In this document: positions 1 to 64,000 of the stretch, one piece after another
How the letters are laid out: each line of letters opens with the position of its first letter
How positions within the stretch are numbered: position 1 is the stretch's first letter
Source: Candidatus Gastranaerophilales bacterium
Lineage (GTDB): Bacteria; Cyanobacteriota; Vampirovibrionia; Gastranaerophilales; Gastranaerophilaceae
Reading direction: 5' to 3'
DNA: 64,000 nucleotides
Assembly (NCBI GenBank): GCA_944326475.1
Contig: CALVEC010000002.1
Span: 1 to 64,000, forward strand
Made by a program: the position numbers and the translations under genes
Notes under the pieces: generated by a model
What the model was told of the DNA's origin: nothing
The model's input: the letters and a program-made list of their open reading frames with translations, nothing else
Database searches by the model: none

Positions 1-288
1 TAACTGATAGGGTTGTCTTTGATTTTGTCAATCAATTCCTGCAGCTCAGGAGGGATGTTGCTATCGCCGCCTTCTTCACCGACCGCCTCAGTTGTATAAC
101 TGATAGGGTTGTCTTTGATTTTGTCAATCAATTCCTGCAGCTCAGGAGGGATGTTGCTATCGCCGCCTTCTTCGCCGACCGCCAGAGTTGTATACTTTGG
201 AGGGTTATCTTTGAGTTTGTCAAGAAGTTCGCGCAGTTCAGGAGGTATGTTGCTATCGCCGCCTTCAACAACGGTATCAGTTGGTCTG
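1..288. repeat. 96-bp in-frame tandem repeat, three visible copies
   Basis: Copies start at 1, 97 and 193. The first two are nearly identical; the third (5' in the gene) is diverged. The period is exactly 32 codons, so the reading frame is kept. The array continues beyond the window edge, so the copy number is unknown. Confidence 0.95.
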
Positions 289-620
289 TTTTTTAAGACC
301 AACTCGTCAGTATTTTCTCTTTGATTATTGTTGTTTGTTTCTCTAAGATACGTTGTGTCATAATCGATAAAAGTACTTTCTCTTTCAGCTTCTTTTATCA
401 AGTTGAGCAATTCCCGGTTGTTGGTATCCCCGTATAGTTTTTTTAGAGCATCCAAATCAATATCTTCAATATTAACATTTGAATTACCGAGCTGATGTAC
501 TGCAGCCATTATTTCTTCTGTTGAGGGGATATTTGTTCCATTTGTGCCGGAATCATTTCCGGTGTTGAATTGTTTCAACAATTCCATTAATTTTGTTTTA
601 ATCTGACCTATTTCTGCCAT
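1..620 (-). CDS. Tandem-repeat graspetide-like precursor peptide (partial, 3' end missing)
   Basis: Open frame from ATG at 618-620 running off the left edge with no stop (206 complete codons). An AGGTTGG-type ribosome-binding site lies just upstream. Residues 1 to about 110 form a leader-like, Asn/Glu/Leu-rich region with short helical stretches. After that come 32-residue (96-bp) repeats: a spacer GGDSNIPPELQELIDKIKDN followed by a core TTLAVGEE (residues 144-151) or TTEAVGEE (176-183). A degenerate first core reads TDTVVE. TTxxxxEE is the known core motif of plesiocin-type graspetides, in which an ATP-grasp ligase links Thr hydroxyls to Glu side chains. A divergent ATP-grasp gene begins 123 bp away. 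I infer a multi-core precursor; a repeat-rich structural or surface protein is the alternative. There is no signal peptide. Confidence 0.75.
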   Translation of the reverse strand, partial: MAEIGQIKTKLMELLKQFNTGNDSGTNGTNIPSTEEIMAAVHQLGNSNVNIEDIDLDALKKLYGDTNNRELLNLIKEAERESTFIDYDTTYLRETNNNNQRENTDELVLKNRPTDTVVEGGDSNIPPELRELLDKLKDNPPKYTTLAVGEEGGDSNIPPELQELIDKIKDNPISYTTEAVGEEGGDSNIPPELQELIDKIKDNPIS

Positions 621-743
621 GGTTCACCAACCTTTCTGTTTTTGTATACGGCAATTTCTGAAAAAGTCTTTAGGTTTTTTTAATGTAAACTTTACAATAA
701 TTTACAATATGTGAGATAATAAATAAAAATATAGAGGTGCAGC

Positions 744-1652
744 ATGATTGTAATTATTGGCTCTAAAGAAGAAACCCATAGTTTATATATGTATGCCAAA
801 ATACGTAGTATGGGACATAGGGTTTGTCTTTTGGACAGTCGTAAATATCCTAAAAATATTTCTATTGACTGGTCTCCCACTGAGAACAAAGCAAAATTTA
901 AAATCGGAGATGACAGCTTTTCCGGTGATGACATAGAGGGTATTTATTGGCGCTGGTATTATGGTATTCCATATGAAAAGGTTTCAAATTCTGACGATGC
1001 GGTTAATTCTATAATCTACAGAGAACGCACCTGTCTTATGTCCAGTGTATTGTGTTCGTTAGAAAGCAAGAGTTACAATTCTATTCAGGCGGTTGAGCTT
1101 CATCAGAAGAAGGCTTATCAGTCATTTTTGCTTGCCCAAAATAATATTCGCATACCAAAAACCATGATAACTAATTCACCTGAGGAATTTATCGATTTTT
1201 GCAAAAAATTTAATAAAAATGTTATATACAAACCTGTAAGAGGCGGTGCATATACCAAAAAAGTTTCAGGTGAAGATTTTACACTTGAAAAACTTCAAAG
1301 GCTTGAGAAAGTTCCGATTCAACTGCAAGAATTTATTCAAGGTGTGGATATAAGAGTTTTTGCGTTTGAGAGCGGGGAGATTTTTCCTGCCAAAATTGCC
1401 GCGAAATCAGTGGATTTCCGTGAAGATACCTCGGCTAAAATAGAGCCGGTTATACTGCCTGACAAAGTTTGCGAGGATTGTATAAAAATTCTGAAACTGT
1501 TTGGGCTGAAATATTCAGGAATAGATATAAGGCTTACTCCGGAGGGTGAATATGTCTTTATTGAAGCAAATCCGGCGCCAATGTTTATTCATTTTGAAAA
1601 CGTAACCGGATTCCCCATATCAGATACGCTTATTTCAAAATTAAAAGCTTAA
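744..1652 (+). CDS. ATP-grasp ligase, RimK-like, candidate graspetide macrocyclase
   Basis: 302 aa, ATG with GAGGTG upstream. The N-terminal pre-ATP-grasp region has a WRWYYG segment (69-74). The ATP-grasp core shows KPVRGG (163-168), the QEFIQG linker (195-200), DIR (202-204, 261-263) and the metal-binding IEANPAP motif (273-279). The C-terminus has an FENVTGFPISD stretch, which resembles the tail of RiPP-maturing ATP-grasp enzymes (MvdC/MvdD/PsnB type) more than that of ribosomal-protein glutamate ligases. Known family members use ATP to form ester or amide bonds between side chains of a precursor peptide. The divergent neighbour with TTxxxxEE cores makes it the likely substrate. A general RimK-type ligase remains possible. 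Confidence 0.8.
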   Translation: MIVIIGSKEETHSLYMYAKIRSMGHRVCLLDSRKYPKNISIDWSPTENKAKFKIGDDSFSGDDIEGIYWRWYYGIPYEKVSNSDDAVNSIIYRERTCLMSSVLCSLESKSYNSIQAVELHQKKAYQSFLLAQNNIRIPKTMITNSPEEFIDFCKKFNKNVIYKPVRGGAYTKKVSGEDFTLEKLQRLEKVPIQLQEFIQGVDIRVFAFESGEIFPAKIAAKSVDFREDTSAKIEPVILPDKVCEDCIKILKLFGLKYSGIDIRLTPEGEYVFIEANPAPMFIHFENVTGFPISDTLISKLKA

Positions 1653-1969
1653 AACAGGCATCTAAGGCTGACTCTTTTTCTGCATTTGTGTGTTTGTAAA
1701 CAAATGTTAAATTAAATTTATCATGGTAAATCATGATTATTATTGATTATGCGTATTTTGTACAATTATTAAATCAAAAAATTACCCGCTTTGCACTTCA
1801 CAAGACCAAAGTTATCTGATTAAATAGAAATATAGGGTTGTTTTGATAAAAATTAATTAAAAAATAAAGATTAGATTAGGGAGGAGATTTGGGAAAAACC
1901 AAATCAGAGCTGAATAAATCAGCTCTTTTTTATTGGTTTTAATTGGCTTGTATACACTTAATTTTAAAT
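1653..1969. other. 317-bp intergenic region
   Basis: AT-rich and without a convincing ORF. It lies between the ATP-grasp gene and the convergent TolC-like gene. The only structure seen is the pair of hairpins at 1886-1930. Confidence 0.6.
1886..1930 (+). terminator. Double hairpin ending in a T tract
   Basis: Hairpin 1 pairs GATTTGG (1886-1892) with CCAAATC (1899-1905). Hairpin 2 pairs AGAGCTGA (1906-1913) with TCAGCTCT (1919-1926) and is followed by TTTT, a rho-independent terminator on the plus strand. It may end the ATP-grasp transcript or a short RNA starting near the GGGAGGAG at 1879. Confidence 0.75.
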
Positions 1970-3376
1970 TTATAATTTGCTGCCCGCTGCTTTGTACAAA
2001 CCGATTGAATCAACCATGCATTCAACTTTTTGCTGGGCAACTAGTTTATCAATAGAGAGAAGATTTTCTCTGAATTGTATTAAATCAAGCTGGGAGATTG
2101 TTCCTTGTTCATATTTAAGTGTGTTGTAACGGTAGTCTTCTGATTCCAGTGCGAACTGTTTTAAAGTTCTTTCCATTTTTTCTTTATCCAGTTTAACTGA
2201 CATCAATGAGTCGTTAACTTCCTGTATTGCTGTCAAATTAGTCTGGTAATAGTTATGCAGGATTCTTTCATATTGCGCTTTTTTAAGTCTGAGATTTGCA
2301 AATCTGCGTCCGCCTGTAAAAAGCGGTGCCATAATGCTTCCACCCAGCATTGTCAGCATATCTCTTGTCGTGAACAGACTGCCAAAATCGGCTGTGTTAA
2401 AAAGCGCAAGTCCCAAAATATTTATACTCGGCAAAAATTCTTTTCTTGCAACTCTGACGTCAATACCTGCTTTTTCAACCATTTTTTCCGCTTTTAAGTA
2501 ATCAGGTCGTGCCATAATGACCTCTGATGAAATTTCTGAAGGAACCCGACTGTTTAATGCAAGATTATCAAGAGATGTTCTTTGAAGTGAAGCTGAATTT
2601 GCGGGGCTTTCTCCAATCAATACGGCAAGCTGGTTTAAAGCTTTTTCTCTTTGTTTTTTAAGTTCTATAAGTTCTGTTTCTCCGCTGACAAGGGATTTAT
2701 TTGCTTTTATAGTGTCTGATGTGGAGGTCAGACCTTCGCGGTTGCGTTTCAGCATTAAATCGTATATTTTTTCTCTTGATTGTACAATTTCTTCCTGCAG
2801 CTCAATCATTTTGTCCAGTTTTACTACATTAAAATATGTAGTGCCTACGGCAGAAACGACCGCAATGTAAGCGGCGCGTTCATCAAATTGTGATGCTTCG
2901 TACGATTTTTTTACTGATTTTGTTTTGTCTCTGTTTTTTAGAAACAGGTCGACTTCATAGCTTGCAAATACAGGCATTGCAAATACCCAGTCTGAGGAGG
3001 TTGTTCCGGGCATTTTTAAGTAGTTGGGCGCAAAACCGGCTCCGATTTGAGGGAGTTGTGCAGAAAACTGGGCTTTGACATTCTGATAATATTCTTCAAC
3101 AGCGAGTGTAGCAGCTTTTAGGTCATGGTTATTTTGTACTGCTCTTGAAATGTATTCATTCAGTATGGGGTCGTTAAAGTTTTCCCACCACTCCACATTT
3201 AAGTATTCAAATTTATTCTCTTGAGAATGTTTTTTTTCTTTTTTGCTTTTTGACGCATAACTTTTAAACTGCTTGGGCTGTGCATCTGATTTTGATGAAT
3301 CTGCGGCAAATGCCAAAGGAGTGAGCATGCTTGTTTGCATACAAGTTATTAATGCTAATATAACAACCTTTTTCAA
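1970..3376 (-). CDS. TolC/NodT-family outer-membrane efflux protein
   Basis: 468 aa. Starts at TTG (3374-3376), supported by a GAGGG site 8 nt upstream and by the signal peptide (KKVVILALITC...AFA) that begins exactly there. The mature part has the typical FNDPILNEYI opening and two long alpha-helical repeats of the outer-membrane efflux family, with VPSEISSEVIMARPDYLKAE marking the second half. No lipobox Cys is visible, unlike many NodT lipoproteins. It should form the outer-membrane channel for the HlyD/MFS pair encoded divergently at 4022-6676. The intergenic region holds a palindromic operator candidate. Confidence 0.9.
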   Translation of the reverse strand: MKKVVILALITCMQTSMLTPLAFAADSSKSDAQPKQFKSYASKSKKEKKHSQENKFEYLNVEWWENFNDPILNEYISRAVQNNHDLKAATLAVEEYYQNVKAQFSAQLPQIGAGFAPNYLKMPGTTSSDWVFAMPVFASYEVDLFLKNRDKTKSVKKSYEASQFDERAAYIAVVSAVGTTYFNVVKLDKMIELQEEIVQSREKIYDLMLKRNREGLTSTSDTIKANKSLVSGETELIELKKQREKALNQLAVLIGESPANSASLQRTSLDNLALNSRVPSEISSEVIMARPDYLKAEKMVEKAGIDVRVARKEFLPSINILGLALFNTADFGSLFTTRDMLTMLGGSIMAPLFTGGRRFANLRLKKAQYERILHNYYQTNLTAIQEVNDSLMSVKLDKEKMERTLKQFALESEDYRYNTLKYEQGTISQLDLIQFRENLLSIDKLVAQQKVECMVDSIGLYKAAGSKL

Positions 3377-3439
3377 TTTCTTTCCCTCTGCTTCTTTTTC
3401 TTATACTTGCAATTTTTATGTTCGTATGTTAGCATAACT

Positions 3440-3473
3440 ATGTTGCAAATGCAACATGTGTTTTTTGCAACAT
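3440..3473. promoter_or_regulatory. Palindromic operator candidate between tolC-like and marR genes
   Basis: A perfect 18-bp inverted repeat, ATGTTGCA-AA-TGCAACAT, sits at 3440-3457, with a further half-site TTGCAACAT at 3465-3473. It lies in the divergent promoter region next to a MarR-family gene, the usual position of an autoregulatory MarR site. Binding is inferred. Confidence 0.6.
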
Positions 3474-3522
3474 ATATTAAGAACTACAAAACATGTTAAC
3501 ACACAAAGGAAACAAAATCTAA

Positions 3523-3990
3523 ATGCCCGATAAAAAAATAAAACATTACACAGATACTTTGCACTATGACTTGGAGCTTACTGCAAAATACACTAAAACA
3601 CTCGGAATGCAGATATGTGAAAAATTTCACTCGGATGTGCCGCTTGATTGTATTGTTGCACTTGATACCATATCTTGTAATTCCGGAATCTGTCAGAGAG
3701 ATTTAGCAAAGCTTATTCTGAAAGACAGGGCAAATACCGGAAGGTTATTGGATTTGCTTGAAAAAACAGGTTATATTGAAAGATATAATGATACGAAAAA
3801 CAACAGACTTGTCAGAAAAATGGAAGTTACAGAGGAAGGTAAAAAATTTTTACAAAAAATAACAGATGAATTTATACCTATACAAGCAAATATAGACACT
3901 ATTATTACTCCTGATGAGGAAAAACTTGTACGGGATATATTAAAAAAACTCAGAGAAGGAATAGAAAATTTAATAGAAAAACAAATATAA
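3523..3990 (+). CDS. MarR-family transcriptional regulator
   Basis: 155 aa winged-helix regulator. The helix-turn-helix and wing are visible around ICQRDLAKLILKDRANTGRL and the basic wing DTKNNRLVRKMEVTEEGKKF. It starts the operon marR-hlyD-MFS and is divergent from the TolC-like gene. MarR proteins generally repress adjacent efflux genes and release on ligand binding; here that role is inferred from position and the inverted repeats upstream. Confidence 0.9.
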   Translation: MPDKKIKHYTDTLHYDLELTAKYTKTLGMQICEKFHSDVPLDCIVALDTISCNSGICQRDLAKLILKDRANTGRLLDLLEKTGYIERYNDTKNNRLVRKMEVTEEGKKFLQKITDEFIPIQANIDTIITPDEEKLVRDILKKLREGIENLIEKQI

Positions 3991-4021
3991 TGTATTGAAC
4001 GGCTAATTATGAGGTTAAGAG

Positions 4022-5023
4022 ATGAGCGATAACGAAACAATTGAACAAACACCGGAACAACAGGAAGAAAAACACAGACCTTTTAAAAGATATATAGCTG
4101 CGGCGGTTGGGCTTGTAGTAGCAATAGTTGCAGGATTTGTGATACATGATGCAATACACTACCAGACAACTGATGATGCTTATGTTGAAACTACGACAGT
4201 ACAGGTTTCACCTAAAATTTCGGGTCAGGTTGTTGATGTTTATATAAAAGACAACCAGCATGTCAAAGAAGGGCAGCTTGTTGCAAAAATAGATCCGGCT
4301 GACTATGAGGTAAAACTTGCGCAAGCTCAGGCAAATTATGACAGGGCGCTTTTGAATCAAAAAAATGCAAAAGCTGTGTATGAAGCGTCTAAAACTCAAA
4401 TAGACGTTGCTCATAAGGATTTGATAAGATATCAAAATCTCTACGAAGAAGGCGCTGTTTCAAAACAGACACTTGATGCAGCACAGGCTAAATATGATTC
4501 TGCGCAGGCGCAGTTAACACAGTCGGAACAGGCTTTGCTTTCTTCAAACAGTTCTAAAGTTGCTGATGCTGAAATAAAAGCCCTGAAAGCACTAAGAGAC
4601 CAAGCAAAGCTTAATCTGTCTTACACAAACGTATATGCACCGCAAGACGGTACTGTTTCAAGCAGGAGAGTTGAAAAAGGTATGTATGTGCAAACAGGTT
4701 CGCCTTTGTTTACGCTTGTTCCTGAGGAGGTATGGGTTGTTGCAAACTACAAAGAAAACCAGCTCCGTCACATGAAACCCGGTCAGCCTGTCGATATAAA
4801 AGTTGATACATACCCGGATAAAGTATTTAAGGGTGAAATTGACAGTATTCAAAGAAGCTCCGGTGCAAAATCCAGCTTGTTCCCGCCTGAGAATGCTGTT
4901 GGTTCATTCGTTAAAATTGTCCAAAGAATCCCTGTTAAAATTGTATTTACAGAAAAAATAGATACTGACAAATACTCGATTGTGCCGGGTATGTCAGTTG
5001 TGCCAAAAGTCAAAGTAAAATAA
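4022..5023 (+). CDS. HlyD/EmrA-type membrane fusion protein
   Basis: 333 aa with GAGG 5' of the ATG. There is a cytoplasmic Glu-rich N-terminus, one membrane segment at about 27-47, then a biotinyl-lipoyl-like half (QVSPKISGQVVDVYIKDNQH), an alpha-helical hairpin (about 95-190) and a beta-barrel. This order is that of EmrA-type periplasmic adaptors, which join an MFS pump to a TolC channel. It sits 31 bp downstream of the MarR gene and upstream of the MFS gene. Confidence 0.9.
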   Translation: MSDNETIEQTPEQQEEKHRPFKRYIAAAVGLVVAIVAGFVIHDAIHYQTTDDAYVETTTVQVSPKISGQVVDVYIKDNQHVKEGQLVAKIDPADYEVKLAQAQANYDRALLNQKNAKAVYEASKTQIDVAHKDLIRYQNLYEEGAVSKQTLDAAQAKYDSAQAQLTQSEQALLSSNSSKVADAEIKALKALRDQAKLNLSYTNVYAPQDGTVSSRRVEKGMYVQTGSPLFTLVPEEVWVVANYKENQLRHMKPGQPVDIKVDTYPDKVFKGEIDSIQRSSGAKSSLFPPENAVGSFVKIVQRIPVKIVFTEKIDTDKYSIVPGMSVVPKVKVK

Positions 5024-5045
5024 AATAACCCTATCTTAACATTCA

Positions 5046-5085
5046 GCACCCTTTCTGACTACGTGAAGGGAGGGTGCCTTTTTTT
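5046..5085 (+). terminator. Terminator-like hairpin between the adaptor and MFS genes
   Basis: GCACCCTTTC (5046-5055) pairs with GAA/GGG/AGGGTGC (to 5077), followed by a run of T to 5085. It lies inside an operon-like gene pair, so it may attenuate pump expression relative to the adaptor. Confidence 0.7.
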
Positions 5086-5098
5086 AGAGAATCTGTTT

Positions 5099-6676
5099 AT
5101 GAACAACGATATTATATCACAAGATGAATGGAAACCGTCTCGCAATCCCTGGATTATCACTGCGGCAATACTTTTGCCGGTAATCATATTTGCTATAGAC
5201 GGAACTATTGCAAACGTTGCACTTCCTCATATGGCGGGGAGTTTTTCCGCAAGTCATGATGAATCAACGTGGATTTTGACGAGCTATCTTATTGCGAGCG
5301 GTATTATAATTCCGATGGTCGATTGGTTTAGCCGTGTATTGGGAAGAAAAAACTTTTTAATAATCAGTGTTGTGATTTTTACTTTGGCGTCAATGCTTTG
5401 CGGTATGGCGCATTCTCTCGGGCAGATGGTTATATTCCGCATACTGCAAGGTGTTGGCGGCGGAGGTATAATACCGATTGCGCAGGCGGTTTTGCTTGAG
5501 AGCTTCCCAAAAGAAAAACGACCTGCAGCAATGGCAATGTTTGCGCTAGGTGTTTTGCTTGCACCTATAATCGGACCGGTGCTGGGCGGTTGGATAACAG
5601 ACAACTGGACATGGCCTTGGATTTTCTTTATAAACGTACCGTTTGGCGTTATTGCCGTATTTATTTGTAATGCAGTGCTTGAAGATCCGCCTTATGCACG
5701 TAAGCAAAAGAACGTCAAAACTGATGGTATCGGTTTTTTCTTTCTTGTTGTCTGGCTTGTGACGCTGCAAATTGTACTTGATAAAGGTAACAACTCTGAC
5801 TGGTTTAATGCAACTTGGGTTTGCTGGACATCTGCAGTATCGGTAGTTGCTTGTATCGCATTTTTTATATCCCAGCTGAAAAATAAAGAATCCCTAATAG
5901 ACCTTTCTGTTTTTAAAGACAAAAACTTTTTGAACGGTACTATTATACTCGTTGTAATAAACCTTATACTTTATGCTGCTCTTGCTATTTTACCGCAGTT
6001 TTTACAGGTTATGCTCGGGTATACTGCATTTTTAAGCGGTTTTTCAATGATGCCGCGCGGCATGGGGTGCATGGTGTCAGTAATTATATGTGCTGCCATT
6101 GCAGATAAAATAGACAACAGGATGCTTGTAGCGATAGGTTTGTTCTTTATCGGTTTAGGCGGGTTTGTATTCGGAAACCTTAATTTACAGATATCTACGG
6201 TAAATATTATAATCCCTAATATTTTTTACGGTCTTGGTATGGGATTTGCAATGATACCGCTTATAACGCTTTCAAACAACACTTTGCACAACGCACAGCT
6301 TACAAACGCCAGCGGTGTACAAAATTTGTTGAAAAATATAGGTTCTGCTGTCGGAACTTCGTTTGTTGCAACTTCAATATCCCGTTTTTCTCAAATTCAT
6401 CAACACTACCTTGTGGATAATTTGACAGAGTTGAATCCTGTTTTTACGGATAAACTCGAGACTCTTGCGGCTGCTCTTTCTCAATATGCCCACCCTTCCG
6501 TGGCGCATTATATGGCACAAAGTACTCTATATCAGCAAATGGTACAGCAGGCTCACCTTCTTGCTTACATGGATTCGTTTCGGATTTTCGGGATACTTGC
6601 AATTATTGTAATACCGCTGCTGTTTTTTATTGACAGCAATATAGAAAAACCTAAAAACAAAAAGACCGGAATTTAA
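5099..6676 (+). CDS. DHA2-family MFS multidrug transporter (EmrB/QacA type)
   Basis: I take ATG 5099, giving 525 aa. The in-frame GTG at 5063 falls within the terminator stem and would add an unlikely 12-residue leader. About 14 hydrophobic segments are visible. Motifs include DGTIANVALPHMAGSF in TM1, the motif A-like loop SRVLGRKN, and the motif C-like LGVLLAPIIGPVLGGWI. The family exports drugs or small molecules by proton antiport and pairs with EmrA and TolC. The operon context agrees. Confidence 0.92.
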   Translation: MNNDIISQDEWKPSRNPWIITAAILLPVIIFAIDGTIANVALPHMAGSFSASHDESTWILTSYLIASGIIIPMVDWFSRVLGRKNFLIISVVIFTLASMLCGMAHSLGQMVIFRILQGVGGGGIIPIAQAVLLESFPKEKRPAAMAMFALGVLLAPIIGPVLGGWITDNWTWPWIFFINVPFGVIAVFICNAVLEDPPYARKQKNVKTDGIGFFFLVVWLVTLQIVLDKGNNSDWFNATWVCWTSAVSVVACIAFFISQLKNKESLIDLSVFKDKNFLNGTIILVVINLILYAALAILPQFLQVMLGYTAFLSGFSMMPRGMGCMVSVIICAAIADKIDNRMLVAIGLFFIGLGGFVFGNLNLQISTVNIIIPNIFYGLGMGFAMIPLITLSNNTLHNAQLTNASGVQNLLKNIGSAVGTSFVATSISRFSQIHQHYLVDNLTELNPVFTDKLETLAAALSQYAHPSVAHYMAQSTLYQQMVQQAHLLAYMDSFRIFGILAIIVIPLLFFIDSNIEKPKNKKTGI

Positions 6677-6691
6677 AACCGGTCTTTTTAG
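6660..6691. terminator. Bidirectional terminator
   Basis: AAAGACCGG and CCGGTCTTT flank an 8-nt A/T loop, with A and T runs outside. It sits between the convergent MFS and ROK genes and can serve both. Confidence 0.85.
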
Positions 6692-6701
6692 TTATCTATA
6701 A

Positions 6702-7661
6702 TTAGTTATCTATAAGGAGGCTTGAGCCGATAATTCCTGCGGTGTTACCGAGTTGTGCCGGAACTACTTCTACAGCTTCTCCCTGAATAGGCATTGTACG
6801 TGCTTTTAAAGTCCTTCTCAACGGTTCAAGCAGTATGTCGCCGGCATCTGCTACTCCGCCGCCAATGACTATCTTTTCAGGGTTTAGAAGGTTTACAACA
6901 CTTGCTAAACCCAGACCTATATATTCGCCCATAATTTCAAAAATCTTCTTTGCAACCGAGTCGCCTTGTTCTGCGGCCTGAGCCACTATAGCGGGGGTTA
7001 TTGCATCAATTGAGCCGGCAAGTTCTCTGAATTTAGCTGATTTCCCGCCTTTTACGTATTCTTTTGCAAGAGCTACAATGGAAGGTCCTGACGCGTAAGC
7101 CTCCAAACAGCCTCTGTCTCCGCAGCCGCAAAGAAGTCCTTCTTTCATTTCCAGTTTTATGTGCCCTATTTCTCCGGCTGCATTGCTTGCTCCGCGAACA
7201 ATTTTTCCGTTAATAATTAAACCTGAGCCGATACCTGTTCCGACTGTAATACAGATGAGATTTTTACAGCCGACTCCGGCGCCGTAGTTCAGTTCTGCGA
7301 GTGCTGCGCAGCGTACGTCATTATCGACTTTTACAGGGACGTTAAATTCCTTCTGCATAATTTCTGCTATAGGAACGTTAACCCAGCCCGGAATATTCGG
7401 TGCAAGCCTTACTATACCTTTATCGCAGTCGATTTGTCCCGGAAAACCGAATCCAATTCCCTCTAATGCGCCTTTTTCTATATCTGCTTCCGATATTAAG
7501 TCCTTAATGGACTGTTGAATATTGCTGATTGTGTACTCGTAACCCATTTCAGCACGAGTCGGAACGGTTTTTGAAAATTTGATTTCACCTTTTTTGTCCA
7601 CAAGTGCAATTTTTACGTTTGTACCGCCTACATCCACGCCGATTCTGTATTTTTCAAACAT
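6702..7661 (-). CDS. ROK-family glucokinase-like sugar kinase
   Basis: 319 aa, ATG with GAGGT upstream. The N-terminal phosphate-binding motif is DVGGTNVKIALV. ROK features follow: VDNDVRCAALAE, VGTGIGSGLI, the catalytic-site GEIGH, and the zinc-binding cluster CGCGDRGCLEAY. Such enzymes phosphorylate glucose or related sugars (for example N-acetylmannosamine). There is no DNA-binding N-terminal domain, so it is a kinase rather than a ROK repressor. It is monocistronic by appearance. The substrate is not determined here. Confidence 0.9.
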   Translation of the reverse strand: MFEKYRIGVDVGGTNVKIALVDKKGEIKFSKTVPTRAEMGYEYTISNIQQSIKDLISEADIEKGALEGIGFGFPGQIDCDKGIVRLAPNIPGWVNVPIAEIMQKEFNVPVKVDNDVRCAALAELNYGAGVGCKNLICITVGTGIGSGLIINGKIVRGASNAAGEIGHIKLEMKEGLLCGCGDRGCLEAYASGPSIVALAKEYVKGGKSAKFRELAGSIDAITPAIVAQAAEQGDSVAKKIFEIMGEYIGLGLASVVNLLNPEKIVIGGGVADAGDILLEPLRRTLKARTMPIQGEAVEVVPAQLGNTAGIIGSSLLIDN

Positions 7662-7762
7662 TTATACCTCACTCCGTCTAAATAATGTTGCATATTAAAT
7701 AATATCACGGACGGAGAAAAATATACAAACTTTTAATCCTTATTTTTGAGCAAAAATTTCTG

Positions 7763-8695
7763 TTAAACCTGTGTTTTTTTTACTACAATAGCTATCCAGT
7801 TTTCTTGTTTTAGGGTTTCAACAATACAAAGTCCGTGTTTTTCAATTGCGTCATACACAACCTGTTTTTTCTCATCGAGTATTCCGCTCAAAACCATATA
7901 TGCACCGCTTTTCATCAGACCTTTCAAATCTTCCATAATTTCTGCAAGCACATTGTGCAAAATATTGGCGGCAACAAAATCAAATTCAGACGAATGATTT
8001 TTTAACAACTCATCCGCAGTTTTATGCTCAAATTCAATTTTGCTTAAAACATTATTAACCTGCGCGTTGTCAATTGCTACATCAATAACAAGAGGGTCAT
8101 TATCTATCCCGACAGCGCGTGAAGCCCCGCATTTTACAGCTGCTATAGCAAGTATTCCCGAGCCGGTTCCGATATCTGCAACAAAATCGCCATCCTTCAC
8201 GTATTTTTCAATTGCCTGTATGCAAAGCTGTGTTGTTGCATGTGTACCTGTTCCGAATGCCGATCCGGGGTCAAGATGAATAAGTATCTCGTCCTTTTTC
8301 AAAGCATAGTCTTCCCAGCTCGGGCATATAACTATATGCTCCGATGCCCGTGTCGGTTTCCAGTGCTCTTTCCATTTCTTTGACCAGTCCTGGTTGACAA
8401 CCTTTTTGGCGTCAATAGACCAGCTTCCGAGTTCTTCCTCTGAAAACCCTTTTTCTTTAAGTTCTTCTCTTGCATTATAAAATATTTTTTGGATATCAAG
8501 CGGCGCAAATTTTTCTTCCTCGAACAATATATATCCCTTTGCTATATTATTCGTCGTTTCAATAAGCTCCAAATCCTTATATTTTTCTTCAGCCTGAATA
8601 ACCCCTTCGCATTCAAATTGTTCAAAAAACACATCTGTCACAAGCTCGATGGCTGCGGGGTTAATATTTACGGAAATTTCATAATAGTCTTTCAT
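7763..8695 (-). CDS. prmA: Ribosomal protein L11 methyltransferase
   Basis: 310 aa. SAM-binding motif I is VADIGTGSGILAIAA, then GIDNDPLVIDVA, and the catalytic region is FDFVAANILHNVL. The PrmA N-terminal substrate-recognition domain fills the first 120 residues. The length is normal for the family, which trimethylates L11. The start codon overlaps the accA stop (TAATG), so it is the last gene of accD-accA-prmA. Confidence 0.93.
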   Translation of the reverse strand: MKDYYEISVNINPAAIELVTDVFFEQFECEGVIQAEEKYKDLELIETTNNIAKGYILFEEEKFAPLDIQKIFYNAREELKEKGFSEEELGSWSIDAKKVVNQDWSKKWKEHWKPTRASEHIVICPSWEDYALKKDEILIHLDPGSAFGTGTHATTQLCIQAIEKYVKDGDFVADIGTGSGILAIAAVKCGASRAVGIDNDPLVIDVAIDNAQVNNVLSKIEFEHKTADELLKNHSSEFDFVAANILHNVLAEIMEDLKGLMKSGAYMVLSGILDEKKQVVYDAIEKHGLCIVETLKQENWIAIVVKKTQV

Positions 8696-9651
8696 TACTG
8701 ATTAAACACACCCATTCTTCTGAATTTGTCGTATCTGTCATCCTTGAGCTGCTGCGGTGTCATATCTTTCATTTCATCAAGTGCTTCAAGTATGGTCTTT
8801 TTCATCTCGTTTGCCATAAATTCGTAATCGTAATGAGCGCCGCCCATCGGCTCTTTTATGACACCGTCAATGATTCCCAGTTTGAGCAAATCGCTTCCGG
8901 TAATTTTCAAAGCATCCGCTGCTGCAGAAGCAAGTGAAGCATCGCGCCATAATATTGACGCGCAGCCTTCCGGAGAAATAACGGTATAGTATGCATGTTC
9001 TAATACATATACTTTGTTTGAGACAGCAAGCCCTAAAGCACCGCCGGAACAGCCTTCACCTGTAATTATAGCGATTACCGGAACGCCAAGTTTTGCCATT
9101 TCTTTAAGGTTTTCCGCAATAGCTCCGCCTTGCCCTGTTTCTTCTGCCTTGATACCGGGATAAGCGCCTTGTGTATCTATCAAAGTGATAATAGGCAGGT
9201 CAAATCTGTTTGCGTGTTCAAAAAGTCTCAACGCTTTGCGATAACCTTGCGGCTGGGGCATACCAAAATTGTACTCAAGGTTTTCTTTGGTTGTTTTTCC
9301 CTTCATTGTGCCAACAATCATAACAGGTCTGCCATCAATTCTTGCAGGTCCGCCGATTATTGCCCTGTCGTCAGTTCCGCATCTGTCACCGTGCATTTCT
9401 ATAAAATCTGTCGTCATCAAGCCAATATAGTCCATAAAATTCGGACGATTGGGATGTCTTGCGATTTGAAGTTTCTGCACAGGTTTTAAATTTTCGTACA
9501 GTTCTTTTTTGTATTCCTTGGACTGTTCTTCAAAAGTTTCAATTTCTTTTGACAAGTCTATGCCTGATTCTTCACTCATTTTTCTCAGTTCTTCTATTTT
9601 CTTTTCAATATTTACAATAGGCTGTTCAAAATCTAATGTTAACATACTCAT
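8695..9651 (-). CDS. accA: Acetyl-CoA carboxylase carboxyltransferase subunit alpha
   Basis: 318 aa, normal length. The crotonase-fold carboxyltransferase motifs are clear: RPNFMDYIGLM, IDTQGAYPG, GEGCSGGALGLAVSN, YYTVISPEGCASILWRD. With AccD it moves the carboxyl group from biotin to acetyl-CoA, the first step of fatty-acid synthesis. It lies 4 bp after accD and overlaps prmA by one base. Confidence 0.97.
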   Translation of the reverse strand: MSMLTLDFEQPIVNIEKKIEELRKMSEESGIDLSKEIETFEEQSKEYKKELYENLKPVQKLQIARHPNRPNFMDYIGLMTTDFIEMHGDRCGTDDRAIIGGPARIDGRPVMIVGTMKGKTTKENLEYNFGMPQPQGYRKALRLFEHANRFDLPIITLIDTQGAYPGIKAEETGQGGAIAENLKEMAKLGVPVIAIITGEGCSGGALGLAVSNKVYVLEHAYYTVISPEGCASILWRDASLASAAADALKITGSDLLKLGIIDGVIKEPMGGAHYDYEFMANEMKKTILEALDEMKDMTPQQLKDDRYDKFRRMGVFNQ

Positions 9652-9655
9652 TTTC

Positions 9656-10519
9656 CTACTTTTTATGAAGTTTTAATATTGTCCCTAAGGTGTGTTTTAA
9701 ATCTACTCTTTTCGATATGATATCCACTTGACCGTGTTTCAGAAGATATTCAGCAGTCTGGAAATCTGCCGGCAGTTTTTGTCTTATGGTCTGTTCTATA
9801 ACCCTTCTGCCTGCAAAGCCAATCCTTGCACCTTGTTCAGCTATGATAATATCACCAATTGTACCGAAACTTGCTGTCACACCGCCATAAGTCGGTTCGG
9901 TCAAAATTGTTATATATAGAATTTTTGCTTCGTTTAGTCTTGCGACAGCACAACTTGTTTTTGCCATTTGCATAAGGCTCAATGCGCTTTCCTGCATTCT
10001 TGCTCCGCCGGAAGCGGTAATTGCAACCATAGGAATCTTTTGTTTTATAGCTTCTTCCATCATGCGGGTAACCTTTTCGCCGACAACGCTGCCCATTGAG
10101 CCGCCCATATAACCAAAGTCCATAACAGCACAGGCTATCTTTTCTCCTTCAACGAGTCCTGTTCCTGTTATAACCGCGTCATCAAGGTTTGTTGCAGCTT
10201 TTGCTTTTCTTTGTCTTTCTTTATAAGACTCGGTATCAACAAAATCCAAAGGATCTGCGGGAGTTATGTTACGGAAACATTCCTCAAATGTACCTTCGTC
10301 AAAAAGCTGTGCAATTCTCGTTCTTGCATCTATTCTGAAATGATAGTCGCAGTTCGGACAGACCATCATGTGATGTTCCAAATCTTTTCTTAGCAGCTGG
10401 GCGTTGCAGTTATAACATTTCACCCATAGTTTGCCGATATTGTCATCTATTTTAGGATCAACGGGTCGAGCCGCAATCTGTTGTTCTTTTCTTGTTTCAA
10501 ACCAATCTTTTAATGTCAT
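9656..10519 (-). CDS. accD: Acetyl-CoA carboxylase carboxyltransferase subunit beta
   Basis: 287 aa. The N-terminal zinc ribbon has CYNC and CPNC pairs, followed by the crotonase-fold domain with MDFGYMGGSMGSVVGEK, TASGGARMQE and EPTYGGVTASF. It partners AccA, encoded 4 bp downstream. No accB or accC is in the window. Confidence 0.97.
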   Translation of the reverse strand: MTLKDWFETRKEQQIAARPVDPKIDDNIGKLWVKCYNCNAQLLRKDLEHHMMVCPNCDYHFRIDARTRIAQLFDEGTFEECFRNITPADPLDFVDTESYKERQRKAKAATNLDDAVITGTGLVEGEKIACAVMDFGYMGGSMGSVVGEKVTRMMEEAIKQKIPMVAITASGGARMQESALSLMQMAKTSCAVARLNEAKILYITILTEPTYGGVTASFGTIGDIIIAEQGARIGFAGRRVIEQTIRQKLPADFQTAEYLLKHGQVDIISKRVDLKHTLGTILKLHKK

Positions 10520-10577
10520 TAACTTCCCCTTGTCAGTTTAGTCTATATCATTATACTACAAACCATTTTTTTTCAAC

Positions 10578-12794
10578 TTAGTATCCCGACGGACGAATCA
10601 TGGACGGCTGAATAATAGCATTGTTAAACATATTAAATCCGGGGTTGTAATCATTGTAGTCCCTGACGGATCTGTCCATCGGATTTTCAGGACGGTCAAC
10701 CGGTGTTGTTTCTACAGGTCTTCTTTTTACCCTGACAGGTTTATTTTTCTTTTTCTTATTCGATTTACCGACCTTTTCCGGTTCGTTTAAGACCATACGT
10801 TTAAATTCAGCTTCGGAATTATCTGCTCCAAGAGCCATGTCTATACCAAAAACAGTACTCTGTCTGTAAGCGTCATAACCTAAAAGCACCTTGAAATCAT
10901 CAGGTCCCACTGCGACATAAAATCTGTTTTCCTGAAGCATTTTGTCGTTCGGTGTATCTGAAAGTGCCAGTGTTGCAGTATACATTAATGTCAGATATCT
11001 GTTCAACCTCAATGATTCGCCAAGCATAACGCTGGATTTACCATAGTAGAACCTGTCAAAATACATCGGAGACTTACCGGCTTCACCGCCTATATAGTAT
11101 GCTACGTACTGCTGCCAGTTTTTAAACTGTGTTCTCAATGTAGGACCGATTCTTGCCATACCGTAAGTATTACCTGTTCCGTACAAAGAGGCAACAGTCT
11201 GAACGGAAACGCCTAAATCCGCAGCAAAATCGTGGTCTAAGTCTTTGTATTGCAAAAAGCTTTTTGTTGATTGAGTCATCCATCTGAATCGGGTTGTACC
11301 AAAATCACGCTTCCAGTCTTTTGCATAACCTGCCGTAAATCTGTTTTCAAAACGAACACCGATATCATCAAGATTGTATACTTTTTTATGAACAAGCTGG
11401 AATCCGTGCTGCGGCATTCTGCTGCCCATAAACCAGTCACTCATATAGGTGTTTATTGCGTAATCAACGTACATGCTGTCGCCTAATGTCTGTCTGCCTC
11501 GCATTACAAAACGGTCTTCTGCCGTTCCGTAGCCGAATGCTGTACGGTTTGTCTCTGACATAAATCTACCGATTGCACCTACTCCAAGCTCATCTTTCAA
11601 CATCAAGCCGGGACCTATTTTTAAAGTAGCACCGCCCGGAACAGGCAAAACGACGGACGGTGCTATATAAGCCCCCATGTTTCGCATGCTTCCGAGTTCT
11701 ATCATGTTAGTTTCAACAAAATTTTGGTCTTTATCGGTATAAAGCTTTATTTTTCCTGCTTTTGCCACCTTATGTCCTTTAAGATAGATATCAGTATTCA
11801 CAAGGGTTACAACATCATGGTCTTTTCTTGAATCAATAATAATTTTATTTGCCTTAAGATTCCATTTGTTGTCAAATTTCTCTTTTATCAAATACTCTTT
11901 GTCTATTGCATCGGGTAAGATTGGATTGTTGAAACCAAAAATTGAACGCGAGGTAAATTTATACATACCACCTTCGCCTTCAAATTTTGCGCTGCCTTCC
12001 ATTGCTTCTGTTTTTGCATCGTAAACAGTAGCATCTTTTGCTTGAATTTTTATGTTCATACGATGCATAACCGGTTTTGTAATAAGAGCGTTTTCTTCGT
12101 TTAAATCGATTTGTACATAGTCTCCGAAAACTTTTTGTCCTTCTCTTATCATAACTACATTGTCATAACCTTTTATATAGTTTGTGTCGTGGTTGAAAAT
12201 TATTTTATCAGCCATTAAAGTAGATTTTTCACTCGGGAAAATGACTTTTGCATGCCCGACTGCTTCAAACTCGTGTCTTTCCGGGAAATATTCAATAGTA
12301 TCACTGTCTACCATAACATCAGTAGGATTCGGTTCCGGTTCTTCCGCTGTTTTATTACTTTGCGGCTGCTGCTCTTTATTTTCAACAGTTGAAGGCTCCT
12401 GACTATTTTCTGTTTCAATTAATTTATCCTTATCTTCCTGTTCGCCTTCTGTTTTTTCAGTACGTGAAAAGAATTTACGTCCGAAAAAAGTTTTCTTTTC
12501 TGTACTTTCTTCACTTTTTTCCGCGTCTTGTTTTGCAGCCGATTGTTCTTTTTCAAGTGCTTTTTGTTTTTTCTTTTCAAGCTTTGCTGCTTCTCTTTCG
12601 CGTTTCTTTTGTTCCTTTTGTTCGCGTTTTATCTGTTTTTGCGCTTCTTTTTCAGCCCGTTTTTGGGCTTTTAAATCCTCTTTGCTCATTACATAGGTAT
12701 CAACAGGAGTGTCAAAAACTTCGGCAGATATGGACGGCAAGCCCAATCCTGTCAAAAATGTAAATATTATCAATAATAAAGTTATTTTTTTCAC
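10578..12794 (-). CDS. LptD/OstA-like outer-membrane protein with charged coiled-coil insert
   Basis: 738 aa, GTG start (12792-12794) with AAGGGA upstream and a signal peptide ending near ISAEVF. Residues about 38-150 are extremely rich in Lys, Glu and Gln and should form a long coiled coil, unusual for the family. An OstA/LptA-like beta-jellyroll region follows (DSDTIEYFPERHEFEAVGHA, then ADKIIFN). The C-terminal half has alternating, aromatic-rich strands consistent with a beta-barrel. It probably inserts LPS or another lipid at the outer membrane. It is encoded between the EnvC-like gene and accD. Confidence 0.75.
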   Translation of the reverse strand: MKKITLLLIIFTFLTGLGLPSISAEVFDTPVDTYVMSKEDLKAQKRAEKEAQKQIKREQKEQKKREREAAKLEKKKQKALEKEQSAAKQDAEKSEESTEKKTFFGRKFFSRTEKTEGEQEDKDKLIETENSQEPSTVENKEQQPQSNKTAEEPEPNPTDVMVDSDTIEYFPERHEFEAVGHAKVIFPSEKSTLMADKIIFNHDTNYIKGYDNVVMIREGQKVFGDYVQIDLNEENALITKPVMHRMNIKIQAKDATVYDAKTEAMEGSAKFEGEGGMYKFTSRSIFGFNNPILPDAIDKEYLIKEKFDNKWNLKANKIIIDSRKDHDVVTLVNTDIYLKGHKVAKAGKIKLYTDKDQNFVETNMIELGSMRNMGAYIAPSVVLPVPGGATLKIGPGLMLKDELGVGAIGRFMSETNRTAFGYGTAEDRFVMRGRQTLGDSMYVDYAINTYMSDWFMGSRMPQHGFQLVHKKVYNLDDIGVRFENRFTAGYAKDWKRDFGTTRFRWMTQSTKSFLQYKDLDHDFAADLGVSVQTVASLYGTGNTYGMARIGPTLRTQFKNWQQYVAYYIGGEAGKSPMYFDRFYYGKSSVMLGESLRLNRYLTLMYTATLALSDTPNDKMLQENRFYVAVGPDDFKVLLGYDAYRQSTVFGIDMALGADNSEAEFKRMVLNEPEKVGKSNKKKKNKPVRVKRRPVETTPVDRPENPMDRSVRDYNDYNPGFNMFNNAIIQPSMIRPSGY

Positions 12795-12809
12795 TTAATT
12801 TCCCTTATT

Positions 12810-13922
12810 TTATATGTAATTCAAAGGATTTTGCGGCTTACCGTTTACACGTACTTCAAAGTGACAGTGTGGACCGGTACTGTAGCCTGTTGACCCTTCA
12901 TAGCCGATAACCTGACCGCGGGTGACGACCTGACCTGCACTTACGACATATCTTGACATGTGTGCATAAAGTGTTGTTGTAGGCTGACCGTTATAACGAC
13001 CGTGGTCAATAATAACAACTTTACCGTATCCGCCGTACCATCCGGAGTATATGACTTTGCCGGAGTTTGCTGCTCTGATTTTTCCGCCGTTTACACCTCC
13101 GATATCAATGCCTGAATGGAATATTCTTGACTTAAATATCGGATGGGTTCTATAGCCGAAAGGTGAGGTAATCGGTCCCGCAATAGGTTTCATAAATCCG
13201 GACATTACCTTCACCGCACTGCCTTTAGTGTTTCGGTTAATCATATTTCCGAGAGCTTCCGACTGTTTTGCCAGCTCTCTTTCAGCCTTTTCATAGTAAG
13301 CTCTGTCAGTTCGGTAACGCTGTATAGAGGATTCATTCTTGTTGATTGCACCTTGCAGATTTTGCTGCTGGGCGTTTATGTTCTTTATGGAATATGCAAT
13401 AATATTTTTCTGCTGCTCTACCTGGAGTCTTAAAAGAGCAACTCGTCTGGATTTTTCCTTTAAATAAGCAAGTCTTTTTTTATCTTTTTTGGTGATAACG
13501 TTTTGATAATAAATTCTGTCTAAAAATGTATTTATGTCAGTTGTTGAAAGCAGAAGCTGAAACATACCTTTACGCTGTTTTTTGAAGATTTGTCTTATTC
13601 TGCTTTTTGAGCGGAATTGCGCAACCGAAAGCTCTGCCATCGTATCGTCAAGTTCTTTTTGTAATACAACAAGCCTGTCTTGAGCGTTGGAATACTGTTT
13701 TTTATTTGCTTCAAGATTCTGGGAGGCTTGTTCAAGTTTGCGCTGGTTTTTGTATAATTTGTTAGTTTCAAGCGACTCAAGCCATCTCAATCTGACGACC
13801 TTTGCGTGAGTTTCTCTGCGTTTTTTCTCAATATGATTCTGCGTGCAGTTGGCACTTAGAGAAAATGCAAAAAGTATAAATATTATAAAAAAAGCCTTTA
13901 AATAACGGCTGAAATATGACAT
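12810..13922 (-). CDS. EnvC-like M23 (LytM) peptidase with coiled coil
   Basis: ATG at 13922 has AGGA 7 nt upstream; a TTG two codons earlier is less likely. 370 aa: a signal peptide or anchor to about residue 26, a long coiled coil (about 30-235), then the LytM domain. All zinc ligands are visible: HSGID (His and Asp), LYAHM, and HCH in the HCHFEV motif. An intact site suggests an active murein endopeptidase rather than a pure amidase activator. It is followed at a 15-bp gap by the LptD-like gene, so one envelope operon. Confidence 0.9.
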   Translation of the reverse strand: MSYFSRYLKAFFIIFILFAFSLSANCTQNHIEKKRRETHAKVVRLRWLESLETNKLYKNQRKLEQASQNLEANKKQYSNAQDRLVVLQKELDDTMAELSVAQFRSKSRIRQIFKKQRKGMFQLLLSTTDINTFLDRIYYQNVITKKDKKRLAYLKEKSRRVALLRLQVEQQKNIIAYSIKNINAQQQNLQGAINKNESSIQRYRTDRAYYEKAERELAKQSEALGNMINRNTKGSAVKVMSGFMKPIAGPITSPFGYRTHPIFKSRIFHSGIDIGGVNGGKIRAANSGKVIYSGWYGGYGKVVIIDHGRYNGQPTTTLYAHMSRYVVSAGQVVTRGQVIGYEGSTGYSTGPHCHFEVRVNGKPQNPLNYI

Positions 13923-13939
13923 AAGCAAATCCTAATTTA

Positions 13940-14053
13940 TTATTTTCCAGACATTGCAACGAAAGATAGTATTACCGGTGCAAGCATAAATATAATAAAC
14001 GCTATTGCAATTATTCCAACAATTATTTTTTGATTCTTTCTGAAAAATTCCAT
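13940..14053 (-). CDS. 37-aa single-pass membrane peptide
   Basis: Frame begins MEFFRKNQKIIVGIIAIAF and ends in MSGK. The basic N-terminus and one hydrophobic segment of about 20 residues suggest a single membrane helix with the N-terminus inside. It lies 17 bp upstream of the M23 gene on the same strand. The ribosome-binding site is weak. The N-terminus resembles the anchor of SurA/PpiD-type chaperones, so it could be a remnant. Function unknown. Confidence 0.5.
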   Translation of the reverse strand: MEFFRKNQKIIVGIIAIAFIIFMLAPVILSFVAMSGK

Positions 14054-14265
14054 ATATTGAACATCCACAATCTTTTACAATAAATATATTAACATGTAAA
14101 AAACGTGATTTACAAGAATTTTACAAATATTCTTACATTTTATTCATGAGATGCTTATTGAAAGAGAACCGGCTGCACTGCTGTGCCGGATTATATTGAG
14201 AGATTGTCTCCTATATTTACTGATGTTGACTATTTGAAAAAAACAATTTATGTTATCTTATAAAT

Positions 14266-14781
14266 ATGATTGAACTGTTGATTTTATATATTTTAAACAA
14301 TCAGGAACGGACGCTGTATTCGTTGCGTGCAGAAATAACGGAAAAGTTTGGATTTTTTACGAAACCGAGTATCGGAACATTGCACCCGGCATTGAAAAGG
14401 CTTATGAAGGCAGGCAGTGTCACAGTGCGAAGCAGCTTTTCAGAAGGCGGGAAAAAATCAACATATTACGGAACAACCCCGAGTGCAAAAAAACATTTCA
14501 AAGAACTTTTTTCTTTGAATTTTAGTGAAAATCCGTCACAGTTTTTTATGGAATTGCAGACAAAACTTTCGACAATGTTGCTGCTTTCAAGAGAAGACCG
14601 ATTGATGTTTCTTGATGATGCAATTTTGAAACTTGAGTCGTTTATTCTCGATTTAAAAAATATGACGGAAGATGAGTATATAACATTTGATGAAATACAA
14701 AAAATGCTTTTGGAAAAGAATTTATCTGACATTTCCGGCTATATAGAACTAATGAAATCATTGAAAGAGAAAATGCAATGA
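14266..14781 (+). CDS. PadR-family transcriptional regulator
   Basis: 171 aa. The N-terminal winged helix has the PadR pattern ILYILNNQERTLYSLRAEI and GTLHPALKRLMKAGSV, followed by a helical C-terminal dimerisation part. Its stop overlaps the ATG of the DUF512 gene (ATGA), so the two are translated together. The ligand and targets are not apparent. Confidence 0.8.
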   Translation: MIELLILYILNNQERTLYSLRAEITEKFGFFTKPSIGTLHPALKRLMKAGSVTVRSSFSEGGKKSTYYGTTPSAKKHFKELFSLNFSENPSQFFMELQTKLSTMLLLSREDRLMFLDDAILKLESFILDLKNMTEDEYITFDEIQKMLLEKNLSDISGYIELMKSLKEKMQ

Positions 14782-16064
14782 GTGCCGTTATTAGTGAAGT
14801 ATTGAAAAATTCAATAGCGCAAGAGTTGGAATTTGAAAAAGGCGACAAAATTATTTCTGTAAATAATACAAAAATGCAGGATATGATAGACTATCGCTTT
14901 TTGATTAATTCTGAAAATATAGAAATCGAAGTTGAAAAGAAAAACGGTGAAACTGAAATCTATGAGATAGAAAAAGATTTTGATGAAGATTTGGGTATTG
15001 TTTTTGAATCGGCGGTTTTCGACAGAATAAAACCATGCACAAACCACTGTGTTTTTTGCTTTGTCGACCAGCAGCCGAAAGGGCTTCGAGAAACGTTATA
15101 CATAAAAGATGACGATTACAGGCTGTCTTTTTTGCAGGGAACATATGTTACACTGACAAACCTTACAGAAAAAGACAAAGTCAGAATTGAACAACTGCAC
15201 CTCGGACCTTTGTATGTCTCTGTACATACGACTAACCCCGAACTCCGTGCAAAGATGCTTAACAATCCCAAAGCAAAAAATATTTTAAATGATCTGGACT
15301 GGCTAAAAAAATCTGATATTCCCGTACATCTTCAAATAGTATTATGTCCGGGATACAATGACGGAGAGGAGCTGGAAAAAACTTTCAGAGATTTTGAAAA
15401 ATTTAGATCCATCATCCAGTCTGTTGCGGTGGTGCCGGTCGGAATTACTAAATTTCACAAAAACAATCTTGCACAGGTAACAAAAGATATTGCAGTTCAT
15501 ACAATTGAAACTGTGGAAAATTTTAACAAAAAAATGAAGCAACATCTTGCGCAGGCTAGTGATGAATTTTTTATAAAGGCTGATATGGAAATTCCGCCTC
15601 GAAAATATTACGGTCAGTTTGCCCAGATAGAAGACGGGGTCGGGGCAATCCGGCTTCTTATCGATGATTTTGAAAAAAGAAAAAAGAAACTGCCAAAAAC
15701 AATTGAACAAAAAAAACAGTTCTGCTTTGCAACCTCAAAATGCGCTTCCGGGGTTATAGCAGAAATAACGGAAGAACTGAACAAAATAAAAAATCTTACC
15801 TGTCATATTGAAATTCTTGAGAACAAATTTTTTGGTGCAGACGTAACAGTCGCAGGGTTAATAACAGGAAATGATTTCATTGCACAGCTTGAGGGGAAAG
15901 GCTATAAAAATATTATTATACCATCTGTTATGCTCCGTGCATACTCTAATGATTTTCTTGACAATGTGACTGTTAAAGAAGCTGAAAAAAAACTCAAAGC
16001 AAAAATATTTGTCATAAATGATTTTTATTCTGCTGCAGAAATCGTAAAAATAACCTGCGGATAA
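14778..16064 (+). CDS. DUF512 / radical SAM-like iron-sulfur protein
   Basis: 428 aa. A PDZ-like N-terminus (about 1-75) leads into a radical SAM core with the Cys motif CTNHCVFCFVDQQPKGLRET (C-x3-C-x2-C) and RLSFLQGTYVTLTNL, then the DUF512 C-terminal domain. This order is that of the widespread DUF512 family (Cyanobacteria, Firmicutes), whose reaction is not established to my knowledge. It is translationally coupled to the PadR regulator upstream. Confidence 0.9.
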   Translation: MSAVISEVLKNSIAQELEFEKGDKIISVNNTKMQDMIDYRFLINSENIEIEVEKKNGETEIYEIEKDFDEDLGIVFESAVFDRIKPCTNHCVFCFVDQQPKGLRETLYIKDDDYRLSFLQGTYVTLTNLTEKDKVRIEQLHLGPLYVSVHTTNPELRAKMLNNPKAKNILNDLDWLKKSDIPVHLQIVLCPGYNDGEELEKTFRDFEKFRSIIQSVAVVPVGITKFHKNNLAQVTKDIAVHTIETVENFNKKMKQHLAQASDEFFIKADMEIPPRKYYGQFAQIEDGVGAIRLLIDDFEKRKKKLPKTIEQKKQFCFATSKCASGVIAEITEELNKIKNLTCHIEILENKFFGADVTVAGLITGNDFIAQLEGKGYKNIIIPSVMLRAYSNDFLDNVTVKEAEKKLKAKIFVINDFYSAAEIVKITCG

Positions 16065-16187
16065 TATTATACTAACCCGTAAATACAGACACACTTACTG
16101 TCGGGGGTGATTTCAAAAGAACAGCGGTACCTGCGGCATTAGATGTTGCAGGGAAATATCACTGCGCTTCTTATCTGTCTTATGTAA

Positions 16188-17327
16188 TTACCTGACGGAC
16201 AGTTCTTTGGGTATTGCATATAAGACTGTTTCTAAAGTCTTGCGGCTGTAATGACCCAATCTAAATTCATAATCCTCTAAAATTTCATTCAAATAAACAG
16301 GGATATTCAAAAATTGTTCGTCTGAATGGTATATAGAAACCGCGAGCTGCGGACGATGCTCTGTCAGTGTTTTTCTTGCACCTTCAAGTGCCTTCATCTC
16401 TGAATTTTCTATATCCATTTTAATAAAATCAATTTTTGTTTTTCTGTCATTAACAAAGTTGTCTATACTTTCTGTATCTATTGTTATTATTTGCTGTGCA
16501 CGTCCAAAATCTTTTTTTACGCCGACTACACCGGAACCGGTTTTTGCCTGCAGTTCTTCTCTGAATTTCAGGGTAGTCCTTTCGTTCCACAAGCCTTTAT
16601 TAACTATTTCAATGCGGTTGTCGTTTTGAATTATTGTATCGAGTATCGGTGCTTTGAATTTTTCGTAGCAAGGTTCAAAACAAAATACCTTTTCACAGTT
16701 GGGGAATCTTTGTAAGAACATTACAGAAAATAATCCGTCATAGCCTCCGGCGTCTATAACCGTTTTTATTGCATTTTTGTTTATAAATTCAAAATAATGA
16801 TCTATTGAATAGGTGTTATTGGAGCCGTATCCGATTATTTCTTCATTGTGTTTGCTGATGTAATATTCGTAAATCTTGTTTTTATTGATACCTCCTCTGG
16901 CATCATAAATCATTTTGTAGAGTTCTTTGTCTTCACCTATTTTAAAAACAGATGTCTGTGTACTCAGGTCTTTGTTTAAGAATAATTTATTGCGCAATTC
17001 ATAAAATACTTCTTTATTAATTTTTAAAATCTCGGTTATTCCAAAACCTTTTAACAGCAGCTCAAGATAATACCTTGCGGAATATGATGCAACTATTGCA
17101 AGGTCGATGTCTTTAGAGTAAGCAGGTATCTCGGTTATGAGGTATATCGGAAGTCCGCAGAGATTGCCGGTTTTGTTGGAGTCAATAAAAAATTTTACAG
17201 TAACATCTTTTCTGTTTTCCTGTATTTCTTTATACAATTTTTCGGCAATATTGTTAGAACCGTATATACATATATTTGCATCGAATGGAATTTGATTTAA
17301 GAACTGTGTTAAAACAGAGTTTGGCAT
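16188..17327 (-). CDS. FkbM-family SAM-dependent methyltransferase
   Basis: 379 aa, ATG with GGAG upstream. Residues 1-115 form a Rossmann-like N-terminal module (IYGSNNIAEKLYKEI) as in nucleotide-sugar-binding partners of methyltransferases. The FkbM domain follows: VIDAGGYDGLFSVMFLQRFP, VFCFEPCYEKF, IDFIKMDIENSEMKALEGA. Such enzymes usually O-methylate sugars of surface glycans or glycolipids. It is divergent from the glycerophosphotransferase-like gene, which fits a surface polysaccharide role. Confidence 0.87.
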   Translation of the reverse strand: MPNSVLTQFLNQIPFDANICIYGSNNIAEKLYKEIQENRKDVTVKFFIDSNKTGNLCGLPIYLITEIPAYSKDIDLAIVASYSARYYLELLLKGFGITEILKINKEVFYELRNKLFLNKDLSTQTSVFKIGEDKELYKMIYDARGGINKNKIYEYYISKHNEEIIGYGSNNTYSIDHYFEFINKNAIKTVIDAGGYDGLFSVMFLQRFPNCEKVFCFEPCYEKFKAPILDTIIQNDNRIEIVNKGLWNERTTLKFREELQAKTGSGVVGVKKDFGRAQQIITIDTESIDNFVNDRKTKIDFIKMDIENSEMKALEGARKTLTEHRPQLAVSIYHSDEQFLNIPVYLNEILEDYEFRLGHYSRKTLETVLYAIPKELSVR

Positions 17328-17393
17328 TGAGTAAATCTCCTTTTGTTTTATTTACTATGTTATTATATTAAATAATTGTAAGAAAGAAAGCAA

Positions 17394-18779
17394 ATGTATT
17401 TACCATACGAAAACATCGGGAAAATAGTATCAATGATTTTTCCTGAAAAATATAAAAAGACAATATCTGATTTTTTTATGGAATTGAAAACGTCAGCAAA
17501 TTGCCGCTATATTAAAAAAAATCAAAAGAAAGTTCTCAAAAAATTAAGACATAAATATAAAAAAGAGCCGATAAGAGTGGCTTTTGTGTGCTTTGAAGCT
17601 TCAAAATGGAAGTGTCAGAGTTTGTATGAATTGTTGTCGGACTCAGAGTATTTTCATCCGTTTATACTCATAACAAAAAATAATGCGCCTCAAAACAGCA
17701 GCAAACCGATGACGGCACAGGAGGTTTCTGATACTTACAAATTTTTTAAAGAAAAGGGACTTGAGACATTTTTGGCGTTTGATTTGGAAAGTCAGAGACC
17801 TGTTCCTGTAAAAGAATTTGAGCCGGATATTATTTTTTATCAGCAGCCGTGGTATATATTTACGTCTCAGGGACCTGTTGTTGCATCGAAGTTTGCGCTT
17901 ACTTGTTATGTTCCCTATTTTGTCGCCAATGTTTCAAGCTATCTTGAATACGGACTTCGCTTTCACAGGTATTTGTATAAACATTATATTTTGAACAAAC
18001 TTATTTTTGATTTTTATTCAAAAAATATGGAAAATAACGGAAAAAATTTAAGAATTACCGGACATACGCAGCTTGATTATTTTTACTTAAACAGGGAAAA
18101 GATTGATAAGACAGAGAAAAGATATGTAATTTATGCGCCTCACTGGTCTATAAATTATCCTCCGGAAAACTATGCAACGTTTGAATGGAACGCAAGAGAA
18201 ATATTGGAATTTGCAAAAAAACACAGGGAAATTGAATGGATATTCAAGCCGCATCCAATATTAAAGCACAGGCTTAAAACACAGAATATAATGAGTGCAG
18301 TGGAGATTGAAAATTATTGGGGAGAATGGGCAAAGATTGGTTTTGTTCATGAAAACGGGGACTATATGGATATATTTTCAAAAACGAGGGTTTTGATTAC
18401 AGATTGCGGGTCTTTCCTTACGGAATTTTTTCTCACTAAGCAGCCTGTAATACATCTTGTTTCCGAAAAATCTTACCCTTACAACCCTTCTGCTGAAAAG
18501 ATAGTACAAAATTATTATTCCGTAAGGAATACAGAAGAATTAAAAAATATACTGGAGCTGGTAGTGTTAAAGCGGGAAGACCCGATGAGAGAGCAGAGAG
18601 AGAACGCTATTAATGAGCTTGGATTTAAAGACGTTTTTGCCGCAAAAAACATACTAAAAGATATTGAAGCGGATTTACTTACGAACGATACGACCGAAGG
18701 GAGTACTGGCGAAGCCAAACGAGCGACAGAGCTGAGCGAGAAGGCAATTCAAGACAAGGTTGAGATGGGGAGTGGCTAA
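17394..18779 (+). CDS. CDP-glycerol glycerophosphotransferase-like protein with repeat-derived C-terminus
   Basis: 461 aa. The fold is of the teichoic-acid polymerase (TagF/TagB) type: IFKPHP, a GHTQLDYF segment, and LITDCGSFLTEFFLTKQPVI. These enzymes transfer glycerol- or ribitol-phosphate, or related groups, to surface glycans. The last 30 or so residues, from TTEGSTGEAKRATELSEK on, do not belong to the family. They are encoded by an interspersed DNA repeat also found at 48570-48655 and inverted at 19370-19510, which supplies the stop codon. The native end is therefore lost or extended. Confidence 0.82.
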   Translation: MYLPYENIGKIVSMIFPEKYKKTISDFFMELKTSANCRYIKKNQKKVLKKLRHKYKKEPIRVAFVCFEASKWKCQSLYELLSDSEYFHPFILITKNNAPQNSSKPMTAQEVSDTYKFFKEKGLETFLAFDLESQRPVPVKEFEPDIIFYQQPWYIFTSQGPVVASKFALTCYVPYFVANVSSYLEYGLRFHRYLYKHYILNKLIFDFYSKNMENNGKNLRITGHTQLDYFYLNREKIDKTEKRYVIYAPHWSINYPPENYATFEWNAREILEFAKKHREIEWIFKPHPILKHRLKTQNIMSAVEIENYWGEWAKIGFVHENGDYMDIFSKTRVLITDCGSFLTEFFLTKQPVIHLVSEKSYPYNPSAEKIVQNYYSVRNTEELKNILELVVLKREDPMREQRENAINELGFKDVFAAKNILKDIEADLLTNDTTEGSTGEAKRATELSEKAIQDKVEMGSG

Positions 18780-18842
18780 ATGCAACAATAGTATTTTTTT
18801 TGCAAAAAACTTACGTCATCTTGAACTTGTTTCAGGATGATG
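18690..18842. repeat. Interspersed repeat copy overlapping the end of the glycerophosphotransferase gene
   Basis: GAGTACTGGCGAAGCCAAAC and the sequence through AGATGGGGAGTGGCTAAAT match 48580-48660 and, inverted, 19366-19440. It is followed by CAATAGTATTTTT and a hairpin of TTGAACTTGTTTCAGGA type (18812-18838), also repeated elsewhere. Confidence 0.85.
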
Positions 18843-18960
18843 TATTATTTTATGCTTTATCCGCATACCAAACGGGGGTTACAGGGGGTGTCCCCCTGTC
18901 GGGCGGAGCCGTCGGTTAGAGCTTGTTAGAACACCCGTAGCCGGTTGCCCCCTTACGGGT

Positions 18961-19058
18961 CACTCCCCACCCTACCCCTCCCCAAGTTGGGGAGGGAATA
19001 TAACAGGCTTGTAGAACTCCTTCCCCGACTTGGGGAAGGTTGGGAAGGGGAACGGCAT
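18961..19058. repeat. Paired GGGGAGG/CCTTCCCC repeat element
   Basis: CCCCTCCCCAAGTTGGGGAG and TTCCCCGACTTGGGGAAGG form two adjacent palindromes flanked by CCCCACCCT and GGTTGGGAAGGGG, which can close as an outer stem. Other copies are at 45731-45814, 48241-48331 and 48463-48655. Confidence 0.9.
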
Positions 19059-19152
19059 GATGTTAAATAAAATTTATCCGGTCTTGTGCCGGAAAATTTT
19101 CGTTTAAAGACTCTACAAGCTCTTTTGTTCAGCGCCTGTTTTCTTTTCTTTG

Positions 19153-19201
19153 GTTCGTTTCTTTTCTTTTGCATGCGCAATTCAAAAGAAAAGAAATGAA
19201 C
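19153..19201. repeat. 19-bp-arm inverted repeat
   Basis: GTTCGTTTCTTTTCTTTTG (19153-19171) pairs with CAAAAGAAAAGAAATGAAC (19183-19201) with a single G-T position, around an 11-nt loop. The following AACGTTCAAAAAACTTG recurs at 62884. Confidence 0.85.
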
Positions 19202-19308
19202 GTTCAAAAAACTTGTCCGATACAATTTTTCGATTTGCATTTGTGTAGGTTTAGATTTCAACTCTTAACTTAATTCTGCATTTTGCGCTACACATCACGT
19301 TGGTACAG

Positions 19309-19333
19309 ATCCTGAGACAAGCTCAGGATGACA
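19309..19333. repeat. REP-like hairpin (CCTGAGACAAGCTCAGG)
   Basis: Short palindrome GATCCTGAGACAAGCTCAGGATGAC, arms only 8 to 10 nt. Similar units (GCTGAAACAAGTTCAGC variant) are at 18812, 48068, 48185, 48408 and 48728, commonly preceded by ACGTTGGTACAG. Confidence 0.85.
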
Positions 19334-19365
19334 GAAGTTTTTTGCGAAAAAATACGATTAATCAC

Positions 19366-19560
19366 TCCCCACTCTGACCCTGTCTTGAATTTTCTTCCCG
19401 CTCAGCTCTGTCGCTCGTTTGGTTTCGCCAATACTCACTTCGAGCCTCGCTACCCGGGTTTTTACCCGTTCTGAAATTCGCTCCCCAAGTTGGGTAGGAA
19501 GGACTCCGTCCGGAAGGTGACTAAATGCAACAATAGTATTTTTCTGCAAAAAACTTACGT
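19366..19560. repeat. Inverted copy of the interspersed repeat
   Basis: Reverse complement carries the same block as 18700-18780 and 48537-48660, including CTTCGCTCGTTTGG-type text and ATGCAACAATAGTATTTTT. It begins at the CACTCCCCACTCTGACC end. Confidence 0.8.
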
Positions 19561-19658
19561 CATCAGGATACGTTTTACTCTTTTATATGCACATTAGACG
19601 GATAAAAAATCTTATTTTCTTTTTTATTTTGTAATTGATACTGTAAAAGGAGTAAATT

Positions 19659-20048
19659 ATGAAAGAATTATGGGAAATTACAAAAAATACAAAGCGTGCA
19701 AAAGAGTATTTTGAAAATGAGTGTGCTTATAAAATTGGTGTACACGCATTGAAAGACAAAATTGAAAACGACTTAAAATCTTTTAACCTGATTGATGTGA
19801 GAAGTTATGATGATTATATTGACGGGCATATACCTTTTGCTATGCATGTGCCTATGGAAAAAATATATGATAACTTTGATAAATTTACAAAGGACTTGCC
19901 TAATATAATCTACAGCGGACATCCGGCATGTATGAAAGCTTTTAAATGTGCTTGTCTTGCAACAGACAAAGGTTACCCGTGTATGGTGTTAAAAGGCGGA
20001 TTTAAAATGTGGAAAAAACTTGATTTTGATGTAGTAAAGGATGATTAA
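19659..20048 (+). CDS. Rhodanese-like domain protein lacking the canonical catalytic Cys
   Basis: 129 aa, AAGGAG 8 nt before ATG. The rhodanese fold is recognisable: LIDVRSYDDYIDGHIPFAMH (45-63) and VLKGGFKMWKK (110-120). The active-site loop reads YSGHPACMKA (85-94). Ser86 occupies the position where a CxxGxR-type loop normally has its Cys, while Cys91 lies later in the loop. Sulfurtransfer by Cys91, or a non-catalytic role, is possible. It converges with the permease gene, the stop codons overlapping. Confidence 0.85.
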   Translation: MKELWEITKNTKRAKEYFENECAYKIGVHALKDKIENDLKSFNLIDVRSYDDYIDGHIPFAMHVPMEKIYDNFDKFTKDLPNIIYSGHPACMKAFKCACLATDKGYPCMVLKGGFKMWKKLDFDVVKDD

Positions 20049-21367
20049 ACCAGGAATCTGAAATATATATATACGGAGCTTATTATTAGGGATACAAATG
20101 TTATTCCTGCTCCGTATTTTAAAAAGTACATAAAGGTAATTGGTTTATTGTGTGCTGCAGCCGTTTCTGAAACTATAACGTTTGCTGCTGCGCCGATTAT
20201 CGTCATATTACCGCCGAGACAAGCACCGAGAGACAAACACCACCACAGAGGATGAGCGTAGTTGACGCCTTCTATAAGCTGTATCTGGTGTATCATTGGC
20301 GCCATTGTCGCTGTATAGGGAATATTGTCAATAAAACCTGACAGGATGCCTGACGCCCAAAGAATAATCATTGCAGTGGCGGTTTCGCTTCCTTTGGTTA
20401 CTTCAAGTATCCAGCTTGCCATAATTTTTATGCCGCCGGCTGCTTCAAATCCGCCTATTATTATAAATAAACCAATAAAAAAGAATATCGTGTTCCATTC
20501 GACGCTTCTCAGTATTTTCTTTGGCTTTTCAAAAAGAAGCATTACGCTGGCGCCGCACATTGCCGTCAAAAATGTTTCTATGTGAGTTATATCGTGTGTT
20601 ACAAATCCGAGTATAACCATAAACATAACAATTGTTGATATTATTGCCAGTTTTTTGTCAGTTATTGTATTTGAGTTGTCGAGTTTTGCAACTTCCTCCA
20701 TCTGCTCTTTTGTTGCAGTTAAATCTTTTTTAAATGCAAAGTATAAAATAGCAAGAGCTGCTATTAATATTAAAAGTACGATGCCTGTTAATTCCTGAAG
20801 AAATGTCATAAAAGAAAATCCCGCTTTGCTCCCTATAATTATGTTTGGAGGGTCTCCTATAAGTGTTGCTGTACCGCCTATATTTGATGCAAGAACCTCG
20901 GTTATGAGAAAAGGGATAGGGTTTATCTCCAGTACGTTTGCAATAACAAAAGTAACAGGCATAACCAGTATTACAGTCGTTACATTGTCAAGAAAAGCAG
21001 AAGCAACTGCCGTAAACAGCCCGAGCACAAAGAGTATCAAGACAGGATGTCCTTTTGTCTTTTTTAAAAGAGCATTTGCTATCCAATTGAATATGCCGCT
21101 GGTGCTTGCAATGTTTACAATAATCATCATACTTACCAGCAGAAATATTACATTAAAATCAATATAATTTATAAAATAATACGGATTTTTCGCTCCGTTT
21201 AGTTCTGCAGTTTGGGAAACAAGTCCGAGAAATATTGTTAAAGATGCACCGAGCAGAGCTGTTGTTACTTTGCTTATTTTTTCTGCAGCTATAAATATAT
21301 ATGCAACAATAAGGATTGTTGTTGAAATTAACAATTCATGTCCCTGTATAATATTTAAAATATCCAC
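20045..21367 (-). CDS. ArsB/NhaD-type ion transporter (SLC13-like permease)
   Basis: I choose GTG at 21365-21367, which has AGGGGAG 6 nt upstream. The upstream ATG at 21466 would add 33 unrelated residues. 440 aa with about 11-12 membrane segments. Family motifs include NVTTVILVMPVTFV, EVLASNIGGTATLIGDPPN and FIDNIPYTATMAPMI, the two inverted-repeat hairpins of the ion-transporter superfamily. It likely works as Na+/H+ antiporter or anion permease; sequence alone does not separate NhaD from ArsB. Confidence 0.87.
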   Translation of the reverse strand: MDILNIIQGHELLISTTILIVAYIFIAAEKISKVTTALLGASLTIFLGLVSQTAELNGAKNPYYFINYIDFNVIFLLVSMMIIVNIASTSGIFNWIANALLKKTKGHPVLILFVLGLFTAVASAFLDNVTTVILVMPVTFVIANVLEINPIPFLITEVLASNIGGTATLIGDPPNIIIGSKAGFSFMTFLQELTGIVLLILIAALAILYFAFKKDLTATKEQMEEVAKLDNSNTITDKKLAIISTIVMFMVILGFVTHDITHIETFLTAMCGASVMLLFEKPKKILRSVEWNTIFFFIGLFIIIGGFEAAGGIKIMASWILEVTKGSETATAMIILWASGILSGFIDNIPYTATMAPMIHQIQLIEGVNYAHPLWWCLSLGACLGGNMTIIGAAANVIVSETAAAHNKPITFMYFLKYGAGITFVSLIISSVYIYFRFLV

Positions 21368-21489
21368 GTCTTCTCCCCTTTGATGTTTTAAAATGATTTT
21401 AACCTGAATGTCAGATAGTGTAAATATTCTCTGAGGAAAATTCGCAAGTGATAGGCTGTCGAACAAAAGCTGTCTGCTGCAGCATCGGA

Positions 21490-23193
21490 TTAAAGCTTTG
21501 ATATACAGTATTCATCCACGCAGCAGTCGTTTTCTATTTCAAATCCTGCAAGTGTATTCAGAAGATGTGTCATTATTATAGAAACATATTTCGGAGGCAG
21601 GTCGCTCAAGTCTATAACAAATTCATTTATACCGATTTTTTCAAGTTTAGGTATGTAATTATACAGGTGTAGTATATAATCCTGAAACATGTGCATTCTG
21701 CAAAAACCGTCAACAACAAACGGCATGACTTTTTTTAAAGACGGGTCTTTCAGTGCATAATGCCCGTTGTGACAAGGGGCTTTACACGAAAGTCTGGACA
21801 CGATTGCCGTATCATTATTTAGCGGGCATAGTCCAAGCGTAGGTATTCTTACATTGCCGGCTATTGTTAGTTTTTTTGTCGGTATTATGTTTTTAATTTT
21901 TTTTATACAGTTTTTTATGTTTGTTATATTTTCAAATGTGCTGAAATCAACTGTTTCTATAGGATGCAGGTTGTTTATACATTTTATGGACATGCTGTTT
22001 AAAAGGTTTATACCTTGTCCTATTTCAATAGGTATGCGTTGCAGCTCGTCATCATTGATAAATGCCCAAAAATAACCGATATTGTTTATAATAACGCTTG
22101 AGGGATGCGGCTCTGTCAGACATAAACATTTTACGTATTCATATACTCTGTCAAAGTCTCTCTCTATCAATATCCTGGGGGTGCTGAGCTGGAGTTTGAT
22201 GTTGTTTGCCGCACAAAACTTCTTTACCTTTTCAATAATTACATTGAAGCTGCTTTTGGATAAATCCGCAGTGTTCAGTATTTCTCCGTATTCAATTGAA
22301 TAAATAGGATTAAAACCTATTTTTCCTATAAAGTTTTTGATTTCTTTAAGTTGAGCTAAGGAGGAGAGCCTCATATTTAAATGAGGAATCTTCAATAATG
22401 AGTAATCAAACTCTTTATGTAACCTTGGACGCCTGTTTTCCCATTCAAACTTCTGAATATTCCTGCTGAATTTAAAGTTTGCGCCTTGTGCACTCATCAT
22501 TTCGCCTGAGAAATGGTTTGTCTGATATATGCTCTTTCGTATGTGTTTAAATGGCAGTTTTTGGTTTTTGAATACTTTAGGTTTTTGTATTATTTTTTCA
22601 ACAAGTTTTATGCCTTCAAGAATTTCCAGTGAAGATGCAAATTTCCCTTTTATAACAATTGCATCAACTGCATTTGACTTTTTTATATCTTCCGCACACC
22701 AGGGCAAATTGTCAGAATCAATGGCAAGGGGGATATTTTTATATTTATGTATTTTTGCAATGTTTTTCAGGTATATTTCTTCCGTGACTATTATCCTGTC
22801 TACGTTATGAAACATATTGACAAAATCTATACCGGCAAGATTATGTATATCAAAATATGAATCCACAATTACTTTGAAAGGCAGAGAGTGGGTTTTGATT
22901 GCCTCAAGTATAGCAAAACTGTTTATGAAGATACCGTCAATTTCTGTTTGTTTTAAATAATTTATAAATTTTTTTATTTCAATTAAATTTTCTTCAGTAA
23001 TATTATGTTTAAAGTTTACATAAATTTTACAATTTTTTGCATGAGCCTCCTTAATAAACTCCTCTATATAGTTGAAATTTTCATTGAGGAATTTGTGGTG
23101 GTAAACATAAAAATGTTTACATTTGACTTCCGGCAGGAAAAGCTGAAAGTCTTGCGGTGTCTTGATTGGAGCGATTAATGTTAAATCTTTCAT
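21490..23193 (-). CDS. U32-peptidase-like protein with C-terminal Cys cluster
   Basis: 567 aa. The TIM-barrel-like body (repeated beta/alpha pattern such as DGIFINSFAILEAIK and VDAIVIKGKFASSLEILEGI) and the Cys set LGLCPLNND, SCKAPC and GFCRMHM recall U32 family proteins. In several of those (RlhA, UbiU/UbiV, TrhP) conserved Cys bind an iron-sulfur cluster for RNA or quinone hydroxylation. The usual U32 signature is not exact, so this is a diverged member. No signal peptide. It is upstream of the permease gene on the same strand. Confidence 0.6.
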   Translation of the reverse strand: MKDLTLIAPIKTPQDFQLFLPEVKCKHFYVYHHKFLNENFNYIEEFIKEAHAKNCKIYVNFKHNITEENLIEIKKFINYLKQTEIDGIFINSFAILEAIKTHSLPFKVIVDSYFDIHNLAGIDFVNMFHNVDRIIVTEEIYLKNIAKIHKYKNIPLAIDSDNLPWCAEDIKKSNAVDAIVIKGKFASSLEILEGIKLVEKIIQKPKVFKNQKLPFKHIRKSIYQTNHFSGEMMSAQGANFKFSRNIQKFEWENRRPRLHKEFDYSLLKIPHLNMRLSSLAQLKEIKNFIGKIGFNPIYSIEYGEILNTADLSKSSFNVIIEKVKKFCAANNIKLQLSTPRILIERDFDRVYEYVKCLCLTEPHPSSVIINNIGYFWAFINDDELQRIPIEIGQGINLLNSMSIKCINNLHPIETVDFSTFENITNIKNCIKKIKNIIPTKKLTIAGNVRIPTLGLCPLNNDTAIVSRLSCKAPCHNGHYALKDPSLKKVMPFVVDGFCRMHMFQDYILHLYNYIPKLEKIGINEFVIDLSDLPPKYVSIIMTHLLNTLAGFEIENDCCVDEYCISKL

Positions 23194-23328
23194 TGTTATA
23201 TTATAGAACTTTTTTGCAAAAAAATGTATAATATATTAAGTTTCTAAAAAAAATATTTGTTTGCCTTTCATTAAATAATGTATTAAGATTATATAAAAAT
23301 AGACTGATTGTATGTTTTTCAAAGTCTA

Positions 23329-23357
23329 TTGACAAGTTAACATATTACAAGAATTAA
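23329..23357 (+). promoter_or_regulatory. Sigma70-type promoter candidate for the pilus operon
   Basis: TTGACA (23329-23334), a 17-bp gap, then AATTAA (23352-23357), 12 bases before the first gene's ribosome-binding region. The -35 is consensus; the -10 is weak. Confidence 0.45.
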
Positions 23358-23374
23358 GTATGAAGAGAGTGTAA

Positions 23375-24400
23375 ATGTTTGGAGATTTAGAAGACTTAGA
23401 TAAAATGTTCGGCGAGTTAGATGACTCGGACATTTATGTGAACAATCAGGACACTTCGTTTGATAACACACCGGAGTTGAACATTCCTGAAGAACAGCCT
23501 GCAGACATGCAGCAACAAGCTCAACAGCAGCAACAGGCTCCGCAGCCGCCGCAAAAGAGTAACAATACTGTGTTAGTTCTTTTGGTATTGGCTGTGATAG
23601 GTGCCGGTGTTTACCTGTATAAAACATATTTTATGCAGCCGTCTGTGCCGGAGCAAACTCAGACTGTTGATGCTACTGCTGAAATGGGCGACTATTTTTA
23701 CGATAAGGCAAACGGAGAAAATCCGGCACCCCCGGATGCGGCTCAAGCACAGCCCGGTGGCGATACTGTTGTTAACGTAGATATAAATTCTACACCGGCT
23801 CAACCATCAAATCCCGGACAGCCAGGACAAGACCCTCAGGGTAATAATCAGGCAGTTACCGGTGCCGCTCAACAAGGTGCACCGTCTCCGTTGAAAAATG
23901 GCGAACAATCTAATTTAAAAGCAGCAATGGAAAAGAAAAATGTTGTAGTTGCTGTTACAAACGGCGGTCGACCGGATCCTTTTGTTCCGTTTATCACGGC
24001 AGCAGAGGAAATGCCGGTTATTTCAGTCGCGCCGCCTAAATTTGATATTATCGCTCCTCCGGACGATATTCCCGAAGATATTAATCCTGTATATAATAAT
24101 ATGGTTACAACAAAAATTTCCGGTATTATGTATGACAAAGCCAGACCGTCTGCTATTATTAACGTCGGCGGTGTTGACCAGCTTGTTCACAAGGGCGATG
24201 TCGTTAAGGATTATCAGATTATAGATATCACAAAAGATAGAGTTGTATTGAAAAGCGGAACAAATATTTATAGAGCATCTGTCGGACAAGAAGTTGACGG
24301 CGGGGTTAATATAAATCCTGTTTCAAATCTGTCAAGACAATTCGGCGGAGCTTATAAGTCCGTTTCAAGAAATATTATAGAAATAAATGGAAGTAATTAA
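23375..24400 (+). CDS. PilP/GspC-like inner-membrane pilus assembly protein
   Basis: 341 aa. A short acidic cytoplasmic start, then a Gln/Pro-rich tract, one membrane segment (about 70-88, VLVLLVLAVIGAGVYLYKTY), a Pro/Gln/Asn-rich linker, and a C-terminal domain (about 240-340). The latter has the GGRPDPFVPF motif and SGIMYDKARPSAIINVGGVD, as in PilP/GspC periplasmic domains that contact the secretin. It precedes pilQ by 21 bp. Residue-level similarity is family-type, so PilP versus GspC is not settled. Confidence 0.75.
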   Translation: MFGDLEDLDKMFGELDDSDIYVNNQDTSFDNTPELNIPEEQPADMQQQAQQQQQAPQPPQKSNNTVLVLLVLAVIGAGVYLYKTYFMQPSVPEQTQTVDATAEMGDYFYDKANGENPAPPDAAQAQPGGDTVVNVDINSTPAQPSNPGQPGQDPQGNNQAVTGAAQQGAPSPLKNGEQSNLKAAMEKKNVVVAVTNGGRPDPFVPFITAAEEMPVISVAPPKFDIIAPPDDIPEDINPVYNNMVTTKISGIMYDKARPSAIINVGGVDQLVHKGDVVKDYQIIDITKDRVVLKSGTNIYRASVGQEVDGGVNINPVSNLSRQFGGAYKSVSRNIIEINGSN

Positions 24401-24421
24401 CCAATAGGAGTTAGCAGATAA

Positions 24422-26428
24422 ATGTTTAATGTTAAGAACGCAAAAGTCTTATCAATCGGAGTTTCGGCACTGGTGCTGGCTGCAACATTAGGATTTGCCG
24501 CTGTTGCCAATAGTGCAGAAATGAAATCATCGGTTTTGAAGCCTATGATAAGAGGCACATACCAAGAAACCGACAGAATTAAATTGGATGGAGAAGTTAA
24601 CCTGACAAAAGGCAACCAAAAAATCAGTGTCAGCTTGAGAGATACTGATACTAAGCAGGCATTGAGAATGATTGCCGACAGAGCCGGAATGAATATCATT
24701 TTCCACAGTTCTGTAGAGGGTAAGATTACACTGGATTTAGTTGATGTTACCTTGAATGAAGCATTCAAAATGATTATGCAGGCAGGTGATTTGTCATATT
24801 TAATTGAAAATGATACTTTATTGGTTCTTTCAAAAGAAGCAAGTATAAATTCAGATATATCAAAGCAAAATATGATGACTATTCCTGTAAAATATGTTGA
24901 TGCTGCAAGGGTCGCTCAGTTCCTTAACGAAAACGTATTTTCTACTAACAGACCCGGCTTGTCCAACAGCAGAATAGTCGTTACTAACCCGAATAATAAC
25001 GAACTTGTTTTATTCGGTACTGATAATGACTACAAAATGGCACAAAAAATTGTTGCAAAAATTGACGTTAAACCGATATCTGTAAACTTCAAAGTTAATC
25101 ATTCAACGCCTAAGGAAATGGCATATTTAATTTGCCAGTCAATTTTCCCGAATGCTAAAATGATTAAGTCTGACGAAGAAATTTCAGATTTGGAATCGAC
25201 CGACCTCTATGAAGATGAGGATGAATTGGATAGCGGTGGCGGTAATAGCGGCAATAACGCAGCTCAAAGCGGAGGCTGGTCAGGCGGTGCTGCTGGTATT
25301 ATAACCGGCGGTGCTGATGATATTGGCGCCGGTGAAACCGATACTACAGATACAGATGAACTCGAAGATGCTGATTATTCCAATACTATCAGACTCGGAC
25401 AGGCAAAAGTTGCATGTACATTAAGAAGCGGTTTGAAGACTGACAAATTAAGATCAGTCGGTCGTGGTGCTTTGACTGTAACTTACATACCGCAGACCGG
25501 TGTTGTTAATTTAACCGGTGCATCTCAAGACCAGGTAGAACTTGTAAAAGAATTTATTAAATTGAATGATAAAAAACAACCTCAAGCTTATGTTGAGCTT
25601 CAAATGGTTGAACTCAACGAATCCGGTTCTAAAGAATTTAACAACCAATGGCAGTTGTTCACTCCGTTCTTTAGTGCTTCATTTGGTGACACAGGTTTGA
25701 ATACAAATGAGTTGTATCCTACATTCTTCCGTGGTCATGGTATTACATATGTAACTCAGGGTGAAGATGGTGCTTATAAGCCGTTATATTCTGTAAGCAG
25801 ATATAAAGGACCAACTACACTTGCATATAGCTTGCATTATTTAATTGAAAATGGTAAAGGTCGTACCCTTGCTAATCCGAAGTTGATTGTTACAAATGGT
25901 CAAAAATCTATATTTAAATTGACTTCTGACTATATTAAATCAACAGAGGCTCAATTGATGTCAGGTGCATACGGCGGTACTGTTGCCGGTGTCCAAAAAA
26001 CTTACACCATTGCAGATGATGAAGGTATTTCAATTGAACTCGTTCCTTATATCAGCTCTGACGGTTATGTAACAATGAATATTAAACCGGCTTATGCTAC
26101 TCAAAAAGGTGATCCTATATATGACAGCGTAGAAGGTTCGCAGAGCAGATACATTGCAGCTACATTGATGCAGAGACGTACGCTTGATCTCGGTAACATT
26201 AGAATCAAAGATGGCGAAACTCTCGTAATCGGTGGTCTTATCCAGGAAAAAGAAACAAAACAAGTTACTAAATTACCGTTCTTTGGCGATCTTCCTGTGA
26301 TAGGTACGTTCTTCAGAAATACTGTTACCAGCAATGAAAAGACAGAACTGGTTATTGTAATTACTCCAAGAATACTTAAAGATTCTGAAGATATTGCAAA
26401 ACAAGAAAGTGATGTTGAATTATTATAA
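24422..26428 (+). CDS. pilQ: Type IV pilus / type II secretion secretin
   Basis: 668 aa with signal peptide (ending near AVANSAEM). The STN-like first domain is ISVSLRDTDTKQALRMIADR. Secretin N domains follow (PVKYVDAARVAQFLNENVF; VNFKVNHSTPKEMAYLIC). A Gly/Asp-rich low-complexity loop lies at about 265-318. The C-terminal secretin domain ends with IRIKDGETLVIGGLIQEKE and PFFGDLPVIGTFFR. It forms the outer-membrane pore for pilin or secreted protein. No AMIN domains are visible, unlike many PilQ. Confidence 0.93.
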   Translation: MFNVKNAKVLSIGVSALVLAATLGFAAVANSAEMKSSVLKPMIRGTYQETDRIKLDGEVNLTKGNQKISVSLRDTDTKQALRMIADRAGMNIIFHSSVEGKITLDLVDVTLNEAFKMIMQAGDLSYLIENDTLLVLSKEASINSDISKQNMMTIPVKYVDAARVAQFLNENVFSTNRPGLSNSRIVVTNPNNNELVLFGTDNDYKMAQKIVAKIDVKPISVNFKVNHSTPKEMAYLICQSIFPNAKMIKSDEEISDLESTDLYEDEDELDSGGGNSGNNAAQSGGWSGGAAGIITGGADDIGAGETDTTDTDELEDADYSNTIRLGQAKVACTLRSGLKTDKLRSVGRGALTVTYIPQTGVVNLTGASQDQVELVKEFIKLNDKKQPQAYVELQMVELNESGSKEFNNQWQLFTPFFSASFGDTGLNTNELYPTFFRGHGITYVTQGEDGAYKPLYSVSRYKGPTTLAYSLHYLIENGKGRTLANPKLIVTNGQKSIFKLTSDYIKSTEAQLMSGAYGGTVAGVQKTYTIADDEGISIELVPYISSDGYVTMNIKPAYATQKGDPIYDSVEGSQSRYIAATLMQRRTLDLGNIRIKDGETLVIGGLIQEKETKQVTKLPFFGDLPVIGTFFRNTVTSNEKTELVIVITPRILKDSEDIAKQESDVELL

Positions 26429-26436
26429 CTTCTGAA

Positions 26437-26480
26437 AAAGCTTTCCGCACCAATGCATTTCAGCGGGTGTGGAAAGCTTT
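26437..26480 (+). terminator. Hairpin between secretin and ATPase genes
   Basis: AAAGCTTTCCGCAC pairs with GTGTGGAAAGCTTT (one G-U) around a 15-nt loop. The following run is ATTTA rather than T-rich, so it may be a weak terminator or an mRNA processing or stability element. Confidence 0.6.
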
Positions 26481-26532
26481 ATTTAAAAATCCATACTGAA
26501 TTTAAATTTGTCGGAAGGAATACCCGGATAGA

Positions 26533-28563
26533 ATGATAAATGATGATACCGCAGAAAAATTAAATAAGATTAAGCACAATATAAATCACGATTTTGCTTT
26601 AACATTCAAACAAGCTGATATCGAGAAATACAGATTTATACCTGTTAGCAAAAAAAATGATTTGTTTTTTGTAGCTGTACCTGTCGGGGCTGACAAAACT
26701 CAGATTACCAGCCTTGTATCAAAGTTTGTCACAGAGCAGATAAAATTTATTTCTATTGATGAAAAAAGTTTTGATGTGCTCCTTAAAGAATATATTAATA
26801 TGAATTTTGGCAGCGAAAGTCTTATGGCTGCCGTTTCAAAAACTAAGAAAAAAATTGGTGAAATATTAATAGAGGCGGGTTATCTCACTGATGATCATCT
26901 TGTTGAGGCACTTGCAGAAGCCAAAAAGCAAGCTGTTCCGATTGGTTCCATTTTAGTAAAAATGGGATTTGTTACATTAGAGCAGTTGAAAAAGGCTTTA
27001 TCTGATCAGCAGGGGTATTCTTCTGTTACTGCAGCTCAGCTAAATATTGATATTGCTGTAACAAAGATGCTGCCTGAGGATTTTATCAGAGAAAATCAAT
27101 TAATACCATTGGCGACAGACGGAAGGTTCCTGTCTATCGGTATGGTTAACCCTAATAACAAAAAAGCAATAAACGAGGTAGTATATCTTTCAGGTTTGCG
27201 TCCAAAAGTTTATATTTTGACGCATATGGAATTTATGAATGCTCTTGCGAAGTATTATAATGATTCTTCAAAAGAGACAAATGCAATGGTCAAAAGAATC
27301 GAAGAAGAAAAACTTCAATTTGATGTTGAAGAATCTTTGTTTGACCAGGTTGACCGTGAACTTGAAGATGCCAGCGGTACAGTTGCAAAATTTGCAAATA
27401 AAATTATATCTGATGCAATTGATATGAAGGCGTCTGATATCCATATAGAACCGCGTTTGAATAACTATATAGTTCGTTATCGTATTGATGGCGTTTTGAA
27501 AAAGGTATTGGACTTGCCCGCAAAGGTTGAATCTTCAATCATTGCACGTTTTAAGGTCTTATCAAGAATGAATATTGCTGAGCATAGGCGCCCTCAAGAC
27601 GGTACATTCACTATTAAATATAATAATGTGTCTTATGACTTCCGTATAAATACTCTCCCTATATCCGGCAGAGAAAAGATGGTAATTCGTATTCTTGCAC
27701 CTGCGGTCAGTATTTCTGCCCAGGATAAAGTTATAAAACTCATAGGCGGTACAGAAGAAGATCATCAGCGTATTAAGAAAATGACATCGGCACCGAACGG
27801 TATTATTCTTGCGGTTGGTCCGACAGGTTCCGGTAAAACAACTACGCTTTACTCAGTATTAAAAAGCTTGAATGATGATGGTATCAATATTACAACACTT
27901 GAAGACCCGGTTGAAATTAAAATTGACGGTATTAACCAGTCTCAAATTAACCCGAAAGCAGGTATTACATTTGCCTCCTGTATGAGAGCTATTTTGAGGC
28001 AGGACCCTGATATTATACTTATCGGTGAGATTCGTGACTATGAAACTCTTGAGACAGCAATTTCTGCCGCATTGACAGGTCACTTAGTATTAAGTACACT
28101 GCACACAAATTCCGCAGCGGCAACTATTACACGTTTGATACAGATGGGTGCAAAAGATTATCTTGTGTCCTCTACATTGACCGGTATCGTTGCGCAGAGA
28201 CTTGTACGCCGCTTGTGTCCTAAATGTAAGGAAGCTTATCATGCTTCCCTGGAAGAAGCGCAGCTTGTTGTTGCAAACAAAGAAGATATTGAAGCTTTCA
28301 TGAAACGGACTTTATATCGTCCAAAAGGTTGTTTTGAGTGCGGACATGAGGGTTATAAAGGTCGACTTGGTGTATATGAGATTATGAATATAACCAAAGA
28401 GATAAAGAAATTAATTGCGCAAAGTGCTCATGATATTGAAATTGAAGAAGCTGCAGTCGGCAGTGGTATGAAAACACTGCAGCAGTCTTGTTTAAATCAT
28501 ATACTCAACGGTGAAACGACGATTGAAGAATTTGTCAGAGTGTTGGGTCCGGTAACTGAATAA
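26533..28563 (+). CDS. pilB: Type IV pilus assembly ATPase
   Basis: 676 aa. There is an extended N-terminal part with MshEN-type repeats (KIGEILIEAGYLTDDHLVEAL). The ATPase core has SDIHIEPR, Walker A GPTGSGKTTTLYS, the Asp box and Walker B (DPDIILIGEIRD), and the His box HLVLSTLHTNSAAATI. A CPKC...CFECG zinc-binding pair is near the C-terminus. It powers pilus extension. It lies between pilQ and pilC. Confidence 0.95.
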   Translation: MINDDTAEKLNKIKHNINHDFALTFKQADIEKYRFIPVSKKNDLFFVAVPVGADKTQITSLVSKFVTEQIKFISIDEKSFDVLLKEYINMNFGSESLMAAVSKTKKKIGEILIEAGYLTDDHLVEALAEAKKQAVPIGSILVKMGFVTLEQLKKALSDQQGYSSVTAAQLNIDIAVTKMLPEDFIRENQLIPLATDGRFLSIGMVNPNNKKAINEVVYLSGLRPKVYILTHMEFMNALAKYYNDSSKETNAMVKRIEEEKLQFDVEESLFDQVDRELEDASGTVAKFANKIISDAIDMKASDIHIEPRLNNYIVRYRIDGVLKKVLDLPAKVESSIIARFKVLSRMNIAEHRRPQDGTFTIKYNNVSYDFRINTLPISGREKMVIRILAPAVSISAQDKVIKLIGGTEEDHQRIKKMTSAPNGIILAVGPTGSGKTTTLYSVLKSLNDDGINITTLEDPVEIKIDGINQSQINPKAGITFASCMRAILRQDPDIILIGEIRDYETLETAISAALTGHLVLSTLHTNSAAATITRLIQMGAKDYLVSSTLTGIVAQRLVRRLCPKCKEAYHASLEEAQLVVANKEDIEAFMKRTLYRPKGCFECGHEGYKGRLGVYEIMNITKEIKKLIAQSAHDIEIEEAAVGSGMKTLQQSCLNHILNGETTIEEFVRVLGPVTE

Positions 28564-28574
28564 AGGTAAAATAA

Positions 28575-29777
28575 ATGACAATATACAACTATAAGGCTCT
28601 AAAAGATAATAATGAAGTAGTCGGCGGAAAGATTGAAGCTGATGATATAAAAACCGCCCGTGAAAATATTCGTAAATTGGGTCTGATTCCTACAAAAGTT
28701 TTTGAAGAATCAGAAAAAGTAGCGGCTGCAAAGGTAAAATTGAGTCCGCTTAGCTTGCAGGAGCTGATAGATTTTACGTCAACATTCCAAACTCTTATTC
28801 AAACGGGTGTACCGTTGATTGAGGGGCTTGTGTTTTTGGAAAAAGACGCAGTAAGTTCCAGAATAAGATTATTGGCAAGAGAAATTAGAAAACAGGTTAT
28901 TGCAGGTGCAACATTTGCGGATACAGTTGCAATGTATAAAGAAATTTTCGGTAATATATATGTTGGTCTTTCCAGAGCCGGTGAAGATTCCGGTGAAATG
29001 GAAAAGACTATGGGACGTCTTGTTGATTTGTTGAAAAAACAAGCAGCTATTAAAAGTAAAGTAATCGGAACATTGATTTATCCTTGTTTCGTTATTCTTC
29101 TTGCTATAGTAGTTGTTACCGTTATGATTATGTTTGTATTTCCGGCGTTTCGTGATATGTTTGAGACTGCCGGTGCAGATTTACCTATTTTTACAAAAAT
29201 TTGTATACAGCTTGGTGACTTTATGAAGGCAAATTGGGCTGTTGTTATTATTGTATTTGTTGCAATAATTGCCTCGATTATTACTGCATTTAAAAATGAA
29301 GTTTCCCGAAAAATTATTGATGAGTTTTTACTCAGAGTTGCTTTGATAGGCGATATGTTAAAATATGCAAACTTTTCAAACTTTATTACGGTTATGTACG
29401 TTGCTTATGAAGCAGGTATTCCGATTGTTGACTGTTTGTATTTGGGTAATTTAACACTTGATAACTGGACGTTAAGGAATGCAATTTCTGACTCAATAAC
29501 AAAGGTACAGCAAGGTACGCACTTGTCTGTTGCATTGCGTTCAACTAAGGTCTTGCCTTCAATGGTTTTATTTATGATAGCAACAGGCGAGCAAACAGGT
29601 CGTATGGGAGAAATGCTCCATCAAAGTGTCTTGTATCTTGATAAAGAATTAGATAAAATTATAGATGCATTGACTCGAATGATTGAGCCGTTAATGCTGC
29701 TTTTAATCGGCGGTATTGTACTGTTCCTGGCACTGGCATTGTATCTGCCGTTGTTCCAGTCTTACCAGATAAACTAG
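28575..29777 (+). CDS. pilC: Type IV pilus platform protein
   Basis: 400 aa, GspF family. There are two homologous halves with three membrane segments; the first half shows FTSTFQTLIQTGVPLIEGL and the second FITVMYVAYEAGIPIVDCL. GEDSGEMEKTM and GEQTGRMGEM mark the repeated turn. It sits in the inner membrane and couples PilB to pilin. It starts 11 bp after pilB. Confidence 0.95.
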   Translation: MTIYNYKALKDNNEVVGGKIEADDIKTARENIRKLGLIPTKVFEESEKVAAAKVKLSPLSLQELIDFTSTFQTLIQTGVPLIEGLVFLEKDAVSSRIRLLAREIRKQVIAGATFADTVAMYKEIFGNIYVGLSRAGEDSGEMEKTMGRLVDLLKKQAAIKSKVIGTLIYPCFVILLAIVVVTVMIMFVFPAFRDMFETAGADLPIFTKICIQLGDFMKANWAVVIIVFVAIIASIITAFKNEVSRKIIDEFLLRVALIGDMLKYANFSNFITVMYVAYEAGIPIVDCLYLGNLTLDNWTLRNAISDSITKVQQGTHLSVALRSTKVLPSMVLFMIATGEQTGRMGEMLHQSVLYLDKELDKIIDALTRMIEPLMLLLIGGIVLFLALALYLPLFQSYQIN

Positions 29778-29807
29778 ACAATTCTTTGAAAGGAAGAAGA
29801 TTATATA

Positions 29808-30110
29808 ATGACTCAGGATTTTGAATTTGAAGAATATACAAATGACGACTTTACTAACGGCGTATGGTCGGAGAAGGTTCTTGTAATTACACAGGATTAT
29901 GAGATAAAAGGCTTTGTATACATGCCTAAAATCGGTAAAAGAAGCCGTGTTCTCTCGGATATTTTGAACGGTAAAAAACGTTTTGTTGCGATAAAGGACT
30001 GCGAAGTCTCATACAGACAGCTTCCGCATAGAAGAACAGAGTTTCATGATTTTGTCCAGTTAAATATCAATTCAATAATTATTTTAAGACCTGCGACAGA
30101 AGATGAATAA
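29808..30110 (+). CDS. Small conserved-looking protein downstream of pilC
   Basis: 100 aa, acidic N-terminus, no signal or membrane segment. The ribosome-binding site GAAAGGAAG is good. A beta-rich centre is likely (VLVITQDYEIKGFVYMPKIG, then VAIKDCEVSYRQLP). It lies 30 bp after pilC on the same strand, so it is probably co-transcribed and may regulate or modulate pilus function. No family recognised with certainty. Confidence 0.7.
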   Translation: MTQDFEFEEYTNDDFTNGVWSEKVLVITQDYEIKGFVYMPKIGKRSRVLSDILNGKKRFVAIKDCEVSYRQLPHRRTEFHDFVQLNINSIIILRPATEDE

Positions 30111-30112
30111 AT

Positions 30113-30736
30113 CTATTTTGATATAACAAAAACGGCTTCCTCCGTAAAAAGGTTAGTCATTGTTTTTGTAAAGAAGTTTTTAAAAGCCTTGGCTCGTTTC
30201 AAATATATAGAGTCAAGGATTTTTATATTTCTCTTTTGGCAAAATTCAAAAAAGTCTTTTACTGTTAAAAGGTGTATGTTTGGAGTATTGTACCATTCAA
30301 ATGGCAGTATGTTGGATTTTGGCATTGTTCCGTTGAAAAGAAGGTAAAATCGTACGCGCCAGTAACCGAAATTTGGGAAACTGACCACAGCTTTTTTACC
30401 TACTCTAATCATCTCGTCTATTACCATATCCGGCTTCTCTGTAGACTGCAGCGTTTGATTAAGAATAACATAGTCGTATTCATTGTCAGCGAAATTTTTC
30501 AGCCATTCAAGCAAATCTCCCTGTATAATAGACAATCCTTTCTCTATGCTTTTTATCGCGTTATGCTGGTCAATTTCAATTCCGACTCCGCTGCAGTGTT
30601 TTTGGTCATAAAGCATTTTTAATAAGGTACCTTCTCCGCAGCCTATATCAAGTACTTTTGCATTTTTTTTAATTATGTTTGTAATTATCTCATAATTGAG
30701 GTGTAAGCCTTTGTATTCATTATAATGATTGTTCAT
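30113..30736 (-). CDS. metW: MetW-like methyltransferase
   Basis: I choose ATG 30736, with AGAGG about 6 nt upstream; an earlier in-frame start (30757) would lie deep in metX. 207 aa. The SAM motif [15 protein letters not shown], the [10 protein letters not shown] step, and a [12 protein letters not shown] stretch are the MetW pattern. It partners MetX in methionine synthesis and overlaps the metX stop by 17 bases, so the pair is translationally coupled. Confidence 0.93.
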
Positions 30737-31865
30737 ACAGCCCTCTTTCTTTAGCAAGGAAGCTTTTTATTATTTTTGTTTGCGTTTCAAATTCAAGAAG
30801 AAACGCATCATGTCCGCAGGGTGATTCTATTTCACAGAATGAAACGTCTTTGCCTTCTTTTGTCAATGCTTGAACAAGCTCTTTTGATTGTGCAGTCGGA
30901 AACAGCCAGTCTGAGGTAAAGGACATTATTAAAAATTTTGCATTTGTCCGTTTAAAAGCATTTTCCAGCGAGCCGTATTTATAAGCAGCATCAAAATAAT
31001 CAACCGCTTTTGTGATATATAAGTAGCTGTTTGCATCAAAACGGTCAACGAAAGTCCGTCCCTGGTGTTCAAGATAACTTTCTACTTCAAAATCTATATG
31101 AAAGTCAAAATTGGGTTTGTCTTTGTCTTGAAAGCGTCTTCCGAATTTTTTGTGCATTGCATCCTCGCAGAGATAGGTTATGTGCCCAACCATTCTTGCT
31201 ATTGCAAGTCCTCTTTCCGGTTGAAGTTCTTTGTCATAGTAGTCTCCGTTGTTAAAATAAGGGTCGGACAATATTGCGTTACGTCCAACGGCGTTAAAGG
31301 CAATACCCTGTGCAGTAAGCCTTCCTGTAGATGCAATAATTATACAGGCATTTACCAGGTCATTTTGTTCTATTGCCCATTCCAGAGCCTGCATACCTCC
31401 CATTGAGCCGCCTGCTACTATCAGTTTTTTAACTCCAAGATGTTCTATTAGTTTTCTTTGCACTTTAACCGTATCACTTATTGTAATAACAGGGAAAGAG
31501 AGTCCGTAAGGTTTTCCTGTTTGGGGATTTATTGAACAAGGACCGGTTGTTCCGCTGCAGCCGCCCAGCATATTAGATGCAATAACAAAGTATTTATCTG
31601 TATCAAAAGCTTTGCCGGGTCCCACCATGTCATCCCACCAGCCCGGCTTTTTGTCTTCTTCCGAGTGATAACCGGCTGCGTGAGCATCACCGGTAAGGGC
31701 ATGTAATAGGAGTATAGCGTTGTCTTTTGTTTCATTCAACTGTCCGTATGTTTCGTAAGCAACCTGAATCGGACCGAAAAGTGTACCGGATTCAAGCTCT
31801 ATATTATCTTCAATTTGAAAAAACTGTGTTTTAACTATCCCTACGGACTTGTTGTTTTCTTCCAT
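30720..31865 (-). CDS. metX: Homoserine O-acetyltransferase
   Basis: 381 aa. Alpha/beta-hydrolase family with the nucleophile elbow [12 protein letters not shown], catalytic Asp in FTSDWLFP, and His in [10 protein letters not shown]. Early motifs are YETYGQLN and [12 protein letters not shown]. It acylates homoserine for methionine synthesis. Acetyl versus succinyl specificity is not certain from sequence alone. It is first in metX-metW. Confidence 0.94.
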
Positions 31866-31938
31866 CTGGTCTTATGTACTCCCTTTATATTGTGTTTATT
31901 TTAACATATTTTTTTAAAAGATGATTTTTGTGACAATA

Positions 31939-31970
31939 AAAAAGCCCCTTTCTTGTGAAAGAGGCTTTTG
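31939..31970. terminator. Bidirectional-looking terminator
   Basis: AAAAGCCCCTTTC and GAAAGAGGCTTTT flank a TTGT loop, with A/T runs outside. It lies just after the stop of the minus-strand coiled-coil gene, for which the T run is in the correct direction. Confidence 0.8.
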
Positions 31971-31986
31971 TTTTTTATTGCTTAAA

Positions 31987-33219
31987 TTATACTCCGATTG
32001 TTTCTTCTTCTTTTTCTTTATCTTTTTCGTCTTTTTTGCCGTCAACTTTTTTATCTTTTTCTTCGTCGTTTTGTTTTACCGAGAGAATTTCTTCTCTAGC
32101 GTTCATATCTTCGTCTCTGGCTTCTGTTTTGTTTGTATTAAGCTGCTCGGTTGCTATTGATTTTGTAACTTTCATATTGTTCATAAGAAGTTCAATCTGC
32201 ATTGAGAAGTCTGTAGGCATAATGCTTTCAAACGGATTTTCTTTAAGTCTTTGACGTTCTTCTTCAGCTACGTGAGTGATATTTCCTTCAACAAGAAGCT
32301 GTTCTTCCTGATATGCTGATGAACCGCTGACAACTTGAGAAGGTTGTTCAGTTGAATCTTCTTTAGCTATTTTAGCGTCGATTTTGTTGATTGCTTTGTG
32401 AACTGATGATTTTTCTTTATTTACATTGTTCAATTCAGGGATAATGTCATTGATATCGCTCTTTACTACAACAATTTCGTTTGCTATATTTTCTCTTGTT
32501 ACTTTGTAATCTGCAATTGCTGTAGTCAAAGACTGGATTTCTGCCTGTTTGGCTGCAATATGGTCAAAGATAGCTGCCATTGAAGATGACAAACCTTTGA
32601 TTTCTGCACAGGCTGCGTCAATGATATTCAAGCCGTTAAGCTTTTTGCCGTTGTCTGCGTAGTCTTTTTCAAGCTCCATCTGAAGATACGTTCCGACATC
32701 TTCTTTGGAGATTTCACCGGCTTCATATTTCTTCATTATTTTGTCTATGGTAGCTTTGTTTTTGTCTTTCTTTTCTTTTGTTTGTTTTTCAGTGTCATCC
32801 AAAAGTTGAGAAATTTGTTCTTCTGCATTTTGAGTCAACTGGAGAATTTTTTGTTTGTCGCCGTTGTACTGTTCTGTTAATTCTCTGACTTCATTTTCTG
32901 CTTTAGCTTTTTGTGCTTCTGCTCTTTGAATTTTTTGGTCTACCTGTTCAAGCTGTTTTTCAAGTTTTTGCTGTTTAGCTTCAAGATTAGCTTTTTTGTT
33001 TTCTAACTCGGCTTGTTTGTCTTCTAACTGTGAATATTGAGCTTCCAGGTTACTTCTTTCGTTTTTCAAAGAAGTTAATTGAGCGCTTTCTGTTGTTTGA
33101 TTTTTGGAGTTTGTTGATTCAAACAGAGTTTCATTAGTTTGGCCTTTGTAATCAGCTTTTTGGGTTCCCTGGTTTTTTGGAGTATAACCTGTTCCCGATA
33201 CTGAGTTAACATTTGTCAT
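31987..33219 (-). CDS. Long coiled-coil protein of unknown function
   Basis: 410 aa with a Lys/Glu-rich tail. The first 50 residues are Asn/Thr/Gly-rich. Residues about 50-140 contain heptads (LEAQYSQLEDKQAELENKKA) and a second coiled region lies at about 215-285. No signal peptide or membrane segment. The charged Lys/Glu/Asp C-terminus (KKVDGKKDEKDKEKEEE) is low complexity. It may be structural or scaffolding; function unknown. It stands alone between metX and the ACT gene. Confidence 0.8.
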   Translation of the reverse strand: MTNVNSVSGTGYTPKNQGTQKADYKGQTNETLFESTNSKNQTTESAQLTSLKNERSNLEAQYSQLEDKQAELENKKANLEAKQQKLEKQLEQVDQKIQRAEAQKAKAENEVRELTEQYNGDKQKILQLTQNAEEQISQLLDDTEKQTKEKKDKNKATIDKIMKKYEAGEISKEDVGTYLQMELEKDYADNGKKLNGLNIIDAACAEIKGLSSSMAAIFDHIAAKQAEIQSLTTAIADYKVTRENIANEIVVVKSDINDIIPELNNVNKEKSSVHKAINKIDAKIAKEDSTEQPSQVVSGSSAYQEEQLLVEGNITHVAEEERQRLKENPFESIMPTDFSMQIELLMNNMKVTKSIATEQLNTNKTEARDEDMNAREEILSVKQNDEEKDKKVDGKKDEKDKEKEEETIGV

Positions 33220-33380
33220 GTTGATACACCCTTTTTTAAATTACTTACTTACAATTAAATAAAAACATTTTGGTATATCAAATTTCAATATTTAGTATAT
33301 GTGTTACAAAACTTTACATAGCGTTTATAATCTGTCTTATAATGTAGAATAGAATGGTATTTTAGAAGAAAGGCTTAATT

Positions 33381-33659
33381 ATGCAGGATGATAAAATTAT
33401 CATAACACTATCCGGGCAAGACAAGATAGGTATTGTGGCGAGACTTACGACTGCACTTGCAGAGTATAGAGTTAATATAGAGGATATAAAGCAAACCATT
33501 ATGCAGGGGTATTTTGTTATGTTTCTTCTGGGAAGTATTGCTGAATCTCCGTATTCATTCAGGGAAATAAAAGAGGCTCTTTTAAAGGTTGGAGAAGAAT
33601 TGAAGATGGAAATTTGGGTGCAAAAGAAGCAGATTTTTGACAACATGCATAATATTTAA
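33381..33659 (+). CDS. ACT-domain protein, UPF0237 family
   Basis: 92 aa, one ACT domain (IIITLSGQDKIGIVARLTTA...). Such single-ACT proteins are commonly found next to UPF0210 proteins, as here (12 bp upstream). They may sense an amino acid or related ligand. Good AGAAAGG ribosome-binding site. Confidence 0.92.
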   Translation: MQDDKIIITLSGQDKIGIVARLTTALAEYRVNIEDIKQTIMQGYFVMFLLGSIAESPYSFREIKEALLKVGEELKMEIWVQKKQIFDNMHNI

Positions 33660-33671
33660 AGGAAAATTTAA

Positions 33672-35039
33672 ATGAGATTTATAAATTCAGATTCGATTTT
33701 GGAAACAATTAATATGATTAAGGTTCAGCACCTTGATATAAGAACGGTGACACTAGCTTTAAGTCTTAGAGATTGTATGGATACTGATGTAAAAGTTGTT
33801 GGTGAAAAAATATATGAAAAAATCCTAAAATATGCCAAAAAGCTCGTTGAATATGCTAAAGAGATAGAGGATGAGTACTCTATTCCTATTATAAACAAGA
33901 GAATTGCCGTTACCCCGATATCTATTGTCGGTGAGTCCTGTGCGGATTATGACTATGTATATCTCGCAAAAATGCTGGATAAGGCGGCAGAGGCTGTGGG
34001 AGTAAATTTCATAGGCGGTTTTGGTGCACTGGTAGAGAAAGGCTGTACGCAAGGAGATTTGGCACTCATAGAAAGTATTCCGGAAGCCTTAGCTCAAACG
34101 AATCTTATCTGCTCATCAATAAATTTGGCATCCTCTAAGGCAGGAATAAACATGGACGCAGTTTATAAAATGGGTGAAATTATAAAGAAAACGGCTGAGT
34201 TGACTGCAGAAAAAGATGGTATAGGGGCTGCGAAGCTGGTATGTTTTTGCAATGCACCCGGCGATAATCCCTTTATGGCAGGTGCTTTTCACGGTTTTGG
34301 AGAGCCTGAATGTGCTTTGAACGTCGGAGTTTCCGGTCCGGGTGTTGTTAGTGCTGCAATAAAATCGCTGCCGGATGGAACAAGCTTTGATGAGTTGGCT
34401 AATAAAATTAAGCAAACTGCTTATAAAATTACGACAACAGGCGAGTTGATAGGGCGCGAGATGGCACAAAAATTAAATATTCCTTTTGGAGTTGTTGATT
34501 TATCTCTTGCTCCTACACCGGCTGATGGCGATAGTGTTGCCGGAATTTTCCAGGCAATGGGACTTGAACATGCCGGTGCACACGGTACGACAGCGGCTCT
34601 TGCAATGCTTAATGATGCGGTAAAAAAAGGCGGTATTATGGCAAGTTCACATGTTGGCGGGTTGTCAGGTGCTTTTATTCCTGTTTCTGAAGACGCAGGC
34701 ATGATAGAGGCTGCTTCAAAAGGATATTTGACGTTTGATAAACTTGAGGCGATGACGTCAGTTTGTTCTGTAGGGCTTGATATGATTGCAATTCCCGGTG
34801 AAACACCCGTAGATACTATAGCAGGTATTATTGCCGATGAGATGGCTATTGGTATGATAAACAAAAAAACTACTGCCGTTAGGGTAATTCCGGTGCCCGG
34901 TAAAACTGTCGGAGATAAAGCTGTATATGGCGGTTTGCTTGGTGAAGCTCCGGTTATGGATGTAAATAAGCTTTCATCCTCGGATTTTATCAGACGAGGC
35001 GGAAGAATACCCGCGCCAATTCACAGTTTGAATAACTAA
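33672..35039 (+). CDS. UPF0210 (PFL-like, DUF711) family protein
   Basis: 455 aa, normal length. The family opening ([19 protein letters not shown]) and Gly-rich segments [18 protein letters not shown] and [20 protein letters not shown] are visible. It is co-encoded with the ACT protein, a pairing conserved in many anaerobes. The biochemical reaction is not known to me; the fold is related to glycyl-radical pyruvate formate-lyase only by annotation history. Confidence 0.93.
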
Positions 35040-35193
35040 TGACCGAAGGTTATACGAAAAATATTAAAAATAAAAAATATTTAGTACACGTTTTGCTGAA
35101 AAGTCAAGAAAACTTTACAATTTACTTGATTATTAAATATCCTTGTGTTTTGATAATTAATATAGAAAACAAAGAAACAGGAGACAACACCGA

Positions 35194-35574
35194 ATGGTTA
35201 AAATAAGATTAAAAAGACTAGGCAATAAAAAGAACCCTTTCTACAGAATAGTTGTTATAAATTCTGATCAAAAAAGAGAAGGTGCGCCGCTTGCCGAGCT
35301 TGGTACATACAATCCGAAAACAAAAGACATGAAACTTAACAAAGCTGCTGCTTTGGACTGGGTTTCTAAAGGTGCACAACCTTCTGATACAGTAAGCTAT
35401 CTCATTAAAAACTGTGATGACGAAGGTAAATTGATTTATAAAGAAAAAACTGAAAAGAAATTATCTAAAAAAGCATTAGCTAAACTTGAAGCAGAAAAAG
35501 AAGCTAAGGCTGCAGAAGAAGCCGCCGCCGCTGAAAAAACCGAAGAAGTGGTTGAAGCAGCTAGCGAGGCTTAA
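35194..35574 (+). CDS. rpsP: Ribosomal protein S16 with Ala/Glu-rich C-terminal extension
   Basis: 126 aa, AGGAG upstream of the ATG. The first 80 residues are standard S16 (KIRLKRLGNKKNPFYRIVVI; GTYNPKTK). The last 40 residues (KAAEEAAAAEKTEEVVEAAS) are a disordered, Lys/Ala/Glu-rich tail, longer than in E. coli S16. It is a 30S assembly protein. It is not followed by rimM or trmD in this window, unlike the common order. Confidence 0.97.
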   Translation: MVKIRLKRLGNKKNPFYRIVVINSDQKREGAPLAELGTYNPKTKDMKLNKAAALDWVSKGAQPSDTVSYLIKNCDDEGKLIYKEKTEKKLSKKALAKLEAEKEAKAAEEAAAAEKTEEVVEAASEA

Positions 35575-35604
35575 AATAAGTTAACAGGGGAAAGAACACT
35601 TATT

Positions 35605-35638
35605 AAACCACTTTTTTAACGAAGGTGGTTTTTTTTTA
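35605..35638 (+). terminator. Terminator after rpsP
   Basis: AACCAC(TT) pairs with (AA)GGTGGTT, followed by nine T. It separates rpsP from the CgeB-like gene, whose ribosome-binding site follows at once. Confidence 0.85.
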
Positions 35639-35660
35639 TAAAATTTTTTGAAGGAAAACA

Positions 35661-36638
35661 ATGGAAAAAGTTTTAGCAATATTACCGGTAAGTATAGCGG
35701 GGACACTTATAGTAAAAGGGTTTAGCGCCGGATTTAAAGCCAACGGATGTTACGTTATGGAAAAAGATGTCAGGAAGCTTTGTCCTCAAGATTTGGAGCG
35801 TTATAAACCCGGCATTATATTTTGTTATGATTATGGTTATATGCACAACAAGGAGTTGTTCGATTACATATTGGCTCATAAAAATAACTACCGGCTTGTA
35901 CATTATTTTGCTGATGAGCCGGATGGAAGGTATGCTTATACTGATTTTCCTGAGTTATATAAGAATTTTAAAGAAATTGGAGGTGTTTATTCTTTTGTCT
36001 GGGATAAAGAGTTTTGCCGCCAGTTAGAAGGAAGCATGTATTTACCGCTTGGCGTAAATCCTAAGGCATACAGAACAGATGCCTTTGGGCAGTATCGGTA
36101 TAGTATAACATTTGCCGGTCGTCCATTAACGGAGAAACGGCAAAAATTGCTTTGTTTGTTAATAAGAGAATTTGGCAGAAAGGTAAATATTTTTTCTTAT
36201 GAACCTCATTTTTTAAGAAGTGTTGAAGAAATTAAAAGTCAAAAGCTTCTTGATGATTATGAACTTGAAATTTATAAAAATTCTTATAAAGGATTTTTAC
36301 AGAATGAAAAAGAACTTGCTGATGTTTACAACGCCTCCAAAATAAATATAAATATAACTTTGCAGGGAGAGACCAGTTTAAACTATAGAGTTTTTGAAGT
36401 ACTTGCGTCTAAAGCTTTTTTGATTACCGATGATGTTGCGGATTTGAAGGACAATTTCAGAGTTGGTAAAGAGCTTGAAGTGTATGGCGATGGATATGAT
36501 TTAATTGATAAGGTTAAATTCTATTTAAGAAATCCTTATATTTTGCAAAATATAGCAGAAAACGGTTATGCAGCTATTTTGCAAAGACATTCTTATGCTG
36601 CCAGGGCTAATATTATATTGCAGAGTATTAAGAAATAG
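35661..36638 (+). CDS. CgeB-like glycosyltransferase
   Basis: 325 aa, GAAGGA ribosome-binding site. N-terminal half with HYFADEP and VYSFVWDKEFC; the C-terminal half shows the family pattern YLPLGVNPKAYR, ITFAGRPLTEKRQ, NINITLQGETSLNYRVFEVL and ASKAFLITDD. This is the GT4-like domain of CgeB/DUF3880 proteins that transfer sugars to surface structures. It stands alone upstream of an aminotransferase gene, without obvious glycan-cluster partners. Confidence 0.82.
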   Translation: MEKVLAILPVSIAGTLIVKGFSAGFKANGCYVMEKDVRKLCPQDLERYKPGIIFCYDYGYMHNKELFDYILAHKNNYRLVHYFADEPDGRYAYTDFPELYKNFKEIGGVYSFVWDKEFCRQLEGSMYLPLGVNPKAYRTDAFGQYRYSITFAGRPLTEKRQKLLCLLIREFGRKVNIFSYEPHFLRSVEEIKSQKLLDDYELEIYKNSYKGFLQNEKELADVYNASKININITLQGETSLNYRVFEVLASKAFLITDDVADLKDNFRVGKELEVYGDGYDLIDKVKFYLRNPYILQNIAENGYAAILQRHSYAARANIILQSIKK

Positions 36639-36682
36639 GAAAAAGAAAAAATTAAGGTATTATAAAAATAATGGAGAAGAAA

Positions 36683-37870
36683 ATGCAAACTAAAATTGAT
36701 ATAAAACCGGCTGACAAATTATTAAACCTGCCTAAGTATATATTTGCGGAGCTTGATGAATGGAAAGAAGAAGCCCGTAAAAAAGGTGTGGATTTGATAG
36801 ATCTCGGGATAGGCAATCCGGACGGTGCTACTCCCGAGCCTGTTGTAAGAGCAGCTCTTGAATCTATAAAAAATCCCGCGAGTCACGGTTATCCGAGTTT
36901 TAGAGGAAAAATTGAATTTCGTAAGGCAATAGCGGACTGGATGAAAAGGCGTTACAATGTTACGGTTAACCCTGAGACAGAAATACAAACGCTTATCGGC
37001 GAAAAAGAAGGGCTTGCTAATGTAGCTATGGCGTTTACAAATCCGGGTGATATAAATATTGTTCCTGACCCGTATTACCCTGTTCTTTCCCGCGGTACGT
37101 GGATTGCAAGCGGAGAAGTTTTTCATATTCAATTGAAAAAAGAGAATGATTTTTTGCCGGATTTGAGTGAAATCCCTGAGGATGTTGCAAAGAAGGCTAA
37201 AATATTTTTTATAAACTATCCGAACAATCCGACTGCGGCTATTGCTCCCGTTGAGTTTCTTGAAAGGATTGTTGATTTTTGCAGAAAATATAGTATTCTT
37301 CTTGTTTCAGATATGGCTTATGGTGAAGTTGTTTTTGACAAATATCGTCCGACAAGTATCTTTGAAATTGATGGAGCCTGGGATGTGGCAGTAGAGTTTC
37401 ATTCTTTCTCAAAAACCTTTAATATGGCAGGTTGGAGAGCCGGTTTTGTTGTCGGTAAAAAAGAGTTTATTGATATAATTTATGCAATGAAGACGAATAT
37501 TGATTACGGAACATCTACACTTGTACAAGATGCTGCAATAAAGGCTCTTACTATGCCGTATGAGTATGTTCAGCAGATTATGGACAAATACGATGCAAGA
37601 AGGGAGCTTATAGCAAGACGTCTGACAGAGTTGGGGTGGGATGTCTACAGAACTCCCGCGACTATGTATTTCTGGCTGAAAGTTCCTAATGGCATGACTT
37701 CAAAAGATTTTTGTAAAATGGTGCTTGATAAGACAGGCGTAGTTTTTACGCCGGGTGTAGCGTTTGGGGATATGAGCGATGACCATTTCAGATTTTCTAT
37801 TGTTCAACCGGAAGAACGCTTAAACGAGGCATTTGACAGAATGGAAAAAGCAGGAATAAGGTTTTCTTAA
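36683..37870 (+). CDS. Class I aminotransferase, LL-diaminopimelate aminotransferase-like
   Basis: I take ATG 36683 (GGAG 6 nt upstream); ATG 36671 overlaps that site. 395 aa. PLP-binding Lys in HSFSKTFNMAGWRAGFV, substrate loop DLGIGNPDGATPEPV, NYPNNPTAAI and FTPGVAFGDM. The family includes DapL, which makes LL-DAP for cell wall and lysine, and related aspartate/alanine aminotransferases. Melainabacteria-like organisms commonly use DapL, but the substrate is not fixed here. It ends 4 bp inside the convergent gatD stop. Confidence 0.82.
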   Translation: MQTKIDIKPADKLLNLPKYIFAELDEWKEEARKKGVDLIDLGIGNPDGATPEPVVRAALESIKNPASHGYPSFRGKIEFRKAIADWMKRRYNVTVNPETEIQTLIGEKEGLANVAMAFTNPGDINIVPDPYYPVLSRGTWIASGEVFHIQLKKENDFLPDLSEIPEDVAKKAKIFFINYPNNPTAAIAPVEFLERIVDFCRKYSILLVSDMAYGEVVFDKYRPTSIFEIDGAWDVAVEFHSFSKTFNMAGWRAGFVVGKKEFIDIIYAMKTNIDYGTSTLVQDAAIKALTMPYEYVQQIMDKYDARRELIARRLTELGWDVYRTPATMYFWLKVPNGMTSKDFCKMVLDKTGVVFTPGVAFGDMSDDHFRFSIVQPEERLNEAFDRMEKAGIRFS

Positions 37871-38619
37871 TATTTTTTGTTAACTAAAGAATTGTGAGCT
37901 GCAAGTTCTAAGGAGTCATCCAAGCTTTGCAGTTCAATTTTTTCGCCATATCTTTTTTCTAGTGCAAGTGAAATTAAGTAATCTGCAAAATGCGGATTTT
38001 TGGGAAGCAGTGAACCATGAAGATATGTTCCGAATACATTTTTGTATCTTGCACCTTCTGTTTTGTCTTCACCGTTATTTCCGTTTCCTGTTATGACTGT
38101 TGCAATAGGTTTTGTTCCTTCTTTTAAGTAGGTAAGTCCGCTGTGATTTTCAAAACCAACGAGGGTTTCCGGTTTGTTACAAGTGTTGTTTTGAAGAAGT
38201 TTTGCTGTAACATTCCCAATGAATCTTTTATTTCCTGCTATTGTGTATGCATTAAGGATTCCTATTCCATTAAGTCTTTCAGCGTTGTGCGGTTGATAAT
38301 AATGTCCGAGCAGCTGATAACCGCCGCAGATAGCAAGAAAAACTGCATTTGCATCTGCTGCACGGTGTAATATTTCTTTTTGGTTTTGTAATTCGTTTGC
38401 TACCAGAATTTGCTGTTCATCCTGTCCGCCCCCGATAAAATATATATCATATTTATTAGCGTCTATAGTATCCCCTGTGTTGATATAGTCCAGAGATACT
38501 TCGATATTTCTCCATTTGCATCTGTTTGCAAGAGTAATTATATTCCCTCTGTCTCCGTAGATATTTAGGAGTTTTGGGTAAAGATGTGCTATAGTTATTT
38601 TAAGATTCTTAGCAAACAT
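37867..38619 (-). CDS. gatD: Lipid II isoglutaminyl synthase glutaminase subunit GatD-like
   Basis: 250 aa. Class I glutamine amidotransferase of the CobB/CobQ type: ITIAHLYPKLLNIYGDRGNI, YFIGGGQDEQQ, nucleophile Cys in LAICGGYQLLGHYY, and the His in NVFGTYLHGSLLPKNP. Opening and length match GatD, which supplies ammonia to MurT to amidate the lipid II stem peptide. No murT is seen next to it in this window. It lies divergent from uppS. Confidence 0.88.
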   Translation of the reverse strand: MFAKNLKITIAHLYPKLLNIYGDRGNIITLANRCKWRNIEVSLDYINTGDTIDANKYDIYFIGGGQDEQQILVANELQNQKEILHRAADANAVFLAICGGYQLLGHYYQPHNAERLNGIGILNAYTIAGNKRFIGNVTAKLLQNNTCNKPETLVGFENHSGLTYLKEGTKPIATVITGNGNNGEDKTEGARYKNVFGTYLHGSLLPKNPHFADYLISLALEKRYGEKIELQSLDDSLELAAHNSLVNKKY

Positions 38620-38690
38620 AAATATATTATTGCAAAAAAATAAAATATTTGAATTATAATTTTATAGTGGAAGTATTGAGGATTACTGAT

Positions 38691-39431
38691 GTGTTGCAAA
38701 CCATAGATGCTGAATACATTAAAGAAGTTGTAAAAGAAACAAATCTAAAACATATAGCAATAATAATGGATGGTAATCGTCGATGGGCAAAAGAAAAATT
38801 TCTGCCTGCAGCACTGGGGCATCAAAAAGGTGTTGAATCGTTAAAAGCTACATTAAAAGGCTGTGCATTGTTCGGAGTAAAATATCTGACGGTTTATGCA
38901 TTTTCAACAGAAAATTGGAACAGAAAAAAAGAAGAAGTTGATTTTCTGATGGGGCTTTTGGCAAAGACGCTTTCTCTTGAACTGGAAGAAATGCACAAGA
39001 ACAATGTAAAAATTAAATTTATAGGAAATATTTCAACACTCAATGACGATTTGAAACGCATATTAAAAAATGCTGAAGAATATACGAAAAACAATAATGG
39101 TGTTAATTTGCAAATTGCATTTAATTACGGGGCAAGAGATGAGCTTGTTAATGCAGTTAGAACGATAGCAGAACTTGTAAAAGAAGATAAGCTTGATATT
39201 CATGATATAAATGAAAAAACGATTGCGTCTAATTTGTATACAGCAGACGTGCCCGATCCTGATTTACTGATAAGAACAGGCGGAGAAAAACGCATAAGTA
39301 ATTATTTATTATGGCAGATTGCCTATTCTGAAGTGTTTATTACAGAACAATACTGGCCTGAATTTAATGAAAAATCTTTGGCTGATGCAATATTGGAGTT
39401 TAAATGTAGAAACAGAAGGTATGGGAAATGA
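38691..39431 (+). CDS. uppS: Undecaprenyl diphosphate synthase
   Basis: I favour GTG at 38691 (GAGG about 9 nt upstream), giving 246 aa and a normal N-terminus before HIAIIMDGNRRWAKEK. TTG 38649 and GTG 38667 are alternatives. Motifs: KATLKGCALFGVKYLTVYAF, STENWNR, LQIAFNYGARDELVNAV, PDPDLLIRTGGEKRISNYLLW. It makes the C55 carrier for wall glycans. Its stop overlaps rdgB (ATGA). Confidence 0.95.
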   Translation: MLQTIDAEYIKEVVKETNLKHIAIIMDGNRRWAKEKFLPAALGHQKGVESLKATLKGCALFGVKYLTVYAFSTENWNRKKEEVDFLMGLLAKTLSLELEEMHKNNVKIKFIGNISTLNDDLKRILKNAEEYTKNNNGVNLQIAFNYGARDELVNAVRTIAELVKEDKLDIHDINEKTIASNLYTADVPDPDLLIRTGGEKRISNYLLWQIAYSEVFITEQYWPEFNEKSLADAILEFKCRNRRYGK

Positions 39432-40060
39432 TAAAGACCGTTGTTATTGCTACTTCTAATCCTGACAAAGTTGAAGAAATAAATGATATAGCTGCAGATT
39501 CCGGTATCGAATTTATTTGTGCTCCCGAAAAATTTAATGCTGTAGAAAATGGTGAAACATTCGCTGAAAATGCGTATATAAAGGCACGAGAAGCTGCGCT
39601 TATGACAGGTATGTATGCATTAGGCGATGATTCCGGTTTATGTGTTGATGCGATGGGCGGTGCTCCGGGAATCTATTCTTCACGTTTCGCTTCTACACCT
39701 AAAAAGCGTATAATTAAACTTCTTGATCTTTTAAGAAATGTACCTGAGGAGGACAGAACAGCTAAGTTTGTATGTTCGATGGTCTTGGTAGATCCGGAAG
39801 GGCAGAAGGTTAAAGGTGCAGACGGTGCTGTTTACGGAAACATTATTTCAAATCCGATAGGTACTCACGGTTTTGGTTATGACCCTGTTTTTTACATTCC
39901 TGCTTATAATAAAACTATGGCTCAGCTATCTTCTGAAATAAAAAACCAGATTAGCCACAGGGCGGTCGCACTTGAAGAAATAATTGCATATATAATAAGG
40001 CACAATAACTACTTGAAAACCAAAGCCAGAAAAAAGGCAAGAAAATATAGGGAACTTTAA
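39428..40060 (+). CDS. rdgB: Non-canonical purine NTP pyrophosphatase (RdgB/HAM1)
   Basis: 210 aa. Motifs TSNPDKVEEI, ENAYIKAREAALMTG, GDDSGLCVDAMGGAPGIYSSRFA, SNPIGTHGFGYDPVFYIP and ISHRAVAL are those of the ITP/XTP pyrophosphatase family, which cleans dITP and XTP from the nucleotide pool. A basic C-terminal tail (KTKARKKARKYREL) extends beyond most homologues. Overlaps uppS. Confidence 0.96.
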   Translation: MIKTVVIATSNPDKVEEINDIAADSGIEFICAPEKFNAVENGETFAENAYIKAREAALMTGMYALGDDSGLCVDAMGGAPGIYSSRFASTPKKRIIKLLDLLRNVPEEDRTAKFVCSMVLVDPEGQKVKGADGAVYGNIISNPIGTHGFGYDPVFYIPAYNKTMAQLSSEIKNQISHRAVALEEIIAYIIRHNNYLKTKARKKARKYREL

Positions 40061-40110
40061 TAAACTTTATAAAACTGCTATTTTCTTTTTTCTGTTGATA
40101 CAATATTAGT

Positions 40111-41082
40111 ATGATATATTTCTTTTACGGACAGGAAGATTTTAATATAGAGCTTGAAGTCGAAAAAATAAAGTCAAAGACTTTAGATAAGGCATTTGCG
40201 TGTGCAAATTATCATGTGTACAACAATCCAGACTTTAGGGAACTTACGGAAATTTTACAAACTGCTCCTTTGATGTTTGGAAAAGTTGTTTCTTTAATTA
40301 ACTGTGAAAAATATTTTTTCGATATTAAAGGCAAGATAAATTTTGACGATAAAGAATTAAAAGTGCTTGAAAATCTGGTGCAGAATATTCCGGATGCGTT
40401 AACGGTAATTTTTGTTTGTAAAATTCCAAGAAATGAACTAAAAAAAATAGATTCCAGAAGAAAGATTTTTAAAATTCTTGCGAAATATGCACAAGCGGTT
40501 GAATTTCCTGAATTTAAATCATATCAAAAGGAGTATGTATCCTGGCTGCAAAAACGTATAAAACAAAAAGAACTTTCAGCTTCTACAGATACTGTGAATT
40601 TTTTGATAGAACGTTTGGGTACAAATCTGAGAATTGTTGATAATGAACTGGAAAAGCTTAAGCTTGCAATATATCCTGAAAAAAATATAAAAAAAGATGA
40701 TATAGAAAAAGTTTGTACGGCAACCCAGGATATTTTTCTCCTGACGGATTATATTTTGCAGGGCAAAAAGGACTTTGCTTTGAATGAATATAAAAAGTTG
40801 TGCCGCGAAAAACATTATCTTGAAATAGCGGCAGTCTTGCAGACTAATTTTTCAAGACTTCTTGCACTAAAGGTTGATTCGCTTACAATGTCTCCTGCGG
40901 AAATATCCCGAAAAACAGGCATGCATGAATTTGTTGTAAAAAAACAACTGGAAAAAGTGAAAAATGTTCCTGCGGACAAAATTATAAAATTCAGAAAAAA
41001 TCTTCTCGAAGCTGAATACAGAATAAAAACGGGCGATATGCAGTTTGGAGATTTGCCGATAGAGCTTGCAATATTAGGGTAA
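40111..41082 (+). CDS. holA: DNA polymerase III subunit delta
   Basis: 323 aa. IYFFYGQEDFNIELEVEKIKS opening, LEFPEFKSYQ-like centre (VEFPEFKSYQKEYVSW), LIERLGTNLRIVDNELEKL and the C-terminal GDLPIELAIL. This is the delta (HolA) pattern that opens the beta clamp. It is followed after 5 bp by the delta-prime-like gene. Confidence 0.9.
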   Translation: MIYFFYGQEDFNIELEVEKIKSKTLDKAFACANYHVYNNPDFRELTEILQTAPLMFGKVVSLINCEKYFFDIKGKINFDDKELKVLENLVQNIPDALTVIFVCKIPRNELKKIDSRRKIFKILAKYAQAVEFPEFKSYQKEYVSWLQKRIKQKELSASTDTVNFLIERLGTNLRIVDNELEKLKLAIYPEKNIKKDDIEKVCTATQDIFLLTDYILQGKKDFALNEYKKLCREKHYLEIAAVLQTNFSRLLALKVDSLTMSPAEISRKTGMHEFVVKKQLEKVKNVPADKIIKFRKNLLEAEYRIKTGDMQFGDLPIELAILG

Positions 41083-41087
41083 ATATA

Positions 41088-42041
41088 GTGATTAATAAAT
41101 TATTTAAAGAAAAATTTGAATATTTATCAGGCTATTTTGAGAGTGCGCTTAACAACCATAACCACAGCATGGCTCAGTCTATAATATTTTACGGTCAAGA
41201 TATGCTGTCACAGTATTATCTTGCTATGGAAATATCAAGAATATTGAATTGCACAGGTACAAAAGATTCAGAATGTACATGCCTGAATTGTAACTGGATT
41301 AGAGACAGCAGGCATCCGGCTGTTTTGACTGTTTCAAAAAATGACAACAAACCCTCTGATGATACTTCCAGGAAAGTTATATCGATAAAACAGATACATT
41401 CGATAAATAACAGTCTTGTTCAATCTTCGGATTATTACCGTGTTTTTATTTTTTGTGATTCAGAGATTGAAGAACTCTCAGAGTCTCAAAAAAAACGTAT
41501 TGAAGAATATGAAAAATTAGGTTTCAAACTGCCGGAAACAGACAGCGAGAAAAAATGGTTTCCATACCCTTTAACAAGAGATGTTTTGCAGGCAGAATCA
41601 GCCAATGCGCTTCTTAAATCTATTGAAGAACCTCCGGAGAGGGTACTTTTTATTTTCTTAACAAGAGATAGGGATGATATTATTGAGACCATAGTTTCCC
41701 GTTCACAGTCCTTTTATGTTCCGGCAAAACCTGTTGAAGATTTTGATATAGAAACAGCTAAAGATATACTGTCCGATTATCCGGATATTAAAAAGACAGA
41801 GGTGCTGTCTGTTTCTCAGAAATTGCTTAGAATACAGCAAGATAATGGATACAGCTCTGAATTTATACTTAATAGTTTTCAATATTATCTTGCGGAAATT
41901 ATGAAATCAAATATAACGAATAAATTGCTTGTTAATAAAATAAAAAGAGATATTCTTTCTATTCAAAAAGCAAAACGGGAATTAAATGCATATATAAGAC
42001 CTCAGTTAATTTTTGAGAATTTGCTTTTCAGTTTTTGTTGA
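41088..42041 (+). CDS. holB: DNA polymerase III subunit delta prime-like
   Basis: 317 aa, GTG start. AAA+-like clamp-loader subunit. The zinc-binding set is CTGTKDSECTCLNCNWI; the SRC region is ESANALLKSIEEPPERVLFIFLTR and IVSRSQSF. The P-loop is degenerate (FYGQDMLSQ), typical of delta prime. It has a long insertion (about 105-170) relative to E. coli HolB. It follows holA directly. Confidence 0.85.
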   Translation: MINKLFKEKFEYLSGYFESALNNHNHSMAQSIIFYGQDMLSQYYLAMEISRILNCTGTKDSECTCLNCNWIRDSRHPAVLTVSKNDNKPSDDTSRKVISIKQIHSINNSLVQSSDYYRVFIFCDSEIEELSESQKKRIEEYEKLGFKLPETDSEKKWFPYPLTRDVLQAESANALLKSIEEPPERVLFIFLTRDRDDIIETIVSRSQSFYVPAKPVEDFDIETAKDILSDYPDIKKTEVLSVSQKLLRIQQDNGYSSEFILNSFQYYLAEIMKSNITNKLLVNKIKRDILSIQKAKRELNAYIRPQLIFENLLFSFC

Positions 42042-42506
42042 TTACCAATCCTGGTATTTTTCGATTAAGCGTTTTGAAAGTCCGTAGTTGTGTCCAGTAA
42101 TGTAAACGTATTGTTTTGTTTTCGGGTTGATTATGCAAAAACCTGTGCAGCACGCGACAAAAAGAGCATTTTCTTCACATTGTTTCGTTTTGCAGGAGTG
42201 CTTTTTTGCCGGTAAAATTGCGTCTTCAAAAACCAGATATTCGTATTTGTTGTATACTTTGGGGTGATGCTGAAAATATCGGTCAAGAAGCCATTTATAG
42301 CGTCTGTCTGCTCCGATATGGTCAGCATAGCTGAAAAAAATTACTTTTTTCTTTTGTGAAAGAATTTCATACATAGGACTGTCTTTGTCAAGGTATTTGT
42401 ATGTAGCGGCAGGGATAGCGGCAACCTGATTTATTTTAATGATAAGAGCGGCACTAACCGGCAGAGCAAGCAATAATAGCAATAAAAGGATTAAATATTT
42501 TTTCAT
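42042..42506 (-). CDS. Small exported protein of unknown function
   Basis: 154 aa with a clear signal peptide (KKYLILLLLLLLALPVSAA). The mature part has KKVIFFSYADHIGADRRYKW, suggesting a thioredoxin-like fold start, and Cys at KKHSCKTKQCEEN and ACCTGFC. No CxxC at the usual thioredoxin position. Its ATG overlaps the stop of the aminotransferase gene (ATGA), so it is coupled to it. The link in function is unclear. Confidence 0.65.
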   Translation of the reverse strand: MKKYLILLLLLLLALPVSAALIIKINQVAAIPAATYKYLDKDSPMYEILSQKKKVIFFSYADHIGADRRYKWLLDRYFQHHPKVYNKYEYLVFEDAILPAKKHSCKTKQCEENALFVACCTGFCIINPKTKQYVYITGHNYGLSKRLIEKYQDW

Positions 42507-43639
42507 AACAAACTCTCCTGCATTTTCAGCTCGTTTGCAAATTCTTCAAGTTTCTTTAGTCCGTTTATTAATTCTGTTTTTTCGCCGGCGTATCCGATTC
42601 TGAAACAGTGCTCCATCTCAAAACAAAACCCAGGAGTTACAAAAACGCCTTTTTCTTTTTGCAGTTTTTCGCAAAATTCGTCCGATGGCATGCTAAAATC
42701 ATAGAAAATCAGGGCAGTTGTGCCCGATTTAGGTTTTATATAGCTGTAATGTTTTTGTTCTCTTACCCAGTTATCAAGTATATTGAGATTTTCTTTTATT
42801 ATTCGTACGTTTCTGCTTGTTATTTGTTCAGCATGTTCAAGCGCATACGCAGCGAATATTTCATCAAGCACGCCGCAGCTTATTATGTTGTATTCACGGT
42901 GTTTCAGGCATTTTTCTATAACATTTTTATCTTTAGATGCAATCCAGCCAAGCCTTAAACCTGCAAGAGAAAATATTTTAGACATACTGCAGATGCTGAT
43001 ACCTTTGTCATATAAATCAGTAATTGAAGTTTGGTATTCACAGTCTGGGTTTAGCCCCCTGTAAACTTCATCGCAGAGTATATGAATACTGTCAGCTATT
43101 TTTATAATTTCTTTTAAAATATCGTCAGGTACCAGCGCTCCTGTTGGATTGTTGGGGTTGTTTAAACAGATAAGCTTTGTATTTTTTGTAATTAGTCTTT
43201 TTAATTCGTCTAAATCAGGCAAAAAATCGTTTTCAGGTTTCAGCCTAAGATATTGTACGTCCGCATTGAAAGATTCAGGTATGGAGTAGAGTTGTTGATA
43301 GGTTGGAATTATTGATATAATTCTGTCTCCGGGATTCACAAGTGAGTAAAAAGCCAGATAATTTGCGCCTGCAGCGCCGTTTGTTGAAATCACATTTTCT
43401 GGTTTAAGGTCTTTGTATAGTTTGCATATTCCGTTTTTGTAATCCGGAGAGCCTTGTATATAACCGTAGCCAAGTTTTTTTTCTGAGATTTTTTCAAAAA
43501 ATTCGTATTTATTTGTATTTGTAAGCGAGAATAGTTCGTCGAGGGACAGTGTATTTACACAGGTATCCGCAATATTAAAGATTGCGGTTTTTTCATGTTC
43601 GTTCATCCATTCTTCGACTTTAAAGGTTTTGATATCCAT
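42503..43639 (-). CDS. Class I aminotransferase (capreomycidine-synthase-like group)
   Basis: I take ATG 43639 because the frame's upstream Met at 43705 lies in the terminator of the next gene. 378 aa. Opening MDIKTFKVEEWMNEHE is that of the capreomycidine synthase/VioD-like group. PLP-binding Lys in SMSKIFSLAGLRLGW, NNPNNPTGALV. Substrate uncertain; could be a general amino-acid aminotransferase. It is coupled to the small exported protein. Confidence 0.85.
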   Translation of the reverse strand: MDIKTFKVEEWMNEHEKTAIFNIADTCVNTLSLDELFSLTNTNKYEFFEKISEKKLGYGYIQGSPDYKNGICKLYKDLKPENVISTNGAAGANYLAFYSLVNPGDRIISIIPTYQQLYSIPESFNADVQYLRLKPENDFLPDLDELKRLITKNTKLICLNNPNNPTGALVPDDILKEIIKIADSIHILCDEVYRGLNPDCEYQTSITDLYDKGISICSMSKIFSLAGLRLGWIASKDKNVIEKCLKHREYNIISCGVLDEIFAAYALEHAEQITSRNVRIIKENLNILDNWVREQKHYSYIKPKSGTTALIFYDFSMPSDEFCEKLQKEKGVFVTPGFCFEMEHCFRIGYAGEKTELINGLKKLEEFANELKMQESLL

Positions 43640-43678
43640 ATTTTTATAATACAATGCACAAATTTTATTGTAAAAGGA

Positions 43679-43707
43679 AAGCCCTCCGGAGTTAGAGGAG
43701 GGCAATT
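43679..43707 (-). terminator. Terminator for the Spy-like operon
   Basis: GCCCTCC and GGAGGGC pair around a 9-nt loop; on the minus strand it is followed by TTTCCTTTT. It lies downstream of the Spy-like gene. Confidence 0.75.
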
Positions 43708-43744
43708 GGTTTGAGTATTATGCGTGTGTTAACTGTCAGGGTTA

Positions 43745-44278
43745 TTATTTTTTAACATCAGGATTAAAACCGGGTTTCATCGGATGATGAGGTCTTTTGT
43801 GGTGTTTTTTGAAGTTTTCTCTGCCCTGTTGTTTGATTTTTTCAAACTCTGCTTTTTGTTCGGGTGTGAGGATTGCTTCAAATTCTTTCATATTTTCTTC
43901 ATGGATTTTTCTTACTTCTGTTTTGAGTTTTCTTAAATCATTTTTAAGCGGTTCGATTTTCTTTTGTTTCTTTTCTTCTGAGAGGTTGCTCATTTTTATT
44001 TCTTTAATTTCTTGTTTTTTAACTTTAATTTGTTCAAAAACAGGTTTTATTTGTTCATGTCCTTTCATACGGATTACATGAGCTTTTTGACGTTGTTCTT
44101 CCGTGAGATTAAGACGGTCATCGAGTTTTGGTCTTTCAGGCATTTTTTTCGGGCAGACTTTTGTCTGTTCTGTTTTTACATTAGGCTGCTGGTCTGCTAC
44201 CGGTGTGGTCGCTGCGTAAGAGATGCTCTGGCTGAGAATCATTGTTGCGATAGCTGCTAAAACGAGTGATTTTTTCAT
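43745..44278 (-). CDS. Spy/CpxP-like periplasmic LTxxQ protein
   Basis: ATG 44278 (AAAGGA upstream) gives 177 aa starting at the signal peptide KKSLVLAAIATMILSQSISY; the longer frame adds nine leader residues. The mature part has two LTxxQ motifs (LTEEQ and LTPEQ) with a basic helical body and a His/Lys/Pro-rich tail. Such proteins are periplasmic chaperones or stress sensors (Spy, CpxP, CnrX). It follows sigma and anti-sigma genes on one strand and likely belongs to their regulon. Confidence 0.8.
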   Translation of the reverse strand: MKKSLVLAAIATMILSQSISYAATTPVADQQPNVKTEQTKVCPKKMPERPKLDDRLNLTEEQRQKAHVIRMKGHEQIKPVFEQIKVKKQEIKEIKMSNLSEEKKQKKIEPLKNDLRKLKTEVRKIHEENMKEFEAILTPEQKAEFEKIKQQGRENFKKHHKRPHHPMKPGFNPDVKK

Positions 44279-44359
44279 AATTTTTATCCTTTCAAGTTTT
44301 TGCATAACAATTAGAGGGTAAGTAAATCCTTACAGTTCTGCTCTGCTTCTTTTTAAGTA

Positions 44360-44851
44360 CTACATTAAGTCTTTTAATTTTTCCGCAAGTTCTTTTTTTG
44401 CGTTATAAATTCTTGATTTTACTGTTCCTATAGGACAATTTATTTTTTTTGAAATTTCTTCGTAAGTTAGGTTTTGAATTTCCGAGAGCATAATTACTTC
44501 TTTAAACTTGGGTTTTAGGGAGTTTATAGCTTCGGAGATTTGTTTTTGCCTTTCTGTTTGTATTAATTTTAACTCGGGTGTTGTTTTTTTGTCTGCGACT
44601 CTCAAAACTGCTTCATCATCGTCTATGGTCATTTGTTGAATTTTTTTCTTTGATGATTTAAGGTAGTCTTTTGAGACGTTTGCTGCAATGGTACTGACCC
44701 ATGCTTTTAAGTTACCTTGTTCAGTGTATTTTTCTGAATTTTTCCATACCTTTAGATAGACTTCCTGTTCGAGGTCTTCGTTATACTCGTTTGTTATACG
44801 TTTTATTATGCTTTTAACGTAGTTGCCGTTAATTATTTCTTTCAGGTTCAT
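44360..44851 (-). CDS. ECF-type RNA polymerase sigma factor
   Basis: ATG 44851 (163 aa). Region 2: NEYNEDLEQEVYLKVWKN and LKAWVSTIAANVSKDYLK. Region 4: HTH LTYEEISKKINCPIGTVKSR. Region 3 absent, as in the ECF group. Its start overlaps the stop of the anti-sigma gene by one base (TGATG), with the anti-sigma first in the operon. Confidence 0.93.
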   Translation of the reverse strand: MNLKEIINGNYVKSIIKRITNEYNEDLEQEVYLKVWKNSEKYTEQGNLKAWVSTIAANVSKDYLKSSKKKIQQMTIDDDEAVLRVADKKTTPELKLIQTERQKQISEAINSLKPKFKEVIMLSEIQNLTYEEISKKINCPIGTVKSRIYNAKKELAEKLKDLM

Positions 44852-45195
44852 CAATCTACCAGTAAAAATCCATACTCATCTACGGGCAGTCCCATTTCTT
44901 CGATTGTCGGTGAGTTTGCGTATGCAATCTCGTCATACAACCCCGTGACCGCAAAGAACTGAAAACAAGCGCTCATCGATATGACCGCAAAAGCGGCACA
45001 TGCTGCTTTTAGCGCGGTTTTTTTCTTTTTCGTCTTTTGAATATATGGCTTAGCTTCCTGTATCAGCTCGGAGACTCTTTGCATTTTTTCGTGCTCCAGC
45101 CTGCATTCTTCGCATTCTTTGAGGTGCTCATTGAATGCTTCTTCGCTGAGGAAGGTAAACATACTTTCATATCCGTTGCATTTTTTTGTTTTCAT
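44851..45195 (-). CDS. Zinc-finger (ZAS) anti-sigma factor, membrane-bound
   Basis: 114 aa, AAGGAAT ribosome-binding site. The anti-sigma zinc motif H24-x3-C28-x2-C31 (FNEHLKECEECRLE) is intact, and one membrane helix follows (about 64-84), with a short periplasmic tail (EIAYANSPTIEEMGLPVDEY). It should hold the ECF sigma factor encoded next; the tail may sense envelope stress, perhaps through the Spy-like protein. Confidence 0.85.
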   Translation of the reverse strand: MKTKKCNGYESMFTFLSEEAFNEHLKECEECRLEHEKMQRVSELIQEAKPYIQKTKKKKTALKAACAAFAVISMSACFQFFAVTGLYDEIAYANSPTIEEMGLPVDEYGFLLVD

Positions 45196-45309
45196 AATTT
45201 ATTCCTTACATTAACTATAACGAATAAAAAAATAAAAGGTTCATTTTTTACAAAAATTTTTATAAATTAATTTTTTTTGTTATACTAATTATGAAATAGT
45301 TAACCAAAT

Positions 45310-45382
45310 GCCGATGTAGCTCAGTTGGTAGAGCAACTCATTCGTAATGAGTAGGTCAAGGGTTCGAGTCCCTTTATCGGCT
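45310..45382 (+). tRNA. tRNA-Thr (anticodon CGT)
   Basis: Complete cloverleaf: acceptor GCCGATG/TATCGGC with discriminator T, D-arm AGCTCAGTTGGTAGAGC, anticodon loop TTCGTAA with anticodon CGT, T-arm AGGGTTCGAGTCCCT. CCA is not encoded. The 3' half is duplicated downstream (45530-45588). Confidence 0.95.
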
Positions 45383-45588
45383 GTTTTTTGTGCGTAAAGT
45401 TTAAAACGATTAAAAGGGACGAGAACCACAAGGCTGCGCCTTGTAATAGGTTCGAGCGCGAGCGAGCCGAGGCTGAAAGCCCACGCGCAGGCGGGGGCTG
45501 AAACGCCGTTAAACGCGAGCGAGCAAGACAGTCCCTTTATCGGCTGTTTTTTGTGCGTAAAGTTTAAAACGATTAAAAAGGACGAGAA
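45367..45588. repeat. 59-bp direct repeat duplicating the tRNA-Thr 3' end
   Basis: Copies at 45367-45425 and 45530-45588 differ at one base. The first starts in the tRNA T-arm (AGTCCCTTTATCGGCT). The 104 bases between them (45426-45529) are GC-rich. This looks like an attachment-site scar or a local duplication. Confidence 0.85.
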
Positions 45589-45932
45589 AGTATAATTTTT
45601 CTTTAATTTTCAAAATTTTTCCAACTAAAGTATGAAAAAAATCCAACTAAATAAGAATGGTCATGAGAGGAAAAAGAGATAGAATGATAATATAAGGGAT
45701 GGAAAGAAATCCTGAAAAACAAATATAAACCCAACTCCCTCTCCAGGAGGATAAAACTAAACAAGCTTGGAGCTACTCCTTCCCCGACTTGGGGAAGGCT
45801 GGGATGGGGGTTGGCAAAGTAGAGCAGGTTGCGTCGATTGACGCACAGGCAACAATCCCGCCGGACACCGGCAACAAACCAAAAAACAAAAAAAACAAAA
45901 AAGTATCTTAACAATCACAGGAGTATACAGGA
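45589..45932. other. 344-bp region upstream of the flagellin gene
   Basis: No credible ORF; it holds a copy of the CCTTCCCC/GGGGAAGG repeat (45731-45814) and, near the end, the flagellin's ribosome-binding site AGGAG at 45919. The AT-rich part at 45600-45720 may hold the flagellin promoter, but no sigma28 motif was confidently read. Confidence 0.5.
45731..45814. repeat. Interspersed CCTTCCCC/GGGGAAGG repeat copy
   Basis: CCAACTCCCTCTCCAGGAGG and TTCCCCGACTTGGGGAAGGC, same family as 18961-19058, with a diverged first palindrome. Confidence 0.8.
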
Positions 45933-46430
45933 ATGATAAGCACAAACTACAACCCATCAGTGCTGACAACCCAACGAAACCTTAACCTTGCATCGTTCAG
46001 CCTAAACACGGCATTAGAACGCATGAGTACGGGGTATAAGGTGAATTGTGCTGCCGACGACGCTGCAGGCATGTTTGTCGCCTCAAACCTGAATGCCAAC
46101 ATCCGCGGTCTTAAACAAGCCCAAAAGAACGCCCAAGACGGCATATCACTCCTAAACACCGCCGAAGGCTCCTTGTCTAACATGACAAACATCCTCAACC
46201 GCCTGAGAGACCTTGCAGTCCAGGGTGCAAACGGCGTGTACGATGAGAACTCCTTAGATGCTATGCAAAACGAGGCAGACTCACTTGTTGCCCAACTAAA
46301 ACAAATCCAGCAGGGCACATTATTCAACGGCAAAAGCATTTTTAATGCAAACGCAACATGGAATCTCACCACCCAAAACGCAGGCACCGCAGCTATCTCC
46401 ACCCTATCGGGGGGGGGGGGTATCTGCTAA
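45933..46430 (+). CDS. Flagellin N-terminal part, broken by a 12-G tract
   Basis: 166-codon frame. Residues 1 to about 145 form the conserved flagellin N domain (LNTALERMSTGYKVNCAADD; GLKQAQKNAQDGISLLNTAE; QIQQGTLFNGKSIF). It stops right after a 12-G run (46409-46420). Loss of one G (or gain of two) would join it to the next frame and give 691 codons through 48009, ending in the flagellin C domain. So this is a full flagellin gene in an off state, or a homopolymer sequencing error. AGGAG ribosome-binding site; codons are C-rich, unlike neighbours. Confidence 0.85.
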   Translation: MISTNYNPSVLTTQRNLNLASFSLNTALERMSTGYKVNCAADDAAGMFVASNLNANIRGLKQAQKNAQDGISLLNTAEGSLSNMTNILNRLRDLAVQGANGVYDENSLDAMQNEADSLVAQLKQIQQGTLFNGKSIFNANATWNLTTQNAGTAAISTLSGGGGIC

Positions 46431-48009
46431 AACGCCTGATACTAACTCTTTAGACGGTATCAATACTCAAAACTCAACCCCTGACGCAAAAAGCAGCAGC
46501 GGCTTCATCCAACAAATAAACAGACTTTCAGAACAAGAAGCAATCGCGCAGGGCTACACAGTCATCAAAACCGCCCAAGACCTCGACAATATCCGCAACG
46601 ACCTCGACGGCAAATACATCCTCATGAACGACATCGACCTGTCGTCCTACTCCAACTGGGATCCGATAGGGGATATTGATTCTGGTGTCGGTTTTACCGG
46701 GACGCTTGATGGAAATGGGTATGTAGTTAAAAACCTCACTATAAATAGTCCTACAAAAAACTTTGCAGGACTATTTCTTGGTATAGGTGTTGGAACACTT
46801 GGAGTTGGCGAAGTCAAAAACCTCGGACTTGAGAATGTCGATATAAGAATAGAGAGTAACACAAGTGACATCAGTGTAGGTGCACTTGCTGCTTCATCAA
46901 CAGGTATAATATCTAACTGCTACATAAGTGGGGAAATCAAAGGAGAAGATTTTACTGGAGGAATTGTGGGTATGAATGCGGGAACAATTTCAGATTGCTC
47001 TTCATCTGCAGTTGTAACTGGGGACAAGTATTATACAGGGGGTATTGTAGGATATAACATACAAGGAACAATTACAAATTCTTATTCAAAAGGAACAATA
47101 TCAGGAATACACTCAGGAGGTATAGTCGGATGCAGCTATGGAGGAAAGATCTTTAACTGCTACACATTAAGTTCAGTTACAGGCGGTGTTGCTGGAGGAG
47201 GACTTGTTGGATATTTAGTTGACAGTACTGTATCTAACTCTTATGCTACCGGGCTTGTTCAAGGTACTACCAGTGCTGGTGGACTAATCGGACTCACTGG
47301 TAATGCACCTACACTGGAAAACTCTATATGGAATACACAAACTACTGGACAATCTGTTGGTATTGGAGACAATCAAGGTGGTACCGACACTAATAACAAA
47401 GGACTTACAACTTCTCAAATGCAAGACCCTTCTAACTGGTCAGGATGGGATACCAGTATATGGGACTTTTCTACATACCCCCCGACCTTCAAAATGTATT
47501 CTCCAATAGACTCACCATCAAACCCGGGTGGTGGAACAGGCGGAGGAACAGACCCGAGCAACCCGGGCGGTGGAAATGCAGGAGGCGGCGGCGGGAACAC
47601 TCCGCCAGTTACCCCGGAAGGTTCCATCAGACTACAGATTGGTGCAGATTCGACAGGTACTTCTGTCATTTATGTAAACACTTCATTCGACCTTGGCGCG
47701 TTCGATGTGGATTTTTCGTCTGCCGACTCCTGCGCAGCGGCGATTGAGGACATTGACGAGGTTTTATCCCGCATAAATACAAAACGCTCAGAGTTCGGTG
47801 CTGTGATTAACCGTCTATCCTCGATTCTCGAGTCGCAAACGACGACTATCCAGAACTTTACGTCTGCAAAATCGACAATCATGGACGCGGATATTGCAAA
47901 CGAGTCGGCGGATTTTGTGAAGAATCAAATATTACAGCAGACCTCCTCTGCGCTCCTCGCGCAATCTCAAAACCTCCACGCGTCGATAGTCTTGTCGTTG
48001 ATAGGGTAA
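46345..48009 (+). CDS. Flagellin central GLUG-repeat domain and C-terminal part (second frame)
   Basis: The meaningful region starts after the G tract; the ATG at 46345 is incidental. First a linker, then a GLUG-type opening (TAQDLDNIRNDLDGKYILMN; DIDLSSYSNWDPIG; FTGTLDGNGYVVKNLTI) and several GGIVGxxxGxIxNSYxxG repeats, a Gly/Pro-rich linker, and the conserved flagellin C domain (INTKRSEFGAVINRLSSIL; IMDADIANESADFVKNQILQ; LLAQSQNLHASIVLSLIG). GLUG domains occur in surface adhesins and IgA proteases. This would place one on the filament surface. Confidence 0.85.
   Translation: MQTQHGISPPKTQAPQLSPPYRGGGVSAKTPDTNSLDGINTQNSTPDAKSSSGFIQQINRLSEQEAIAQGYTVIKTAQDLDNIRNDLDGKYILMNDIDLSSYSNWDPIGDIDSGVGFTGTLDGNGYVVKNLTINSPTKNFAGLFLGIGVGTLGVGEVKNLGLENVDIRIESNTSDISVGALAASSTGIISNCYISGEIKGEDFTGGIVGMNAGTISDCSSSAVVTGDKYYTGGIVGYNIQGTITNSYSKGTISGIHSGGIVGCSYGGKIFNCYTLSSVTGGVAGGGLVGYLVDSTVSNSYATGLVQGTTSAGGLIGLTGNAPTLENSIWNTQTTGQSVGIGDNQGGTDTNNKGLTTSQMQDPSNWSGWDTSIWDFSTYPPTFKMYSPIDSPSNPGGGTGGGTDPSNPGGGNAGGGGGNTPPVTPEGSIRLQIGADSTGTSVIYVNTSFDLGAFDVDFSSADSCAAAIEDIDEVLSRINTKRSEFGAVINRLSSILESQTTTIQNFTSAKSTIMDADIANESADFVKNQILQQTSSALLAQSQNLHASIVLSLIG
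46409..46420 (+). repeat. Poly-G tract (12 G), phase-variation candidate
   Basis: Follows CCCTATC; the N-terminal frame reads to a stop at 46428-46430. With 11 G the two halves of the flagellin join. Homopolymer slippage of this type switches surface genes in many bacteria; here it is inferred. Confidence 0.8.
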
Positions 48010-48174
48010 ACGGGGCTAAGTTGGATGTTGGTGTTCGCAAGGTTTAGGCGGAGTAATTTCTATTCCACGTCATGCTGAACTTGTTTCAGCATCTGTACCA
48101 ACGTCGATTTTGCTAATAATCTCTATGATTCGTTGATAATTAACTAAATCCGACATCTAAAGAATAATTCCCCA

Positions 48175-48762
48175 ATGGTGCAGATCCTGAGACAAGCTCA
48201 GGATGACAGCTAATTTTAAGAGAAAAGTACGTCATGCCGTTCCCCACCCTACCCCTCCCCAAGCTGGGGAGGGAACAAAATAAGCTTGTAGAACTCCTTC
48301 CCCGACTTGGGGAAGGTTGGGATGGGGAGTGATTAAATATCAATAATAGTATTTTTTAGCTTTTAACTTAATTCCACATTTTGCACTACACATCACGTTG
48401 GTACAGATGCTGAAACAAGTTCAGCATGACAGCTAATTTTAAGAGAAAAGTACGTCATGCCGTTCCCCACCCTACCCCTCCCCAAGCTGGGGAGGGAACA
48501 AAATAAGCTTGTAGAACTCCTTCCCCGACTTGGGGAGCGAATTTTCGGACGGGTGAAACCCGGGGAGCGAAGCTCGAAGCGAGTACTGGCGAAGCCAAAC
48601 GAGTGACAGAGCTGAGCGGGAAGGAAATTCAAGACAAGGTTGGGATGGGGAGTGATTAAATATCAATAATAGTATTTTTCAGCTTTTAACTTAATTCCGC
48701 ATTTTGCGTTACACATCACGTTGGTACAGATGCTGAAACAAGTTCAGCATGACGTACTATTT
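48175..48762. repeat. Tandemly repeated composite element
   Basis: The block REP hairpin - AGCTAATTTTAAGAGAAAAG - GTACGTCATGCCGTTCC - CCTTCCCC palindromes - GATTAAATATCAATAATAGT - TACACATCACGTTGGTACAG recurs with a 222-bp period (GTACGTCATGCC at 48228 and 48450). The second copy is enlarged by a 100-bp insert at 48537-48636. Confidence 0.85.
48537..48636. repeat. 100-bp insert inside the repeat, also found elsewhere
   Basis: Compared with the copy at 48301-48325, this copy has 100 extra bases between CTTGGGGA and AGGTTGGGATGGGG. The insert carries GAGTACTGGCGAAGCCAAAC, also at 18697 and inverted at 19411-19440. It behaves like a short mobile element. Confidence 0.75.
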
Positions 48763-48793
48763 TATTTTTCTATTTCACGCATGTAGCTACCCC

Positions 48794-48976
48794 GCCGACC
48801 TTTGCATAGCGAGTTACAGAAAGTTAATTAAACAACGATTAGTCTCATCTGTTTGAGCAGCCCGTAGTTATTTTCAAGGTCTTTAATTTGTTTATGATTT
48901 TTTGCGAAAATATGGGCTGCGAGTTATGAGACTCGGGTGCAATTTACTTTCTGTATGAGCGAAGCAGCAGGTCGGG
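48794..48976. repeat. Large imperfect palindrome (about 180 bp)
   Basis: GCCGACCT pairs with AGGTCGG; ACAGAAAGTTAATT with AATTTACTTTCTGT; AGTCTCAT with ATGAGACT; GCAGCCC with GGGCTGC, nested in that order. It could be a MITE-type element or a structured RNA. A separate hairpin, CCACCCGTTCTTTA / TAAAGAATGGGTGG (48992-49022), follows. Confidence 0.7.
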
Positions 48977-49118
48977 AGGTTTCTTGGGCTCCACCCGTTC
49001 TTTACATTAAAGAATGGGTGGAACATATAGCTATAATCGTATTTTTTAGTTTTTAACTTAATTCCGCATTTTGCGCTACATATCACACTGGTACAGATCC
49101 TGAGACAAGCGTCTTGGA

Positions 49119-49360
49119 TTTTCTTTTCGCTCGCTGCTGTCGCAGACTACGCTGCGCTGCCGTCTTGTTCATTTACGGATTATTCTGCTCTCTACGCTCC
49201 TGACGTTCGTTACAAAATCCTTTGGATTTTTGTCACTCACTACGGAGCTCGAGATGTTACGGGCTCGCTCGCCCTTTGGGCTCGACTCCGCCCTACAGAA
49301 AATCCGGCTCCCCGGACTAACTCCCTTCGGTCGTGTCGCCCGTCCGTAAATCCGCTTCAG
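49119..49360. repeat. GC-rich block interrupting a REP-like unit
   Basis: Lies between GATCCTGAGACAAGCG and CTTCAGCATGACG, halves of the REP-type hairpin. ATTTACGGAT (49152) and TCCGTAAAT (49345) form inner inverted ends about 190 bp apart. Base composition is far above the surroundings. Confidence 0.6.
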
Positions 49361-49557
49361 CATGACGTATTATTTTATGCTTTATTCCCGCTCCCGCCGC
49401 AGAGGGGGGATAAGTAGATTAAACCCTTTCACCCAATAGCAAATAACCGTCAGCATATGGTTTAAAAAATCTATACAGGCAATTTTTTTTATCAAAATGT
49501 TTTTATAATACTACGAGGAATTATATTATTTTTTACAAAGCTAAAGAGGAGAGATTT

Positions 49558-50151
49558 ATGGCATCTTTTGATTACACAAAATTACCGATTTATGAACAAC
49601 CTAAAAAAACTAATGGTACAGAATTAAAACCCAAAGCATACTTAGATCCTGATAAAGAAAAAGAAATAGCCGACGCTTTTAAATCGACGGATAAAGACGG
49701 CGATTTGAAACTTAACAAACAGGAGATTGCAGACAGAATCATAGCTGAGTATCAAAGAACGGGTAAACTTCCCGAGGGCTACAGCAACATAGGCGATTAC
49801 ATTGCTGACCAGATGAAGAAATTTCAAAACTTCGATGCAAACGGTGACGGAAAACTTAATATTGATGAATATACCAATATGTTGATAGCTGATGAACTTA
49901 GCTTAAATAATATTAATTGGGAGGACATAGAAAAACGTATTGATGATTTTAAAAAATCCGGAGCCGGAGAACCGGTGTTTGTACAGAATCCGGTTAAAAC
50001 AGAAAGACCTATTGTAAGGACGATAGATGTTTTGACAGATGCGGATCAAGCCAGATTTGACAAGGCACTTGCTGACAGACCGTTTGGCATGCTGGATATT
50101 TTTACGGATTATGATATTAAAAAAGGAGCCGGAAAATCAGAACTTCAATAA
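49558..50151 (+). CDS. EF-hand calcium-binding protein
   Basis: 197 aa, GAGGAGAG ribosome-binding site. Two canonical EF-hand loops, DKDGDLKLNKQE (45-56) and DANGDGKLNIDE (93-104), each with Asp/Gly/Glu at the coordinating positions. No signal peptide or membrane helix, so it is probably cytoplasmic. The remaining 80 residues hold no recognised domain. Bacterial calmodulin-like role is possible; function unknown. Confidence 0.82.
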   Translation: MASFDYTKLPIYEQPKKTNGTELKPKAYLDPDKEKEIADAFKSTDKDGDLKLNKQEIADRIIAEYQRTGKLPEGYSNIGDYIADQMKKFQNFDANGDGKLNIDEYTNMLIADELSLNNINWEDIEKRIDDFKKSGAGEPVFVQNPVKTERPIVRTIDVLTDADQARFDKALADRPFGMLDIFTDYDIKKGAGKSELQ

Positions 50152-50167
50152 ATCTTTTGTATTACAG

Positions 50168-50200
50168 CAAAAAGGGAGAATGAAATATTCTCCCTTTTTG
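50168..50200. terminator. Bidirectional terminator between the EF-hand gene and groEL
   Basis: AAAAAGGGAGAAT and ATTCTCCCTTTTT flank a GAAAT-type loop; T and A runs fit termination of either convergent gene. Confidence 0.85.
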
Positions 50201-50219
50201 TTTGTTTCTTGCGTTATGA

Positions 50220-51893
<1,674 letters not shown>

Positions 51894-52184
51894 TTAAGCT
51901 TCCAAAACGCCTAAAACTTCTTTTTCTGAAAGAATTTTCAGGTTTTCATCGTTTAATTTTATATCTGTTCCTGCATATTTTGCAAAAAGAACGATATCGC
52001 CTACTTTGACTTCCATTTCTTCTTTTTTACCGTCTTCAAGAGTTTTTCCGGGTCCTACAGCGATAACTTCACCTTTTTGGGGTTTTTCTTTAGCTGAGTC
52101 AGGAATAAAGATTCCGCCGGAAGTCTGTTCTGTATCGTCAATGATTTTAATAACCAATTTGTCTGATAAAGGTCTGATTGCCAT
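51894..52184 (-). CDS. groES: Co-chaperonin GroES
   Basis: 96 aa, AGGAGG 6 nt upstream. Full GroES pattern: RPLSDKLVIKII, TSGGIFIPDSAKEKPQKGEV, VGDIVLFAKYAGTDIK. No CIRCE-type inverted repeat (TTAGCACTC-N9-GAGTGCTAA) is visible in 52185-52267, so HrcA control is not supported; a TATAAAA -10-like box is present. Confidence 0.98.
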   Translation of the reverse strand: MAIRPLSDKLVIKIIDDTEQTSGGIFIPDSAKEKPQKGEVIAVGPGKTLEDGKKEEMEVKVGDIVLFAKYAGTDIKLNDENLKILSEKEVLGVLEA

Positions 52185-52267
52185 AATAGCCTCCTGTCTT
52201 TCTAATTTCTCAATACTACTCTTTTATACCATTAAGTTTTTGTTTTTTTTGAAATATTAATGAAAAA

Positions 52268-53671
52268 TTAATTATTTGATTGAATGTACTCTATAATTTT
52301 GAACGCTTCTCCTTCTGCAATAGACGGACGTGATGTATACAAAACTTCTATTTTATCCTTTAAAAGTTCTTCTATTGCCGGATTTGGAACTGATATTATA
52401 AAATAAATATGTTTTGCTTTCACCTCTTTGAAATCAAAAACTATACTTCCATTTGAATTATTTTTATTACAACTCCATTTCATATATTTTATATAAGTTG
52501 TGTTTGTTCCCGACCAGAATTTTCTGTCCGGAAGATACAGCATCACTGCTATTGCGTATGGTTCCGGAAGGGGAATAAAAACAGAATCCCCGGGCAGATT
52601 TTTTCTGATAAATTGAGCTGTCTCTTTTGCACTTGAGTAGTTATTAAACAAATCCAGCACTGTATATCTGAATCCTTGAAAAACACTCAATAGAAAAAAC
52701 AGACAAATAATAATTTTTGCAAATTTATTTCTGTCAATTTGCCATAAGCAGAATATCAGAATTAAAAATGCGCAAAAGCTTTTTGTCGGATAAATGTTTA
52801 AACTGTAACTTGTAATATATATAAAAAACTGAAACCCTATGGATATAACTGCAAGAGTAAACAAGCTTTTACTTTTTTTGAAAATATAAATAAAAATTAT
52901 TAAAAATAATATAGATATTATGACAAGCAGAACTGATGAGGAAAATCCAAAAGGGTTTCCGAAAAACTGTGTAAAAGTATTTGTAATATTGTGCAGAATT
53001 GAATCTAAATTATATTTTATAGCGCAGCTTGCTCCGAATGGTGTAACTGCAAGCTGAATAATAACGGCAATTAAGCTAATGCTGATTATGCCAGCAGATA
53101 TAAGATATTTTTTCTCATAAACCTTTTCTTTTAAAACATTATTATAAACAAAACAGGCTCCAAGAATTGCAGAAAATGCGAACATTATAATATGTGTATT
53201 TGCAATTAATGCCAGTACAACCGCATAAAAAACAGGGTATTCTTTTTGTTTTTTGTACAATATTGCAGCAAGAAACACAAGAACAGGAATCATTGAATAA
53301 CTTCTGGCAATAACAGGAAAAAAGTACAAAAATCCTGAACTCAAAACAATTGAGGCTTTTTCAAATCCTGAAAACGGAGAGAATTGCAGCAGCAAAAATG
53401 CAGCAGCAATTGAACACAACCAGCAAAATACCTGCATTATAATAACAGAACAGCCGGTCTTTGCAAACGGCATCATAATCAGATAAAAAAGTGACGGATG
53501 TCCTTCTTCAACAAGATGTCTGAAAAGTCCGAAAAGAGAAAGATTCTTGCTTAATAGCCAGACTTGCGCTTCATCTGCCCAGATTTCATGGTGCATTACT
53601 ATTATAAAAGTAAATGCCGCGTATAATATCGTCGATAGAATATTTATTACTAATCCTTTTTTATTTTTCAT
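52268..53671 (-). CDS. GT-C-like polytopic membrane glycosyltransferase, paralog 1
   Basis: 467 aa, about 11 membrane segments. The first loop has HHEIWADEAQVWLLSKNLSL, with the acidic DE pair typical of GT-C enzymes acting on polyprenyl-phosphate sugars, then EEGHPSLFYLI. A soluble C-terminal part (about 355-467) holds FIRKNLPGDSVFIP. It overlaps the next gene by 11 bases and is the last of three paralogs. Substrate unknown. Confidence 0.7.
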   Translation of the reverse strand: MKNKKGLVINILSTILYAAFTFIIVMHHEIWADEAQVWLLSKNLSLFGLFRHLVEEGHPSLFYLIMMPFAKTGCSVIIMQVFCWLCSIAAAFLLLQFSPFSGFEKASIVLSSGFLYFFPVIARSYSMIPVLVFLAAILYKKQKEYPVFYAVVLALIANTHIIMFAFSAILGACFVYNNVLKEKVYEKKYLISAGIISISLIAVIIQLAVTPFGASCAIKYNLDSILHNITNTFTQFFGNPFGFSSSVLLVIISILFLIIFIYIFKKSKSLFTLAVISIGFQFFIYITSYSLNIYPTKSFCAFLILIFCLWQIDRNKFAKIIICLFFLLSVFQGFRYTVLDLFNNYSSAKETAQFIRKNLPGDSVFIPLPEPYAIAVMLYLPDRKFWSGTNTTYIKYMKWSCNKNNSNGSIVFDFKEVKAKHIYFIISVPNPAIEELLKDKIEVLYTSRPSIAEGEAFKIIEYIQSNN

Positions 53672-55058
53672 TTTTGTTTTCCAACTTGTAAATGTAGTAT
53701 TTTTCCTGTGCCATCATAACATTATTTTTAGAAGCATATATAGGTTTTATGTCCGTATAATAACAGTTTCCGCTCATAATAACATAAATTGTCCCGTATT
53801 TCTTTAACATTTCCTGTATGGGCAGCGGGTCTGTCGGATTCGGTGCAACTTTATTCCAGATTGCATAAGTATAAAAATCATTGTATTTATGGTAGAAAAA
53901 TTTCCAATTATTTTTTGGAAGATATACACTGACAGATGAGGTTGTAATAGGAGAATTACTCATTATAAAAGCATTTTCGGGTATGTTATTTTTTATGAAC
54001 AAAGCTGCATTCTTCCCGTCGGAAAAAGTTAATAAAATATCCTTTATACACATTGTTCCCGCATAGTTTATCGAAGACAAAAATGTAAGTGCAATAATCA
54101 AATTCAAAATCAGTTTTATTTTCCCGTCTTTTTCAAATTCAAACGCAATCCACAGACAAAACAGTCCGACAAGTATCAATGTCCAGGCTCTTTGTGCGAT
54201 TATTCCCCATACAAATAAAAATATACAAAACTGAAATAAAAAGTGAACGGCAAAAACGAATAACATTTTTTTGTCTTTTTTGAATAAGAAGATTATTGTT
54301 GCAAGACAAAACAGAGAAAATACCGCAAGAAATAATGGTGAAACTGCGCCGTAAATATTAAATATCACGTTCTTATATGTATCTAAAACTATATGTAAGT
54401 TTAATGTGCTGCCGTAACCCTGCACTGACAAATTTTCATTTTGGCTGCCATATAAATAAAAAGCAACAAATAAAACGCTCAAGAATCCTATCAAAAGAGG
54501 GTATAAGACATTCTTTTCTTTGAGTTTGTTTCTGTTCTCGATTGCAAACAATAATAGCAGCGCTGTAGAGAATCCGAACATGACCACATGCACGTTGGCA
54601 AGCAGTGCAATCGTCAAAACATACAAATACTGATGTTCTTTCTGTTTTTTATATAAATACGCAAGTAAAAACAACAGCAGTGGTATCAAACAGTAACTTC
54701 TCGATATAACGGGGAACCAGTATAAAAATGCAGAACTTGATAAAACTGACACCTTTACAAAGGTATTAAACGGAGACTTAAAAAGCAAGAATCCGGCGGC
54801 AATTGTAACTATTGTCCAATTTATAACCTGCATAGACAAAACAGGAAAATTTATTTTTGCAAAAGGGAACAGAATAAAATACCATAACAGCGGATGTCCT
54901 TCTGTTCTGACATGTTTTATTATTTCAAAAATATTTAAATCTCTGACAACAAGCCACGCCTGTGCTTCATCCCCCCAGATTTCATGATGCAGCATCAAAG
55001 AAAAAGTTAAAATCGCATATATTATCAAAATAATTATTTTTAATTTTTTATTCATCAT
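53661..55058 (-). CDS. GT-C-like polytopic membrane glycosyltransferase, paralog 2
   Basis: 465 aa. Same plan as its neighbours: LHHEIWGDEAQAWLVVRDLN, TEGHPLLWYFILFPFAKINF, about 11 membrane segments, C-terminal FIKNNIPENAFIMSNSPI and YIYKLENKN. Overlaps both flanking paralogs by 11 bases, so all three are translated as one unit. Confidence 0.7.
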   Translation of the reverse strand: MMNKKLKIIILIIYAILTFSLMLHHEIWGDEAQAWLVVRDLNIFEIIKHVRTEGHPLLWYFILFPFAKINFPVLSMQVINWTIVTIAAGFLLFKSPFNTFVKVSVLSSSAFLYWFPVISRSYCLIPLLLFLLAYLYKKQKEHQYLYVLTIALLANVHVVMFGFSTALLLLFAIENRNKLKEKNVLYPLLIGFLSVLFVAFYLYGSQNENLSVQGYGSTLNLHIVLDTYKNVIFNIYGAVSPLFLAVFSLFCLATIIFLFKKDKKMLFVFAVHFLFQFCIFLFVWGIIAQRAWTLILVGLFCLWIAFEFEKDGKIKLILNLIIALTFLSSINYAGTMCIKDILLTFSDGKNAALFIKNNIPENAFIMSNSPITTSSVSVYLPKNNWKFFYHKYNDFYTYAIWNKVAPNPTDPLPIQEMLKKYGTIYVIMSGNCYYTDIKPIYASKNNVMMAQEKYYIYKLENKNEK

Positions 55059-56520
55059 TTTTCAACTCATATATGTAGAATTTTTCTGAGGCTAAAAGTG
55101 TATCCGATGGTGATTCATAGACTTTTTTGAGATTTTTGGGCAAAACACTTGCCAGTTCATCTGGCGAAGTTATGTAGCTGAATACAAAATATAGCTTTTT
55201 ATTTTTAAACACCTGAGGAAGTTTCTCAAAATCAGAGTAGTCTATGTATGGTGTCATTATTCCTTTGTTCCATTTTGAAAAAGTGTAAAAGTTTTTTTCC
55301 TGCGGGAAATAGAATTTTTCATCCGGTAAATAAGCTGATATTCCTGCAGTTGTGACGTTATAGCTTGAGACAAGAACTGCATCCCGGGCGAGATTATTTT
55401 TTATGTATTTTGCTGCATCTTTACTGCCTGAGTAATTGTATTGTATATCATTTTTTACAACATCAAACGATACATGCCACGTCATCAAAAATACAAATGC
55501 AAGAATTATCTCAAATAAAAATTTATTTTTGGTCAGTACATTTTTTAATGACTCTGCCGCCCAACATCCAAAAAGCAGTATAAGCAAAGTTAGAAAGGCT
55601 TTCTCGGGGCTTGTCGACCATATATACCTGTAAACAAGTATCTGAAAAGCAATTCCTGTAAAAACAAGCCAGAAAACTTTTTTGTCTGATTTAAATATTC
55701 TTACAAACAAAACAACTGCTGCAACAACAAGGCAAGCTAACATCAGAAAAGATATATTTGCAAAAATATTTATGAATAAGGACAAAACAGCCTTATACAA
55801 AGACAAATCACCTGTAGCTATTTCGGAATAGCTTTGGACAAGCTCATTTTCACTGCGTCCTGCGGCGAGATAGGTAATTACACAAAAAAAGTTTATGCAT
55901 AAAAGAATAAGAGGGGGAATTGTTTTTTCTTTGCATGACAATAGTTCAAATGCAAAACATAACGCTGCTGCAGCACAAAAACCAAACATCAATACATGTG
56001 TGTTTGAAAGCAATATTAAAAGTGATGTATAAATATATGGATGTTTAAGACGTACTCGGTAAAAAACAGCCAGCAGAAAAATCAGAGGCGGGATTAGGGA
56101 ATAGCTTCTCGATATAACTGAATACCAGTACAAAAAGCCGGAGCTGAAAATGACAGTCGTTTTTGTGAATTTATTAAACGGCGAACAAAATAAAAATACA
56201 CAAGCCCCGCATACAGACAGCAAGAAGCTTACAACCTGCATTGAAAAAACAGGAAAATGAAGCTTGGCAAAAGGAAACAATACTGCATACCATAAAAGCG
56301 GATGTCCTTCTGTTTTTACATGGTCGATTATCCCAAGCGGGCTTAAATCTCTGACAACAAGCCAAGCCTGGGCTTCATCTCTCCAAAGTTCGTGATTAAT
56401 CATAGTGAGAAAAGTTAACACAACAAAAACAAGTAAGAGACTTGTATTAAAAATCTTGTTAAATTTTTCACTTTTTAAAAAAGCCGGAAAATTAATTTGC
56501 ATAATACGGCAAATCCTCAT
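55048..56520 (-). CDS. GT-C-like polytopic membrane glycosyltransferase, paralog 3
   Basis: 490 aa; ATG 56502 would also fit. NHELWRDEAQAWLVVRDLSP, TEGHPLLWYAVLFPFAKLHF, then the same polytopic body and C-terminal YIKNNLARDAVLVSSYNVT. It overlaps the GT2 gene upstream by 29 bases. GT-C enzymes use lipid-linked sugars of the kind the GT2 neighbour would make. Confidence 0.7.
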   Translation of the reverse strand: MRICRIMQINFPAFLKSEKFNKIFNTSLLLVFVVLTFLTMINHELWRDEAQAWLVVRDLSPLGIIDHVKTEGHPLLWYAVLFPFAKLHFPVFSMQVVSFLLSVCGACVFLFCSPFNKFTKTTVIFSSGFLYWYSVISRSYSLIPPLIFLLAVFYRVRLKHPYIYTSLLILLSNTHVLMFGFCAAAALCFAFELLSCKEKTIPPLILLCINFFCVITYLAAGRSENELVQSYSEIATGDLSLYKAVLSLFINIFANISFLMLACLVVAAVVLFVRIFKSDKKVFWLVFTGIAFQILVYRYIWSTSPEKAFLTLLILLFGCWAAESLKNVLTKNKFLFEIILAFVFLMTWHVSFDVVKNDIQYNYSGSKDAAKYIKNNLARDAVLVSSYNVTTAGISAYLPDEKFYFPQEKNFYTFSKWNKGIMTPYIDYSDFEKLPQVFKNKKLYFVFSYITSPDELASVLPKNLKKVYESPSDTLLASEKFYIYELKNDE

Positions 56521-57280
56521 TCAAATCCAATGTTTTTGCATTGTTTCTGAAAATTTTAGATTTGTAAAAACCGAGTTTTGCAAACAGATAAAGCATACTG
56601 ACTTTGAGTACACCGATTCCGTATTTGCAGCTTCTCATAAAGTTTATGGAAGAAGCGTCGGGGAAGTATTTTGTCGGACAGCTTATTTGACCGGCGCTAA
56701 AACCTTTATAGAACAGCAAGGCAAGCATTTCATTGTCAAAAATAAAATCATCGTCACAGTCTTTCAAAGGCAGTGTTTCTAAAACTTCACGGCTAAATGC
56801 TCTGAAGCCGGTATGATACTCTGTCAAACGTTCACCCATCATAAGATTTTGAAACAGGGTGAGGAATTTGTTAGCAACAAACTTGTATAAAGGCATTCCT
56901 CCTTCAAGCGCTCCTTTTCCTATAAATCTTGAGGCAATAGCTGCGTCGTATTCACCGAAGGCAATCATCGATGCCATTGCCGGAACAAGTTTCGGAGTAT
57001 ATTGATAATCGGGGTGAACCATAATAACTATATCAGCTCCGGTTTTAAGCGCTGCTGTATAGCACGTTTTCTGGTTGCCTCCGTAGCCTTTGTTTACATC
57101 ATGGACAATGGTTGTTATTCCGAGTCTTTTTGCAACCTCTTTTGTCTTGTCAGATGAATTGTCATCCACAAGAATTATTTCATCAACTATATCACGGTAC
57201 AAATCTTTATAAGTCTGCTCCAGTGTTTTTTCCGCATTGTAAGCAGGCATAATTACAACAACTTTTTTATTATTAATCAT
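56492..57280 (-). CDS. GT2 glycosyltransferase, dolichol-phosphate-mannose-synthase-like
   Basis: 262 aa. VVIMPAYNAEKTLEQTYKDL, DEIILVDDNSSDKTKEVA, VNKGYGGNQKTCYTAAL, DIVIMVHPDYQYTP (DxD-like HPD) and GFRAFSREVLETLP. This group makes polyprenyl-phosphate sugars. It lacks C-terminal membrane helices. It heads the operon with three GT-C-like genes, which would use its product. Confidence 0.9.
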   Translation of the reverse strand: MINNKKVVVIMPAYNAEKTLEQTYKDLYRDIVDEIILVDDNSSDKTKEVAKRLGITTIVHDVNKGYGGNQKTCYTAALKTGADIVIMVHPDYQYTPKLVPAMASMIAFGEYDAAIASRFIGKGALEGGMPLYKFVANKFLTLFQNLMMGERLTEYHTGFRAFSREVLETLPLKDCDDDFIFDNEMLALLFYKGFSAGQISCPTKYFPDASSINFMRSCKYGIGVLKVSMLYLFAKLGFYKSKIFRNNAKTLDLNEDLPYYAN

Positions 57281-57347
57281 TTCCCCGTCATCCTCTTTCT
57301 TCCAATGTTTATAGTATAATGAAAACGGATGGAGATTACAATAAAAA

Positions 57348-59117
57348 ATGGAAAAGTTTAGAGCATTTTTAAAAAAATATTATTTGAATGAGATTTTATT
57401 GTTATTTACCGTATCATTTTTTATGCTGTTAATTTTTTATGGCAAATCAGAGTCATTTCTGGTGGATGTCGGGCGTGAGGCTTATATTCCGTGGCAGATG
57501 CTAAACGGAGAAGTTTTATACAAGGATATATTTAATGTATACGGACCTCTTTCATATCAGATAAACAGTCTTATGTATATGTTGTTTGGTACTAAATTGT
57601 CAACGCTATACATTCCCGGATATTTGAATGCTTTTTTGATTCTTGTTTTGACATTTTTTGTGACCAAAATTTTTACGGACAGGAAGTTCGCTCTGTATAC
57701 GTCATTTCTTGTTATGGGTTCTTGTCTTTTTATAAAGACATTTTTTAATTTTGTTTTCCCGTATTCTTATGCTGCGGTATATGCTTTAAGCGGATATTTA
57801 TTGTCTGTTCTGCTGTTTCTGTTTTACTTAAAACACGGACATAAAAAATTTTTGTATTCCGCGTTTATTTGTGCGGGTTTTTGTTTTGCAAACAAGATTG
57901 AATATGTGCCGTATTTTATGCTTTTATTTCTCTCTTTGTTTTTTGTAAAACCCAAAATTAAGGATATTTTTGTTTGCATTGGTGGATTTTTTATTTTTCC
58001 TGCTGCTTCGTTTTTTATTCTGCTGCTTCAGGGGGCAAGCTTTTCGGATTTTCTAAATGCCTTTCTGCTTGTAAAAAATATGGTAAATACTCCGGCACTT
58101 GCTTATTTTTATAAAGATTACGGATTGTATTGGAATGGCGAAAATTTTGTTACTTCAATGAAAGTTCTCGGCTGTTCTGTTCTGACACTTATACCTGTAT
58201 TTCTTCTTTTTGCAGGATTGAATTATCTGGATGTTAAATTTTTAAGAAATAAACTGACAAAAACGATTTTTAATTTTGCAATGATTGTTTTTTGTTTCTT
58301 TATTTCTGTGCAATTTTTTAAATATTTCTTTCTTCTGGATAATAAATTTTTCTGCTGGCTCGGGATTGTTTCACTGTTTATTCTGGCTGGTTTTTGCTGT
58401 TATACGGGATTTGAGTTTTATAAAAAAAGACAAATAAACAAACAGGATATTTTGTTTCTGTTTTTGTTATTGTCGGCTGTTTCCGTCTCACTAAAAGGAA
58501 TATCGGGAATAACGACAGAATGCTACGGAACTTTTACTATAGCGGCATTGATAATTCCGTTTATTGCTTTTGCTGTCAAATATTTGCCCGGAATACTAAA
58601 GTTCCGTAATAAAAAGATTTATTACAGAACTCTTGGAAATATTTGCCTTATTATAGTAATCTTATTTTTTGCATTAAACATAAAAAAACTTGCACAAAAC
58701 AGACTATATCCTGTAAAAACTGACCGGGGAGTAATACTGGTACCGGGATATGTAAAAGATGTGAGGTCTATTGTTTCTTATATAGAAAGAAATACAAAGA
58801 AGGATGATGTCGTGGTATCTATACCGGAAGGTGTAATGATAAACTTTCTTACAGAGCGGAAATCGCACAATAAATATTACTACCTTATTCCGGTAAATTC
58901 ACAACTTTTTGGAGTAGAGAATATTGTTTCTGATTTCAAAAAACACCCGCCGGATTATTTTATCGTAAATAACGTTTCTTATTCACCTTATAATGTTACG
59001 CATGTTTGTTCCTATGCAAAACCTTTGTGTGATTTTATTGAAACAAATTATGATTTAAAATTATACACAAACAGTGAACTCGAATTTTATATATACAAAT
59101 TAAAATCTGAAAAATAA
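57348..59117 (+). CDS. Polytopic membrane protein, GT-C glycosyltransferase-like
   Basis: 589 aa, divergent from the GT2 gene. About 12 membrane segments and a C-terminal soluble domain (about 480-589). DVGREAYIPWQMLNGEVLYK and NVYGPLSYQINSLMY are of the ArnT/PMT (GT39-like) group, a first-loop motif different from the three neighbours. Substrate unknown. Confidence 0.7.
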   Translation: MEKFRAFLKKYYLNEILLLFTVSFFMLLIFYGKSESFLVDVGREAYIPWQMLNGEVLYKDIFNVYGPLSYQINSLMYMLFGTKLSTLYIPGYLNAFLILVLTFFVTKIFTDRKFALYTSFLVMGSCLFIKTFFNFVFPYSYAAVYALSGYLLSVLLFLFYLKHGHKKFLYSAFICAGFCFANKIEYVPYFMLLFLSLFFVKPKIKDIFVCIGGFFIFPAASFFILLLQGASFSDFLNAFLLVKNMVNTPALAYFYKDYGLYWNGENFVTSMKVLGCSVLTLIPVFLLFAGLNYLDVKFLRNKLTKTIFNFAMIVFCFFISVQFFKYFFLLDNKFFCWLGIVSLFILAGFCCYTGFEFYKKRQINKQDILFLFLLLSAVSVSLKGISGITTECYGTFTIAALIIPFIAFAVKYLPGILKFRNKKIYYRTLGNICLIIVILFFALNIKKLAQNRLYPVKTDRGVILVPGYVKDVRSIVSYIERNTKKDDVVVSIPEGVMINFLTERKSHNKYYYLIPVNSQLFGVENIVSDFKKHPPDYFIVNNVSYSPYNVTHVCSYAKPLCDFIETNYDLKLYTNSELEFYIYKLKSEK

Positions 59118-59170
59118 TAATTTGCAGATAATACCGGAAATTCTACGGGTTAAATAAAAACAAAAACAGG

Positions 59171-59404
59171 TTAAACTTCAATAAAGAGGCGTTTTCCTAC
59201 GATATTTGGCTTGCCGTTGTAATAACCGGCAAAATAACCGCCTCTGACCGGATTATTTTTTCCGTAGAAATTTGATGAAGTGTTGTTGGATACAAAAGGA
59301 TTGGCAAACGGATTTGCGGATTGAGGTTTTGCCTGAATCGGGTTAACCTGAACCTGAGCCGGCATTAATGCTTTATTTAATAAAGAAACGAGGCTTGTTA
59401 CCAT
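59171..59404 (-). CDS. Small Asn/Pro/Gly-rich protein of unknown function
   Basis: 77 aa with a good ribosome-binding site (CAGGAAAGGAAAATT). Opening TSLVSLLNKALMPAQVQVNP is amphipathic; the rest is Asn/Phe/Gly-rich (NPFANPFVSNNTSSNFYGKN) and ends in RLFIEV. No signal peptide. Probably disordered; no family recognised. Confidence 0.6.
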   Translation of the reverse strand: MVTSLVSLLNKALMPAQVQVNPIQAKPQSANPFANPFVSNNTSSNFYGKNNPVRGGYFAGYYNGKPNIVGKRLFIEV

Positions 59405-59566
59405 AATTTTCCTTTCCTGATTGCCTTCACTTTTTAATATATAATAAACTGATATAGCAAGTCACATTTATTATAATATTTTATTACAAAATATTAAAGT
59501 ATTTTATTAAAAAAATCCACCGTCTTGTGTATATGAATATTTTGAATAATCTGTCAAAATCAACTT

Positions 59567-59773
59567 ATGGTAAAAAAATGTCCTTTTAATCACGACGAAT
59601 GCGGAGATTTCTGCGCTCTGTTTATATCACCTGATGACTTGAATGAGGTGGTATCAAGCAGGCTGACCAGTATTGGTGCATTTGATAAAATGAACGGAAT
59701 GTGCGCCTTGAAAAATATTGCGCTTGTGCAGAGCCGTAAATTATTTGAAAAAACTTCTGTTAACAAATTCTAG
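59567..59773 (+). CDS. Small Cys-containing protein of unknown function
   Basis: 68 aa. Cys5, Cys12, Cys16 and Cys46 (KKCPFNHDECGDFCALFI; GMCALKNI) could bind metal. No ribosome-binding site is obvious. Lies 67 bp before nusB. The cysteine spacing and codon pattern look gene-like, but support is modest. Confidence 0.5.
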   Translation: MVKKCPFNHDECGDFCALFISPDDLNEVVSSRLTSIGAFDKMNGMCALKNIALVQSRKLFEKTSVNKF

Positions 59774-59840
59774 TTTTTTTTGTTTTTTTGTGTCTTAATT
59801 ATATACAAGATAGTTAAGAAAGAAATGAAGGACAAAAAAT

Positions 59841-60506
59841 ATGCAAGCCAGACGTGCTGCCAGAGAATTGGCATTAATATTATTCTCACAATTTGATAAA
59901 AAAATTTCAAATTACACCCAGACAGAATTTGAAGATATTATTTTAAAGTCAGTAAGAACACTTACAAACAATGCTGCGGAAGACCTGAAAGTTTGTCTTG
60001 GCGCCTTGTTTGAGATGAAGGACTTTATAAATAATTATGAAGCCGACCATCCGACAAACCTTGAAAGACCTATAGATTCTAATAATATCCCTGTTCCTGT
60101 TCCTATGACATCAGATATGACGGGCAGACTTGATGAACTTACCAATATTGCCGAAAAGATTGTGCTTGCTCTTGAAATAGCAGAAATGACTGCACTTGAA
60201 CATACCGGCGATGTTAAAAATTATGTATTTCAGATAGCTAATACCTTCAAGGAACACGCCTCAGAAGTTGACGCGCTGGTGCAAAAATATGCAAAAGGCT
60301 GGGATATAGACAGATTAGTTAAGATAGACAAAGATATTTTGCGTATTTCTATTACCGAGCTGCTTTTTATTAAAGGTACTCCTGTAAAAGTTATTGTAGA
60401 TGAAGCTCTCGAACTTGCAAAAAAATACTCTACAGATGACTCATCGTCATTCATAAACGGTATCTTGGGCAGAGTTATTGACGAAAAGAGACTTTCTAAA
60501 AAGTAA
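59841..60506 (+). CDS. nusB: Transcription antitermination factor NusB
   Basis: 221 aa, longer than the usual 140 because of a mid-protein insertion (about 65-125, with NLERPIDSNNIPVPVPMTSD). Ends match: ARRAARELALILFSQFD and DILRISITELLFIKGTPVKV, VDEALELAKKYSTDDSSSFI, NGILGRVID. It binds boxA with NusE. Upstream of ftsY, 11 bp apart. Confidence 0.93.
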   Translation: MQARRAARELALILFSQFDKKISNYTQTEFEDIILKSVRTLTNNAAEDLKVCLGALFEMKDFINNYEADHPTNLERPIDSNNIPVPVPMTSDMTGRLDELTNIAEKIVLALEIAEMTALEHTGDVKNYVFQIANTFKEHASEVDALVQKYAKGWDIDRLVKIDKDILRISITELLFIKGTPVKVIVDEALELAKKYSTDDSSSFINGILGRVIDEKRLSKK

Positions 60507-60517
60507 CGGAAAACGAT

Positions 60518-61501
60518 ATGTTTGATTTTTTTAAACGAAAACAGGAAAAAGAAATACAGCAGCAGTCTCCGGACGCAGGTCAGGAGAAGAAAGGGCTTTT
60601 TTCATTAACTTTTGAAGGCTTGAAAAAAACACTCGAAAAAACTGGTGAATCTCTTGTCGGTAATGTTATAAAGCAGGTTGAGCAGAATGAGGAGTTTGAC
60701 GAGTTTATACTTGATGATATGGAAGAATTGCTTATAAAAGCTGATATAGGCGTAAATACTGCTTGTGAAATAGTTGATAAGCTCAGAAAACAAAGCCTTA
60801 TGAAGCCGTCGGGTGTAAAGAAATACCTTGAAGAAGAATTTACTAAAATTCTTCTTTCAGCCGGCAGCAACGAACTTTCATTCAAAGATAATGAAATTAA
60901 TATATATTTTATAACCGGTGTAAACGGCGCGGGCAAAACTACGCTTATCGGAAAACTGGCACACCGATTTAAATTGCAGGGCAAAAAAGTTCTTGTTGCC
61001 GCAGGTGACACCTTCCGTGCCGCAGCGGAAGAACAGCTCAACATTTGGAGTGACAGAGCCGGCGCGGATATAGTTCGCAATGACGGTGCAGATCCCGGAT
61101 CCGTTGTTTATGATGCAATACAAAAAGCTAAAAATGAGCATTATGATGTAATACTTGTTGACACTGCAGGACGGTTGCAAAACAAATACAATCTTATGCA
61201 GGAACTGCAGAAGGTCAAAGGCGTTATTGACAAAAATGCTCCTGATATGCTTAGAGAGTCAATTCTTGTACTTGATGCAAATACAGGACAGAACGGACTG
61301 GCACAGGCTAAAGTTTTTTCGGAATGCGTAAATTTGACATCAGTTGCATTAACCAAACTTGACGGTTCGGCAAAAGGCGGAATCATTATTGCAATTGCAA
61401 AAGAAATGGGTTTGCCCGTAAAGCTTATCGGGGTTGGCGAAAAAATGGAAGATTTAAAAGACTTTGACTCAAAAGAGTTTGTCAGAGCTTTGTTTGAATA
61501 A
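60518..61501 (+). CDS. ftsY: Signal recognition particle receptor FtsY
   Basis: 327 aa. The NG domain has the P-loop ITGVNGAGKTTLIGKL, DTFRAAAEEQL, DTAGRLQNKYNLMQEL, TKLDGSAKGG and GVGEKMEDLKDFD. Only a short charged A-region precedes it. It targets ribosomes carrying membrane proteins to the membrane. Follows nusB. Confidence 0.97.
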   Translation: MFDFFKRKQEKEIQQQSPDAGQEKKGLFSLTFEGLKKTLEKTGESLVGNVIKQVEQNEEFDEFILDDMEELLIKADIGVNTACEIVDKLRKQSLMKPSGVKKYLEEEFTKILLSAGSNELSFKDNEINIYFITGVNGAGKTTLIGKLAHRFKLQGKKVLVAAGDTFRAAAEEQLNIWSDRAGADIVRNDGADPGSVVYDAIQKAKNEHYDVILVDTAGRLQNKYNLMQELQKVKGVIDKNAPDMLRESILVLDANTGQNGLAQAKVFSECVNLTSVALTKLDGSAKGGIIIAIAKEMGLPVKLIGVGEKMEDLKDFDSKEFVRALFE

Positions 61502-61507
61502 ATATTA

Positions 61508-61537
61508 AAAAGGTCAGCAAAAATGCTGACCTTTTGT
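61508..61537 (+). terminator. Terminator after ftsY
   Basis: AAAGGTCAGCA and TGCTGACCTTT flank AAAA, followed by TTGTTATTTT. It could also serve the convergent pheS. Confidence 0.85.
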
Positions 61538-61545
61538 TATTTTGC

Positions 61546-62580
61546 TTAAAATTGTTTTAAGAAGCGCACATCATTGTTGAAGAAAAGTCTGATGTCGTCA
61601 ATGCCCCATTTTAGCATGGACAAACGCTCAACTCCCATACCGAAAGCAAATCCGGAATAGACTTCGGGGTCAACACCTACATTTTTTAATACGTTAGGGT
61701 CAACCATACCGCAGCCTAATATTTCCAGCCAGCCTGTACCGGAACAAGTGCGGCAGCCTTTGCCTTCACACATTATACATTGAACATCAACTTCCGCGGA
61801 CGGTTCAGTAAACGGGAAAAAGCTGCTTCTGAATCTTGTCGGTCTTGATGCACCAAAATACAGTCTTAAAAATTCATTCATCACACCTTTTAAATCAGCA
61901 AAAGTGGTGTCTTTATCAACAATTAATCCTTCAATTTGGTGAAAAAGGTTATTTTTTCTGGCGCTGACAGACTCTTTTCTGTAAACGCGTCCCGGAGAAA
62001 TTACTCTGATAGGAGGTTTGCTTGTGAGCATCTGGTGGATTTGCGCTCCTGATGTTTGGCTTCTAAGGACAACATTAGGAGCAACTTTCGTATAGAAAGT
62101 ATCTTGCATATCTCTTGCCGGATGGTCTTTAGGGGTGTTAAGCATATCGAAATTAAAATACTCTGTTTCAACTTCCGGAGAGTTTTCATTATGAACGAGG
62201 GAAAATCCCATACCCTGAAATATTTCAACGATTTCATCGATAGTTCTGGTAAGCGGATGGACTTTTCCGTACGGAACGAAAGAACCCGGCAAGGTTACAT
62301 CAATTCTGTCTTTTTCCAGTTTTTCGTTGAGTTCTTTTTTGTACAAACTGTTGTACTTTTCGTTCAGTGCCGTTTCAATCTCAGAAGACACTTTGTTTGC
62401 CAGAGGTCCAATGATTCTTTTTTCTTCGTTTGATAAATCTTTTAAATTTTTCTTTATATTGGTCAACTCGCTCTTGCGGCTGAGATATTCATTTCTTATT
62501 TCTTCGAGTTTTGTTGTGCTTTCGGCGGTATTGATTTCCGAAAGTGCATTTGTACGGATATTTTCCAAAGTTTGCTGCAT
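61546..62580 (-). CDS. pheS: Phenylalanyl-tRNA synthetase alpha subunit
   Basis: 344 aa, normal. N-terminal coiled coil, then class II catalytic core: LTRTIDEIVEIFQGMGF, TEYFNFDMLNTPKDHPARDM, motif 2-like RVYRKESVSARKNNLFHQIE, and FGMGVERLSMLKWGID (motif 3). A Cys-rich stretch CIMCEGKGCRTCSGTGW lies near the end, as in many homologues. No pheT follows in the window. Confidence 0.97.
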   Translation of the reverse strand: MQQTLENIRTNALSEINTAESTTKLEEIRNEYLSRKSELTNIKKNLKDLSNEEKRIIGPLANKVSSEIETALNEKYNSLYKKELNEKLEKDRIDVTLPGSFVPYGKVHPLTRTIDEIVEIFQGMGFSLVHNENSPEVETEYFNFDMLNTPKDHPARDMQDTFYTKVAPNVVLRSQTSGAQIHQMLTSKPPIRVISPGRVYRKESVSARKNNLFHQIEGLIVDKDTTFADLKGVMNEFLRLYFGASRPTRFRSSFFPFTEPSAEVDVQCIMCEGKGCRTCSGTGWLEILGCGMVDPNVLKNVGVDPEVYSGFAFGMGVERLSMLKWGIDDIRLFFNNDVRFLKQF

Positions 62581-63169
62581 TTATTTTTCCTCTGTTTGTT
62601 ATCTTTACATGTTATTATACAACGAGAAAAAATTAATGAATAAATTAGTTAATTTTAAGTAGTGATAATATTTATTATGAGCGTATATACAAAGGTGCGA
62701 AGCACACGCGAAGCGTAAGTACGGCTTTGCCGTTGTATTTTTGGCTACAGACTCTTAGTATTTACGCACAAAATTTTCAAGAACTCTGAAAAAACGATTA
62801 AGTATCGTTTTTTTAGAGGTATGCTAAGTGAGATACGAAGTATCTCCGTGCAGTATAATAATTATAATTTTGAAGATAAATGAACGTTCAAAAAACTTGC
62901 AGTTACAATAATAGACTTGCCGCTTCTAACTTAATTCAACATTTTACGGAAAACTATGCATTGCCTTTTACAAATATTATTAAAAACAGATTGGCGCTAT
63001 TACGGTCTGCTTTGTATTGCTAATTTGCATTTTTACATAATAAATATTATTTTCGCATATTTTTCTGAACAACTAATAATCGCAAGGTATTATAAAAAAG
63101 AGCTATTTTAATATTTAAAAATTTATAGTAAAATCAACGAAGAAATAAACAAAGAAGAAAGAGGCATCG
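62581..63169. other. 589-bp intergenic region between pheS and the AI-2E-family gene
   Basis: No credible ORF. Contains several hairpins at 62721-62846 and a copy of the AACGTTCAAAAAACTTG...TAACTTAATTC block (62884-62942) shared with 19199-19285. The rest is AT-rich with no clear feature. Confidence 0.6.
62721..62846. other. Cluster of hairpins, possible small RNA with terminator
   Basis: ACGGC-TTT-GCCGT (62721-62733) followed by TGTATTTTT; AAAAAACGAT / ATCGTTTTTTT (62789-62814), which could end transcripts on either strand; GAGATAC-GAA-GTATCTC (62830-62846). Could be a small RNA or a regulatory leader for either neighbour. Confidence 0.45.
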
Positions 63170-64000
63170 ATGGATATAAAAAACTATATGACTGCAAAAA
63201 ACATAAGTTTTTTTGTACTCGTTATTCTTTTAATTTATTTAATGATAAAAATGACCGATGTTTTTCTTTTGATATTTGCAGGTTATGTTATCTCAAGTGC
63301 AATTAATCCAGCCGTAAACAAACTGGAAAAGAAAATGCCAAGAGGTGTTGCTGTCGGGTTGATGATAACACTTATTACAGTCATAACTCTCGGTCTTTTG
63401 ATACCTATAGGCGTGCTGGCTTTTAAAGAGATAAAAGAGTTTATAGTACAGCTTCCGGCTCAAATTTCTAATCTGCAAGATTATTTAAGCAATTTAAAAA
63501 TTGCAAACTACAGTGTATCAAGCGTGTTCGGCTTTGATAAAACTATCGCAAACTCATCTACTCTTGCCAAAGGTATTATTGATAACTCCATAAACTTCAC
63601 AGTCAGTATAATAGGTGCTTTGACTGTAATAATAACACTCGGAATAATTGTCTTTTTCTTTTCAAACGACAGGGACAAAATCCAAAACACAATGCTTGCT
63701 CTGTTTCCTCCGACAATCAGAGAAAATGCTAAAAAAACAATGGATGAACTTGAAACAAAAGTCGGCGGCTATGTTACCGCACAGGTTTTGTCTATTACAC
63801 AGGTTGGTGTTGTCACGGCACTGGGGCTTATGCTTTTGCGGGTTGATTATGCAATATTTCTCGGTTTAATAGCTGCAATAATGGATTTGGTTCCTATCGT
63901 CGGTCCGATTGTGACGTTCGGGCTTATTATACTTGTTTCTTATACAAAAGGACCTTTGATTTGCATACTGGCATGTCTTGTGCTGATTCTTGCGCAAACT
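63170..64000 (+). CDS. AI-2E-family transporter (PerM-like), partial
   Basis: ATG 63170 with AGAGG upstream; 277 codons to the window edge, no stop, so the C-terminus is missing. Pattern: early membrane segments (ISFFVLVILLIYLMIKM), the LPAQISNLQDYL periplasmic part, and TAQVLSITQVGVVTALGLML, IMDLVPIVGPIVTF, typical of the family. Members export quorum signals or act as Na+/H+ or other transporters. Not tied to neighbours. Confidence 0.9.
   Translation, partial: MDIKNYMTAKNISFFVLVILLIYLMIKMTDVFLLIFAGYVISSAINPAVNKLEKKMPRGVAVGLMITLITVITLGLLIPIGVLAFKEIKEFIVQLPAQISNLQDYLSNLKIANYSVSSVFGFDKTIANSSTLAKGIIDNSINFTVSIIGALTVIITLGIIVFFFSNDRDKIQNTMLALFPPTIRENAKKTMDELETKVGGYVTAQVLSITQVGVVTALGLMLLRVDYAIFLGLIAAIMDLVPIVGPIVTFGLIILVSYTKGPLICILACLVLILAQT

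Follow-up and report, generated by a model that had tools for sequence, protein, structure and literature searches.

We find that the two divergent genes at the start of the window (the whole 64,000-nucleotide stretch analysed here, namely the opening 64 kb of contig C2; the genome comprises 2.14 Mb in 35 contigs and is 98.65% complete) very probably form a two-gene plesiocin-type graspetide unit (Table 1). The plesiocin core is TTxxxxEE. A graspetide locus had been proposed here by a sequence-only reading, and that interpretation stands on three results: the ligase is PsnB-like, profile models favour graspetide maturases over RimK, and precursors with TTxAxGEEGG cores are paired with the ligase in relatives.

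Table 1. Features of the precursor-ligase locus (window coordinates)
Feature	Position	Strand	Basis
Graspetide precursor, N-terminal 206 aa, cut off before its 3′ end	3..620	-	open frame from ATG at 620; contig end
Leader region, residues 1-119, ending ..TDTVVE ahead of the first GGDSN unit	264..620	-	sequence
Candidate ligase-recognition motif STFIDYD, residues 82-88	357..377	-	F[VIL][DNKSE][FYD]
Repeat unit 1, GGDSN-IPPELRELLDKLKDNPPKY-TTLAVGEE	168..263	-	tandem repeat analysis
Core 1 TTLAVGEE, residues 144-151	168..191	-	core pattern
Repeat unit 2, GGDSN-IPPELQELIDKIKDNPISY-TTEAVGEE	72..167	-	tandem repeat analysis
Core 2 TTEAVGEE, residues 176-183	72..95	-	core pattern
Partial repeat unit 3	3..71	-	same as unit 2 over visible bases
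Divergent intergenic region between precursor and ligase	621..743	.	between the two genes
Graspetide synthetase, PsnB-like ATP-grasp ligase, 302 aa	744..1652	+	profiles, sequence, fold, tree

The repeat precursor and its probable 3′ end

The minus-strand gene had been described as a leader-like region followed by 32-residue repeats, and both the open frame and a period-96 tandem repeat bear this out (positions 1-266, 2.8 copies, 90% match, score 413, Tandem Repeats Finder). The 96-bp unit encodes 32 residues with the consensus GGDSN-IPPEL(R/Q)EL(L/I)DK(L/I)KDNP(P/I)(K/S)Y-TT(L/E)AVGEE. Two units and 23 residues of a third are present; both core types first noticed in the repeats were recovered, with only two complete cores lying inside the window. 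As base 1 of the window is the end of contig C2, the frame is truncated, and we are looking at a gene interrupted at the contig end rather than at a short gene. The third unit is identical in DNA to unit 2 over all 71 visible bases, which accounts for the assembly break at this end, while 11 codons are changed between units 1 and 2, with 5 of the changes silent. Between the two genes, a promoter-like site for the ligase (691-720, TTTACA-18-GATAAT) was seen, although such sites are not more numerous than in shuffled sequence. An Rfam scan of window positions 1-6000 gave no match.

The only other precursor-like sequence in the genome sits at the very end of contig C20, in an orientation that matches C2. 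There, two 32-residue units (LSVQQFIEMIQNYQSTTTKAIGEEGGGDTNTN) carrying the core TTKAIGEE twice are followed by a stop, the units terminating in TTTKAIGEEGGA-stop. Because unit length, the helix-then-core order and GEEGG are shared, the C20 end probably carries the 3′ end of the window precursor gene. Completion of the precursor from another contig, as had been envisaged, thus yielded a candidate 3′ end; the C20 and C2 ends show no overlap when compared, and the join between them is unproven. In three congeneric species a YccA-like gene flanks miaB, and in two of them a hydrolase gene flanks tolC. These ancestral neighbours are located inside other contigs (C31 and C11) of the host genome, so both old junctions are broken in it. 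The broken junctions would fit a new tolC-graspetide-miaB junction, which is not proof that C2 and C20 join.

Distribution of the pair, its cores and its leader motif

At a threshold of E<=1e-40, the ligase was found in 22 of the 383 genomes of the order. None of the other three species in the genus has the C2-type copy, so the distribution is patchy. The named nearest relatives outside the host's own group are all Cyanobacteriota, and six cyanobacterial loci also have TTxAxGEEGG or related cores. At most ligase loci a core-bearing ORF adjoins the ligase, usually divergently; the repeats anticipated in relatives are therefore present, with TTxAxGEEGG cores beside most homologous ligases. A recognisable precursor is missing near the ligase at three loci (G088, G094 and G307), in two of which the ligase sits near the end of its contig; at G121 all that is seen is a fragment at a contig end, bearing TTMASPEYGG.

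Performing an all-against-all comparison of the neighbours at 24 loci, we find that the only widely recurring families are the ligase and the repeat precursor, and that the pairs have no conserved protease or transporter gene nearby. This bears on the TolC-like, MarR-like, EmrA-like and EmrB-like genes that adjoin the graspetide unit at window positions 1970-6676. Their place directly beside the ligase, and the co-occurrence of drug-efflux transporters with some graspetide groups (PMC13097080), would suit a dedicated exporter within a cluster of more than two genes. Such a role is nonetheless very unlikely, since the synteny is kept in congeners lacking the C2-type ligase (in three of them, synteny at about 80% extends over window 1693-5200, with other genes beyond tolC) and no transporter recurs at the other loci. 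On these two grounds we rejected EmrAB-TolC as part of the unit; judged by synteny, it predates the pair.

Among the 65 cores, 61-64 have T at positions 1 and 2, 63 have A or S at position 4 and 59 have G at position 6. EEGG is invariant (65/65), which is partly built in because the search pattern preset positions 7-10 (acidic residues at 7-8; G, E or A at 9-10), and the permitted D, E or A alternatives were never seen. Precursors hold from one core, in proteins of 58-72 aa, to 13 (the complete G167 precursor, L100:4922-6286, 454 aa; G268, 409 aa), with 7-13 cores in those of 374-549 aa. The natural single-core precursors of 58-72 aa mark the core as the unit. The spacer between cores had been called unusually long at 24 residues: the length is correct, and it is not unique, as spacers in relatives range from 3 to 255 residues and are 25-28 in most helix-type precursors. 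G167, G268 and G214 have 25-28-residue spacers with an amphipathic helix (e.g. DDATKKKIQEWIDKFK), which is also the window's layout. For single spacers, hydrophobic-moment tests gave p values of 0.003-0.17, and the window spacer helix resembles those of relatives (p 0.002 against G047). We also considered the repeat helix as a copy of the leader helix, and found no support for this (best p 0.038, in one of three units only).

Of 31 precursors, 21 carry the leader motif F[VIL][DNKSE][FYD] ahead of their first core, where shuffled leaders would give 1.5; this count overstates the independent evidence because the motif was picked post hoc and several precursors are close kin. The motif reads TFIDY in the window, TFVDY or TFVNF in one genus, SFVDF, PFVKF or TFINF in another, PFIKF in G096 and YFLDY at a second locus of the host genome (on contig C4, below), while TFIRF of G044 does not fit the pattern as defined. 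The cyanobacterial leaders all lack the motif and carry PF(A/G)LD or PFDL and a double glycine. In its shorter form, F[VIL]x[FY], the window-family motif is similar to Phhx(1,2)h, which is known from graspetide leaders and has been compared with microviridin PFFARFL (PMC8939145).

Contig C4 carries a second graspetide-like pair (precursor L048:5118-5642:+, ligase L048:4044-4970:-), which is kept in each of the four species examined within the genus. Its precursor has 3-4 cores of the form T[LKM]A[YF]PSDDA, similar to microviridin/marinostatin TxKYPSD with Lys replaced by Ala, and scores 22.8 bits against NF033738 (cut-off 26). The C4 ligase is 38% identical to the window ligase.

A PsnB-like ligase

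The 302-aa product contains both KPVRGG and NPAPMFIHFENVTGFPISD, the two marks by which it had been read as an ATP-grasp enzyme. Comparison with graspetide-ligase HMMs came out as that reading expected: MvdC/MvdD/SAV_5884-type maturase models score 98 bits and RimK 76 bits. The match to TIGR04185/04184/04187 is full length at 98 bits, below the curated cut-offs of 350-475, and that to the RimK family model (75.6 bits) is under its cut-off of 143.4. The best solved relative by sequence is PsnB, the plesiocin synthetase (E 2.4e-38, 29% identity). The predicted structure (pLDDT 94, pTM 0.89) has its best PDB fold match in 7drm (5.5e-27), which is PsnB (PMC10452190), the best RimK match being 7.5e-16. 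Consistent with this, all 16 positions that are invariant among 23 homologues are the same in PsnB, including K163, R204, D224, R226, D261, E274 and N276.

A maximum-likelihood tree of 31 ligases took E. coli RimK as outgroup, because the RimK candidate of the host genome proved to be a biotin carboxylase and was dropped. The Mdn/Cdn enzymes form a separate clade (100/100), and PsnB falls among the relatives of the window ligase (85/94). By the AU test, grouping of PsnB with the Mdn enzymes is not rejected (p 0.21) and that of the window ligase with RimK is borderline rejected (p 0.059); from these sequences, the deep placements appear not firmly settled. Sequence, fold and profiles place the ligase nearer to PsnB and the maturases than to RimK, and the tree by itself leaves some RimK placements standing. 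A RimK-type glutamate/amino-acid ligase whose substrate is the repeat protein or something unrelated, to which that AU value, the 76-bit RimK match and the common ATP-grasp fold could point, is extremely improbable, as the score is under the 143-bit cut-off and under the maturase models, PsnB and MdnC stand far above RimK by fold and sequence, and the ligase is tightly paired with TTxxxxEE repeats.

Plasmid and phage collections hold only distant ligases (22-31% identity). One homologue (24% identity) is at MT835913.1:8833-9771 of the phage collection, in a 16-kb record named "Bacteriophage sp." from human faeces.

Predicted chemistry, product fate and known graspetides

By analogy with characterised graspetides, the ligase would dock on the precursor leader, probably at TFIDY, and would spend ATP to phosphorylate a Glu of each TTxAxGEE core. 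A Thr hydroxyl would then attack, giving two nested Thr-Glu omega-esters per core (minus 36 Da); both the acyl-phosphate chemistry and the connectivity are borrowed from those systems. In graspetide synthetases, ATP phosphorylates the carboxylate and the donor hydroxyl or amine is guided to the acyl phosphate (PMC13097080). Since most cores offer no donors other than TT and no acceptors other than EE, each TTxxxxEE is predicted to gain two Thr-Glu esters. Modification of core after core along the chain would produce bicyclic hairpins strung together, with short amphipathic helices between them. Plesiocin hairpins have been described (PMC13097080), and PsnB and AMdnC are distributive on several cores (PMC5934393). 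Multi-core chains are modified better when given an engineered second leader (PMC13003496), and by this analogy the spacer helix might act as a recognition element. Helical spacing may also simply keep the hairpins apart.

For the fate of the product, we regard it as quite possible, though short of probable, that the chain is cut between units and that the helix-plus-hairpin peptides inhibit serine proteases, like plesiocin and microviridin. Characterised microviridins and plesiocin have this activity, and plesiocin potency grows with hairpin number (PMC13097080). The invariant GG after every core suggests double-glycine cleavage; the window leader likewise has ..VVEGG ahead of unit 1, and cyanobacterial relatives carry a short GG-type leader. 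Against cutting, the host genome, at 98.65% completeness, has no match to Peptidase_C39 (PF03412), which 8 of 14 controls do match; a conserved protease or transporter is absent near the pairs at the 24 loci; and GG may serve ligation instead.

That the protein stays uncut, its esters stiffening a large repeat protein of structural or surface use with helices as spacers, seems rather unlikely. This would agree with the lack of a C39 peptidase, with precursors of 374-549 aa and 7-13 cores, with cores that lie among non-repeat domains at distances of up to 255 residues, and with helical linkers conserved across genera; corallotide, of about 22 kDa, is a known multi-repeat graspetide (PMC13097080). 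It fits poorly with the single-core precursors of 58-72 aa in relatives, which resemble ordinary peptides, and an export signal is not obvious on inspection by eye. Still less likely is the specific form in which an uncut, ester-stapled helix-hairpin repeat protein uses the pre-core helix as an internal ligase recognition element; if true, it would be a graspetide serving as a structural or surface protein.

Among known systems, plesiocin/PsnB of Plesiocystis pacifica (7DRM-7DRP) is like the window pair in its TTxxxxEE-type core, several hairpin cores per precursor and one ATP-grasp ligase. In comparison, window-family cores end in an invariant GG, the window type has 24-residue helical spacers, and relatives have up to 13 cores against plesiocin's four repeats. 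Searching by sequence for PsnA2 or another solved precursor gave no match. Microviridin/marinostatin enzymes (MdnB, MdnC, AMdnC) share the ATP-grasp lactone chemistry, and AMdnC also acts on several cores in one precursor (PMC5934393), but these ligases form a separate, fully supported clade, and a TxKYPSD-type microviridin core is absent from the window locus. Long repeating precursors are reported for groups 34/35 which, like corallotide (group 15) and the window family, combine large precursors with repeated cross-link motifs; corallotide differs in its KxxxD isopeptides and an oxygenase (PMC13097080).

Graspetide precursors with multiple cores or long repeats thus have precedents in plesiocin, AMdnA, corallotide and groups 34/35. 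Novelty seems to lie in the presumed host lineage, in repeats that alternate helix and core with up to 13 cores, and in the series running from one core to 13, groups 34/35, which the family may match, being compared by description only. The papers searched describe no graspetides for this lineage, key plesiocin papers lying outside the search. With these findings, a non-photosynthetic, apparently gut-dwelling relative of cyanobacteria gains a plesiocin-type multi-core family whose members have helical spacers and as many as 13 cores, and this family is linked to shorter versions in cyanobacteria. Naturally occurring precursors that span 1 core (58 aa) to 13 cores (454 aa) and share a leader motif offer a test set for the action of one ligase on many cores and a test of whether large ester-cross-linked proteins exist in nature.

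Some precursors depart from the window layout. AYPSDS-type cores occur together with TSMAIGEEGG-type cores in one of them (L047:3308-3790:-), which may bridge the microviridin-like and plesiocin-like types. In precursors from other families within the class (L038:5073-6041:-, L039:2637-3875:+ and L040:1042-1818:-), cores are joined to sizeable non-repeat, apparently helical domains; Pfam searches with two of these three precursors found no match, and one of the three has an EF-hand-like stretch, GDGQLSQQEL. Two more (L102:2619-3779:- and L105:2800-3954:-) carry His/Trp-rich (HHWGHHHWGHH) and CDKPSWGKPD repeats between their cores, possibly for metal binding.
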